This document shows positions 1 through 64,000 of a stretch of 64,000 bases of DNA, one piece after another. How positions within the stretch are numbered: the first letter of the stretch is position 1; every line of letters starts with the position of its first letter. A program made the translations under genes and the position numbers. This stretch comes from Lagopus muta. Taxonomy: Eukaryota > Chordata > Aves > Galliformes > Phasianidae. The notes under the pieces were generated by a model that saw only the letters and a list, made by a program, of their open reading frames with translations, searched no databases and was not told the DNA's origin. Location: contig NW_026040168.1 in assembly GCF_023343835.1 (NCBI RefSeq), positions 292,486-356,485 of the forward strand, read 5' to 3'.

Positions 1-3000
1 CCCTTCTTATTTCCCTTGCCTTCCCTTCCCTTCTTATTTCCTTCCCTTCCCTTCCCTTCCCTTCCCTTCCCTTCCCTTCCCTTCCCTTCCCTTCCCTTCC
101 CTTCCCTTCCCTTCCCTTCCCTTCCCTTCCCTTCCCTTCCCTTCCCTTCCCTTCCCTTCCCTTCCCTTCCCTTCCCTTCCCTTCCCTTCCCTTCCCTTCC
201 CTTCCCTTCCCTTCCCTTCCCTTCCCTTGTACTTCCCTTCCCTTGTACTTCCCTTCCCTTGTACTTCCCTTCCCTTCCCATGCACTTCCCTTGCACTTCC
301 CTTCCCTTCCCTTCCCTTCCCTTCCCTTCCCTTCCCTTCCCTTCCCTTCCCTTCCCTTCCCTTGCACTTCCCTTCCCTTCCCTTCCCTTCCCTTCCCTTC
401 CTTCCCTTCCCTTCCCTTCCCTTCCCTTCCCTTCCCTTCCCTTCCCTTCCCTTCCTTCCCTTCCCTTCCCTTCCCTTCCCTTCCCTTCCCTTCCCTTCCC
501 TTCCCTTCCCTTCCCTTCCCTTCCCTTCCCGTGCTCTTCCTTTGCCCTTCTCTTGTACTTCCTTTCTCTTCCATTCTCTTGTACTTCCCTTCCCTTCTCT
601 TGTACTTCCCTTCCCTTCCCTTCTTATTTCCCTTCCCTTCCCTTGCACTTCCCTTCCCTTCCCATCCCTTCCCCTCCCCCTTCTTTTCCCCTCCCCCTTC
701 CCTTCCCCTCCCCCTTCCCTCCCCCTTCCCTCCCCCTCCCCTCCCCTCCCCTCCCCTCCCCTCCCCTCCCCTCCCCTCCCCTCCCCTCCCTCCCCTCCCC
801 TCCCCTCCACTCCCCTCCCCTCCCGTCCCCTTCCCTTCCCTTCCCTTCCCTTCCCTTCCCTTCCCTTCCCTTCCCTTCCCTTCCCTTCCCTTCCCTTCCC
901 TTCCCTTCCCTTCCCTTCCCTTCCCTTGTACTTCCCTTCCCTTCCCTTGCACTTCCCTTCCCTTGCACTTCCCTTCCCTTCCCTTCCCTTCCCTTGTACT
1001 TCCCTTCCCTTCCCTTGTACTTCCCTTCCCTTCCCTTGTACTTCCCATCCCTTCCCTTCCCTTCCCTTCCCTTGTACTTCCCTTGTACTTCCCTTGTACT
1101 TCCCTTCCCTTCCCTTCCCTTCCCTTCCCTTCCCTTCCCTTCCCTTCCCTTCCCTTCCCTTCCCTTCCCTTCCCTTCCCTTCCCTTCCCTTGTACTTCCC
1201 TTCCCTTGTACTTCCCTTCTCTTCCCTTCTTATTTCCCTTCCCTTCCCTTCCCTTCCCTTCCCTTCCCTTCCCTTCCCTTCCCTTCCCTTGCACTTCCCT
1301 TCCCTTCCCTTCCCTTGTACTTCCCTTCCCTTCCCTTCCCTTGTACTTCCCTTCCCTTCCCTTCTCTTCCGTTGTACTTCCTTTACCTTCCCGTTCCTTG
1401 TACTTCCCTTCCCTTGCACTTCCCTTCCCTTCCCTTCCCTTCCCTTCCCTTCCCTTCCCTTCCCTTCCCTTCCCTTCCCTTCCCTTCCCTTCCCTTCCCT
1501 TCCCTTCCCTTCCCTTCCCTTCCCTTCCCTTCCCCTTCCCTTCCTTTGCCCTTCCCTTCCTTTGCCCTTCCTTTGCCCTTCCCTTCCCTTCCCTTCCCTT
1601 CCCTTCCCTTCCCTTCCCTTCCCTTCCCTTCCCTTCCCTTCCCTTCCCTTCCCTTCCCTTCCCTTCCCTTCCCTTCTACTTCCTTTCCCTTCCCTTCCCT
1701 TCTTATTACTTTTCCCTTCCCTTCTCTTCCACTCTCTTCCCTTCCCTTCCCGTGCACTTCCCTTCCCTTGCACTTCCCTTCCACTTCCCTTCCCTTCTAC
1801 TTACCTTCCCTTCTCTTCCCTTGTACTTCCTTTACCTTCCCTTCCCTTGTACGTCCCTTCCCTTGTACGTCCCTTCCCTTCCCATGCACTTCCCTTGTAC
1901 GTCCCTTCCCTTCCCTTCCCTTCCCTTCCCTTCCCTTCCCTTCCCTTCCCTTCCTTTGCCCTTCCCTTCTCTTCCCTTTTACTTCCATTGCCTTCCCTTC
2001 TTATTTCCCTTCCCATGCACTTCCCTTGTACGTCCCTTCCCTTCCCTTCCCTTCCCTTCCCTTCCCTTCCCTTCCCTTCCTTCCCTTCCCTTCCCTTCCC
2101 TTCCTTCCCTTCCCTTCCCTTCCCTTCCCTTCCTTCCCTTCCCTTCCTTTGCCCTTCCCTTCTCTTCCCTTTTACTTCCATTGCCTTCCCTTCTTATTTC
2201 CCTTCCCATGCACTTCCCTTGTACGTCCCTTCCCTTCCCTTCCCTTCCCTTCCCTTCCCTTCCCTTCCCTTCCCTTCCCTTCCCTTCCCTTCCCTTCCCT
2301 TCCCTTCCCTTCCCTTCCCTTCCCTTCCCTTCCCTTCCCTTCCCTTCCCTTCCCTTCCCTTCCCTTCCCTTCCCTTCCCTTCCCTTCCCTTCCCTTCCCT
2401 TCTTATTTCCCTTCCCTTCCCATCGCTTCCCTTCCCTTCCCATCGCTTCCCTTGCAATTCGCTTCCCTTGCAATTCGCTTCCCTTCCTTTGCAATTCGCT
2501 TTCCTTCCCTTCCCTTGCAATTCGCTTCCCTTCCCTTCCCTTGTACTTCCCTTCCCTTGTACTTCCCTTCCCTTCCCTTTCCTTGTCCTTCCCTTCCCTT
2601 CCCTTGCAATTCGCTTCCCTTCCCTTCCCTTGCAATTCGCTCCCCTTCCCTTCCCTTCCCTTGTACTTCCCTTCCCTTCCCTTTCCTTGCACTTCCCTTT
2701 CCTTTCCCTTCCCTTCCCTTCCCTTCCTTCCCTTCCCTTCCCTTCCCTTCCCTTCCCTTCCCTTCCCTTGCACTTCCCTTCCCTTCCCTTCCCTTGTACT
2801 TCCCTTCCCTTCCCTTCCCTTGTACTTCCCTTCTCTTCCCTTCTTATTCCCTTCCCTTCCCTTCCCTTCCCTTCCCTTCCCTTCCCTTCCCTTCTACTTC
2901 CTTTCCCTTCCTTCCCTTCTTATTACTTTTCCCTTCCCTTCTCTTCCATTCTCTTCCCTTCCCTTCCCGTGCACTTCCCTTCCCTTGCACTTCCCTTCCA

Positions 3001-3465
3001 CTTCCCTTCCCTTCTACTTACCTTCCCTTCTCTTCCCTTGTACTTCCTTTACCGTCCCTTCCCTTGTACGTCCCTTCCCTTGTACGTCCCTTCCCTTCCC
3101 ATGCACTTCCCTTGTACGTCCCTTCCCTTCCCTTCCCTTCCCTTCCCTTCCCTTCCCTTCCCTTCCCTTCCCTTCCCTTCCCTTCCCTTCCCTTCCCTTC
3201 CCTTCCCTTCCCTTCCCTTCCCTTCCCTTCCCTTCCCTTCCCTTCCCTTCCCTTCCCTTCCCTTCCCTTCCCTTCCCTTCCCTTCCCCTTCCCTTCCCCT
3301 TCCCCTTCCCTTCCCTTGTACTTCCTTTCCCTTCCCTTCCCTTCTTATTACTTTTCCCTTCCCTTCTCTTCCATTCTCTTCCCTTCCCTTCCCGTGCACT
3401 TCCCTTCCCTTGCACTTCCCTTCCACTTCCCTTCCCTTCTACTTACCTTCCCTTCTCTTCCCTTG
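1..3465. repeat. CCCTT (AAGGG) satellite array with higher-order structure
   Basis: Nearly the whole stretch is tandem CCCTT. It is interspersed with variant pentamers and hexamers (TTGTA, TTGCA, TTCTTATT, GTACGT) and a C-richer CCCCT island at about 670-830. The variants recur in order as blocks: one beginning CTTCTACTTCC is at 1673 and 2891, with a close relative near 3313, and a TTTGCCC...GTACGTCCC block is at about 1957 and 2150. This shows higher-order duplication on top of the pentamer. The pentamer has no stop codon in any frame on either strand, so the long FPSLP/KGREG reading frames here are artefacts. The array runs into an assembly gap, so its true length is unknown. Confidence 0.97.
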
Positions 3466-3665
3466 NNNNNNNNNNNNNNNNNNNNNNNNNNNNNNNNNNN
3501 NNNNNNNNNNNNNNNNNNNNNNNNNNNNNNNNNNNNNNNNNNNNNNNNNNNNNNNNNNNNNNNNNNNNNNNNNNNNNNNNNNNNNNNNNNNNNNNNNNNN
3601 NNNNNNNNNNNNNNNNNNNNNNNNNNNNNNNNNNNNNNNNNNNNNNNNNNNNNNNNNNNNNNNNN
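3466..3665. other. Assembly gap (200 N)
   Basis: A run of exactly 200 N separates the satellite from the first retroviral sequence. A round number suggests a placeholder rather than a measured gap. Confidence 0.99.
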
Positions 3666-5545
3666 GGCTATTCTCACTTCCAACGTCCGTCCCATCCCCA
3701 TTCACAAGCACTGCACCCTTCACATCACAGCGGGAGGCTCTGGCCCCCAGCTCTTTCTCCCACTCCAAGTTGTTCTTACAAGCTGCAGTGGGGGGGGTGT
3801 GCGGGGATGTGTTCTCGTGCTGGCCCAACTCTAATATCACAAACTCACTATTTCCTTAACCTTTTTGCCATTTTTGTTTGTTTTTCCACAATTCCACTAT
3901 TTGTACCCTCAACTGCATTTCCGCACACCATTAAAAGCTGCATTTCCGCACAATTTCTGCATGCCATTAAAATTTGCGTTTCCACATACAATTAAAATTG
4001 TATTTCTGCATTTCCATATACCATTAAGACAGTTTCTCCTAGTGCCTTCAAAATCCACAAATCAAACAACACAATTTCTCAACTTCCACAAACACCCAGC
4101 ACTTGGTCTCATGATTAGGATACTCAATTATAAAACTGGTCCTATTACTCCATTTACATTCCTGGTTTCTTATTCAATATTCCCCCTGTGTATGGGAACT
4201 GCTGAGTCATGGCCTGAACCTCTGATTAATCACCTGAGGCAAGCCATGAGTCAGCCAGAGGAGCACAGGTGAAGGCAATTCACCTGTGCTGCTGGAAGGG
4301 GGGGAGCCTGGCTCCACCCCTCCTTGACCTATTTAAGAGCTGGCTACCAGAGGGGAGGGATCTCTTCTAAAGATCATTTTTCTTGGTGTCTTGTGGTGAG
4401 CTCTGCCGATGGGTAAGCTCTTCCACCTATTTTCTTTTGTGTTCGTTGTTTTCATTGCCTAATTTTCTTGATTTTATTGGGATTTTAACATTTTGTTATC
4501 TGTTGATTATACAATTATATTGTGATTATAACGTCTTGATTATACACCGTCTTACCTACGATGTTTCTCTAGTGAGCCAAAATACAACCCAAGGGGTCTT
4601 CTCGTATCACTATAGACCCCCCTTGTTCCATAACAGCCTTGTACACGACATAGCATAACACAACTCTTTCACGACATAAATATTTAACAATCACAAAGTC
4701 TGTGACAATAATCAGTACAATTTATCCTCAGGATCCTTCTCTCTCTGCCTCCCTCCTGAGCCCAACCTTTCCTCTGTATTCATTTCCCACACTTGCATTG
4801 CTGCCAACTTCCTTCTCCAATAAACAACATATCAATGATAAACATCATTTCCATCCATGAGTAGAAATTCGGCCCTAGATATTGATCTAATTGTTCTGCT
4901 ACTCTTATAGGATCCTCCGTTTGCAACTCCTAGCTTCTCTTCTAGTGAAAACAGCAGGCATTGCTGTACCCTCTTTCCCTTTGACCTAAGACTGCTTTAA
5001 GAGGATAAAGTGGAGTGTTAGTAGGGTTAGTATTAGAGAAAGGAAGACTCTACAGGTCCCATTTGCATTACTCCATCTCCCTCGGTAATCGAGAGCGAGT
5101 TCTCTCTCCAGGACCCTGCACAGATCAGTAGACGGTCACTCTCCTCCTCTGGAGAGGTCACTGCCGCTTTACAAATTGCACTGCTTTAGAAATTAAAAGG
5201 GGGGGAAGTTATCTAAGGGATCCCATTTATGATCTTTCTGCTTCTCTTTCCTATTTCCTTTGAACTTGGACTCCTCGCGAGGAACATTTCTTTACTTCTT
5301 GCACCCATTAAGCGACCTAAGCCAATTCTGTTTCAGAAAAGGTGTCTTAATGTTTACATATAAATCAGACTCCTTTTTTGGTCAAAATAATGATTTTCCC
5401 TGTAGTGGCTCTCTACTGTATACAGTATTTAAACATCTTTTCCCTGTTCTTTTCCTAGTTTTGGGATTATTTTCCAATTTTGAAACACTTCTCCCAGGGG
5501 GCTGGCAATCTCTAGGCAACATTCCGGGGACCTTTTTCCCCTGTT
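3666..5545 (-). repeat. Inverted gag arm of gammaretrovirus-like ERV (left arm)
   Basis: Read on the minus strand, this segment repeats the gag region that lies in plus orientation at 9966-11640 and continues at 22997-23067. Matching landmarks include the QGKKVP...RDCQP N-terminal gag stretch (5540 downward), the REPLQGKSLF stretch near 5400, and the AAACAAACAAA tract near 3880. The two arms differ by many substitutions, so the duplication is not recent or has been free to diverge. A solo LTR at 4199-4546 is absent from the right arm. The arm ends at the gap. The higher end abuts an LTR terminus in the opposite orientation at 5546. Confidence 0.85.
4199..4546 (+). mobile_element. Solo LTR, family with TGTATGGGAAC start (same family as 58885-60352)
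   Basis: The segment begins TGTATGGGAACTGCTGAGTC and ends in a TTGATTATACA terminus, giving TG...CA ends and 348 bp. It closely matches, in opposite orientation, the LTR at 59992-60352. A TATTTAAG promoter-like box lies near 4329. The corresponding position of the right gag arm (about 10970) lacks it, which confirms a later insertion. I could not see a convincing target-site duplication. Confidence 0.85.
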
Positions 5546-5580
5546 TGTGAGAATCAAATGTTGTTTCTGCATTAGAGTTG
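5546..5580 (+). mobile_element. LTR terminus (U3 start) of gammaretrovirus-like ERV
   Basis: This 35-bp piece starts exactly at the LTR terminus TGTGAGAATCAA and matches the starts of the LTRs at 8038, 8703 and 33672. It is joined on the left to inverted gag at the precise LTR end and on the right to pol sequence. See the autointegration finding. Confidence 0.8.
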
Positions 5581-6150
5581 ATCAAAAAATGATCAAAAAG
5601 AAGGAAGCTATTTGCTGTACAACCAGAACACCAACGCTGAGCTGCCTCCAAACCAGCTGTGTGCGAGTGCATGGAGGCTGTCTGTGCCAGCTGGTCAGAC
5701 CTACAGGAGGAACCGTTGCACGATGCTGAGGAGTCCTGGATTCATTGATGGAAGCACTTCTGTGAAGACAAGGAAACCGTAAGGCAGGACATGCAGTAAC
5801 TGCTACTGACAAGGTAATTGAAGCAAAACCATTACCCGTGGGGGCTTCCACTCAGAAGGCTGAAATAACTGCCTTGACAAAAGCCTTAAATATGTGGACA
5901 GATGCTAAATATGCTTTTGGGGTGGTACCCACTCATGGTACCATCTGGAAAGAGTGAGGATTGCTTACACACAAGGAAAACAAATTCAGGTTGATGTAAA
6001 TCTACCAAAGAACATCATGGTTGTTATACATTGTAAAGGACATCAGAAGAGTGACACTGTACAGGAAACTGGAAATATGATGATGGATCAGGTGGCAAAA
6101 CAGGCAGCTGAAGGAAAATTGGTGAACGGCTTTAATTCCAGACGGTAAAC
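5581..6150 (+). pseudogene. Degraded gammaretrovirus-like RNase H (pol fragment, copy A)
   Basis: Translation across frames gives the class-typical RNase H landmarks: a DGST-type strand near 5745, VIEAKPLPVG near 5820, AEITALTKAL, then YAFGVVPTHGTIWKE near 5915-5960. These match the gammaretroviral pattern, in which an IYTDSKYAFGVVHAHG-like segment lies before the end of RNase H. Part of the segment with the TDS active-site strand is altered, and several frameshifts and stops break the frame. In a provirus this domain removes genomic RNA during reverse transcription. This copy cannot encode it. Confidence 0.8.
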
Positions 6151-7153
6151 TTGAAATATCTGAACCTTAGTCAGAACCTATAAGGTACTCTAGAAAGGAT
6201 AGGAATTTAATTAATGAAGGAAAGAGAGCAAGCTGGCAGATGGGTGCATATCCAGATGACACATTGTTGTGCCCGTTAGTATTTTATAGAATTTGGTTCT
6301 AAGGGAACATAATAAAACATGGGGGGGGGTACAGAACCCAGAAAGTAACTGTACAATCCTAGTACCAGGAACAGGGTACATGTGGGACTTGTTGGAAAGG
6401 GAACCTTCCAGGACAACAATTGCAAATTGATTTTTTTAACTGCCAGGAAAAATGAGGGTTTTCATATATGCTAGTTCTAACCAATACCCTCTCAGGGTGA
6501 CCAGAAGCATTCCCTTGCAGGACCAATAGAGCCAAGGAAGTAACCAAGGTACTTTTGCAGGAGATTATTCCAAGGTTTGGGTGTCCTGCAACAATACCCT
6601 TCAACCAGGGAACTCATTTTATTGCAGAGATTGTCCAACAGGTCAGCAAGCATTGGGAATAAATTGGCAATTGCACATACCACGCAGACACAGGCAAGTG
6701 GTCTGGAGGAAAAGATGAACCATCTAATTAAATCACAGGTTGTAAAACTGAGCCAGGAAGCTGGACTATCCTGATCACAGTTGTTGCCTTTGGCTCTCCT
6801 TAGTACCAGAACAAAACCTAGAGCCAAAGAGGGGTTAAGTCCTTTCAAAATACTGTACAGAAGGCCTTATGTTGTACAAAAGGGGATTTCTACCCAAGTA
6901 GGGAGCAAAATACTAACTGAGCATGTGATAAGTCTACAGGAATAGCTTTGAGAAAAAGAGAAACTGGTTCTAGGAACTAGAGCCCAAGGCCTTGATATGG
7001 CTCGATAATATGTATGTAACAAATCTCTTTCAGATTCGCCCCTGGAACCACGGTGGGTAGGTCTGTTCCAGGTGCTGTTAACATCCCACACAACAGTGAA
7101 AGCATTGTGGATAAATCATACTAGAGTTAAGAAGGTCCATCAAACACAGTGAG
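6151..7153 (+). pseudogene. Degraded gammaretrovirus-like integrase (pol fragment, copy A)
   Basis: Recognisable pieces are QIDF (about 6425), YMLVLTNTLSGWPEAFP (about 6470-6515, the class-typical GWPEAFP motif), and a QGTHF motif (about 6610) where an active-site Asp would normally sit in a DxGTHF context. The C-terminal GPY-like domain follows, with WVGLFQVLLTSHTTVKALW and HTRVKKVH (about 7045-7145). The domain is strung across several frames with multiple stops. The C-terminal part is nearly identical to 32381-32790 in copy B. It is inactive. Confidence 0.82.
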
Positions 7154-7199
7154 AACTGAAATCAGCTACACCCTTAAAATTGTGAATCCAAGGACAGAA

Positions 7200-7990
7200 A
7201 TGTGAGCTCTTGTAACTGTTAGAAATGTTGATTTGATGAGTGCAGCATTTGATGTAAATACTTATGCATCTCTTGTGACAAACATCGTTACGTATCAGTA
7301 TTGTTTGGTATGTGGGCAAGCTAAGGATTTAAACTTTTCTCTTCTTGTTGTTCCCGATGATTTTAAGGCAAGAAATCAAACTGTTTCAGGGTTTGAGTCG
7401 CTGTCCTGGTGGGTGATGATCAACAAGAATGTAGATTGGATTAACTACATCTGTTCTAATCAATGGAGATTTACAAATTATACAAAGAGTGCAATAAAGA
7501 GAATTGCAGGACAATTATAGGCCACAAGTAGGGTGGCCTGAGAAAATAGGATCTCGTAAGATATGATAAAAGAGTGTATATGTAATGATGGGTACCCGTT
7601 CTTGCACCTTCATCCCAAGAACACAGCTCTGGATGACATAATAATGAAGGCATTGCAAGGGCTTGGTGCCACCCTTGTCAATGAAGTGGCAGAAAAAAAT
7701 CAGGAATAGATACTTCTGTCACTGGATGGTTGGAGTCCTGGTTTGGTGAATGGAAAGGGGTGACTGTATCCACATTTACTTCTTTGATAGTAGCAGCAGG
7801 AGCCTTGATGGCCACTGGTTGCTGTGATATCCCCTTTGTGAGGGGACTAGTAGAGTGATTGATAGAGAGAGCACTATTGAAGCAAGCACTAATGGAGCCA
7901 TTACATTTGGATAAAATTATGGTATTAGAGGAGATGGGAGATAAAGAAAGTGCTGACGAGGGTGATGTCTATAAAAGTGAACCTTAAAAA
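7200..7990 (+). pseudogene. Env remnant with transmembrane tail, gammaretrovirus-like ERV copy A
   Basis: An N-proximal Env-like reading frame lies at 7233-7520. It is followed by the C-terminal part of a transmembrane subunit (about 7650-7985): a WLESWFGEW juxtamembrane segment, a hydrophobic helix, GCCVIPFVRGLVE-like or GCD variants, and a cytoplasmic tail ending in YKSEP. The intact-looking equivalent is at 32850-33620. Most of the surface subunit and the fusion core are missing, so this is an internally deleted env. Frameshifts (for example an extra A near 7695) break copy A. Confidence 0.72.
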
Positions 7991-8037
7991 AAGAATTGCA
8001 GAAATCAACAGTGTATAAAAAAGAACAAGGGGAGAAT

Positions 8038-8617
8038 TGTGAGAATCAAGTGTTGTTTCTGCATTAGAATTGTATAATATTATTTTTATTTTATGATCTC
8101 TGCTATCATAGTTCCCTGGAACACTCTGTATATATGTGTATATATATATTTTGTCATACACACTGCAAGAATATCCTGCATGAGAGCAAACCAGAGAACA
8201 AGTCATGGCATGCCCGAGGAAGCGCCTGAAAAGACATTGGGAAGGCCTGCATCATCCCCCAGTGCTCTTTGTTTAACGATGATGACTTTAAAGAAAATCA
8301 CCATATCAATAGGACAAGGAGAGCACTGAGACCTCTTGGAGACAACTGGATGATTACTGACTGGCACCAGATAACAAATAAATTAACAAGTAAATAGCAA
8401 ATGTAAACCTTCTGATAAGATTGTGAACCTGGAGTACCCAGCCATTGGGGAATCAGGGGAGGGGGAAGGCAAGGGGGAGAAAACAGGGTATAAAGGCTGT
8501 CATGTTGTGTCCATAGGCGCGCTCCTACTTGCAGGACGCCCGCCATTGCAATCGCGAATAAATTTTGCTTTTTTCAGAGACACCGTCCTGACAAAATTAC
8601 TTGGATTATTTCCAACA
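8038..8617 (+). mobile_element. LTR 1 of the tandem, gammaretrovirus-like ERV (internally deleted)
   Basis: The LTR begins TGTGAGAATCAAGTG after a purine-rich tract and ends TTTCCAACA. It is 580 bp, versus about 660 bp for the other two copies. Roughly 90 bp present at about 8780-8870 in LTR 2 are missing here, just after TCATAGTT. It has a TATAAAGG box near 8489 and a canonical AATAAA about 70 bp further on. It serves as the 3' LTR of copy A. Confidence 0.9.
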
Positions 8618-8702
8618 AGGGCGATGTCTATAAAAGTGAACCTTAAAAAAAAAAAATTGCAGAAATCAACAATGTATTAAAAAAAAAGAAAAAGGGGGGA
8701 AT
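8618..8702 (+). repeat. Duplicated env-3'-end/polypurine tract between two LTRs
   Basis: This short segment repeats the end of env and the polypurine tract (GATGTCTATAAAAGTGAACC followed by A/G-rich sequence) that also precedes the LTRs at 8038 and 33672. It is sandwiched directly between LTR 1 and LTR 2, producing an LTR-PPT-LTR arrangement. Confidence 0.9.
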
Positions 8703-9365
8703 TGTGAGAATCAAGTGTTGTTTCTGCATTAGAATTGTATAATTTTATTTTTATTTTATGATCTCTGCTATCATAGTTCTTTTTGGGAGTCCTTCTACTT
8801 AACTTGGGGAAGATCTCTGATAAGTTTACATCACTTATTGTATAGACGAGCCTTCCCAGGAACGCACACTCTGTATAGAGGTGTATAGATGTATATTTTG
8901 TCATACACACTGCAAGAATATCCTGCACGAGAGCAAACCAGAGAACAAGTCATGGCATGCCCGAGGAAGCGCCTGAAGAGACATTGGGAAGGCCTGACAT
9001 CATCCCCCAGTGCTCTTTGTTTAACGATGATGACTTTAAAGAAAATCGCCATATCAGTAGGACAAGGAGAGCACGGAGACATCTTGGAAACAACAGGATG
9101 ACTGCTGACTGGCACCAGATAACAAATAAATTAACAAGTAAATAGCAAATGTGAACCTTCTGATAAGATTGTGAACCTGGAGTACCCAGCCAGTGGGGAA
9201 TCAGGGGAGGGGGGATGCAAGGGGGAGAAAACAGGGTATAAAGGCTGTCATGTTGTGTCCATAGGCGCGCTCCTGCTTGCGGGACGCCCGCCATTGCAAT
9301 CGCGAGTAAGTTTTGCTTTTATCAGAGATACCGTCCTGACAAAATTACTTGGATTATTTCCAACA
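8703..9365 (+). mobile_element. LTR 2 (5' LTR of gammaretrovirus-like ERV copy B)
   Basis: This 663-bp LTR has TG...CA ends, preceded by AAAAAGGGGGGAAT and followed after three bases by a primer binding site. A TATAAAG box sits at 9237-9243. The AATAAA found in LTR 1 is AGTAAG here. It pairs with the 3' LTR at 33672-34332, which has nearly the same length and sequence. Confidence 0.92.
9237..9243 (+). promoter_or_regulatory. TATA box in LTR 2
   Basis: TATAAAG lies in the U3 of the LTR and is conserved at the equivalent place in the other two copies (about 8489 and 34205). It is a class-typical polymerase II promoter position. Present activity is unknown. Confidence 0.7.
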
Positions 9366-9368
9366 ATT

Positions 9369-9386
9369 TGGGGGCTCGTCTGGGAT
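9369..9386 (+). other. Primer binding site, tRNA-Pro type
   Basis: TGGGGGCTCGTCTGGGAT matches the well-known gammaretroviral tRNA-Pro primer site at 17 of 18 positions, with one C-to-T change. It begins three bases after the end of LTR 2, as expected for a proviral 5' end. Confidence 0.93.
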
Positions 9387-9946
9387 TATTATCGCCTCTT
9401 TAGGAGTTTCCCTACTGCCCTGGACAGGATAGGTGCACCCCGCTGATTTCAACGGTCCTGTCTGGGTGGTGAGGTGACTCCTTGGTACGGCCGATAAAAA
9501 AACGAGACTGTTACATAAAGGACGGGCTCTGTGAAAGCCAAGGGGCAGGTAGGCACGGGTGTTGGCCATTGCAACCCGGTAACTTCATGCACGGACCAAG
9601 GTAAGGGGATTTAACTCTTTCCTTGGGGGTCGGTTGAGACTCTTGAGTGTGTGTGACTGAGATGCGCTGTCAGTGCGAAGCAAGTGCTGAGTCCCAACAT
9701 GCGGTTCCGTTGTCCCGCGAGGGGCACAGCCAGGGACGGACGAAGCGGCTGTGCTGGTGAAAGGAAGAGTCTCGAGAGGGAACTGTTGGTGTACAGTACC
9801 CTGTGCACTTGACGAAGTGCCAGCAGTACACCCCTATTAATCCGAGATAAGAGTGTAGTACTCCTGAGGGATTGGGCCCAAAATCCGAGAATCAGAGTGT
9901 GGTAACCTGTGAGCTGGGGAGTTCACAGTAGCATTCTGGAGGGATG
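9387..9946 (+). other. Proviral 5' leader of copy B
   Basis: Non-coding sequence between the primer site and the gag start. I see no long conserved reading frame. It would contain the packaging region of the original virus, but I cannot identify individual signals. Confidence 0.6.
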
Positions 9947-11159
9947 GGTAATAGGGGTTCCCGAGAGCAGGGGAAAAAGGTCCCCAGAATGGTGCCTAGA
10001 GATAGCCAGCCCCTTGGGTGATGTGTTTCAGAATTGGAAAATAATCCCAAAACTAGGAAAAGAACAGGGAAAAAAAGTTTAAATACTGTTTGGAGTAGAG
10101 AGCCACTACAGGGAAAATCATTATTTTGACCAAAATAGGAGTCTGAAGAAAATTGGGCCTATCAGACTTTATATGTATACAGTAAGACTCCTTTTCTGAA
10201 ACTGCTTAGGTCGCTTAATGAGTGCAAGAAGTAAAGAAATGTTCCTTGCGAGGAGTCCAAGTTCAAAGGAAATAGGAAAGAGAAGCAGAAAGATCATAAA
10301 TGGGATCCCTTAGATAACTTCCCCCCCTTTAATTTCTAAAGCAGTGCAATTCTAAAGCGGCGGTGACCTCTCCAGAGGAGAGTGGGTGCTGCTGGTCTGT
10401 GCAGGGTCCTGGAGAGAGGATGCGCTCTCGATTACTGAGGGAGTTGGAGTAATGCGAATGGGACCTGTATAGTTTTCCTTTCTCTAATACTAACATTACT
10501 AATACTTCACTTTATCCCCTTAAGGCAGTCTTAGGTCAAAGGAAAGAGGGTATGGTAATGCCTGCTGTTTTCACTAGAAGAGAAGTTAGGAGTTTCAAGA
10601 AGAATTCCTTAACTGAGGGTCCTATAAGTGTAGCAGAACAATTAGATCAATTTATAGGGCCGAATTTCTACTCATGGATGGAAATGATGTTTACCATTGA
10701 TATGTTGTTTATTGGAGAAGGAGGTGGGCAGCTATGCAAGTGTAGGAAATGAATACAGAGGGAAGGTTGGGCTCTGGAGGGAGGCAGAGAGAGGAAGGAT
10801 CCTGAGGATAAATTGTACTGATTGTTGTCACTGTCTTTGTGATTGTTAAATGTTTATGTTGTGAAAGTGTTATGTTATGTCGTATACGAGGCTGTTATGG
10901 AACAAGGGGTGTCTAAAGTGATATGAGAAGACCCCTTGGGTTGTATTTTGGCTCACTGGAGAAACATTGCTGGTGAGTCAGGGGAATATTGAATAAGAAA
11001 CCAGGAATGTAAATGGAATAATGGGTTTTTATAATTTTTATAAAAAAATATTTTTATAATTTGGTACCCTAATCATGAGACCAAGTGCTGGATGTTTGTG
11101 GAGCTTGACGTATTGTATTGTTTGATTTGTGGATTTTGAAGGCACTGGGAGAAACTGTC

Positions 11160-11455
11160 CTAAAGGTATGGGGAAATGCAATTGCTAACGGTATGGTGAA
11201 ATGCAATTGCTAACTGTATGTACAAATGCGTATGTGGAAATGCAAATTTTAATGGTATGTGGAAATTATGTGGAAATGCAGTTGTTTAATAATATATGGA
11301 AATGCAGTTGTTAATGGTATGTGGAAATTTTGTGGAAATGCAGTTTTTAATGGTATGTGGAAATGCAATTGTTAATGGTGTGTGGAAATTATGTGGAAAT
11401 GCAACTTTTAATGGTATGTGGAAATGCAGTTGTTAATGGTATGTGGAATTGCAGT
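11160..11455 (+). repeat. Minisatellite, about 25-bp unit (TGGTATGTGGAAATGCA core)
   Basis: Roughly ten imperfect copies of a unit containing GGTATGTGGAAATGCA(G/A)TTGTTAA, some truncated. The inverted left arm has a shorter version of the same array (about 3900-4025), so copy number changed after the arms were duplicated. Confidence 0.85.
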
Positions 11456-11635
11456 TGAGGGTACAAATAGTGGAATTGTGGAAAAACAAACAAACAAAAA
11501 TGGCAAAAAGGTGAAGGAAAGCAGTGAGTTTGGGATATTAGAGTTGGGCTGGCGCGAGAACACATCCCCGCACACCCCCCACACTGTGGCTTGTAAGAAC
11601 AACTTGGAGTGTGATAAAGAGCTGGGGGCTGGAGC

Positions 11636-11640
11636 CTCCC
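11636..11640. other. Target-site duplication CTCCC (left) of ERV-L 1
   Basis: CTCCC at 11636-11640 is repeated at 22997-23001, directly outside the TG...CA ends of the two LTRs. The gag sequence continues across the pair, as shown by the uninterrupted left arm at about 3725-3740. Confidence 0.92.
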
Positions 11641-12169
11641 TGTCAACGGTTTAAGGGCTGGTTCAGCCTGGTTCCGTGACGAGCGGGGCGGAGGGATCCG
11701 CAGATTCGCGCCTCCGGAAAAAAAAAGAAACAGGGGACCCCAAAATAATTAAAAACAGCGGCACCGATCTGAGGAGAAACAAACTAATTTACTAAGTATA
11801 TTATTGGAATGCAAGATAACACACCATAATACAATATAATCAGAATTGAAGCTAATAAATCAAATATAATGAGAGAGAGAATGTCCGAAAGGTGGACAGG
11901 CCTCACCACAGTGCTGAGGTGAGATGCGCAGTCCAGTTGTGCAACAGGGAGATGGGAGCAGCGCCCACGATGAAGGGCAGGTGAAAAAAGAGCATCAGGT
12001 GACCTTGCCAGGAGTTAAACCTCCTCTCCCTGACCGCAAGGTCCCCTGGGGAATGTAGTTCTCTTCAGGGCAGGTACCCAGGACTTGAGCATTGACAGTT
12101 AAAGTCCCAGTGCCCCACATGATGTTATGATGTGGAATACCAAAAACCAAAAATCACAAAACCATGACA
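11641..12169 (-). mobile_element. 3' LTR of ERV-L 1
   Basis: The 529-bp LTR has minus-strand ends TGTCATGGTTTTGTG...CCGTTGACA. It is preceded on the minus strand by the polypurine tract AATAAGGGGTGTAA. It is closely similar to the 5' LTR at 22469-22996, differing at scattered positions. Confidence 0.92.
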
Positions 12170-12288
12170 TTACACCCCTTATTCTACATCACTACATCAT
12201 GCTTAATATATATACAAACAGACAATAATTACCAAACATTAAACACATGCACACACAAACCTATATATATATATATGTGTGTGTGGAA

Positions 12289-13317
12289 TTACTGACTGCA
12301 CTCCCCCAGCATCAAATTCCCTTGTGGTACACACTGAACATCCCCATTTCTCTGCATCACCCACCAAGTGGACCCAGGTCCCTGGGCAAAAGCAGTTCCG
12401 CGAAGAGGTTTGCCCTTCCCAGAAGCTGGAAAGACCCAAACCGCTTTTCCCAGCATGTTCTTTACATGTACTACAGGAACCTTATCTCCCTTGACAGTTT
12501 GTAGGGAGCTAGCAGGACCATCACGATAGATCGATCCTTTAGTACTGACTAACCAGGTGGCTTCTGCCAAATGCTTCTCCCAATGCTTAAATGTTCCGCC
12601 ACCCATTGCTTTCAACATGGTTTTTAGCAACCCATTGTAGCGTTCAATTTTACCAGAGGATGGTGCATGATAGGGGATATGGTAAATCCACTTGATGCCA
12701 TGATCTTTGGCCCAAGTATTCACAAGAGAATTTTTGAAATGAGTCCCATTATCTGACTCAATTCTTTCTGGAGTGCCATGTCACCATAGGACTTGTTTCT
12801 CAAGCCCTAATACGGTGTTTTGGGCGGTAGCATGGGGTACTGCATATGTTTCAAGCCACCCGGTGGTTGCCTCCACCATGGCAAGCACATAATGCTTACC
12901 ATTGCGAGATCGTGGCAAGGTGATATAATCCACCTGCCATGCCTCCCCATATTTATACTTTTGCCATCGCCCTTCCTCCCAGAGAGGTTTCATCCTCTTG
13001 GCTTGTTTGATGATGGCACATGTTTCACAGTCATGGATAACCTGTGCAATGGCATCCATAGTTAAGTCCACCCCTCGGTCTCTAGCCCATTTGTATGTTG
13101 CTTCTCTCCCTTGATGACCTGAGGTATCATGGGCCCATCGAGCTAGAAATAATTCACTCTTCTGTTGCCAGTCCATGTCTATTTGAGCCACCTTAATTTT
13201 GGCAGCTCGATCTACCTGATGGTTATTTTGTTGCTCTTCAGTAGCCCTACTCTTGGGCACATGAGCATCTACATGGCGCACCTTTACAACCATAGTCTTT
13301 GTTCGGGCAGCAATGTC
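12289..13317 (-). pseudogene. ERV-L 1 integrase (pol C-terminal part)
   Basis: Integrase inserts viral cDNA into host DNA. On the minus strand, the zinc-binding HHCC domain appears first (HDTSGHQGR ... CETC, about 13135-13020). The catalytic core follows: VDYITLP holds the first Asp, and a small break lies where the second Asp and NGTHF region begin, at a stop near 12778. The HIPYHAPSSGKIERYNG segment carries the Glu. The C-terminal SH3-like region ends in WWVMQ.NGDVQCVPQGNL. The pieces share one frame with in-frame stops near 12780 and 13318, so the defects are mainly nonsense changes. The equivalent domain at 27430-28587 is open. Confidence 0.88.
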
Positions 13318-14016
13318 TTTTCACAGTTCAGCAGCCCAAATAGGTTTACCCCTTCTTTGCCAGTTGTTTTGCTCCCACTGCTGTAACCACCCGCATAAGG
13401 CATTTGCTACCATCCATGAGTCAGTGTAAAGATAAAGCATTGGCCACCTCTCCCGCTCAGCAACATGTAAGGCCAGTTGGACAGCCTTTACCTCTGCAAA
13501 TTGGCTCGATTCTCCTTTCCCTTCAGTGGCCTCTGCAACTTGTCGTGTGGGGCTCCACACAGCAGATTTCCATCTGCGATGCTTTCCCACAATACGACAC
13601 GATCCATCTGTGAACAGGGCATATTTCTTTTCATCCTCTGGTAGTTCATTGTATGGTGGGGCTTCTTTAGCACGCAATACTTCTTCTGCTGGTGATGTTC
13701 CAAACTTTTTACCTTCAGGCCAGTCCATGATGACCTCTAGGATTCCTGGACGGCTGAGGTTCCCCATCCGTGCTCGTTGTGTAATCAGTGCAATCCACTT
13801 ACTCCAAGTGGCATCAGTTGCATGATGGGTGGAGGGAACCTTTCCTTTAAAAATCCAGTTCAGCACTGGCAGTCGAGGTGCCAGAAGGAGCTGTGTTTCA
13901 GTACCGACTACTTCAGAAGCAGCCCGAACCCCCTCATGCGCAGCTAAGATCTCCTTTTCAGTTGGAGTGTAGCGCTCTTCAGACCCCCTGTAGGCTCGAC
14001 TCCAGAATCCCAGGGG
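13318..14016 (-). pseudogene. ERV-L 1 RNase H
   Basis: This is the same frame as the flanking RT and integrase, interrupted by in-frame stops near 14017 and 13318. Landmarks on the minus strand are YALFTDGSCR (first active-site Asp), ESSQFAEVKAVQLAL (the Glu), and MLYLYTDSWMVANAL (second Asp). The position between RT and integrase is standard. It would digest the RNA strand during reverse transcription. It is broken by stops. Confidence 0.86.
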
Positions 14017-15210
14017 TCAGCCTCGGGTCTCTCCTGAGGCTCTTTGCCACAAACTCCAAGTGGGACCTTTTTCTCCAGCAGCAGTATAGAGGATGTTCTT
14101 CACATCCTGTCCCGTCCGTACTGGCCCTAGGGCCACAGCACGGGCTATCTCCTGCTTAATCTGCTCAAAAGCATGCTGCTGCTCAGGACGCCATGTAAAG
14201 TCATTCTTCATTCGTGTCACATGATAAAGTGGGCTTACAATGAGGCTGTAGTTTGGAACATGCATCCTCCAAAAACCCACTATGCCCAGAAATGATTGTG
14301 TCTCTTCCTTACTAGTGGGTGGAGACATGGCAGTGATTTTGTCGATCACATCTGTCGGGATGTGGCGACGACCATCTTGCCATTTTATGCCTAGGAACTG
14401 GATTTCCTGGGCAGGTCCTTTCACTTTGCTTCGCTTAATAGCAAAACCAGCACGGAGAAGGATCTGGATTATTTGCTCTCCATTCTCAAAAACTTCCTTT
14501 GCTGTGTTGCCCCACACAATGATATCATCAATGTACTGTAAGTGCTCAGGAGCACCTCCCTGTTCCAGTGCAGCTTGGATCAGCCCATGGCAAATGGTTG
14601 GGCTACGTTTCCACCCCTGGGGCAAACGATTCCAGGTATACTGAATGCCCCTCCAGGTGAAAGCAAACTGTGGCCTAGATTCTTTGGCCAAAGGAATGGA
14701 GAAAAAGGCATTAGCAATGTCAGTGGTGGCATACCATTTGGCTGCTTTTGACTCCAGTTCATATTGGAGTTCTAACATGTCCGGCAAAGCAGCACTCAGT
14801 GGGGGTGTGACTTCATTCAGGCCACGGTAGTCCACCATCAGCCTCCATTCTCCACTGGCTTTACGCACTGGCCATATGGGGCTGTTAAAAGGCGAGTGAG
14901 TTTTGTTGATCACTCCCTGGCTCTCTAGTTGACGAATCAACTTCTGAATGGGGAGCAAGGAATCCCTGTTGGTGCGGTACTGCCGCCTGTGCTCCGTTTT
15001 TGTAGCTGTCGGTACCTGTTGCTCTTCCACTCGTAGCAACACCACAACAGATGGATCTTCTGATAGGCCAGGCAAAACAGACAACTGCTTAACACCTTCT
15101 GTGTCTACAGCAGCTATTCCAAAGGCCCAACTATACCCTTTGGGATCCTTAAAGTATCCCCTTCTGAGGTAATCAATACCAAGTATGCAAGGAGCCCCTG
15201 GGCCAGTCAC
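14017..15210 (-). pseudogene. ERV-L 1 protease end and reverse transcriptase
   Basis: An open stretch of 397 codons. The C-terminal part of protease (GAPCILGIDYLRRG) is followed by RT fingers and palm: WPVRKASGEWRLMVDYRGLNE, TTDIANAFFSIPLA with the first catalytic Asp, and LQYIDDIIVWG with the YIDD active-site pair. The thumb/connection (FLGIKWQDG, QSFLGIVGFWRMHVP) follows. An in-frame stop at the lower-coordinate end separates it from RNase H, and a frameshift near 15220 separates it from the protease start. RT itself looks complete in sequence, but pol as a whole cannot be made as one chain. Confidence 0.9.
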
Positions 15211-15420
15211 AATAGGGTGCTTTTGCTAGTCTTTACCAGTGATGACTAATTTCGGCCTCCAACATAGTCAGCTCTTGGGAACCCCCAGTCACCCCATGAA
15301 TATAAACTGATTTTGTCCCTTGGTGACTTGAGGGCATTAGGGTGCACTGAGCACCAGTGTCCACCAGGGCCTTATATTTCTGTGGTTCTGATGTGCCAGG
15401 CCATCTAATCCACACAGTCC
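15211..15420 (-). pseudogene. ERV-L 1 retroviral aspartic protease, N-terminal part
   Basis: The minus-strand reading frame shows KALVDTGAQCTLMPSS, the aspartic-protease DTG active-site loop, followed by GVTGGSQELTMLEAEI. A frameshift near 15220 disconnects it from the rest of pol. The family functions as a dimer that cleaves Gag-Pol. Confidence 0.85.
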
Positions 15421-17210
15421 AATATACTCTATTATCCCTTTCCCCCCCCTGGCTGGGGGCAGGGCCCCTCTATTTGTTACCTCCATTGTCTGCAGCAACT
15501 GGAGCAATCACCTTTTTGGAGAAGTTCACCTTGGTGGTTGATTTGCCTTGTAATTCTTTTACCTGTGCATGAAGTGCAGGAGTAGGTTGCTTATGCCACT
15601 TCTTCTTATCTTCTCCATGGTCACGTAGGTAATGCCACAAGGTGAAACGTGACATAGTCTTACTGATGTCACTTGCTCGAGCAGGAGGTCATCTTCTTTT
15701 GGTATCTGAGACATTGGATGACACCAGCTGGGAGGAAACCAAGTTGATCAGTCCCTCCAGCAGGCTGTCTTGGGAATTCTGATCTCCATCGGATGTATCT
15801 GTTACCACCATGGATCCATCAGCATTAGGCACGGTAGACAGTTTGTCTATGATATCTTCTTGCTTGCTCTCCATTCTGTTCAGCATTTCAGCTACCTTTG
15901 CAGTGGCTGAAACACAAACTCGTAGATGGCTTAAATGTAACTCAAAGTCTTCATGTTTATTAACCAACTCATTTATAAGGGGTCTTCTTTCCCCTCTGCC
16001 ATACATTGCTGCAAATGTACTGGCATACCTCTCTGGTGCAGTCTTTGTGAATGTACGCCACATGTTTGGTGTACACCTGGCTCTCTCAGGATCATGCTCT
16101 TGGTCTGGCTCATCAGGAATGAAATTGGGGCTATGTAGCATTTCCACCACAGCATATTCTCTCAAATAACTGATGCCTTTTTCTATATCAGTCCATTTCT
16201 TCTTCTCAGGCATCAGATCATCTTTGAAGGGGTATTTTTCTTTTAAAGCTAACAACATCCGCTTCCAGAGGGTGAAGGCCTGGTTCTTGCATGTACCAAT
16301 GCCTCTGTCAATGGCTGAGTCCCTAGCAATGCCACCCAGTTGGCGAGCTTCTCTACTATCTAGCCACACACTGTTGGCCCCATTGTCCCAACATCGAAGT
16401 TAGCAAGTGGCAATAGGCTCATTTGGGTGACGTGAGAAGTCCTTTCTCAGACTTTGAATTTCATTCATTTTCAGAGATCGATCAATAAGGGTAACAATAT
16501 CTTGCTCACCTCTTCCTCTGTCAGGACTTCTTGTTGCCCTCATAGGCGTTGGTGACCGTGGTCTTACTGAGGGCCCCTCCCCTGGACTCAGGGGTGCTTC
16601 TCTTAGATCTCGGAGCCAATCCTCTGGACCTCTTTCCTCCTCTTTCTTCTGTTCTAATTGAGTCGAGATTCGTTTCGTTTTCTGTCCTCTTACAGGGGCA
16701 ACTGACATCAATTGTGGTGCCACCTGCGGTTGATCAGGCTGATCAGTTCCAATGCTCTCACTCTCTAGCTCTGCTTGGAGTCTGTCTTGTTCGAGTATGA
16801 GATTATTTAGTTCAGATTGGAGGGTGTCTCGCTCATTTTGGAGGGTGTCGAGTTTGGATTGCAGGGAGTCTCCCTTGGATTCGAAGGCATCTCGTTGAGA
16901 TTGGAGATTCCTTCTATCAGCTCGGAGATTGTCCCCTTCGGCTTGGAGACTCTCAGCTCGGAGACACTCTGTCTCACCTTGAAGACTCTTTGGATTTGGA
17001 GACTCTGTTTCTCAGCTAGGAGACTCTCTCTCTCTGGACCTGGAGATTCTCTTTCTTGGCTTGGAGTCTTTCCTGGAAACTCACCTTCTCAGCCTGCAGA
17101 CTCTCTCTTTGGTATTGCAGGGAGTCTCTCTCGATTTGGAGGGCATCTCTCTCGGACTTGAGGATATCCCTCTCAGCTCTCAGACACTCTCTCAATTGAT
17201 CCTCTCCTTT
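15421..17210 (-). pseudogene. ERV-L 1 gag, middle and C-terminal part
   Basis: On the minus strand the first part after the CR1 is a charged heptad-rich region (about 17195-16800) with repeated A/SERDxLQ units, predicted to form a long coiled coil. It is interrupted by a stop and frameshift near 17020. A basic/proline linker follows (about 16720-16480). The conserved capsid region comes next: SLRKDFSRHPNE, REARQLGGIARDSAIDRGI, and EYAVVEMLHSPNFIPDEPDQEHD (16369-15689). A C-terminal LRDHGEDKKKWHKQPTP segment lies at about 15640-15590. Compared with ERV-L 2, the coiled coil replaces an acidic EEEEE linker. Several frameshifts make it non-functional. Confidence 0.83.
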
Positions 17211-17653
17211 GATCGCCGAGGTCCGCGGCTTGGAGCTGTCTCTGGCAGAACCACCGCGACTTTTAGCGAGGTACGGGGGGATTTAATCGCTTTCCTCATC
17301 GAGGATTCCCGCGGCAACTGTGCGGACACCACTCTCAGTCGGGCTAGTCTCGCGAGAGCAGCTGACGCAGCGCGGGCGTTGCCTAGGCAGCGGCGGGAGA
17401 TTTAAACGGGCGCAAACCGGAAGCGGCCCTTGATCGCCGAGGTCCGCGGCTTGGAGCTGTCTCTGGCAGAACCGCCGCGACTTTTAGCGAGGTACGGGGG
17501 GATTTAATCGCTTTCCTCATCGAGGATTCCCGCGGCAACTGTGCGGACACCACTCTCAGTCGGGCTAGTCTCGCGAGAGCAGCTGACGCAGCGCGGGCGT
17601 TGCCTAGGCAGCAGCGGGAGATTTAAACGGGCGCAAACCGGAAGCGGCCCTTG
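17211..17653 (+). repeat. Tandem duplication of CR1 5' UTR (221-bp unit, 2 copies)
   Basis: GATCGCCGAGGTCCGCGG occurs at 17211 and again at 17432, and the whole GC-rich unit is repeated with only a few differences. A third, partial start (GATCGCTGC) follows at about 17652. CR1 5' ends act as internal promoters in this family. Repeated promoter monomers are a known arrangement in some LINEs, so this may be a two-monomer promoter. Confidence 0.93.
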
Positions 17654-17859
17654 ATCGCTGCTACAAAAAGCCCTCGAGAGGGCAGCGACACATCGCTGCC
17701 CACCTGAGGCACAGCGGAGGAGGTAGTACAGCTCTCTCCCAGGCTGTCTTAACGTGGTGCTTTTGTAAGGTACCCCTGTCTGCACTCCCCTACAAGGAGA
17801 CCAGCTTCTGGGCAGGTGACCGCTCTCCCACTCGCTGACCCAGTGACTGTAAATTCAAA

Positions 17860-18937
17860 CATGGTCTCTACCAGACGTCGGGCATGCTCCAACAAGTCTG
17901 TGGCAACCCAGACAGAGGGACTGCCCAGATCTGCTGCGGTCCAAGTCTCTGGCTGCAGGGAGTGCCTGAGTCTGCTGCTGCCGGGGGACGATGGGAGGGA
18001 TGCCACCTGCGTGAGGTGCGAACAGTTGGATGAGCTGCTCAGCCTTGTGGTAGAGCTTAGGGAGGAGGTGGAGCGGTTAAGATCCATTAGGGACTGCGAG
18101 AGGGAGATAGACTGGTGGTGTAACTCTCTGCAAGAAACAAGCAGAGACTGCAACCCCCAGCCTGTAGTGGACTCTCTGCCTTAACGTAGTAAAAATGAGA
18201 GAGCTGACTTGGGAGGAGAAGAGGAATGGCAGCATGTCCCACCTCAGCGACGCAGGCGGCGCCCTCCCCGACCTACCTCGGTTCCTCAGGTGCCCCTAAG
18301 TAATAGGTTTGAAACCCTGGAACTGGAGGGTGAGGAGGCTGAGAACAAGGTGGTGGAACAGCCTCTGAGCTTTGCTAAGGAGAGGCGGTCGGCTCCACGC
18401 TTGAAGACCGCCTCTTCTGGTAAAGAAAGGAGGGTGATAGTTGTAGGAGACTCCCTTCTAAAAGGAACTGAGGGCCCGATATGTCGTCCTGACCCCACCC
18501 GGAGGGAAGTGTGCTGCCTTCCTGGGGCACGGGTCAGGGACATCTCTAGAAAGCTGCCTGGGCTTATTCGCCCGTCTGTCTACTACCCCTTATTGGTAGT
18601 TCAGGTTGGCAGTGATGATACTGCCAAGAGAAGCCTAAGGGCAATCAAAAATGACTTCAAGGGTCTGGGGAGGGTACTGGATGGTGCGGGAATGCAACTG
18701 ATCTTCTCTTCTATCCCTTCAGTGGCGGGGAAGGACTCTGAGAGGATCAAAAAGGCCCTCCTCATCAATAAATGGCTTAGAGGATGGTGCAGGCAGAAGA
18801 ACTTTGGTTTTTTTGATCAGGGGGCAATTTACTCGGCTCCTGGCATGACGGCTGCAGATGGAGCTCAACTGTCTACAAGGGGTAAAAGGATCCTAGCCCA
18901 GGAGCTGGCAGGCCTCATTGAAAGATCTTTAAACTAG
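17860..18937 (+). pseudogene. CR1 ORF1 (coiled coil plus SGNH/esterase-like domain), one nonsense
   Basis: One frame runs from the ATG at 17860 (MVSTRRR) to a stop at 18935-18937, interrupted only by TAA at 18182-18184. The N-terminal part has spaced cysteines (CRECL...CVRCEQ) and a leucine/glutamate-rich helix suited to coiled-coil formation. After the stop comes an Arg/Pro-rich stretch. An SGNH-hydrolase-like domain follows, with GDSLLKG (block I Ser) and a VQVGSDD motif where many CR1 ORF1 proteins have GTND. Family knowledge: CR1 ORF1 proteins bind nucleic acid and carry an esterase domain. The stop could come from a single C-to-T change of CAA. Confidence 0.88.
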
Positions 18938-18960
18938 GTAAGAAGGGGGAAGGGGACAAA

Positions 18961-21648
18961 ATGAGCACTGCTGAGGTTCAGGTAGTTCAAGGCTCAAAAG
19001 TGAATTTGATGGGTGACGAGGGTGGAGTTCGAAGGGATGGAGTGTGGCAGGGGAATGCTGCCTCCCTGAAGTGTCTATACACTAATGCGCGCAGTATGGG
19101 AAATAAACAGGAAGAGTTAGAGATCTGTGTGCGGTCACATGGTTATGATCTCATTGCGATCACAGAGATGTGGTGGGACAGCTCGCATGACTGGAATGTT
19201 GTCATGGAGGGCTATGTGCTTTTTAGGAAAGATTGGCCGGTGAGGCGGGGTGGTGGAGTTGCTCTTTATGTAAGAGAGCAGCTTGAATGTATTGAACTCC
19301 ACCTGGGGGAGAGTGGTGTAGCAGTGGAGAGCTTGTGGGTAAGAATCAAGGAGCAGGCTGGTATGGCTGACACCGTTGTGGGTGTGTGCTACAGGCCCCC
19401 TGATCAGAAGGAGGAGGTTGATGAGGCCTTCCACAAACAGTTGGAAGCAGCGTCACGATCCCAGGCGCTGGTGCTTATGGGGGACTTCAATCATCCAGAT
19501 ATTTGCTGGAAAAGCAATGTGGCCAGGCATGCGCGGTCCAGACGGTTCCTGCAATGTGTTGAAGACAACTTCCTGATGCAGGTGGTTGAGGAATCGACGA
19601 GGAGAGGGGTACTGCTGGACCTTATTCTCACTAATAGAGAAGGGCTTGTCAGGGAAGTAAAGGTCGGGGGCAGCTTGGGTTGTAGTGACCACGAGATGGT
19701 GGAGTTCAAGATCCTGAGTGGAAGAAGTAAAGCAAAAAGTAGGATTGCTATCCTGGACTTTAGGAGAGCCAACTTCGATCTCTTTTGGGGCCTACTTGGA
19801 GCTGTCTCATGGGCTAGGGTGTTGGAAGGCAAGGGGGCCTGTGAGAGCTGGTAAGCATTTAAGCAGCTCTTCTTCCAAGCTCAGGATCGGTGCATCCCTG
19901 TGAGGAAGAAATCGGGAAAGGGTGGCAGGAGACCTGTGTGGATGAGCAAGGAGCTCGTGCACAAACTCAAAGGAAAGAAGAAGGCCCATGAAATGTGTAA
20001 AAAGGGTCTGACTACTTGGGAAGAATACAGGAATGTTGTCAGGGTCTGCAGGGATGCGACAAGGAAGGCTAAAGCCCGCCTGGAATTAAATCTGGCAAAG
20101 GGGATAAAGGATAATAAAAAAGGTTTTTTCAAGTACATTAACAGTAAAAGGAAGACTAGGGAGAATGTGGCTCCCCTGCTAAGTGACGGGGGTGTTCTGG
20201 TAACGGGGGATGCTGAGAAGGCGGAGATACTGAATGCCTTCTTTGCTTCTGTCTTCAGTGAAAAAGCTCCCCCTCGGGAATCTGAGACCCTGGAGATTAG
20301 TGAGAGGATCTGGGGAATGGAAGACCCCCCTTCTGTCAAGGAAGAGGTGGTCCGGGAGCGCCTAGGCAACATCAGTGTTCAGAAATCCATGGGACCCGAT
20401 GGGATTCATCCACGGGTGCTGAAGGAGCTGGCAGAGGTGATTGCTGAACCGCTTTCTGTCATCTTTGAGAAGTCTTGGAAGATGGGGAAGGTGCCTGAAG
20501 ACTGGAAGATAGCCAATGTCACCCCGGTCTTCAAAAAAGGCAAGAAGGAAGACCCAGGCAATTATAGGCCAGTCAGCCTCACCTCTGTCCCTGGAAAGGT
20601 GATGGAACAGCTTGTACTGGATGTCATCTCCAGACAACTGGAAGAAGAGGAGGTTATCAGGAGTAGTCAGCACGGGTTCACACGGGGGAGGTCGTGCTTG
20701 ACCAACCTGGTAGCCTTCTATGATGTTGTCTCTGGCTGGGTGGATAGGGGGAGAGCAGTGGATGTAGTCTACCTTGATTTCAGCAAGGCATTTGATACTG
20801 TCCCCCATGACGTCCTTATAACAAAGCTGAGGAAGTGTGGGATAGATGAGTGGACAGTGAGGTGGGTTGAGAACTGGCTGACTGGCAGAGCACAGAGGGT
20901 CGTTGTTGGTGGTGCAGAGTCCGGTTGGAGGCCTGTAACTAGCGGTGCTCCTCAGGAGTCTGTGCTGGGTCCGGTCTTGTTCAACATCTTCATCAATGAC
21001 CTCGATGAGGGGATAATGGCCACCCTCAGCAAGTTTGCTGATGATACGAAGTTGGGAGGATTGGCTGACACGCCTGAAGGCTGTGTTGCCATTCAGCAAG
21101 ACCTGGATAGGCTGGAGAGCTGGGCAGAAAAAAAACGAATGAGGTTTAACAAAAGCAAGTGTAGAGTCTTGCATCTGGGGAGGAATAATTCCATGCAACG
21201 GTACAGGCTGGGGGATGACCTGCTGGAGAGGAGCTCTGCAGAGAGGGACCTGGGTTTCCTGGTGGATGACCGGTTGGCCATGAGCCAGCAGTGTGCCCTT
21301 GTGGCCAAAAAGGTTAATGGCTTACTGGGGTGCATTAAAAAGAGCGTGTCCCGCAGGTCGAGGGAGGTAATCCTCCCCCTCTACTCTGCCCTGGTAAGGC
21401 CTCATCTGGAGTACTGCGTCCAGTTCTGGGCTCCCCAGTACAAAAAAGACAGGGATCTCTTGGAAAGAGTCCAGCGGAGGGCCATGAAGATGGTGAAGGG
21501 CCTGGAGCATCTCTCCTATGAGGAAAGGCTGAGTGAACTGGGTCTGTTCAGCCTTGAGAAAAGAAGACTGAGAGGGGACCTGATCCAGGTCTATAAATAT
21601 CTAAGGTGTGGGGGACAGATGGTGAGGCCAGACTGTTTTCAGTGGTGA
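18961..21648 (+). pseudogene. CR1 ORF2: AP-type endonuclease and reverse transcriptase, one in-frame stop
   Basis: The endonuclease and RT reading frames are in the same phase, separated only by TAA at 19852-19854. The endonuclease shows N42, ITEMWW (E69), MGDFNHPDICW (D175, N177) and SDHE (D243, H244). The RT, counted from 19900, shows [42 protein letters not shown] (D293) and FADDTKLGG (D381, D382). It makes and copies the nick that primes target-primed reverse transcription. Near 21618 a frameshift removes the last 75 or so residues, which continue in other frames to about 21836. The upstream start at 18961 follows the ORF1 stop by 23 bases. Confidence 0.93.
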
Positions 21649-21911
21649 GTGGAGACAGGACAAGGGGAAACGGCAGGAAACTGGAGCATAGGAAGTTCCG
21701 CACAAACATGCGCAAAGAACTTCTTTACAGTGAGGGTGATGGAGCACTGGAACAGGCTGCCCAGGGAGGTTGTGGGGTCTCCTTCTCTGGAGATGTTCAA
21801 GACCTGTCTGGATGCCTACCTGTGCGACCTGATGTAGGGAACCTGCTTTGGCAGGGGGGTTGGACTCGATGATCTCTGGAGGTCCCTTCCAACCCCTACA
21901 ATTCTGTGATT
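21649..21911 (+). other. CR1 ORF2 C-terminal remnant and 3' UTR
   Basis: Frameshifted remains of the conserved C-terminal region ([35 protein letters not shown]) are followed by GATGATCTCTGGAGGTCCC and the CR1 terminus CAATTCTGTGATTC. A parallel intact-frame copy is at 63287-63985 on the minus strand. Confidence 0.9.
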
Positions 21912-22190
21912 CCTGTCTCAAATAAATGCTTAAGCTTTCTGGGTCTTTCAGGTGTTCAGGAGTAAAGTTCCATGTCACCAAAGATGTCCATCTCTCTAAA
22001 GTCTCTCCCAAGCCTCTCCACACTCCCTGCCATTCAGTATTCTCTGGTTTTGGGGAAGGCTTCCTCAAAATACAATAAATATAAAAACTGACTGAAATAA
22101 TGAACAGTAAATTCAGGGAGATTAACAAAGGCATCAGGTGAGCATTCAAAAACCTCATAAAGTATTCAAAGGAGAGACTGGGAACCTGTT
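21912..22190 (-). pseudogene. ERV-L 1 gag, N-terminal part
   Basis: Minus-strand reading from about 22158 gives a hydrophobic segment (LLISLNLLFIISVSFYIYCIL). It is followed by EWQGVWRGLGETLE and TPEHLKDPESLSIYL, which are homologous to the N-terminal gag region of ERV-L 2 and 3 (GIWRGLGKVLE, TLEHLWDPEKLSQ). It joins the coiled-coil part at 17210 once the CR1 is removed. Confidence 0.82.
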
Positions 22191-22468
22191 TAAAAATCCC
22201 AAGTTCTGTGAAATTAGCAGCTCCCTCTGCAAACAGGTTTAAAAGAGAAAGCGGAATTTTTTTTTTCTCTCTTTACGGGAGCAAGATAGCAGTGCTCAAA
22301 GTTTACAAATATCCCAGAACACTGGCAGTCCGCCTATACTTTCAAGGTCAAGTTTTCAGTGAGCACCGGTGAAAAAGATAAACTTTCCCAACGAAGCTCT
22401 CCAAGAGCAGAGAGAGATTCGTTCTAAAAAGCTAAAAAACAGCCTTTGCCCGCATTCTCCACCAAGAA
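22191..22468 (-). other. ERV-L 1 5' leader and primer-site region
   Basis: Between the 5' LTR and gag on the minus strand. Immediately after the LTR end comes TTCT, then TGGTGGAGAATGCGGGC, in the usual primer-site position. I cannot assign the tRNA confidently. The same 13-base core TGGTGGAGAATGT occurs beside an LTR end at 52249-52261. It differs from the tRNA-Lys site of ERV-L 2 and 3. Confidence 0.7.
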
Positions 22469-22996
22469 TGTCACTGGTTTAAGGGCTGGTTCGGCCCGGT
22501 TCCGTGACGAGCGGGGCGCAGGGATCCGCAGATCCGTGCCTCCGGAAAAAAAAGAAACTGGGGACCCCAAAATAATTAAAAACAGCGGCACCGATCTGAG
22601 GAGAAACAAACTAATTTACTAAGTATATTATCGGAATGCAAGATAACACACTATAATACAATATAATCAGAATTGAAGCGAATAAATCAAATATAATGAG
22701 AGAGAGAATGTCCGAAAGGTGGACAGGCCTCACCACAGTGCTGAGGTGAGATGCGCAGTCCAGTTGAGCAGCAGGGAGACGGGAGCAGCGCCCACGACAA
22801 AGGGCAGGTGAGAAAAGAGCATCAGGTGACCTTGCCAGGAGTTAAACCTCCTCTCCCTGACCGCAAGGTCCCCTGGGGAATGTAGTTCTCTTCAGGGCAG
22901 GTACCCAGGACTTGAGCATTGACAGTTAAAGTCCCAGTGCCCTACATGATGTTATGATGTGGAATACCAGAAACCAAAAATCACAAAACCATGACA
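22469..22996 (-). mobile_element. 5' LTR of ERV-L 1
   Basis: 528 bp, ends TGTCATGGTTTTGTG...CCAGTGACA on the minus strand. It is flanked on the outside by the CTCCC target duplication. Differences from the 3' LTR at 11641-12169 are few and scattered, so the provirus is moderately old. Confidence 0.92.
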
Positions 22997-24032
22997 CTCC
23001 CACTGTAATGTGAAGGGTGCAGTGCTTGTGAATGGGGATGGAACGGACATTGGAAGTGAAAATAGCCGGCATCTGAAGAGAGCTGGGGAAACCCGATATC
23101 CCATGTGAGCACTGGAAGCCTGGGGAGAGGAGGGGGTGAAACTGAAATATGATGTATGTAATGTCTGTGATGATGAGAGTTTGGAAAGTGAAATGGGTTT
23201 GGGAAAAACAAGCTGAGCAAGGCAAAGTTGAGCAAGGTTAACAGGGATGTCCCTTACCTAGAAGAAGAGGTAAGGGGAGCCTGGAAGGACTCAGGGAGAG
23301 TTCCACCCTGCCAGGACCGAAAGTAGCAGGGGAAGCAGGGTAAAGAGATTTATTTTCTTGTACCTTTGGGTGCCTCTTACTCTGTGCTGCATCAAGAACT
23401 ATTAGCCGTACATGATTTTTGTAATAGTTGTAGGAGCCACTGGCAAGAGAAGTTTACTTTTTTTTTTGGAGTAATTAAATATAGGCTAGGAGAACAAGTA
23501 GGAATATATAAATTCTTGTACATGCCAGGTTCTCCAAAAACATTATTGGGGCATGACATGTTAGAATAGTTGAATGTAGAGATCAAATTCAGTAGAGACA
23601 ATTGGAGCTACTTGTCAAGTAAGACCAATGGACTGAAAATTTTAAGTCTGGCTTGAACACAAACTGGGAAAACCAATGTTGTACTCCCAGAAGTTATGTA
23701 AATCCTAAATTGGGTATACACAGGATTGCAGGCATCAGGAATGCCTGGCAGAACCAAAAATGCAGCCCAGTGAAAGTTAAGTTAAAGATGGGAGCCAGCC
23801 CAACCAGGGTAAAGCAATGTCCTATGAGGATACAAGACTGTAGGAGGATAAAAGAAATAAAAATAACTTTTTGGATTTTGGATTACTAATTGGATAGAAA
23901 TCCAAATACAAGACCCCAATCTTGCAAATGAAAAATTGGATGGCAAGAGATATAGTTTGGTACAAGGTTTGAGGGCAATTAATAGAAAAGTTGAATATAC
24001 ACAACTCATGGTGTATATCTTTATTAACCAAG
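22997..24032 (+). pseudogene. Gammaretrovirus-like ERV copy B: gag end, protease, start of RT
   Basis: The gag sequence interrupted at 11640 resumes here. The first 71 bases match the inverted left arm at 3666-3735. From about 23490 a protease C-terminus is readable (FLYMPGSPKTLLGHDML, class pattern FLYMPxxPxxLLGRDLL). RT starts with GASPTRVKQCPM near 23800 and LDGKRYSLVQGLRAINRKVE near 23935-23990, as in gammaretroviral RT (VQDLRAIN). Frameshifts are numerous. RT is cut at 24032 by ERV-L 2, and the remaining RT and RNase H are lost from copy B. Confidence 0.8.
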
Positions 24033-24499
24033 TGTCATGGTTCTATGTTTTTATGGTTTCAGTATTCCACATCAAAACATCATGTAGCGTACGGGGCATT
24101 AAACTGTCACTGGCCCAATCCCAGCTACCTATCCCTGTACATTACAGAAGTCACGGGATCTGGTCCTTCCAGGTGGGGGGGGGCGCTCTCTTGCTGCCTT
24201 GCAGTGGGTGCAGGAGGGTGCTTTCCTAGCTGTTCCAAGCTTTTCAGGTTTGACTCGGTCCCGGGAACTCTCTCTCTCATCTTGTCTGATTTATTCATCT
24301 CAATTTCAATTAAATTGTATATATTGTGTTATCTTGTATTCCGATATTATAGTAGAATAAGTTTTCCTCCATAGATTGTTGCCGCTGTTCTTTTCCTCCC
24401 TTCCTTCCTTCCCATTTTTGTGGGACTGGGGTGGATGGGGAGGGCAGAGGCCTGTCGCCCCTGTCACAGACATAGATTGATCTAGTCAACTCCGTGACA
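24033..24499 (+). mobile_element. 5' LTR of ERV-L 2
   Basis: 467 bp, TGTCATGGTTCTATG...CTCCGTGACA. It is the same LTR subfamily as those at 26941-27319, 30359-30832 and 52686-53155, and distinct from that of ERV-L 1. Confidence 0.92.
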
Positions 24500-24505
24500 G
24501 ATTTT

Positions 24506-24523
24506 TGGCGCCCAACGTGGGGC
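24506..24523 (+). other. Primer binding site, tRNA-Lys(1,2) type
   Basis: TGGCGCCCAACGTGGGGC is the exact primer site for tRNA-Lys1,2 used by several retrovirus groups, including foamy viruses. It starts six bases after the LTR end. Confidence 0.95.
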
Positions 24524-24779
24524 AGCTGCTTTTTAGCTTTTAGAACGAATCTCTTTTTCTCTCTGCTCTTAGAGAGCTTCGTTATGGAGCATTATCAGTA
24601 GTTCAGGTTTCTGTGCTGGAAAACCTGACCTTGAAAGATTAGGCGTACTGCCAGTGTTCTGGGATATTTGTAAACTTTGAGCACTACTTAGTCTGAGTAG
24701 TGCCTTTTTTCCTTTTCCTTTTTTTTCCCCTCCTCTTGTTAGCTTCAATTCATTAACCCGTTTTCAGCAAGCACCAGCA

Positions 24780-26594
24780 ATGAACCCACTCGTTATCATG
24801 GGAGTGCTGGGTAAAGGATTAAAAGCAATGGTTTTAGTCACAACCTACTGGCCAATAATCCATCTCACACTTACGTGTTTTGGAATTGCATCCGTGTATA
24901 ACTATCTAAGGGCACTGATGGAGACACCTATGTTTTACCTATATACAATGTGGTATGATTTGAACTTTGACATCTACATCCCAGAAGGAGTGGCTAATTT
25001 CACAAACAACTACATCCCAGAAGGAATGGCTAATTTCACAAACAACTACATCCCAAATGGAATAGCTAATTTTACAAACAACACGATGTTCAGACCAGTC
25101 TCCGGGTTTTCTTCTCGGTTTTTCAAACGTCTTTTGAATCCTGAATTAATAGTCATGTTGGTGTGCGTGTCATCAATTTTCCTGAATGTATTCCAAATTC
25201 ATTCGTAATGAGGGGAAGGAGTCTCCTCCAAAACTAGAGAATGATGATTGGTAGGGAATATGGAGAGGTTTAGGAAAGGTCTTAGAAGCATGGGGACCCG
25301 CAGTGTCATGGCATTTTACTCTTGAACACCTGTGGGATCCTGAGAAACTAAGCCAGTATTTGAGTCAGGGACTATGCGGCTTACATAAATCTAAAGAGGT
25401 ACAACTTATTTGGGGTTTGGCTTGTGCTTACTGTACCCTATATAATACCATTCTGGAGAGAGAGAGTTTCCCAGCTGAGGTTCAAGCCAAAGGGGAAAAT
25501 CCCCAAGTCAAATCTAATCAATCACAGGAGACACCAGTAACAATACCAGTTGCTCCTGTGGAGGGCAAGAAATGGAAACAAGTGTCTTCGCGTCTTGAAC
25601 GAAAAAGAGAAGAAGAGGAGGAGGAGGAGGTGGAGGAAGATCCAGGCAAGGGGCCCTCCTCAGAACCACCACCATCGCGAAAGGCAAAAGGGAAAACTAA
25701 GAGACATGCAGAAGAGAGTGATGAAGAGGAAATCTCTATTACTACTCGCCGGCCTCTAAAGATGACTGAAATCCAAGGTTCAAGAAAGGAGTTTACACGG
25801 CGCCCGAATGAAAGTCTTGTTTCCTGGTTGGTTTGCTGTTGGGACAGTGGGGCCCATAGCGTGTCTCTGGATGGTAATGAAGCTCGCCAACTAGGCGCCA
25901 TTGCCAGAGATCCAGCTATTGATAGAGGAATTAGTCGATGCTCGGATGAGGCTGCCTCCCTCTGGGAATGAGTGTTAATAGCTGTGAAGAAAAAGTATCC
26001 CTTCAAAAACGGCTTGAAGATTGCGATGAAGAAATGGGATACAGTTGAAAAGGGTAGCCAGTATTTGAGGGAAATAGGCGTGGTGGAAATGTTGTATGAC
26101 CCTAACTTTGTTCCTAACCAACCACACCAAAACCGTGACCCTGAAAAGGTGAGGACAACGCCTGAGATATGGCAGAAAATCGTGACAACCGCGCCGGACA
26201 AATATGCCTTTACACTATTGTCAGCGTGTGACAGATACCAGGAACAACAGAGAAATCCCTTAGTTTTCAAATTAATTGTTATGCTCCAAAACGACGAACA
26301 ATTGCTGTCCCCAATTCATGCTGCCGTGGCTGCAGTATCCAAAATGACGGAGCAGGTGTCTGAACTGATTAACCGTGAGAAACCTGTAGCAGTATCAGAA
26401 ACACTTGATGAAGATCAAAAGAATCAAATGAGTCTAGTGAAGGATGTGAAGGAGGTGAAGGAGACGATGAAATTTTTGCGAGCCCACCTAACTAAAGACG
26501 ATGAACCTTCCTTCTCACGTGCACCATCAAAAATCTCAGCTGTTAGAGGCAGACGCTCTCCGGCTCAAGTAAGGAATAATACACCGTGAATTGC
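24780..26594 (+). pseudogene. ERV-L 2 gag (N-terminal and central part)
   Basis: The start at 24780 (MNPLVIMGVLG) is shared with ERV-L 3 (53453). It begins with a hydrophobic segment, then three 12-residue repeats ending NFTNN (24975-25082), then a second hydrophobic helix (about 25145-25200). A one-base frameshift near 25200 and a TAG near 25253 break the frame. It resumes at 25303 with LEHLWDPEKLSQ, an acidic EEEEEEEVEE linker, and the conserved capsid motif EFTRRPNESLVSWLV...GNEARQLGAIARDPAIDRGI. A stop at 25969-25971 follows, then the capsid C-terminus to 26589. Translation ends where a nested provirus entered at 26595. Confidence 0.85.
26590..26594. other. Target-site duplication ATTGC (left)
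   Basis: ATTGC at 26590-26594 is repeated at 30833-30837. The ERV-L 3 gag shows the uninterrupted context (55205-55225), so the two halves rejoin as continuous gag when 26595-30837 is removed. Confidence 0.88.
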
Positions 26595-26663
26595 TGTCAC
26601 TGCCCCAATTCCAAGTACCTATCACTGTACATTACAGAAGTCACGGGATCTGGCCCTTCCGGG
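26595..26663 (+). mobile_element. Truncated U3 fragment of ERV-L LTR (plus orientation)
   Basis: TGTCACTGCCCCAATTCC through GGCCCTTCCGGG is LTR-internal sequence. It starts at a second TGTCA that lies about 75 bases inside the LTR, not at the true terminus TGTCATGG. Either a deletion joined the two TGTCA copies or integrase used the internal TGTCA as an end. The right side merges with 7SL across the shared CCGGG. Confidence 0.85.
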
Positions 26664-26940
26664 CGCGGTGGCGCACGCCTGTAATCCCAGCTACTCGGGA
26701 GGCTGAGCCCGCCGGATCGCTTGAGCCCAGGAGTTCTGGGCTGCAGTGCGCTATGCCGAGCGGGCGTCCGCGCTAAGGCCGGCATCAATATGGTGAGCCC
26801 CGGGGAGCCGAGGCACACCAGGTTGCCTAAGGAGGGGTGAACCGGCCCAGGTCGGAAACGGAGCAGGTCAAAACTCCCGTGCCGGTCAGTAGCGGGATCG
26901 CGCCTGTGAATAGCCACTGCAGCGTAGCCTGGGCAACACA
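26659..26940 (+). ncRNA. RN7SL: 7SL (signal recognition particle) RNA sequence embedded in provirus
   Basis: Begins CCGGGCGCGGTGGCGC, position 3 of vertebrate 7SL, and contains TGTAATCCCAGCTACTCGGG and the S-domain landmarks GGTGAACCGGCCCAGGTCGG and GGAGCAGGTCAAAACTCCCG. It ends at GCCTGGGCAACAC, about 17 bases short of the mature 3' end. It includes the S domain (TCAATATGGTG, GGTTGCCTAAGG), so it derives from full 7SL and not from an Alu-like SINE, which lacks that domain and does not occur in birds. The proviral context and missing 3' end and promoter flanks make it a retro-copy, not an active SRP RNA gene. Confidence 0.95.
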
Positions 26941-27319
26941 AAGAGCAGCGGCAACAATCTATGGAGGAAAACTTATTTTACTATAATATCGGAATACAAG
27001 ATAACACAATAGATACAATTTAATTGAAATTGGGATGAATAAATCAGACAAGGTGAGAAAGGGAGAGTTCCCGGGACCGATTCAAACCTGAAAAGCTTGG
27101 AACGGCTAGGAAAGCACCCTCCAGCACCCACTGCAAGGCAGCAAGAGAGCGCCCCCCCCACCCGGAAGGGCCAGATCCCGTGACTTCTGTAATGTACAGT
27201 GATAGGTACTTGGAATTGGGGCAGTGACACTTTAATGCCCCGTACACTACATGATGTTTTGATGTGGAATACTGAAACCCAAAAACAAAAACAAAAACAA
27301 AAAACATAGAACCATGACA
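26941..27319 (-). mobile_element. LTR lacking its U5 end, inside chimeric provirus
   Basis: Minus-strand LTR beginning TGTCATGGTTCTATG at 27319 and stopping at GCCGCTGCTCTTT (26941). The last about 85 bases present in the partner LTR (30378-30447) are replaced by 7SL. The partner LTR is otherwise nearly identical over this interval. On the plus strand its right side is the ATTCCACCCCTTATTCTAC polypurine/3' end region. Confidence 0.9.
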
Positions 27320-27429
27320 TTCCACCCCTTATTCTACATCATTACATCATGCTTAAAATATATATACATATATACAAACAAACAAAAAATGATTAAAATG
27401 CACACATGGCTATATACATATACATAGAA

Positions 27430-28692
27430 TTAGTAACTGCACTCCCCCGGCATCAAGTTTCCTTGTGGTACACACTGGACATCCCCATTCTTCTGCATTA
27501 CCCACCAAGTGGATCCTGGTCCCTGGGCAAAAACTGTACCACGAAGAGGTTTGCCCTTTCCAGAAGCTGGAAGAACCCAAACTGCCTTTCCTAACATGTT
27601 CTTTACATGTACAACAGGGACTTTATCTCCCTCTACGGTATGTAGGGAACTGGATTGATTAGGACCATCACGATTAATAGATCCTCTGGTATTGACTAAC
27701 CAGGTGGCTTCTGCCAAATGCTTCTCCCAGTGCTTAAATGTTCCGCCACCCAGTGCTTTTAGCATCGTTTTTAACAATCCATTGTATCGTTCAATTTTAC
27801 CAGAGGCTGGTGCATGATAGGGAATATGGTAAATCCACTCAATGCCATGATCTTTGGCCCAAGTATTTACAAGAGAATTTTTGAAATGAGTCCCATTATC
27901 TGACTCAATCCTTTCCGGGGTGCCATGTCGCCACAGGACTTGTTTCTCGAGACCCAGTATGGTGTTTCGGGCGGTAGCATGGGGTACTGCATATGTTTCA
28001 AGCCACCCAGTGGTTGCCTCCACCATAGTAAGCACATAATGCTTACCATTGCAAGATCGTGGCAAGGTGATATAATCAACCTGCCATGCCTCCCCATATT
28101 TGTACTTTTGCCATCGCCCTTCTTCCCACAGAGGTTTCATCCTCTTGGCTTGTTTGATGATGGCACATGTTTCACAGTTATGAATAACCTGTGCAATGGC
28201 ATCCATAGTTAAGTCCACCCCTCGGTCTCTAGCCCATTTGTATGTTGCATCTCTCCCTTGATGACCTGAGGTCTCATGGGCCCACCGAGCCAGAAATAAT
28301 TCACCCTTGTTCTGCCAGTCCAGGTCTAATTGAGCCACCTCAATTCTGGCAGCTCGGTCTACCTGATGGTTATTTTGCTGTTCTTCAGTAGCCCGACTCT
28401 TGGGCACATGAGCATCTACATGGCGCACCTTTACAACCATAGTCTTTGTTCGGGCAGCAATGTCTTTCCACAGTTCAGCAGCCCAGATAGGTTTACCCCT
28501 TCTTTGCCAGTTATTTTGCTCCCACTGCTGTAACCACCCCCATAAGGCATTTGCTACCATCCATGAGTCAGTGTAAAGATAGAGCATTGGCCACCTCTCC
28601 CGCTCAGCGACATCTAAGGCCAGTTGGACAGCCTTTACCTCTGCAAATTGGCTTGATTCGCCTTTCCCTTCAGTGGCCTCTGCAACTCGTCG
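27430..28692 (-). CDS. ERV-L RNase H C-terminal part and integrase, open reading frame
   Basis: A 385-codon open frame (28587 to 27430) preceded in frame by the GESSQFAEVKAVQLAL part of RNase H. Counted from 28587: RNase H Asp in YTDSWM (about residue 6), HVDAHVPKSRA linker, zinc domain H104/H109/C138/C141, and catalytic core D171 (VDYITLP), D230 (ESDNGTHF) and E266 (SGKIERYNG). D230 and E266 are 35 residues apart, the classical D,D35E spacing. The C-terminal WWVMQKNGDVQCVPQGNL closes it. All core residues are present. It lacks its own start and the upstream pol, which lies inverted next to it from 28693, so no normal Gag-Pol can be made. Confidence 0.88.
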   Translation of the reverse strand, partial: RRVAEATEGKGESSQFAEVKAVQLALDVAERERWPMLYLYTDSWMVANALWGWLQQWEQNNWQRRGKPIWAAELWKDIAARTKTMVVKVRHVDAHVPKSRATEEQQNNHQVDRAARIEVAQLDLDWQNKGELFLARWAHETSGHQGRDATYKWARDRGVDLTMDAIAQVIHNCETCAIIKQAKRMKPLWEEGRWQKYKYGEAWQVDYITLPRSCNGKHYVLTMVEATTGWLETYAVPHATARNTILGLEKQVLWRHGTPERIESDNGTHFKNSLVNTWAKDHGIEWIYHIPYHAPASGKIERYNGLLKTMLKALGGGTFKHWEKHLAEATWLVNTRGSINRDGPNQSSSLHTVEGDKVPVVHVKNMLGKAVWVLPASGKGKPLRGTVFAQGPGSTWWVMQKNGDVQCVPQGNLMPGECSY

Positions 28693-30261
28693 TGTGGGGG
28701 GGAAAGGGATAATAGAGTATATTGGACTGTGTGGATTCGATGGCCTGGCACATCAGAACCACTGAAATATAAGGCCCTGGTGGACACTGGTGCACAGTGC
28801 ACTCTGATGCCCTCGAGTCATGAAGGGACAGAATCAATCCATATTTCTGGAGTGACCGGGGGCTCTCAAGAATTGACTGTGTTGGAGGCCGAGATAAGCC
28901 TCACTGGTAAGGACTGGCAAAAACATCCTATTGTGACGGGCCCAGGGGCTCCATGTATACTAGGTATTGATTATCTCAGAAGGGGGCATTTCAAGGATCC
29001 TAAGGGGTATCGATGGGCTTTTGGAATAGCTGCTGTGGACACAGACAACATTAAGCAGCTGTCTGTTTTGCCTGGCCTGTCAGAAGATCCATCTGCTGTG
29101 GGGCTGCTGCGAGTAAAAGAGCAACAGGTACCAATTGCTACAAAAGTGGTGCACAGGCGTCAGTACCGCACCAACAGGGATTCTTTGCTCCCCATTCATA
29201 AGTTAATTCGTCAACTAGAGAGCCAGGGAGTGATCAGCAAAACTCACTCGCCTTTTAACAGCCCCATATGGCCAGTGCGTAAAGCCAGTGGAGAATGGAG
29301 GCTGACGGTGGACTACCGTGGCCTGAATGAAGTCACACCCCCACTGAGTGCTGCTGTGCCAGACATGTTAGAACTCCAGTATGAACTGGAGTCAAAAGAG
29401 GCCAAATGGTATGCCACCATTGACATTGCTAATGCCTTCTTTTCCATCCCTTTGGCCAAAGAATGTAAGCCACAGTTTGCTTTCACATGGAGGGGCATTC
29501 AGTATACCTGGAACCGTTTGCCCCAGGGGTGGAAACACAGCCCGACCATTTGCCATGGGTTGATTCAAACTGTATTGGAACAGGGCAGTGCTCCTGAGCA
29601 CCTGCAGTACATTGATGACATCATTGTGTGGGGCGATACAGCACAAGAAGTCTTCACAAAAGGAGAGAGGATGATCCAAATTCTTCTGAGTGCTGGTTTT
29701 GCTATTAAGCGAAGCAAAGTGAAAGGACCTGCCCAGGAGATCCAGTTCCTAGGTATAAAGTGGCAAGATGGCCGTCATCACATCCCGACAGATGTGATCG
29801 ACAAAATCACTGCTATGTCTCCACCCACTAGCAAAAGAGAGACACAATCTTTTCTGGGTGCAGTGGGCTTTTGGAGAATGCATGTTCCAAACTACAGCCT
29901 CATTGTAAGCCCCCTTTATTATGTGACGCGAATGAGAAATGAGTTTACATGGGGCCCTGAGCAGCAGCAGGCTTTTGAACAGATTAAACAGGAGATAGCC
30001 CGTGCCGTGGCCCTAGGGCCAGTACGAACGGGACAGGGTATAAAGAACATCCTCTACACTGCTGCTGGAGAGAACGGTCCCACTTGGAGTTTGTGGCAAA
30101 GAGCCTCAGGAGAGACACGAGGCCGACCCCTGGGATTCTGGAGTCGGGCATACAGAGGGTCTGAAGAGCACTACACTCCAACTGAGAAGGAGATCTTAGC
30201 CGCTTATGAAGGGGTTCGGGCTGCTTCCGAAATAGTCGGTACTGAAACACAGCTCCTTCTG
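28693..30261 (+). CDS. ERV-L protease and reverse transcriptase, open reading frame (inverted relative to its integrase)
   Basis: Open from about 28729. Residues counted from there: protease VDTGAQCTL (D19-T20-G21), GAPCILGIDYLRRG, RT EWRLTVDYRGLNE, TIDIANAFFSIPLA, and LQYIDDIIVWG (YIDD at 294-297). RNase H begins (GFWSRAYRGSEEHYTPTEKEIL) and ends abruptly at CAGCTCCTTCT, where U6 follows. This stretch is intact for protease and RT catalytic residues. The reading frame runs on through U6 to 30381 only by chance. About 360 bp of RNase H between this block and the inverted 28692 block are missing. Confidence 0.88.
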
Positions 30262-30307
30262 ATATGGAACGCTTCACGAATTTGCGAGTCATCCTTGCGC
30301 AGGGGCC

Positions 30308-30358
<51 letters not shown>
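30262..30358 (-). ncRNA. RNU6: U6 snRNA sequence embedded in provirus (retro-copy)
   Basis: On the minus strand: GCTTCGGCAGCACATATAC, then the ACAGAGAAGATTAGCATGG core with the catalytic ACAGAGA box, then CCCCTGCGCAAGGATGAC and TTCGTGAAGCGTTCCATAT. One difference from the vertebrate consensus is visible (GACTCGC for GACACGC). The first about six bases and the 3' U tail are missing. U6 normally forms the spliceosome catalytic core with U2. This copy has no upstream polymerase III elements and lies between RT and an LTR, so it is a captured cDNA. Confidence 0.96.
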
Positions 30359-30359
<1 letters not shown>

Positions 30360-30832
30360 CTATGTCAATCTATGTCCGTGACAGGGGCGACAGGCCTCTG
30401 CCCTCCCCCCTCCACCCCAGTCCCACAAAAATGGGAAGGAAGGAAGGGAGGAAAAGAGCAGCGGCAACAATCTATGGAGGAAAACTTATTTTACTATAAT
30501 ATCGGAATACAAGATAACACAATAGATACAATTTAATTGAAATTGGGATGAATAAATCAGACAAGGTGAGAAAGGGAGAGTTCCCGGGACCGATTCAAAC
30601 CTGAAAAGCTTGGAACGGCTAGGAAAGCACCCTCCAGCACCCACTGCAAGGCAGCAAGAGAGCGCCCCCCCCACCCGGAAGGGCCAGATCCCGTGACTTC
30701 TGTAATGTACAGTGATAGGTACTTGGAATTGGGGCAGTGACACTTTAATGCCCCGTACACTACATGATGTTTTGATGTGGAATACTGAAACCCAAAAACA
30801 AAAACAAAAACAAAAAACATAGAACCATGACA
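30359..30832 (-). mobile_element. LTR at the right end of the chimeric provirus
   Basis: Minus-strand LTR starting TGTCATGGTTCTATG at 30832 and running through R/U5 to CCTGTCACGGACATAGATTG. Its last bases are replaced by U6 via a short ACATAGTGC filler. It lacks the final GATCTAGTCAACTCCGTGACA found in the ERV-L 2 LTR. Confidence 0.9.
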
Positions 30833-32380
30833 ATTGCCTTATGGTATTACCTACGTGACCATGGAGAAGACATGAGGAAGTGGCACCGTCAACCTACTCC
30901 TGTACTACGAGCACGGGTGCAAGAATTACAAGGCAGATCAACCACCAGTGCAGTTGCTCCAGTTACCACAGGTAATGAATAGGGGGGCCCTTCCCTCAGT
31001 CAGGGGGGGGAAAGGGATAATAGAGTATATTGGACTGTGTGGATTCGATGGCCTGGCACATCAGAACCACTGAAATATAAGGCCCTGGTGGACACTGGTG
31101 TACAGTGCACTCTGATGCCCTCGAGTCATGAAGGGACAGAATCAATCCATATTTCTGGAGTTACCGGGGGCTCTCAAGAATTGACTGTATTGGAGGCCGA
31201 GATAAGCCTCACTGGTAAGGACTGGCAAAAACATCCTATTGTGACTGGCCCAGGGGCTCCGTGTATATTAGGTATTGATTATCTCAGAAGGGGGCATTTC
31301 AAGGATCCTAAGGGGTATCGATGGGCTTTTGGAATAGCTGCTGTGGACACAGACAACATTAAGCAGCTGTCTGTTTTGCCTGGCCTGTCAGAAGATCCGT
31401 CTGTTGTGGGGCTGCTGAGAGTAAAAGAGCAACTAGAGAGCCAGGGAGTGATCAGCAAAACTCACTCGCCTTTTAACAGCCCCATATGGCCAGTGCGTAA
31501 AGCCAGTGGAGAATGGAGGCTGATGGTGGACTACCGTGGCCTGAATGAAGTCACACCCCCACTGAGTGCTGCTGTGCCGGACATGTTAGAACTCCAGTAT
31601 GAACTGGAGTCAAAAGCAGCCAAATGGTATGCCACCATTGACATTGCAAATGCCTTCTTTTCCATTCCTTTGGCCAAAGAATGTAAGCCACAGTTTGCTT
31701 TCACCTGGAGGGGCATTCAGTATACCTGGAATCGTTTGCCCCAGGGGTGGAAACTCAGCCCGACCATTTGCCATGGGTTGATCCAAACTGTATTGGAACA
31801 GGGCAGTGCTCCTGAGCACCTGCAGGACATTGATGACATCATTGTGTGGAGGCGATACAGCAGAAGAAGTCTTCACAAAAGGAGAGCGAATAATCCAAAT
31901 TCTTCTGAGTGCTGGTTTTGCTATTAAGTGAAGCAAAGTGAAAGGACCTGCCCAGGAGATTCAGTTCCTAGGTATAAAGTGGCAAGGTGGCCGTCGTCAC
32001 ATCCCAACAGATGTGATCGACAAAATCACTGCCATGTCTCCGCCCACTAGCAAAAGAGAGAGACAATCTTTTCTGGGTGCAGTGGGCTTTTGGAGAATGC
32101 ATGTTCCAAACTACAGCCTCATTGTAAGTCCCCTTTATTATGTGACGTGAATGAGAAATGATTTTACATGGGGCCCTGAGCAGCAGCAGGCTTTTGAACA
32201 GATTAAACAGGAGATAGCCCGTGCTGTGGCCCTAGGGCCAGTACGAATGGGACGGGGTATAAAGAACATCCTCTATACTGCTGCGGGAGAGAACGGTCCC
32301 ACTTGGGAGTTTGTGGCAAATAGCCTCAGGAGAGACCTGAGGCCGACCCCTGGGATTCTTGAGTCGAGCCTACAGGGGTA
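30833..32380 (+). pseudogene. ERV-L 2 gag C-terminus, protease and RT (continuation after nested insertion)
   Basis: Gag resumes with YYLRDHGEDMRKWHRQPTP to about 30980. Protease starts near 31030 with VDTGVQCTL. RT lacks about 111 bases between LRVKEQ and LESQGV relative to the copy at 28729, leaving the frame intact. The catalytic motif reads LQDIDD instead of LQYIDD, a substitution expected to disable RT. A frameshift at about 31855, a TGA at 31926 and a TGA near 32148 break the rest. It ends at 32380 within early RNase H at the junction with gammaretrovirus-like sequence. Confidence 0.87.
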
Positions 32381-33671
32381 AAACTGAGCCAGGAAGCTGG
32401 ACTATCCTGATCACAGTTGTTGCCTTTGGCTCTCCTTAGTACCAGAATAAAACCTAGAGCTAAAGAGGGGTTAAGTCCTTTCAAAATACTGTACAGAAGG
32501 CCTTATGTTGTACAAAAGGGGATTTTTACCCAAGTAGGGAGCAAAATGCTAACTGAGCATGTGATAAGTCTACAGGAATAGCTCTGAGAAAAAGAGAAAC
32601 TGGATCTAGGAACTAGAGCCCAAGGCCTTGATATGGCTCGATAATATGAATGTAACAAATCTCTTTCAGATTCGCCCCTGGAACCAAGGTGGTTAGGTCT
32701 GTTCCAGGTGCTGCTAACTTCCCACACAACAGTAAAAGCATTGTGGATAAATCATACTAGAGTTAAGAAGGTCCATCGAACACAGTGAGAACTGAAATCA
32801 GCTGGACCCTTAAAATTGTGAATCCAAAGACAGAAATGTGGGCTTTTGTAATTGTTGGAAATGTTGATTTGATGAGTGCAGCATTTGATCTAAATACTTA
32901 TGCATCTCTTGTGACAAACATCGTTACGTATCAGTATTGTTTGGTATGTGGGCAAGCTAAGGATTTAAACTTTTCTCTTCTTGTTGTTCTCGATGATTTT
33001 AAGGCAAGAAATCAAGCTGTTGCAGGGTTTGAGTCACTGTCCTGGTGGGTGATGATCAACAAGAATGTAGATTGGATTAACTACATCTGTTCTAATCAAT
33101 GGAGATTTACAAATTATACAAAGAGTGCAATAAAGAGAATTGCAGGACAATTATAGGCCACAAGTAGGGTGGCCTGAGAAAATAGGATCTCCTAAGATAT
33201 GATAAAAGAGTGTATATGTAATGATGGGTATTGTTGTTGCACACCTTCATCCCAATTACACAGCTCTGGATGACGTCATAACTAAGGCATTGCAAGGGCT
33301 TGGTGCCACCCTTGTCAATGAAGTGGCAGAAAAATCAGGAATAGATACTTCTGTCACTGGATGGTTGGAGTCCTGGTTTGGTGAATGGAAAGCGGTGACT
33401 GTATCCACATATACTTCTTTGATGGTAGCAGCAGGAGCCTTGATGGCCACTGGTTGCTGTGTTATCCCCTTTGTGAGGGGACTAGTAGAGTGACTGATAG
33501 AGAGAGCACTATTGAAGCAAGCACTAATGGAGCCATTACATTTGGATAAAATTATGGTATTAGAGGAGATGGGAGATAAGGAAAGTGAAGACGAGGGAGA
33601 TGTCTATAAAAGTGAACCTTAAAAAAAAATTGCAGAAATCAACAATGTATGAAAAAGAAAAAGGGGGGAAT
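32381..33671 (+). pseudogene. Gammaretrovirus-like ERV copy B: integrase C-terminus and env remnant
   Basis: Parallel to 6740-8037 in copy A. It shows the integrase C-terminal domain (LFQVLLTSHTTVKALWINHTRVKKVH, about 32695-32785), an Env N-proximal frame (32785-33156) and a TM C-terminal frame (33221-33493). The TM frame has NYTALDDVITKALQGL, WLESWFGEWKAVTV, a hydrophobic helix, and GCCVIPFVRGLVE. The env lacks most of its surface subunit in both copies, so the deletion predates the tandem. The polypurine tract AAAAGGGGGGAAT ends the segment. Confidence 0.83.
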
Positions 33672-34332
33672 TGTGAGAATCAAGTGTTGTTTCTGCATTA
33701 GAATTGTATAATATTATTTTTATTTTATGATCTCTGCTATCATAGTTCTTTTTGGGAGTCCCTCTACTTAACTTGGGGAAGATCTCTGATAAGTTTACAT
33801 CACTTATCGTATAGACGAACCTTCCCAGGAACACACACTCTGTATAGAGGTGTATAGATGTATATTTTGTCATACACACTGCAAGAATATCCTGCACGAG
33901 AGCAAACCAGAGAACAGCCATGGCATGCCTGAGGAAGCGCCTGAAGAGACATTGGGAAGGCCTGACATCATCCCCCAGTGCTCTTTGTTTAACGATGATG
34001 ACTTTAAAGAAAATCGCCATATCAATAGGACAAGGAGAGCACGGAGACATCTTGGAAACAACAGGATGACTACTGACTGGCACTAGATAACAAATAAATT
34101 AACAAGTAAATAGCAAATGTGAACCTTCTGATAAGATTGTGAACCTGGAGTACCCAGCCAGTGGGGAAACAGGGGAGGGGGGAGGCAAGGGGGAGAAAAC
34201 AGGGTATAAAGGCTGTCATGATGTGTTCATAGGCGCGCTCCTGCTTGCGGGACGCCAGCCATTGCAATCGCGAGTAAATTTTGCTTTTATCAGAGATACC
34301 GTCCTGACAAAATTACTTGGATATTTCCAACA
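33672..34332 (+). mobile_element. 3' LTR of gammaretrovirus-like ERV copy B
   Basis: 661 bp, TGTGAGAATCAAG...TTTCCAACA, nearly identical to LTR 2 (8703-9365). It has a TATAAAGG box near 34205. It is followed directly by the 3' end of another ERV-L rather than a recognisable duplicated target. Confidence 0.92.
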
Positions 34333-35150
34333 TTATTAATTACGGTTTGTTTGTATATATTAAGCATGATGTAGTGATGTAGAATAAGGGGTGGAATGTC
34401 ACAGTTTTGTGATTTTTGGTTTTCGGTATACCACATCATAACATCATGTAGTGCACTGGGAGTTGAAGTGTTAATGCCAGTAGCTGTTCCAGGTACCTGT
34501 CCCCTGAAGAAGAAGAACTACATGTCCCAGGGGGCTGCACGATCAGAGAGGAAGATATGTCACGGAAGTCACGGCATCTTGCTCTCAAACAGGAACTGGT
34601 CATTTTTTTTTCCTCTCATTTTTTTGCTCACTGCCTGGCAGATAGTGTGGAGGTGCTTCCAAACCGTGTGCTTTCAGATTTCTCAGTTTTGGAAAACCCT
34701 CTCTCTCACTCCTATTTTATTTGATTTATTAGTCTCAATTTCAATTACATTGTGTTATCTTGCATTCTGATATCATAGTTAGTAAAATAAGTTTTCCTCC
34801 TTAGGTCGTTGCCGCTGTTCTGTTTTTTCTGCCTTGAGCCCAGCTCCCATCTCCTTACCCCTTTTCTTTTTCCCTTCCCATTTTTGGAGGCTGGGGTACC
34901 CACGGGCCTACTGCCCCCCATCACGGGCGTAGATTGATCTACATAACTCTGTGACAGTATTATAGTGTGTTATCTTGCATTCCGATATCTTATTTAGTAA
35001 ATTAGTTTGTTTCTCCTCAGATCGTTGCTGCTGTTCTGTTTTTAGGACCATCTCTCTACCCTTTTCCCCTTTTCCTTTTCCCAGTCCATGGGTCCCCCCG
35101 CCCTGCTGGTCACGGAACTGGGCCTAACCAGCTCTCAAAACGTTGACAAC
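34333..35150 (+). mobile_element. ERV-L polypurine tract, LTR and a second partial LTR
   Basis: An AAGCATGATGTAGTGATGTAGAATAAGGGGTGGAA 3'-end/polypurine segment precedes an LTR at 34397-34955 (TGTCACAGTTTTGTG...CTCTGTGACA). From about 34957 the R-U5 half of another LTR subfamily follows, ending CAAAACGTTGACA near 35148. These are degraded 3' ends of separate ERV-L insertions. Confidence 0.8.
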
Positions 35151-35154
35151 AGTC

Positions 35155-36195
35155 TACCAATCAAATCTATGTATTTCCAATTTGAAGAGAAGTATGTTGT
35201 GGGGGACCATATAAAGTTCTTATTGAAGTACAGATAGATGACTTCAGTGGCTCTTCCCTTATCCACTGACATAGTCCATCATAGAAGGACACCATATTGG
35301 TCAGGCAGGACCAGCCCTTGTTGAAGTCATGCTGATTGTCATGTATCAACTCCCTCTCTTCCACATGGCCTAGCATTGCTTTGAGGAACATCTGCTCCAT
35401 GTTCTTCCCTGGCACATGTGACGTCTGATGCACGGACTGAGATGTGAATGATCCAAATCGTTTATTACAGGTTGTAACATCCCTTGTATACATTCACAAG
35501 TTTTCTTATCTTTTCCACTCGCCTTTACATGTCAACAAAACATTCCACAAACACTGTGCATGCAGGCACTTATCCAATCAGAGCCATGAGTTGTTCCAAG
35601 CCGTACTCTCTTCCTCCAGTCAAGGTTGTCTTCATGTGGCCATCACACAGTTTACTCGACTTTGTTTTTCTCTTCTTCAGGAGGTGTCCTTGGTTCTCAG
35701 CGTTGCTTTTTCATGCTGTTTATCTTGCTCCACAGCTCCACAGCTGCTGCTCTGAACAGTCTTTCTTGTATTCCCACAGGCACAGAGGTGAGACAGACAG
35801 GTTGGTCATTCCCTGTGTCGTCCTTTCCACCCTTCTTAAAAATTGTTGCAACATTGCCTTTTTTCAAGTCACCATGGACTTCACCTGACCACCATGACAA
35901 ATATCATTGAGAGTGGCTTGGCCACTATGTCAGTCAATTTTCTCAGGACTCTGGGATGCATCTCAGTGGGACCCATGGTCTTGTGGATGTTCAGGTTCTT
36001 CATGTAGTCATGAATCTGATCTTTGCTTACAATGGGAGGGACATTGCTCCCCCAGTCATACTTTCCGATCTATCTACTAGAGGGCTGTGTGAAGAGCAAT
36101 CCCCAGTAAAGACAGAGGAAAAAGTTTTTGAGAACCTCAGCCGAGAAGCCCATTGTTACAAGCCTGCCTGTATTGCTCCTTAGGGAAAATAACAC
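35155..36195 (-). mobile_element. CR1 fragment (RT region), split by a solo LTR
   Basis: Minus-strand CR1 RT sequence collinear with 61880-62570, including MGPTEMHPRVLRKL-like and KKGGKDDTGN.QPVCLTSVP stretches. It is interrupted by the LTR at 35417-35777 and is full of stops. Confidence 0.85.
35417..35777 (-). mobile_element. Solo LTR with 6-bp target duplication GGCACA
   Basis: 361 bp from TGTGACGTC to TATTCCCACA, flanked by GGCACA at 35411-35416 and 35778-35783. The intact CR1 relative at about 62125 has a single GGCACA. Read on the minus strand, it contains a TGTAATAAACG polyadenylation-type signal near the 3' end. A 6-bp duplication and this short length are typical of alpharetrovirus/EAV-like LTRs, so I assign it there tentatively. 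Confidence 0.85.
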
Positions 36196-36905
36196 CCTCT
36201 TGGAATTTCCTTTTCTGGTTTACATCCCTGTAGAAGCCTTTCTTGTTCTTCTTTGCATCCCTTGCCAAGTCCAGTTCCAGTTGGGCCTTGGCCTTCCTGA
36301 CCCCATCCCTACACAGCCTAGCTGCATCCCTATATACTTCCCAGGGTACCTGTCCCTGCTTCCACTGCCTGTGCATTTTCTCCTTGCACTTGTTTGACCA
36401 TCAGGTCCTGGTTCAGCCAATCTGATCTCTTGCCTTCATTTTCTGACTTCCTACACTTGGAAGCCCAGAACTGTACATAATACTGGTGTGGTGTGGCCTT
36501 GCCAGTGCTGAACCAGAGGGAAAGGATCACCTCTCTTGACCTGATGGCAGTAGTTTACCTAATGCAGCCCAGGCTACCATTAGCCTTCTTTGCAGCAAGG
36601 GCACATTTCTGGCCCATGTTCAACTTGGTGTCCACCAGGACCCCTCAAGTCTTTTTCTGCCAAGCTACTTTACAGTTGAGTGTCCACCCAGCCTGTACTG
36701 ATGCCTGGGGTTGTTCTTCCCCAGGTGCAGGACTTTGCACTCCTCCTTATTAAGCTGCATATGGGTTCTGTCAGCCCATTTCTCCAGCTTGTCCAGGTCC
36801 TTCTGGATGGCAACTCAACCCTCTGTTGTATCATCAACTGCTCCCAGTATCATCCATGAATTTAATGAGGGTGCACTCCTTTCCACTGTCCAGAGATGTT
36901 GGTGA
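36196..36905 (-). mobile_element. CR1 fragments (two pieces)
   Basis: 36196-36425 corresponds to the ORF2 region between endonuclease and RT (DARLCRDGVRKAKAQLELDLA on the minus strand). 36430-36905 corresponds to a different, more 3' part of RT (FWASKCRK, MNMGQKCALAAKKANG-like). The order shows two fragments or an internal deletion. Confidence 0.8.
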
Positions 36906-37647
36906 CTTGGTGCCAAAAATATATTTTGGAGTAGCCATATGAAACTTTCCTATCTGTATTTAAAAAAAAGAGTTAGAAAAAGGGACATTTCATCTTTTCA
37001 GCATCCAAAGTCAAGTTTGACAATTTACATTTAATGATATAAAAAATGATTACTATGAAGAACTTATGTGTCATAAGAAAATTCACAGCACTGTGTTATT
37101 ACTCTCTTCATTACTCATCACCTCCATTTTGGAACAATTCTACTTTTTTTTTTTTTTTTTAGTGAGTAAAATAAAATTCAGTTTTTTGTTAAGCACATTA
37201 ACTGATACACTTGTCTGCTTTGAAGTAAATGTTGACAAACACTTCTACCGTAACCCACTGATGAACTGATGCTAACAGTGTGAGCTTTAGTATGTTCTGG
37301 AATTAGAGGCTCCCCACAGACTTGCACAATCTTCTAAAGAGGAATTTTTCTGCCTTTGATAAAATACAATTTAAATATTATGTTTTATCTCAGTCAAATT
37401 CTATTTTTGATGTTCCTACAGACTTGACAAAGAAGAAAAAAGGTTTTGGCTAGTAAGGAAACTTATTTCATAGGGGAAAGCTTTATACCAGCATACATGA
37501 CTCAACATCAATATACTAAGTAGTTTTTAACTAAAAAAGAATCCAAACAAACAAACCTAAAGAAACTGCCTTTTCACAACCTGAAGTCACATCACTACAT
37601 TTTGTTCATGCAAGCAAACTTTGCAGTCATGAGTTGCACATAAAGGA

Positions 37648-37653
37648 TTTATT
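37648..37653 (-). terminator. Candidate SPIN1 polyadenylation signal
   Basis: AATAAA on the minus strand, about 3.5 kb after the stop codon. Chosen by distance only. Alternative hexamers occur nearer the stop. Confidence 0.4.
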
Positions 37654-40085
37654 TTAAATGTTTTAAGGATAGAGTTACATCATAATTATAAAAATTACTT
37701 ACAGAATTAAGTAACAGATTTAAAGTATTCATACTTATAAATGCAGAAAACAGGGAACTGTCTAAATTGTTCAAAATAAAGTAAAAATAATGAAACTGAG
37801 TTCTAAAGATGAAGTCATAACCTATTTCTATAATGTAAATACAAAGACATCTGTACTATACACATACCAAGAACCATCCAAATTGCACTAATGAATGATC
37901 TAAAATACAAAAAGCACAGCATTTTCAAGGAACCAAAAACTGTTTTTACCATTTTTTCCCCTGAAACAAGTGTAATATATTCTGTCTGAAAATAAAGCCT
38001 CCCTTTTAAAATAATTAATTTAAAGAAGGCTTCTACCTATTGTAATAAGTAAGACTTTCCCCAAAGTATTTCAGTCTTCACATAGTCCAACTTAGTTTAG
38101 GGTTTGCCATTCAAAAGAAGAAAATAAGTAGTGTTGTACTAATCAATTGTGATTCTATTTATTCTTGAACAGAATACATGATCCCTTCAAATGCTGTATG
38201 ACATATACAACTGGAAAATTACCTTCCGTTGGCACTATGTTTGCCTCACCAGTGCATTTAATCCTACTAACAACCATTTAAACAGCACAATAAGCAAATT
38301 CACAAAAAAATGAACAACCCCCCTCTCCCTCAAAAAGAAAGAAAGAAAGAAAAAACAGAACAAAACCCAAATCTAAACATTATAACATGCAACTTTGTTA
38401 CATTGAGTGTTCTAACTTTCTAAGCATGCAGAGAAGGATGGCCCAGGTTTAATTTTTTTTTGTTTTAAGAAGTTTTACATGGCAGCTTGACATCACACAC
38501 GCACACAATATACAACAATACTACAGCAGGTTTTAGAGAGGCCAATAACTTTTATCCAAAGATCCATGTAATGTGCCATCACAAGCTCTATGATAAATTT
38601 GGAAAGCAATGTTGAACCTCTAGAACAAGGGGTCAACAATTAGTTACCAGGTTAACAAAAGCACTGCATGCAGATCCGAAGCATTAGCCTAAAACAAAGC
38701 CCAAAGCAGATGTCAGGGAGTAGAATCAGTCTCAAGCCTCAAAAATGTGTTTCTTAAGCTATCAAACAAAAACAAAATAAAAAAATAACCCTACCAAACA
38801 AATTAAAAAAACCAAAACCCCAAACCTTAAGAAAAAATATGAAAAGAAAACAAAAAACAACTGTGTAACAAACAACAGTGACATCTAAAAACAACCAGAA
38901 ATTTGACACTTTATAGATTATATTCTAATTATCAAAATACCTGATATATTAGGATGGTTTGCATAATACCCACAAATGCAAGCCTAATGCTAAAAATGTT
39001 ACAGTAGACCTAAACCTCAGCTATTTCAAAACATTCCTTAGACATATAGCCCAAAATTCCTTGTACCAAGTTATTAACGTATCTTGTGTATAATCAGTAC
39101 ACTCACTCATTCTTGTGCCACAAATATCAACTGGGGCTCATGGAGCCAGGCTCAGCTTTAAGATTTACATGCAGGACTCTAAGAGTCAATAGAAAGCACA
39201 TAACAGATCTGCAGGATGAAAGCACTGTGTTGCAAATCTGCTCACTTTGTTCAAAACAGAAGGAAAATTTGCAACTCAGGTACTTAGTGCTTGAGTACTG
39301 GATTGAGAATCTGTGAACTGAAATACAATTGCCTGCCTTGGGTTGCCCATGATGGAATACTGGACAGAATGTAATATAGTAGCAAGAGACAAAGAATTAA
39401 GGTATCATATTTATATGGTATTACCATTCAACAGCATAATGAAGCACAAACCTTAAGGCTAAAATATAAAATCAGGAAAAGGACAGAAAGGGGCTTAAAC
39501 CACTGACTCTTTGATATCAAGAATACTAAAAATAGAGGTCAAACCTTTGATCTTTGATTAATAGCACCTCTACTGAATCCTTCCACTAAGAGCATAAGAT
39601 TGTATATATCTATGCATTCCTTCTTTCCATCAGTAGTAACTGTCTTCACATACTGTATTACTGTGAAGCTGTACTTTGAAGCTTGTAGAGTTCTGCTCTA
39701 AAGTAACAACAATTTTGTTGCTGTGCAATTTTGTTGCCTTGTTGCAATTCTGATGCTTTTAAAAGATGCTAAACTTAAAAAATAATGAAATCCTAACCTC
39801 GATTTACAACCATCTTGCAAGATTAAAACTGTGAAAGGATTTGGCTGCTATTTATATCCACAGTCTAATGCAGATGACTGAACCACTGAGACTGCCTATA
39901 GCTTCCATTAGATAGTACACCACTAGCATGCAGAACTCTAGTGCTCACATAATGAAATTCATGTTAACATACCTCTAAGGAAGTACACCACAAAAGGCAA
40001 CAACAGGTTTAAGCTGTAGATTTCTTTGGACACTCCTTACATGGAAAAGTCAGAAAAACAATATATTGGGAACATATATTCTTGA

Positions 40086-40170
40086 ACCAAGATGGTTGAG
40101 AACAAAAGCAAGAAGGCTGCAGGTCACAGTCTCCTGTAGAGGCATGGGTTCGAATCCCACTCCTCTGGGT
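40086..40170 (+). pseudogene. tRNA-Leu-like relic in SPIN1 3' UTR (antisense)
   Basis: ACCAAGATGGTTGAG resembles the 5' end and D arm of tRNA-Leu (ACCAGGATGGCCGAG), and AGAGGCATGGGTTCGAATCCCACTCCT matches the variable and T arms. The anticodon region is not recognisable and the acceptor 3' strand has extra bases. It is either a dead tRNA-Leu copy or the head of a tRNA-derived SINE. I cannot see a SINE body. Confidence 0.6.
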
Positions 40171-41162
40171 GTGAGATTCAAACAGAATCGTCTGCAGACT
40201 GAGTAGAAGGCAATAAATTCTTCTTCTCTAAAGGAGGTCTTCAAAGTAAGAGGACTCCATCTCCACCCTTGAGATTGTATTTACCATGTAAAACATTAAC
40301 TACGGTTAGGCTTTTAAGTCTACAGATATCCAGTTTGGTAGGTTCTAACATTAAATGAGAGACTACTGATTGACAATGCATAGACTGAAGTCTTCTTAAG
40401 TAGTATATATACTGTTAAACTTGTGGCACCAAGTACTTGGGTTTTGCTAAGAAATGTGTATAACAAAAGAAAGTACAACATTTAGGATTGAAGGTAGCTT
40501 TTTTGTGTCTATAAGGTGTATAAGTCAAACACTTGATATCTTATTGCCCCGTGACTACTAAAAATGCACAATTGTTTCCATGTACTGAAAGTTTATAAAA
40601 AGCTTAATGTAAAAAAAAAAAAAAAAGCCTAGAAACACAGTAAATTTATGTTACTTGGGTTAGGCACTCCTTACTGCTTCATAAACCATTCAAATCTTTG
40701 AGAAAAGTCACCTCTGACTCAACCTGGAAAACAAGGACTGCCAGCAGCAAAGAAATTAACTGTAATGTTACAAAAGAAGACATAAAAATAGCAAACTACA
40801 TTTGCATGTGGCAGTTGAAGAGGTGAGTGTAACATTGAAGAAAATGTTAAAAATCTATGAAAACAATTAGATTACAATATTAGATTGACTTTACACAGCT
40901 TGATTTTGCAGCTGTTCTATGCTTTTAACTCCCTCCTACCCAAATATATTGACTTTCATCAAGAAATTGAGTTCTCTTATGCAAAATTTGTCACATTCAC
41001 ATAAATGTTTGTAACATTCAGAACAAAACAGGTTTGCTAGCAGAGACTGCGAGTTCACAGGGACATTTAAGCTTTTGTTTAACTGAAAAGCAGTCAAGTC
41101 TTTGTGTCTACAAATTTTACATTTAATAGTTCCACAAATTTGGCAAAATTTCATGACGATAT

Positions 41163-42476
<1,314 letters not shown>

Positions 42477-44027
42477 GAGGGCTACAAGCTTTTCAGAAGA
42501 GATAGACATGGAAGGAGGAGCAGAGGTGTTGCCCACTGTGTTAAGAAATGGATAGATTGCAGAGAGCTGCCTTTGAGAAACAGCCATGAACAGCTTAAGA
42601 GCTTGTGGGTAAAAATTAGTGATGGGAACAATGAAGGAAATCTTGGGGTCTGATCAGGGTCTACTACAGGCTGCCTGATCAAGAGAAGCCTGTGGATGAG
42701 GCCTTCTTGCTTCAACTACAAGAAGCATCCCACTGATAGGCTCTCATCCTGATGGGGGATTTTCAACTGGCTGGATGTCTGTTGGGAAACCAAAAGAGCA
42801 GTCTGTAAGCAAACCAGTAGACTCCTGGAGTGCACTGAGGATAACTTTCTGGTCCAGGTATTAAAAAAAGCAACCAGAGGTGAAGCATTACTGGACCTGG
42901 TGCTCACCAATGCAGATGAACTCATTAAAGAGTTTAAGATTAGAAGCAATCCGGGCTGTAGCAACCATGCCCTAGTTGAGTTCACAATCTCGAGGAATAT
43001 GGGCCTGGAAAAGACCAAAGTCAGGACCCTGAACTTCAGAATACCGGGCCTCCAGCTGTTTAAAGAATTAGGGATTAGTGGGAGAAATACTCTAGGAAAC
43101 TGTCCTTAGGGACAAAGGAACTGAACAGAGCTGGCAATCATTTAAGGACACCTTTCCTAGAGCACAAAAGCTCTCTATTACCATGTGTAAGAAATCAAGT
43201 AGGGGAGGCAGGAAACTGGCATGACTGAGCAAGGACCTGCTGGTCAAACTGAGGTGTAAGAAGGAAATGCACAGGCATTGGAAGCAGGGACATATGGCCT
43301 AGGAAGAGTGAGTACAGGGCTGCTGTCTGGATGTGTAGAGATGAGATCAGGAAAGCCAAGGCACGGATGCAACTGAAATTTGCAAGGGATGTGAAAAATA
43401 ACAAGGGATTCTACAGGTATATTGGTCAGAAGATAAAGGATAAGGAGAGTGGACCCTCTGTGATAAATGACAAAGGAAAACTGGCCACAACAGACATGGA
43501 GAAGGCTGAGGTACTCAACAAGTTTTTTTCCTTGGTCTTCACTGGTAGTCAGGCTTCTCGTGTCTCTCACATCCCTGAACCTCTAGGCATGGGTTGGAGG
43601 AGCAAAATCCCTCCCAATGTAAGAGAAGAGCAAGTCTAAGATGGCATAATGAGACAGAACGTGTACAAGTGTATGAGGTCAGGCAACATGCATCCCAGGA
43701 TCCTGAAGGAACTTGCTGATGTACTTGCCAAGCCACTCTCCACCATATTTGAAAAGTCATGGCTATCAGGTGAAGTCCCTGGTGACTTGAAAAAGAGAAA
43801 CTTCACTTCAATTTTTAAGAAGGGTAGAAAGGAAGACCCAAAGATCTAAAGACCAGTGAGCCTCACCTCTGTGCCTGAGGAGGCCATGGAATAAATGTTA
43901 AAGCACATACAAGACAAGGAGTTGATTTGCAATAGCCAGCATGGCTTCACCAAGGACAGACAACTTATCTGAATCTAGTGGCCTTCTATGATGAAGTGAT
44001 GGCATCATTTGAGAAGGGAAGACCAAC
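42477..44027 (+). mobile_element. CR1 fragment a, 5' half (endonuclease and start of RT)
   Basis: Plus-strand CR1 in the SPIN1 intron. It holds endonuclease pieces (EGYKLFRRD, KIRSNPGCSNHALVEF), then DEIRKAKARMQLKFARDVKNNKGFYRYI and HPRILKELADVLAKPLS. It has many stops and frameshifts, so it is old. It resumes at 45379 after an LTR insertion. Confidence 0.87.
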
Positions 44028-44032
44028 TGATG
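44028..44032. other. Target-site duplication TGATG (left)
   Basis: TGATG at 44028-44032 is repeated at 45374-45378, directly outside the LTR ends. The CR1 sequence is continuous across it (ACTGATGTTATCTACCTGGA). Confidence 0.88.
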
Positions 44033-45373
44033 TGTCGTGGAGTTAACTAGATCAATCTATGCCCGTGACAGGGGGCAGTAGGCCCATGGGGCCCCCCCGG
44101 CCCCACAAAATGGGAAGTAAAAGGGAAAAGAGATAGGGAGATGGGAGCTGGGCTCAAGGAACCCACTTCAGAGGGATTTAGACAGGCTGGATCACTGGGA
44201 TGACGTGAATGGGCTGAGGTTCAACAAGGCCAAGTGCCGGGTCCTGCACTTTGGGCACAACAACCCCATGCAGCGTTATAGGCTTGGGGATGAGTGGCTG
44301 GATGAGTGTGAAGAAGAGAAGGACCTGGGGGTGTTGGTTGATGCTCGGCTGAACATGAGCTGACAGTGTGCGCAGGTGGCCAAGAGGGCCAACGGTATCC
44401 TGGCCTACATTAGAAATAGTGTGGCCAGCAGGAGCAGGGAGGTAATCGTCCCCCTCTACTCAGCACTGGTGAGGCCTCACCTCGAGTACTGTATTCAGTT
44501 TTGGGCCCCTCACTACAGGAAAGACGTTGAGGTCCTGGACCATGTCCAGAGAAGGGCAACAAAACTGGTGAGGGGTCTGGAGCACAAGTCTGATGAGGAG
44601 CGGTTGAGGGAGCTCGAATTGTTTAGTCTGGAGAAGAGGAGGCTCAGGGGAGACCTCATTGCACTCTACAACTTCCTGAAGAGAGGGTGTGGTGAAGAGG
44701 GATTTGGCCTCTTCTCCCAGGCAACAAGCAGGACACTGGGTAATGGCCACAAGTTGTCTCAGAGGAGGTTTAGAATAGACATAAGGAAGAACTATTTCTC
44801 TCAGAGAGTGGTCAGGCACTGGAATGGCCTGCCCAGGGAGGTGGTGGAGTCACCCTCCCTGGCAGTGTTCAAGAGGCGTCTGGACAATGTGCTGCGTGAT
44901 ATGGTTTAGTGCTTGTGGTGGCAATGATGATGAGGAGATGGCTGCACTAGATGATCTTATAGGTTGTTTCCAACCTTGTGATTCTATGATTCTATGAAGG
45001 GAAAAAAACAGGGGCAACGATCTATGTAGGAAAACTTATTTTACTTATTTTACTAATTATGATATCAGAATGCAAGATAACACAATATAATACAATCTAA
45101 TTGAAATTGAGACTAATAAATCAAATAAAATAGGTGAGAGAGAGTTCCCGGGACCGAGTCAAACCTGAAAAGCTTGGAACAGCTAGGAAAGCACCCTCCA
45201 GCACCCACTTCAAGGCAGTAAGAGACCACCCCACCTGGAAGGACCAGATCCTATGACTTCCGTAATGTATTAGGGATAGGTACCTGGAATTGGAGCATTA
45301 ACACTTTAATTCCCAGTGCACTAGATGATGTTATGATGTGGAATACTGAAAACCAAAAAACAAAACCGTGACA
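44033..45373 (-). mobile_element. Solo ERV-L LTR, itself split by a CR1
   Basis: Minus-strand LTR with ends TGTCACGGTTTTG (45373) and CTCCACGACA (44033), with TGATG target duplications. A CR1 3' end occupies 44158-44998, leaving LTR sequence at 44033-44157 and 44999-45373. It is an intron insertion antisense to the CR1 and in the same strand as SPIN1. Confidence 0.88.
44158..44998 (+). mobile_element. CR1 fragment b, 5'-truncated, nested in solo LTR
   Basis: Carries the end of RT with an open 177-codon stretch (44376-44909): [76 protein letters not shown]. It ends TGATTCTATGATTCTATGA, the CR1 3' repeat. Only RT thumb and C-terminus are present. Confidence 0.9.
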
Positions 45374-45378
45374 TGATG

Positions 45379-46368
45379 TTATCTACCTGGACTTCTGTAA
45401 GGCCTTCAACATGGTCCCACATGTCATCCTTATCTCTAAATTGGAGAGTTGTGGTCAGCATCTCTGTGTCCAGGTGGAGGCTGGTTATAAATGGTGTCCC
45501 TCAGGGGTTTGTATTGGGACTAGTACTGTTTAACATCTGAGTCGGCGAAATGGATAGTGGTATCAAGTGCACTCTCATCAAGTTTGCAGATGACACCAGA
45601 CTGAGTGGTGCAGTTGATACAACAGAAGGAAGGGATGCCATTCAGAGGGACCTAGACAAGCTTGAAAATTGAGCCCATGTGAACAGAATGAGGTTCAAGA
45701 AGGCCAAGTGAAAGGTGCTGCAGCTGATCAGGACAGTCCCAGACATGAATACAAACTGGGATAAGAATTCATGGAGAGCAGCTCTGCAGAGAAGGACATG
45801 GGGGTTCTGGTGGATGAAAAGCCTGACGGGAGCCAGCAGTGTGCATTTGCAGCCTAGAAGGCCAACTGTATCCTGGGCTGAAAAGAGGGGTGGCCAACAG
45901 GGTGAGGGAGGTGATTGTCCTCCTCTAATCTACTCCTGTGAGGCCCCATCTGGAGTACTGTGTCCAGGTCTGAGGCCCTCAGCACAAGAAAGACTGCAAC
46001 TGTCAGAACGGGTCCAGAGGGGAGACATTATTGTGACCTTCCAGTAATTGAAGAGGGCTTATAAGCAAGAAGGGGAGCGACTTTTTACATGGACCGACAG
46101 GAGAAGGGAGAATGGTTTTAAACTAGAAGAGGGGAGATATAGATCAGATGTTAGGAACAAATTCTTTACTCAGTGAGTGGTGAGGCACTGGAACAGGCTG
46201 CCTAGAGAGGGTGTGGATGTCCCATCCCTGGAGGTGCTCAAGACCAGGTTGGATGGGTCCCTGGGCAACCTGATCTAGTGGGTGGCATCTCTGTCCATGG
46301 CAGGGAGGTTGGGACTAGATGATCATTAAGGTCTCTTGCAACTCATGCTATTCTATGATTCTATGATT
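45379..46368 (+). mobile_element. CR1 fragment a, 3' half
   Basis: Continues the CR1 interrupted at 44027: VIYLDFCKAFNMVPH near 45380-45425, FADDTRLSG-like near 45585, and a C-terminal region near 46180. The 3' end is TTCTATGATTCTATGATTG. Heavily mutated. Confidence 0.88.
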
Positions 46369-46453
46369 GCATAGCACTAATTATCTAATTAATAATTTAT
46401 TTTAAAGACAAAATCGTCTCTCTGAGAAGTGCTTATTAAGTGAAGGGAGACTA

Positions 46454-46630
46454 CTATATATATATATATATATATAATATATATATATATAATATATATT
46501 ATATTATATTATATATATATATAATATATATATAATATAATATATATTATATATATATTATATATATATATTTATATATTATATATATATATAAAAAATA
46601 TATATAATATATATATAATATATATATATA

Positions 46631-46682
<52 letters not shown>
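46454..46682. repeat. (TA)n microsatellite
   Basis: About 230 bp of TATA/ATAT with imperfect phase shifts, in the SPIN1 intron about 130 bp from the splice donor of the exon at 46809. Self-complementary and likely length-variable. Confidence 0.97.
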
Positions 46683-46691
<9 letters not shown>

Positions 46692-46701
46692 ATAACAATC
46701 A

Positions 46702-50002
<3,301 letters not shown>

Positions 50003-50547
50003 TGTAATGGTTTTGTGATTTTTGTTATCGGTATTCCACATCATAACATCATGTAAAACACTGGGAGTTAAAGAGTTAATGCCCTACTTCCATGGACTGC
50101 CGATTTTCCGAATACCTGATTCTCAGAAGAGAAGTACTACATACCCCAGAGGACTTTGCGTACAAAGGGAAGATAAAGCTCCTGGCAAGTCATGGGACTT
50201 ACTCTCTTTCTCGCTGCCTGGCAGTGTGTGGGTGTGCTCCCAAGCTGTTTTCCCTTCAATTCAGAGTAAGGCCTTCAATTTTGGACACTATCTCATTTTA
50301 TTTAATCTATTAGCCTCAGTTTCAATTATATATTGTATTATCTTGCATTCCAATATCATAGTTAGTAAATTAACTTTCCTCCTCTGATTGTTGCTGCTGT
50401 TCTGTTTTTAGGCCCATCAGTCATCACCCTACCCTTCCCCCTTTCCCTATCTCCTTTTCAGGAGCGTGAAATGGGTCCATGGGATCCATGGGTCCCATGC
50501 CCCATTAGTCGCAGAACCGGGCTGAACCAGCTCGTAAACCATCAACA
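50003..50547 (+). mobile_element. ERV-L LTR (TGTAATGG variant)
   Basis: 545 bp, TGTAATGGTTTTGTG...AACCATCAACA. U3 resembles the 3' LTR at 58139-58658 (ACTACATACCCCAGAGGACTTTG segment in both). Confidence 0.85.
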
Positions 50548-51069
50548 CCCCAAATAGTCAAAATACTACTGCAAGCTGGTTTCTCTATTAAGTGAAACAA
50601 AGTGAAAGGACCTGCACAGGAAATTCAGTTCCTACATATAAAGTGTCAAGATGGGCATCGTCACATCCCAGCGGATGTGATCAACAAAATCACTGCTATG
50701 TCTTCACCCACTAGCATGAAAGAGAGACAGTCTTTTCTGGGCGTAGTGGGATTTTGGAGAATGCATGTTCCAAACTACATCCTCATTGTAAGCCCCGTTT
50801 ATGAGGTGATGCAGAAGAAAAATTTTACATGGGGCCCTGAGCAGCAGCAGGCTTATGAGAAAATTAAGCAGGAGATAGCTCGAGCCACGGCCCTGGGACC
50901 ATTGCAGATGGGACAGGGTGTAAAGAACATCCTTTACACTGTTGCTGGTGAGAAAGGTGCCACTTGGAGTCTGTGGCAAAGAGCCTCGGGAGAGACCCAA
51001 GGCTGACCCCTGGGATTCCGGATTCTGGATTCTGCTGTCCCCCTGTCATGGACAGTGATAGACCTAGAT
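50548..51069 (+). pseudogene. ERV-L RT/RNase H fragment between LTR pieces
   Basis: 50602-51006 is a mostly open stretch homologous to the RT thumb and start of RNase H: GPAQEIQFLHIKCQDGHRHIPADVINKITAMSSPTS, QSFLGVVGFWRMHVPNY and KNILYTVAGEKGATWSLWQRASGE. No active-site motif is present. At about 51040 it joins an LTR-end-like CCCTGTCATGGACAGTGATAGACC. It is directly abutted to an LTR end, without primer site or gag. Confidence 0.85.
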
Positions 51070-51250
51070 AATTCTGCGAGGGAAAGGGAAAGGGAAAAAA
51101 CCCAACACAGTAGCAACAAAAAGAAAACACAAAACAAATAATGCACAACCCAATTGCTCACCATGAACTGATCAATGCCCAGACAATTCCCAAGCAACAG
51201 CAGCACCTCCAGGAGAACTCTCTTGAGTTTTTATTGTTTGGTACAATGTC
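51070..51250 (-). mobile_element. Fragment of a second LTR family (same as 58659-58884)
   Basis: ACAAAACAAATAATGCACAACCCAATTGCTCACC...CAGACAATTCCCAAGCAACAGCAGC is, in reverse complement, the GCTGCTG...GGACTGGCTGAGCAT...GAGC.ATTGCATTATGCATCATTTGTTTTGT sequence at 58785-58858. Confidence 0.75.
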
Positions 51251-52160
51251 ATATTGTAGAATTGTAGAATCATTTGAGTTGGAATGGACCTTTAAAGGTC
51301 ATCTATTCCTACTCACCTACAATGAATAGGGACATCTACAGCTGAATCAGGTTGCCCTGAGCCTTGTACAGTCTTTTCTTCAATGTCTGAAATAATGGGG
51401 CATCCACCACCTCTCTGGGCAACCTTTTCCAGTGCCTCACTACCCTCACTGTAATTTTTTTTCCCTTCTATACAGTCTAAATCTCCCTCTTTTAGTGTGA
51501 AACCATTCTCCCTTGTCCTATCACAACATATTCTGCTAAACAGTCTGTCCTCTTCTTTCTTAAAGCCCCCTTTATATACTGGAAGGCTGCTATCAGATCT
51601 CCCCAGAGCCTTCTCTTCTCCAGACTGAACATCCCCAGCTCTCTCAGCCTGTCCTCATAGGGGAGATGTTTCATTCCTTGGATCATTTTTTTGGCCCTCC
51701 TCTGGATACGCTCCAACAGGTTCACGTCTCTCCTGTGCTGAGGACTTCAAATCTGGACACAATACTCCAGGTGAGGTCTCACCTGTGCAGAGTAGAGGGG
51801 CAGGATCTCTTTTGATGCAGCCTGAGATATGGTTGGCTTTCTGAGCTACGAGAGAACATTGCTGGCTCATGTCCAGCTTAACATTGACCAGTACCCCCAG
51901 GTCCTCTTTGGCAGGGTTATGTTCTATCTTTTCATCCTCTGGCTTCTATTGATATCAGGGTTTGCTGTGACCCAGGTACAAGATCTTGCACTTGGCTTTG
52001 CTGAAACTTATGAGGTTTTCCTGGGCCCACTGCTCGAGCCTGTCTAGGTCCTTCTGAATGGCATCCCATCCCTCAGGTCAGTTGACTACACCACAGAGCT
52101 TGGTGCTATCGGCAAACTTGCTGAGGGTGCACACAATCTCACTGTAGAACCCACTTGTCA
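51251..52160 (-). mobile_element. CR1 fragment, 3' end
   Basis: Minus-strand CR1 whose 3' terminus is at the low coordinate (GAATTGTAGAATCATTTGAGTTGGAATGGACC). RT C-terminal pieces are visible on the minus strand ([48 protein letters not shown]). It has several stops. Confidence 0.88.
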
Positions 52161-52162
52161 CT

Positions 52163-52685
52163 TGTCATGGTTCTATGATGCTTGGTTATCAGTATTCCAC
52201 ACCGTAACATTATATAATGCACTGGGGGGTTTGACTTCAGATGCCTACATTCTCCACCAAATAATGTCAACGGTTTACAGGCAGGTCACGGAACTGGGCT
52301 GAACCAGCCCAAAAACCGTTGACATTCTTTGCATAGTGAAAGGACCTGCCCAAGAAATTCAGTTCCTAGGTATAAAGTGGCAAAATGGGCTGATATGGAA
52401 GAAGGCATCCGTTATTTGAGAGAATATGCTGTGGTGGAAACACTACATAGCCCCGATTTCATTCCTGATGAGCCAGACCAAGAGCATGATCCTGAGAGAG
52501 TCAGGTGTACACGAAATATGTGGCGTACATACACAAAGACTGCACAAGAAAGGTACGCCAGTACATTTGCAGCAATGTATGGCAGAGGGGAAAGAAGACC
52601 CCTTACAAATGAGTTGGTTAATAAACTTCAAGATTTTGAGTTACATTTAAGCCCTCTACGAGCTTGTGTTTCAGCCATTGAAAAA
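52163..52685 (+). pseudogene. Mosaic of ERV-L LTR start, head-to-head LTR ends, RT scrap and gag fragment
   Basis: 52163-52245 is an LTR start (TGTCATGGTTCTATGATG). 52246-52325 contains a reverse-oriented primer-site/LTR end (CATTCTCCACCAAATAA then TGTCAACGGTTT) running straight into a forward LTR end (AAAACCGTTGACA). 52330-52391 is an RT scrap (GPAQEIQFLGIKW). 52392-52683 is gag of the ERV-L 1 subfamily (EYAVVETLHSPDFIPDEPDQEHDPERV...AMYGRGERRPL). It then meets the 5' LTR of ERV-L 3. Confidence 0.82.
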
Positions 52686-53155
52686 CGTCATGGTTCTATG
52701 TTTTTTTGTTTTTGGGTTTCAGTATTCCACATCAAAACATCATGTAGCGTACGGTGTATTGAAGTGTCACTGCCCCAATTCCAGGTACCTATCCCTGTAC
52801 ATTACAGAAGTCACGGGATCTGGCCCTTCCGGGTGGGGGGGGTGCTCTCTTACTGCCTTGCAGTGGGTGCTGGAGGGTGCTTTCCTAGCCGTTCCAAGCT
52901 TTTCAGGTTTGACTCGGGCCTGGGAACTCTCTCATCTTGTCTGATTTATTAATCTCAATTTCAATTAAATTGTATATATTGTGTTATCTAGTATTCCGAT
53001 ATTATAGTAAAATAAGTTTTCCTCCATAGATTGTTGCTGCTGTTCTTTTCCTCCCTTCCTTCCTTCCCATTTTTGGGGGACTGGGGTGGGGGGGGGAGGG
53101 CGGGGGCCTGTCGCCCCTGTCACGGACATAGACTGATCTAGTCAACTCCGTGACA
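52686..53155 (+). mobile_element. 5' LTR of ERV-L 3
   Basis: 470 bp, first bases CGTCATGGTTC (the canonical first T is C), ends CTCCGTGACA. Same subfamily as the ERV-L 2 LTR at 24033-24499. Confidence 0.9.
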
Positions 53156-53162
53156 GATTTTT

Positions 53163-53180
53163 CGGTGCCCAACGTGGGGC
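53163..53180 (+). other. Primer binding site, decayed tRNA-Lys(1,2) type
   Basis: CGGTGCCCAACGTGGGGC differs from the tRNA-Lys1,2 site at two positions. Position after the LTR is the same as in ERV-L 2. Confidence 0.85.
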
Positions 53181-53452
53181 AGCTGCTTTTTAGCTTTTAA
53201 AATGAATCTTCTTTTCTCTCTGCTCTAAGAGAGCATCGTTAGGGAGCATTATCAGTAGTTCAGGTTTCTGTGCTGGAAAACCTGACCTTGAAAGATTAGG
53301 CGTACTGCCAGTGTTCTGGGATATTTGTAAACTTTGAGCACTACTTAGTCTGGGTAGTGCCTTTTTTTTTTCTTTTTTCTTTTTTTTTTTTTTTTTTTCC
53401 CCTCCTCTTGTTAGCTGCAATTCATTAACCCTTTTTTTAGCAAGCACCAGCG

Positions 53453-55363
53453 ATGAACCCACTCATTATCCTGGGGGTGCTGGGTAAAGGATTAAAAGCA
53501 ATGGTGTTACTCACAACCTAATGGCCAATAATCAAGCTCATAATTACTTGTGGAATTGCGTTCATATATAACTACCTAATGGCACTGAAGGAGACACCTA
53601 TATTTTACCTATTTGCAATGTGGTATGATTTGAATTTTGACATTTACATCCCAGAAGGAATAGCTAATTTCACAAACAACTACATCCCAAATGGAATTGC
53701 TAATTTTACAAACAACATGATGTTCAGACCAGTCTCCGGGTTTTCTTCTCGGTTTGTCAAACGTTTTTTGAAACCTGAATTAATACTCATGTTGGTGTGC
53801 ATGTCATTAATTTTTCTGAATCTATTTCAATTCATTCGTAATAAGGGGAAGGAGTCTACTCGAAAACATGAGAATGATGATTGGCATGGAATATGGAGAG
53901 GTTTAGGAAAGGTTTTAGAAGCATGGGGACCCGCAGTGTCATGGGATTTCACTCTTGAACACCTGTGGGATCCTGAGAAACTAAGCCAGATTTTGAGTCA
54001 GGGACTATGCGGCTTACATAAATCTAAGGAGGTACAACTTAATTGGGGTTTGGCTTGTGCTTACCGTGCCCTATATAATACCATTCTGGAGAGAGAGAGT
54101 TTCCCAGCTGAGGTTCAAGCCAAAGGGGAAAATCCCCAAGTCAAATCTAATCAATCAAAGGAGACACCAGTAACAATACCAGTTGCTCCTGGGGAGGGCA
54201 AGAAATGGAAACGAGTGTCTTCGCGTCTTGAACGAAAAAGAGAAGAAGAGGAGGAGGAGGAGGTGGAGGAAGATCCAGGCGAGGGGCCCTCCTCAGAACC
54301 ACCACCATCGCGAAAGGCAAAAGGGTAAACTAAGAAACGTGCAGAAGAGAGTGATGAAGAGGAAGTCTCTATTACTACTTGCCGGCCTCTAAAGATGACT
54401 GAAATCCAAGGTTCAAGAAAGGAGTTTACACGGCGCCCGAATGAAAGTCTTGTTTCCTGGTTGGTTCGCTGTTGGGACAGTGGGGCCAATAGCTTGTCTC
54501 TGGATGGTAATGAAGCTCGACAACTAGGCGCCATTGCCAGAGATCCAGCTATTGATAGAGGAATTAGTTGATGTTCGGATGAGGCTACCAGCCTCTGGGA
54601 ACGAGTGTTAATAGCCGTGAAGGAAAAGTATCCCTTCAAAAAGGGCTTGAAGATTGCAATGAAAAAATGGGATATAGTTGAAAAGGGTAGCCAGCATTTG
54701 AGGGAAATAGGCGTGGTGGAAATGTTGTATGACCCTAATTTTGTTCCTAACCACCCACACCAAGTCTGCGACCCTGAAAAAGTGAGGACGACGCCTGAGA
54801 TATGGCAGAAACTCGTGACAACAGCACCGGACAAATATGGTGCTACACTAATGTCAGCATGTGACAGATACCAGGAACAACAGAGAAATCCCTTAGTTTT
54901 CAAATTAATTCTTACGCTCCAAAACTACGAACAATTGCTGTCCCCAATTCATGCTGCCGTTTATGCTATCTCACAAATGACGGAGCAAGTGTCTCAACTG
55001 ATTAACCGTGACAAAACTGTAGCAGTCACATAGATGCTTGATGAAGATCAGGATAATCAAATGAGTCTAATGAAGGAGGTGAAGGAAATGATGAAATTTA
55101 TGCGAGCCCACCTAACTAAAGACGATGGACCTTCCTTCTCACGTGCACCATCAAAAATCTCAGCTGTTAGAGGCAGACGCTCTCCGGCTCAAGTAAGGAA
55201 TAATACACCGCGAATTATCTTACGGTATTACCTACATGACCATGGAAAAGACATGAGGAAGTGGCACCGTGAACCTACTCCTGTACTACGAGCATGGGTG
55301 AAAGAATTACAAGGCAGATCAACCACCAGTGCAGTTGCTCCAGTTACCACAGGTAATGAATAG
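53453..55363 (+). pseudogene. ERV-L 3 gag
   Basis: Starts MNPLIILGVLGKGLK. A TAA near 53520 interrupts it. It continues with two 12-residue NFTNN repeats (53645-53716), a hydrophobic helix, WHGIWRGLGKVLEAWGP and the acidic EEEEEEEVEE linker to a stop at 54326-54328 (TAA where ERV-L 2 has AAA). Capsid continues (EFTRRPNESLVSWLVRCWDSGANSLSL). There is a TGA near 54570, then 54605-55033 (ending in TAG), and 55034-55363 ending LRDH-type KDMRKWHREPTPVL...TTGNE. Unlike ERV-L 2 it has only nonsense changes here, without the frameshift near 25200. Confidence 0.87.
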
Positions 55364-55382
55364 AGGGGCCCTTCCCTCAGTC

Positions 55383-56375
55383 GGGGGGGAAAGGGATAAT
55401 AGAGTATATTGGACTGTGTGGATTCGATGGCCTGGCACATCAGAACCACTGAAATATAAGGCCCTGGTGGACACTGGTGCACAGTGCACTCTGATGCCCT
55501 CGAGTCATGAAGGGACAGAATCAATCCATATTTCTTGAGTTGTGGGGCTGCTGCGACTAAAAGAGCAGCATGTACCGATTGCTACAAAAACGGTGCACAG
55601 GCGGCAGTACCACACCAACTGGGATGCCTTGCTCCCCATTCGTAAGTTGATTCATCAACTAGAGAGCCAGGGAGTGATCAGCAAAACTCACACGCCTTTT
55701 AACAGCCCCATACGGCGAGTGCGTAAAGCTAGGGGAGAACGGAGGCATACGGTAGATTACTGTGGCCTGAATGAAGTCACACCCCCACTGAGTGCTGCTG
55801 TGCCGGACATGTTAGAACTCCAGAATGAACTGGAGTCAAAAGCAGCCAAATGGTATGCCACCATTGACATTGCTAATGCCCTTTTCTCCATTCCTTTGGC
55901 CAAAGAATGTAAGCCATAGTTTGCTTTCACATGGAGGGGCATTCAATATACTTGGAACCGTTTGCCCCAGGGGTGGAAACACAGCCCGACCATTTGCCAT
56001 GGGTTGATCCAAACTGTATTGGAACAGGGCAGTGCTCCTGAGCACCTGCAGTACATTGATGACATCACTGTGTGGGGCAATACAGCAGAAGAAGTCTTCA
56101 CGAAAGGAGAGCGAATAATCCAAATTCTTCTGAGTGCTGGTTTTGCTATTAAGCGAAGCAAAGTGAAAGGACCTGCCCAGGAGATTCAGTTCCTAGGTAT
56201 AAAGTGGCAAGGTGGCCGTCGTCACATCCCAACAGATGTGATCGACAAAATCACTGCTATGTCTCCACCCACTAGCAAAAGAGAGACACAATCTTTTCTG
56301 GGCGCAGTGGGCTTTTGGAGAATGCATGTTCCAAAATACAGCCTCATTGTAAGCCCCCTTTATTATGTGACATGA
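55383..56375 (+). pseudogene. ERV-L 3 protease (internally deleted) and reverse transcriptase
   Basis: The protease start is present to GTESIHIS, including VDTGAQC. It then jumps by an internal deletion of about 250 bases to VGLLRLKEQ, removing most of the enzyme. RT continues: TVDYCGLNEV, TIDIANALFSIPLA, a TAG at about 55918, then LQYIDDITVWG (YIDD retained). The thumb ends at a TGA near 56373. The missing protease body and stops make it inactive. Confidence 0.88.
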
Positions 56376-56872
56376 ATGAGAAATTAGTTTACATGGGGTC
56401 CTGAGCAGCAGCAGGCTTTTGAACAGATTAAACAGGAGATAGCCCGTGCCGTGGCCCTAGGGCCAGTACGGACGGGACAGGGTATAAAGAACATCCTCTA
56501 TACTGCTGCGGGAGAGAAAGGTCCCACTTGGAGTTTGTGGCAAATAGCCTCAGGAGAGACCCGAGGCCGACCCCTGGGATTCTGGAGTCGATCCTACACG
56601 GGGTTGGAAGAGGGCTACACTCCAACTGAGAAGGAGATCTTAGCCGCGTATGAGGGGGTTTGGGCTGCTTCCGAAGTGGTCGGTACTGAAACACAGCTCC
56701 TTCTGGCACCTCGACTGCCAGTGCTGAACTGGATGTTTAAAGGAAAGGTTCCCTCCACCCACCATGCTACTGATGCCACTTGGAGTAAGTGGATTGCACT
56801 GATTACACAACAAGCACAGATGGGGAATCTCAGCCATCCAGGAATCCTAGACGTCATCGTGGACTGGCCTGA
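56376..56872 (+). pseudogene. ERV-L 3 RNase H, N-terminal half
   Basis: Sequence homologous to ALGPVRTGQGIKNILYTAAGEKGPTW and GFWSRSYTGLEEGYTPTEKEILAAYEGV, then LNWMFKGKVPSTHHATDATWSKWIALI. It ends at WPE near 56870. The part that should hold the RNase H active site is absent. Confidence 0.85.
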
Positions 56873-57120
56873 ATGTCAGTCTGGAGGCTTCTCCTTTGTG
56901 GAGCTTTCCCCTCTTAACATAGTATCTACTGGTATGTGTGAGCAATTTTCTTCCCTTCCTTTTTAGCTTCTCCTTATTGTACCGGTCTTTTTGTCATCGC
57001 ACCTTTGTTGTGATGCTTTTCCCTTTGTATTGATCTGTCCAATTGCTACAGTGCTTTGTGGAGGTGCTCATGTGCCCAAGTTTTGGTTTACTCAAGAACA
57101 AAATCATTAGGTAGTTCAAG
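56873..57120 (+). other. Unidentified segment replacing RNase H core in ERV-L 3
   Basis: ATGTCAGTCTGGAGGCTTCTCC through AATCATTAGGTAGTTCAAGC has no counterpart in the other ERV-L copies, where about 500 bp of RNase H would lie. It is pyrimidine-rich with AGCTTCTCCTTATTG. I recognise no motif. It could be from another ERV subfamily or an unrelated insert. Confidence 0.5.
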
Positions 57121-58050
57121 CTGCTGAAATTAAGGTGGCTCAATTAGATTTGGATTGGCAACTCAAAGGTGAATTATTTTTTGCTCTGTGAGTCCTCAGG
57201 CTATCAAGGAAGAGATGCAACATATAAGTGGGCTAGAGACTGAGTGGTGGATTAACTGTGGATGGAATCGTGCAGATTATTCAAGATTGTGACGCATGCA
57301 CTACAATTAAACAAGCCAAAAGGAGGAAACCTCTTTGGGGGGAAGGGCGATGGCAAAAGTATAAATATGGAGAGGCGTAACAGGTTGAATACATCACCTT
57401 GCCGCGAATCCATGATGGTGTTACGTGCTTACCATGGTGGAGGCAACCACTGGGTGCCTTGAAACATACGCAGTACCGCATACTACTGTCCAAAACACCA
57501 TATTGGGTCTTGAGAAACAAGTCCTGTGGCGACATGGCACCCCAGAAAGAATTGAGTCAGAGAATGGGACTCATTTCAAAAATTCTCTTGTAAATACTTG
57601 GGCCAAAGATCATGGCATCGAGTGGATTTATCATATTCCCTACCATGCACGAGCCTCTGGTAAAATCAAACAATACAATGTGTTTTTAAAAACCGTGTTG
57701 AAAGCAATGTGTGGCGGAACATTTAAGCACTGGGAGAAGCATTTGGCAGAAGCCACCTGGTTGGTCAACACTAGAGGACCTATCAATTGTGATGGTCCTA
57801 CCCAGTCCAGCTCCCTACATTCTGTAGAGGAAGATAAAGTCCCCATTGTACATGTAAAGAGCATGTTGGGAGAAGCGGTTTGGGTCCTTCTGGCTTCTGG
57901 AAAGGGCAAGCCTCTCTGTGGAACTTTTACTCAGGGACCTGTGTCCACTTGGTGGGTGATGCAGAAAGATGGGGTTGTTCAATGTGTACCACAAGGAAAT
58001 TTGATGTTGAGGGAGAGAAGTCAGCGATTCCATGTATATATATGTGTATA
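57121..58050 (+). pseudogene. ERV-L 3 integrase
   Basis: The zinc-domain region is frameshifted (GYQGRDATYKWARD, IIQDCDACTTIKQAK near 57200-57320). From 57425 an open stretch shows TMVEATTGCLETYAVPHTT, RIESENGTHF (Asp replaced by Glu at the second catalytic position), and HIPYHARASGKIKQYN (the catalytic Glu context altered to KIKQ). It ends WWVMQKDGVVQCVPQGNL. Two of three catalytic residues are changed, so it is inactive. Confidence 0.87.
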
Positions 58051-58138
58051 GGTATTTGTGTGTGTAGTGCATGTTAATTATTGTTTGTATATATGTGTAT
58101 ATTAAGCATGTTGTAGTGATTTAGAATAAGGGGTGGAA

Positions 58139-58658
58139 TGTCATGGTTTTATGATTTTTTTTTAAAATCAGTATTCCATACCATAACATCATGTAAAGCT
58201 TTGGGAGTTAGAGAGTTAATGCCCCACTTCCGCCAGTTTCCCAAATACCTGGCTCTCAGAAGGAAAGAACTACATACCCCAGAGGACTTTGTGTTCAGAG
58301 GGGAAAATAAGACCCGCGTGTCATGGGACTCTCCTTCTCTTGCTGCCTGGCAGTGTGTGGGTGTGCTCCCCAGCCACTTAGCCTTCAATTCAGAGTAAGG
58401 CCTTAAGTTTTGGACACTTTCTCTCTCTCTCATTTTATTTGATTTATTAGCCTTAAATCCACTTCATTGTATTGTGTTATCTCGCGTTCTGATACCATAT
58501 TTAGTAAATTAACTTTCTTCCTCAGATTGCTGCTACTGTTCTGTTTTTAGGCCCGTCTCCCTACCCTTCCCCTTTTCCCCTTCTCCCCTTTTCTGGGCCT
58601 GTGGGCCTGCTGGTCCACTGTAACAGACATAGATAGATCTAGAGGTGACTCTGTGACA
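58139..58658 (+). mobile_element. 3' LTR of ERV-L 3 (different subfamily from its 5' LTR)
   Basis: 520 bp, TGTCATGGTTTTATG...GACTCTGTGACA, preceded by the polypurine tract GAATAAGGGGTGGAA. U3 is closest to the LTR at 50003-50547. Confidence 0.9.
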
Positions 58659-58884
58659 ATTGCACAAGAAGCTGTGAGGTCATATAACCAGGACAGCTGA
58701 CCTAAACTGTCTAATGGGCTATTCCATAAGATAGGACATAATGCAAAGAACAATAAAATAAGTGGGAGTTGGGTGGAGGAGGCAGCTGCTGTTTGGGGAC
58801 TGGCTGAGCATTTGTTGGCAAGTGATGAGCTATTGCATTATGCATCATTTGTTTTGTAGAGAAAGATATATATGTATTCTTATT
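58659..58884 (+). mobile_element. Left half of an interrupted LTR-type repeat
   Basis: Contains GGAGGCAGCTGCTGTTTGGGGACTGGCTGAGCAT and GCATTATGCATCATTTGTTTTGT, as in 51070-51250. It continues at 60353 after a small provirus. Confidence 0.7.
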
Positions 58885-59119
58885 TGTCTAACCAAGATGT
58901 TATAATCACAATATCATTGTGTATAATCAATAGATATCAAGATGTTATAAGCGCAACACAATCAAGAGAGTAAGGCAAAGCAGACAACGATAACAAAAAG
59001 AGAATAAGTGGAAGAGCTTACCCTTCGGCTGAGCTCACCAGAAGACACCAAAAGAGGGGATCTCCAGAAGAGATCCTTCCCCTCTGGTAACCAGCTCTTA
59101 AATAGGTCTAGAAGGAGTG

Positions 59120-59950
59120 GATATTAATTACCCACATATAACCTCTGTCTGAGAGCAGGACGGATGGTCATAGTGGCCAACTTAGCTATTTCTGGGCCAT
59201 TCACCAAGACACTTTCTGCCCCAGAATCCCATAGTCTCAATAACCAAGCTGGTAGGTACACTTTCTCTAGGCTTCCGTCGAAATCGTTGTACTAAGTCCA
59301 TCAACTCTGTTGCCGTGTATGGCCAAGCTGTAACAAGTAAATGAGTCTGGGCAGGGGGCCATTGATCAGGCGGCACCCCTGCCGGTCTGTCCTGTACTTC
59401 TTTTGTTTTCTGGGTTTACAACAGGATGGACTTCCAGTGGATCAGTTAGAATTGGACATTCAAGATCTGATTTGGATTTTTCGTTCTGATCAACGAAGTC
59501 TGTTGATTCAGGAATCTGGTCATCACTTATTGAAATGTTATCAATTTGGCCTACGGGAAGATATAGAATTGGCTTCATCCCTGTTAAAACGCCAAGTTTG
59601 TGCTCCAGCTTTTCAATGCGGTCTTTCAAAAGCTGATTTTCAGATTCTAAAGTATTATTTCTTACATCCGCATGATTTAAGGCAGTTAATAATGGCCATG
59701 CCACCATGGAGGCAGCCAGTTGCCTTTCTTCAGTAGTGAGGACATCCTTGCCAAGTCCTTGAAAATAGTCCGCCATGCAATATGGGGAGATGCTGCCCGT
59801 AACGCATAAGGGACCCCATTTTTCAATGACAATGGCTAACTCATAATACCGTGATCCCTCAAATCCTGGGATCTGCCCTGGAATCATTTTCTCTAGAGGA
59901 ATATTGTTCTCCTCCTTGACCCATTTATAGAAACTCCATAGAAAAGACAT
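59120..59950 (-). pseudogene. gag of the third ERV family
   Basis: Start chosen at 59950 (MSFLWSFYKWVKEENNIPLE). 194 open codons run to 59366 and include GPLCVTGSISPYCMADYFQGLGKDV and a coiled-coil heptad stretch, NNTLESENQLLKDRIEKLEHKLG (about 59690-59610). After a frameshift the gag continues (about 59360-59130): MDLVQRFRRKPRESVPT and then WLLRLWDSGAESV, the same RRxPxES..xWLxRxWDSGAxS signature seen in the ERV-L capsids. This places the family near ERV-L. I do not recognise a named family. The open frame is long enough to suggest a fairly young copy. Confidence 0.78.
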
Positions 59951-59971
59951 AATGTTAATTTCAGTATATTC

Positions 59972-59989
59972 GGCCTGCCTGGCTCGCCA
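59972..59989 (-). other. Primer binding site, tRNA-Arg-like
   Basis: Minus-strand TGGCGAGCCAGGCAGGCC, two bases after the LTR end. It matches the complement of the tRNA-Arg(ACG) 3' end at about 15 of 18 positions from my memory of that tRNA. Confidence 0.6.
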
Positions 59990-59991
59990 AA

Positions 59992-60352
59992 TGTATAACC
60001 AAGATGTTATAATCACAATATAATTATGTATAATCAATGGATATCAAGATGTTATAAGCGCAATATAATCAAGAGAGTAAGGCAAAGCAGACAACAATAA
60101 CAAAAAGAGAATAAGTGGAAGAGCTTACCCTTCAGCTGAGCTCACCAGAAGACAACAAAAGAGGGAACCTCCAGAAGAGACCCTTCCCCTCTGGTAGCCA
60201 GCTCTTAAATAGGTCTAGGAGGGGTGGAGCCTGGCTCCCCCCCTTCTGGCAGCACAGGTGAATTGCCTTCACCTGTGCTCCTCTGGCTGACTCATGGCTC
60301 GCCTCAGGTGATTAATCAGAGGTTCAGGCCATGACTCAGCAGTTCCCATACA
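59992..60352 (-). mobile_element. 5' LTR of the third ERV family
   Basis: 361 bp, TGTATGGGAACTGCTGAG...TTGGTTATACA on the minus strand. It is close to the 348-bp solo LTR at 4199-4546. Confidence 0.9.
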
Positions 60353-60860
60353 TTATCATTACTATTACTTCTCTCTTTCTTTTTGTTCTTACTGTATACT
60401 TTTTTCTTAACTTGCTTATGAGTTCTACTTTTAGTTCCCAATTCTCTCTCGCATCCCACTTGTAGGTGGAGGGAGAGTGAGCAAAATGTTGTGTGGTACT
60501 TAGCTGACTGCCGGGTTAAACCCCAATTGTCCTTTTTGTCCTGTCCAAACTGGTCTGGGGGCTGTCACCGGCAAGGCCAGAAAGTGAGAATATCGCACCC
60601 ATTGGGGTTCTCACTATAGAGCACGGGAGACTGAAGGATGGCTGGCCTGCCTCAAGACACCACCACTGGAACTTGGCTACTATATCCATCTCTTGTTTCA
60701 TTTAAATCGTGCTCAAGTCCCACATTTTCCTATTAATCCTATTTAATTACCATCACGTGTCCTGCCTTTCGATGTATATACACAGATTTCATTCCCTTAG
60801 TTTATGGGCCACCCTTCTAAATTGTTGGTGGAGTTCATTTAGTCCATGACTTTGGGCTTC
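60353..60860 (+). mobile_element. Right half of interrupted LTR-type repeat and adjoining unassigned sequence
   Basis: 60353-60530 (CTTCTCTCTTTC...GGTGGAGGGAGAGTGAGC...GGTTAAACCCC) is the usual right-hand part of the LTR begun at 58659. 60531-60860 has no recognised coding or repeat signature. It may be internal ERV sequence following that LTR. Confidence 0.6.
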
Positions 60861-60861
60861 A

Positions 60862-62580
60862 TATAATCATTTGAGTTGTAAGAGACCTTTAAAAGTTGTC
60901 TAGTCCTATTCCCATGCAATGAACAGGGACATCCACAGCTAGATCATGTTGCTCAGAGCCTGGTCCAGCCTGACTTTCAATGTCTCCAAGGATGGGGCAT
61001 CCACCACCTCTCTGGGCAACCTGTTGCAGTGTCTCACTACCCTTACTGTAAAAAAAAACAAACTTTTCCCTTATATCCAGTCTAAATCTTCCCTTTTTTA
61101 GTTTGAAACCATTTCCCCTTCTTTCCTGTAGCTGCCCTATAGATATTGAAAGGCTGCTATCTGCTCACCTCAGAGTCTTCTCTTCTCCAGACTGAACAGC
61201 CCCAGCTCTTTCAGCCTGTCCTCATAGGACAGGTGTTCTATCCCTTAGATCATTTTTGTGGCCCTCCTCTGGATGCACTCCAGCAGGTTCATGTCTCTCC
61301 TGTACTGAGGACTCCACAACTTGACACAGTACTCCAGGTGAGGCCTCACCAGTACAGAGTAGAGGGGCAGGATCACCTCCCTCAAACTTCTGACCGCACT
61401 TACTTTGGTGCAGGCCAGGGTATGGTAGGCTTTCTGAGCTGCAAGGGCACATTGCTGTCTCATGTCCAGCTTTCCATCCACCATTGCACTCAGGTCCTTT
61501 TCAGCAGGGCTGTGCTCTATCCTTCTGTCCTCCAATTTGTATTGGTAATGGATGTTGCCTCAACACAGTTACAAGACCTTGTATTTGGATTTGCTGAACC
61601 TTATGAGGTTCTCCTGGGCCTGCTGCTCAAGCTTGTCTGGCAGTCTGTCCCTCAGGCATGTCATTTGCACCACATAGCTTGTCATCTGCAGACTTGCTGA
61701 GGGTGCACACAATCCCAGTGTTGATGTCACTGATGAAGAAATTAAAGAGCATCTGTCCCTATACTGACCCCTGAGGGACACCAGTCATCACTAATCTCCA
61801 TCTGGATGTTGAGCCACTGATCACCACTCTCTTGATACAGTCTTGCAACCAGTTCCTTGTTTGCCAAACAGTCCACCTGTAAATCCATATATTTCTAAAT
61901 TGGAGAGAAGGTTGTTGCGGGGGACCATGTCAAAGATCTTACTGAAGTATGGATAGATGACATCAGTGTCTCTTCCCTTATCCTCTGATGCAGTAACACC
62001 ATAATAAAAATGCTAATAATTTGGTCAGGCAGGACTAGCTCTTGATGAAGCCATGCTGGTTATCCCATAACACCTCCCTCTCTTCCATTTGCCTTAGCAT
62101 AGCACTGCTCCATGATCTTCCATGGCACAGAGGTGAGGGTGACAGTTCACTAGTTCCCTGAATCGTCCTTCCTACCCTTCTTAAAAAATGATTGTAACAT
62201 TGCCTTGTTTTCCAGTCAAAAGGGACTTCATCTGACCGCCATGTCTTTTCAAATATCATCAAGAGTGGCTTGGCCACTGTGTCAGCCAATTCCCTCAGGA
62301 CTCTGGGATGCATCTCATCAGGACCCATAGACTTGTGGATTTTCAGGTTCCTCAGGTGGTCATGAATGTGATGTTTGCTTATAGCAGGAGGGACATTGCT
62401 CTCCCAGTCCCTGCCTTCTGAACTATTCACTTGAGGGCTGTGTGTAGAGCAGTCACTAGTGAAGACTGAGGCAAAAAGGTGTTGAGTACCTTATCATTCT
62501 CCTTGCCCATTTTTACTGGCCTGCCTGTATTACTAAAGGGGGTACGCTGTCTTGTGCTTTTCTTTTCTGGTTGATGTTCA
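60862..62580 (-). mobile_element. CR1 fragment, 3' half
   Basis: Minus-strand CR1 with its 3' end at 60862 (ATCATTTGAGTTGTAAGAGACC). It holds RT motifs such as [54 protein letters not shown] and MGPDEMHPRVLRELADTVAKPLL. It is collinear with the fragment at 35155-36195 in its upper part. It has many stops. Confidence 0.9.
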
Positions 62581-63208
62581 TACATCATAACAGTTGTTAA
62601 AGACAGAAAAGATGATGCATGGTGTTAGATTGTTTCATGCTGAATCCAGTTCTGGTTCCATCAGAATTCATTCTTCCTTAATCCGAGTAATACCATGGAT
62701 AGGGCATATAGCTACCATAATAGTGATGACATGCAGTATTATGTAGCAATTAACATCATACAATTCAAATAATCAGCTATTCTCACCCAATATCAATACC
62801 TCTTGAGGTATACACTGGACTTCCCAATCCTTCTGCATTACTTACCAAGTGCACTTGGGTCCTTGAGCAAAACAATCCCACAAATGTACTTGCCTTTGTC
62901 TGAGGCAGGAATAACCCAGAATGTCTTTCCCAGCATATTTTTTGTGTGCACTGCAGGTTCTTTAGCTCCTTCTACAGTACGTAAGAGTCTTGACTAGGCA
63001 GGACCAGATCAATTGACAGACTTCTTAGCGTTGGTTAGCCAGGTGGCTTTTGCTAAATGTGTATCCCAGTGTTTTAATGCCCAGCACCCATTGCTCCCAG
63101 TGTAGTCTTTAACAGTCCATTGTATCATTCAGTTTTCCCAGAGGCTGGTGTATGATAGGGGATGAGATATATCCTCTCAATGCGATGCTCTTTGGCCCAA
63201 TCTGTTTC
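62581..63208 (-). pseudogene. Old ERV-L-like integrase C-terminal remnant
   Basis: On the minus strand, from 63200 downward, are decayed counterparts of EHRIERIYLIPYHTPASGKTE.YNGLLKT, ATWLTNAKKSVN and CSAHKKYAGKDILGYSCLRQRQ...GTWCTW. They align with the integrase C-terminal region at 12289-12700 but are far more mutated than the other copies. It is interrupted at 63208 by a CR1 insertion, so it is an old layer. Confidence 0.72.
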
Positions 63209-64000
63209 ACAGAATCACAGAATTGTAGGGGTTGGAAGGGACCTCCAGAGATCACTGAGTCCAACCCCCCTGCCAAAGCAGGTTCCCTACACCAGGTCGC
63301 ACAGGTAGGCATCCAGGCAGGTCTTGAACATCTCCAGAGAAGGAGACTCCACAACCTCCCCGGGCAGCCTGTTCCAGTGCTCCGTCACCCTCACTGTAAA
63401 GAAGTTCTTGCGCACATTTGTGCGGAACTTCCTATGCTGCAGTTTCCAGCCGTTTCCCCTTGTCCTGTCTCCATTCACCACAGAAAAGAGTCCGTCCTCG
63501 CCATTCTGCCCCCCACACCTTAGATATTTATAGACCTGGATCAGGTCCCCTCTCAGTCTTCTTTTCTCAAGGCTGAACAGACCCAGTTTACTCAGCCTTT
63601 CCTCATAGGAGAGATGCTCCAGGCCCTTCACCATCTTTGTGGCCCTCTGCTGGACTCTTTCCAAGAGATCCCTGTCTTTTTTGTACTGGGGAGCCCAGAA
63701 CTGGATGCAGTACTCCAGATGAGGCCTTACCAGGGCAGAGTAGAGGGGGAGGATCACCTCCCTCGACCTGCTGGCCACGCTCTTTTTAATGCATCCCAGG
63801 ATGCCATTGGTCCTCTTGGCCACAAGGGTACACTGCTGGCTCATGGCCAACCTGTCGTCCACCAGGACACCCAGGTCCCTCTCTGCAGAGCTCCTCTCCA
63901 GCAGGTCATCCCCCAGCCTGTACCGTTGCATGGAATTATTCCTCCCCAGATGCAAGCCTCTACACTTGCTTTTGTTAAACCTCATCTGTTTTTTTTCTGA
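63209..64000 (-). mobile_element. CR1, 5' part beyond window, RT C-terminus open
   Basis: CR1 of the same subfamily as 17211-21911, inserted in the integrase remnant. The 3' end is at 63209 (CAGAATCACAGAATTGTAGGGGTTGG). An open frame of 232 codons (63985-63287) runs from [22 protein letters not shown] to [10 protein letters not shown]. It covers the RT C-terminus without the frameshifts seen at 21618. The element extends past the window edge, so its completeness is unknown. Confidence 0.92.

Follow-up and report, generated by a model that had tools for sequence, protein, structure and literature searches.

How do 7SL and U6, both small RNAs of the host, come to be present as DNA copies inside a single retroviral insertion? 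This question is raised by a locus of Lagopus muta in the window (the whole stretch of DNA that we analyzed, 64,000 nucleotides, bases 292486-356485 of contig C58), which belongs to an assembly of 1.03 Gb in 165 contigs. A sequence-only reading of the window had attributed both RNAs to a single faulty reverse transcription and subsequent integration. Our analysis supports this proposal through the RNA-end boundaries, the strand polarity, and the 5-bp duplication, and we consider it very probable that the insertion arose when a young endogenous retrovirus (ERV) copied both 7SL and U6 RNA in one aberrant round of reverse transcription and the product was integrated.

Boundaries and target site of the insertion

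Positions 26595-30832 form a single 4,238-bp insertion. The sequence-only reading had described a 4.2-kb segment between two copies of ATTGC, and these were confirmed directly before 26595 and directly after 30832 (Table 1). When the flanks were joined with one ATTGC kept, they aligned without gaps over 188 bases with a paralogous provirus in 55100-55330. This paralogue is uninterrupted and reads ATTAT at the target position, versus ATTGC at the insertion.

The insertion is nested. Its target, on which the earlier reading was silent, was identified by self-matches as another, related provirus in forward orientation with a related LTR (about 94% identical). Duplications of 5 bp were seen by eye at four of the four solo LTRs of the family (L015-L018), a score that excludes L014, where the locus continues into a provirus; LINE insertions are not known to have a fixed 5-bp duplication. 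Because of the gapless paralogous site and the 5-bp duplications at the solo LTRs, the whole unit most likely entered at once, by the family's mode of integrase action.

Elsewhere in the window, a stretch of about 500 bases was found twice in direct order (94.8% identity; 8121-9366). Both copies match 33591-34332, and the repeat may be a duplication within a proviral 3′ part.

Table 1. Features of the insertion and of its target provirus (positions in the window)
Feature	Position	Strand	Remarks
Target provirus, 5′ part	24034..26594	+	24034-26592 is 90.5% identical to 52687-55216; presumably LTR, primer site, and gag region
Target duplication ATTGC, left copy	26590..26594	.	Second copy at 30833-30837
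LTR fragment, LTR positions about 91-159, starting at an internal TGTCAC	26595..26663	+	Matches 27161-27229 in reverse complement at all 69 bases
7SL (SRP) RNA copy, 282 bp	26659..26940	+	CCGGG shared with the LTR at the left join, A at the right
LTR without U5 end	26940..27319	-	380/380 identical to 30453-30832
3′ half of pol (RNase H, integrase)	27320..28699	-	rve and RNase_H over cut-offs
Inversion junction with GGGG microhomology	28696..28699	.	Meeting of the opposed pol halves
5′ half of pol (RT with the stretch upstream of it and the beginning of the RNase H-like part)	28696..30261	+	RVT_1, RT_RNaseH_2
U6 snRNA copy without terminal U run, bluntly joined to pol	30262..30360	-	Rfam and junction comparison
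LTR with true U3 terminus at right end, U5 shortened at the U6 join, apparent 10-bp duplication GACATAGATT	about 30361..30832	-	Comparison with other LTR copies
Target duplication ATTGC, right copy	30833..30837	.	Abuts 30832
Target provirus, 3′ part	30838..34332	+	Right limit inferred from self-matches

Arrangement and age of the viral sequences

On the plus strand, the elements follow one another as LTR fragment (forward), 7SL (forward), LTR (reverse), RNase H/integrase (reverse), RT half (forward), U6 (reverse), and LTR (reverse). The pol gene reported before is present, but its halves are inverted relative to each other, with RT on the plus strand and RNase H/integrase on the minus strand. 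RVT_1, RNase_H, and rve all scored above their cut-offs, which places the element among the LTR retroelements; Integrase_H2C2, on the minus strand, reached 24.7 bits, just under its cut-off of 25.5. The 5-bp target duplication around the insertion agrees with membership in the LTR family, and ERV-L, the name given in the sequence-only reading, is its putative class. The frame of the 5′ pol half is open, with no in-frame stop. The integrase half has two stops in its best frame over 27320-28695 and an open stretch from 27430 to 28752. The 36 bases of the centre junction occurred once genome-wide at up to three mismatches, while the reversed control gave no match.

There are three LTR pieces instead of the two noted earlier. 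The right end of the insertion coincides with the true U3 terminus in 20 of 20 bases. As letters, the reported TGTCA/TGACA ends are correct, but the left one is no genuine LTR start: it is an internal TGTCA at LTR position 91, which has five bases in common with the U3 terminus and six with the U5 terminus. Integration was therefore not quite as normal as claimed earlier, since one end is a cryptic internal site. TGTCA is found three times in the 472-base LTR piece, and a product that stopped by chance near a site of this type could still have been usable by the integrase. The apparent 10-bp duplication at the U6-U5 join was present in none of the 16 other LTR copies compared at their U5 ends.

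The insertion is young, because two of its LTR copies show no differences over 380 bp; the 69-base arm is likewise identical. At a bird substitution rate of 1.9e-9 per site per year, the absence of differences, calculated with a 67-base arm, corresponds to an upper bound near 1.9 million years. Near-identical LTR copies (among 40 candidates scored) are numerous on contigs C57 and C58, where some are paired about 6.0 kb apart.

The palindromic arms formed by 26595-26663 and 27161-27229 resemble library artefacts, and a sequencing or assembly chimera must be weighed as the source of the whole structure. In a DNA chimera, however, one would not expect the boundaries to coincide with RNA ends and the gene flanks to be missing, nor would one expect the whole to be framed by a duplication of 5 bp, the size typical of this family; there is also no N in 26300-31200. 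We therefore regard such a chimera as a very unlikely source of the insertion.

The 7SL copy

The length and identity of the 282-bp 7SL sequence were confirmed with Rfam, whose Metazoa_SRP model matched at 26658-26957 with 250.2 bits. The copy is identical (282/282) to the gene at L011. Neither the flanks nor the promoter of that gene, which the sequence-only reading had suggested looking for, accompany it at the insertion. It begins at position 2 of the Rfam model, and it stops about 16-20 nt before the 3′ end of the gene, which was taken at the T run. The 7SL copy thus has the form of a host RNA recombinant: the RNA without gene flanks, inside one integrated unit.

A genome search with 7SL alone gave six candidates, all of which were scored. 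Besides the insertion, C9 contributed two identical genes as well as two diverged copies, and C1 contributed a 48-bp piece. No full 7SL copy was found in this search beyond the insertion and the C9 gene cluster. The 275-base core of the copy matches both C9 genes at 275 of 275 positions. None of the C9 loci (L010-L013) had an LTR match, and at the C1 locus there were only short or weak window matches besides the 7SL piece, the nearest of them more than 1.3 kb away. The search of the same genome for further copies with the same breakpoints, also proposed earlier, showed the 7SL-LTR join and the centre join once each; single-copy status was established for these two joins only. A multi-copy LTR-7SL family was considered and rejected, as only one instance was found in these searches.

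On C9, at about 57.43-57.55 Mb (L010-L013), a distance of about 107 kb separates the two genes, which have opposite orientations and do not differ within the 275-base query; two diverged 7SL copies (85-87%) are located within 3 kb of one of these genes. The C1 piece (L034; G000:C1:78347423-78347470, from 1501) is part of the 7SL apical stem at 92% identity. Rfam gave a weak SRP match alone at this locus, and a stretch a few bases past the piece is presumably similar to a glycine tRNA in its 5′ half. L034 is perhaps a further small-RNA chimera.

The U6 copy

Rfam identified U6 on the minus strand at 30360-30258 (103.8 bits). The earlier identification of U6 stood, and its length was corrected from 97 bp to about 99 bp (30262-30360). 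Because GCTT occurs once near the 5′ end of this copy, versus twice in U6-like copies such as L001 and L003, the copy was either cut a few bases short at its 5′ end or internally shortened there. The eight U6-like loci read for comparison were all diverged.

Two features of the U6 joins were tried and rejected. U6 is not joined at the primer-binding site, since other LTRs place the U6 join upstream of the U5 end. Microhomology at the pol-U6 join was ruled out by two relatives in the window, which show that the join is blunt.

A stepwise history would start from an ordinary provirus, into which LINEs later inserted 7SL and U6 retropseudogenes and in which an inversion also took place. LINE-1 is reported to form U6 and 7SL chimeras and pseudogenes in mammals (PMC13174262), and U6-like copies do exist at other places in this genome: of 48 scored candidates, 22 matched at E<=0.001. 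Against this history, the viral sequence is not contiguous across either RNA, and no duplication or tail was seen by eye to frame either of them; on these grounds, 7SL and U6 were ruled out as later LINE insertions. The 7SL search, moreover, yielded no other full copy beyond the C9 gene cluster, and the LTR copies leave no time gap for successive steps. We judge the stepwise history to be extremely unlikely.

Joins between the segments

The five joins differ in the bases that the adjoining segments share. CCGGG (5 bp) is common to the LTR and the 5′ end of 7SL, and GGGG (4 bp) to the two pol halves at the centre. The passage from 7SL to the LTR has one exact common base inside an imperfect longer match, that from pol to U6 has none, and that from U6 to U5 has about one. 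Microhomology of 4-5 bp is thus found at two of the five joins and of 0-1 bp at the other three.

Host replication-based repair, with microhomology-mediated template switching on DNA, would account for the short microhomologies at two of the five joins. It does not predict the absence of 7SL gene flanks, the boundaries at RNA ends, or the integrase-type duplication together with an LTR terminus, and we give it almost no credence.

In a small sample of other LTR-family loci, Rfam found LTR-small RNA joins in none of 14 stretches of about 3 kb; this sample omits the loci of the element itself (L009, L019, L029, and L035). No tRNA genes were found within the window.

Proposed origin

We think it probable that a single retroviral particle, either a released virion or an intracellular particle, reverse-transcribed 7SL into one strand and U6 into the other, up to near their 5′ ends, and that integration of the product made use of a true terminus on one side and an imitation on the other. 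Both RNA copies end at or near the 5′ end of the RNA, the place where a polymerase working on RNA must stop or jump. In the plus direction U6 is antisense, and in the minus direction 7SL is antisense; each could therefore have been appended when synthesis of one strand came to its end. Addition at the completion of each strand would account for the position of the RNAs beside LTRs, for the normal right end, and for the abnormal left end. Run-off template switching agrees with the strand polarity.

The minus-strand cDNA, corresponding to the plus strand of the window, would have begun with U3-R and gone on to copy integrase and RNase H. At GGGG it would have switched onto a DNA copy of the other pol half, in the opposite sense; the inversion within pol requires that the new template was a DNA strand. 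After run-off, synthesis may have moved to the 3′ end of U6 RNA, followed this RNA almost to the 5′ end, and continued into the U5 of a plus-strand LTR, which would have been copied as far as the true U3 terminus. Plus-strand synthesis may have left the LTR for 7SL RNA, entering it about 16-20 nt before the 3′ end and proceeding to about nt 2. At CCGGG it would have returned to LTR sequence, and it would have stopped near GTGACA, an imitation of the U5 terminus. Integrase would then have joined the true and the imitation ends to the target and made the 5-bp duplication. We infer the order of the switches, the copying of the last LTR from a plus-strand template, and the placing of all steps in one particle. 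Several observations speak against this explanation: five template switches in one molecule are many, three of the five joins share at most about one base, and no further LTR-small RNA join was seen at the 14 other LTR loci. In addition, the left terminus is no genuine LTR end, so the integrase must have used a cryptic site.

The sequence-only reading had left it open whether 7SL and U6 served as templates or as primers, and the template role is the one that our results favor. If U6, and perhaps 7SL, had acted as a primer in the same particle event, viral RNA would have been the template on which the 3′ end of the small RNA was extended, and copying of the attached small RNA would have followed, as with a tRNA primer. 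It is indeed the 3′ end of U6 that abuts antisense pol, as would be expected of an extended primer. Against a priming role, the 3′ end of neither RNA pairs well by eye with the adjoining viral sequence, and neither 3′ end is intact, since U6 lacks its terminal U run and 7SL about 16-20 nt. Priming is in our opinion unlikely.

If the copying of both RNAs as templates in one particle is correct, the retroviral machinery is itself able to deposit snRNA and 7SL copies in the vertebrate germline. The locus is a natural candidate for such an event, with both RNAs together within an integrase-type duplication, and this opens the question to PCR tests and to surveys of joins between LTRs and small RNAs. 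The locus is also a record of which RNAs probably shared one particle and of which ends the integrase accepted.

Comparison with known systems

Giles et al., in 2004, reportedly addressed the packaging and reverse transcription of snRNAs by retroviruses and proposed them as a source of pseudogenes. Judged by its title, that work shares with our locus the use of an snRNA by a retroviral reverse transcriptase; the copy described here lies inside an integrated provirus with an integrase-type duplication. LTR-mediated retroposition of mRNAs is likewise said to join host RNA to retroviral sequence during reverse transcription.

In the titles and opening parts of abstracts listed by searches of the open-access literature, we found no natural germline provirus that contains both 7SL and U6, although one may already be in print. 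According to the available sections of a review, retroviral particles, those of RSV among them, contain about 12 copies of 7SL and about one of U6, and 7SL reverse transcripts were patched into one experimental recombinant (PMC4997597). The same sections mention the suggestion that retroviruses might make snRNA pseudogenes, at least many of which carry LINE signatures (PMC4997597). Capture of 7SL therefore has a laboratory precedent, and the presence of both RNAs in one germline provirus is the part for which we found no report.

That precedent, the laboratory recombinant of Hajjar and Linial (1993, as given in the available sections of PMC4997597), resembles our insertion as a retroviral product with 7SL copied in. 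The insertion differs in being natural and part of a genome assembly, and in having U6 as well, an inverted pol, and a cryptic end. The LINE-1 chimeras, as far as the available parts of the report describe them (PMC13174262), show template switching onto the same abundant small RNAs; the LINE-1 mechanism, in contrast, is target-primed and gives no LTR ends. With the patch-repair recombinants (section 5.1 of PMC4997597) and with LTR-mediated retroposition of mRNAs, the insertion has in common that host RNA was joined during reverse transcription, whereas it carries two structured non-coding RNAs in one provirus.
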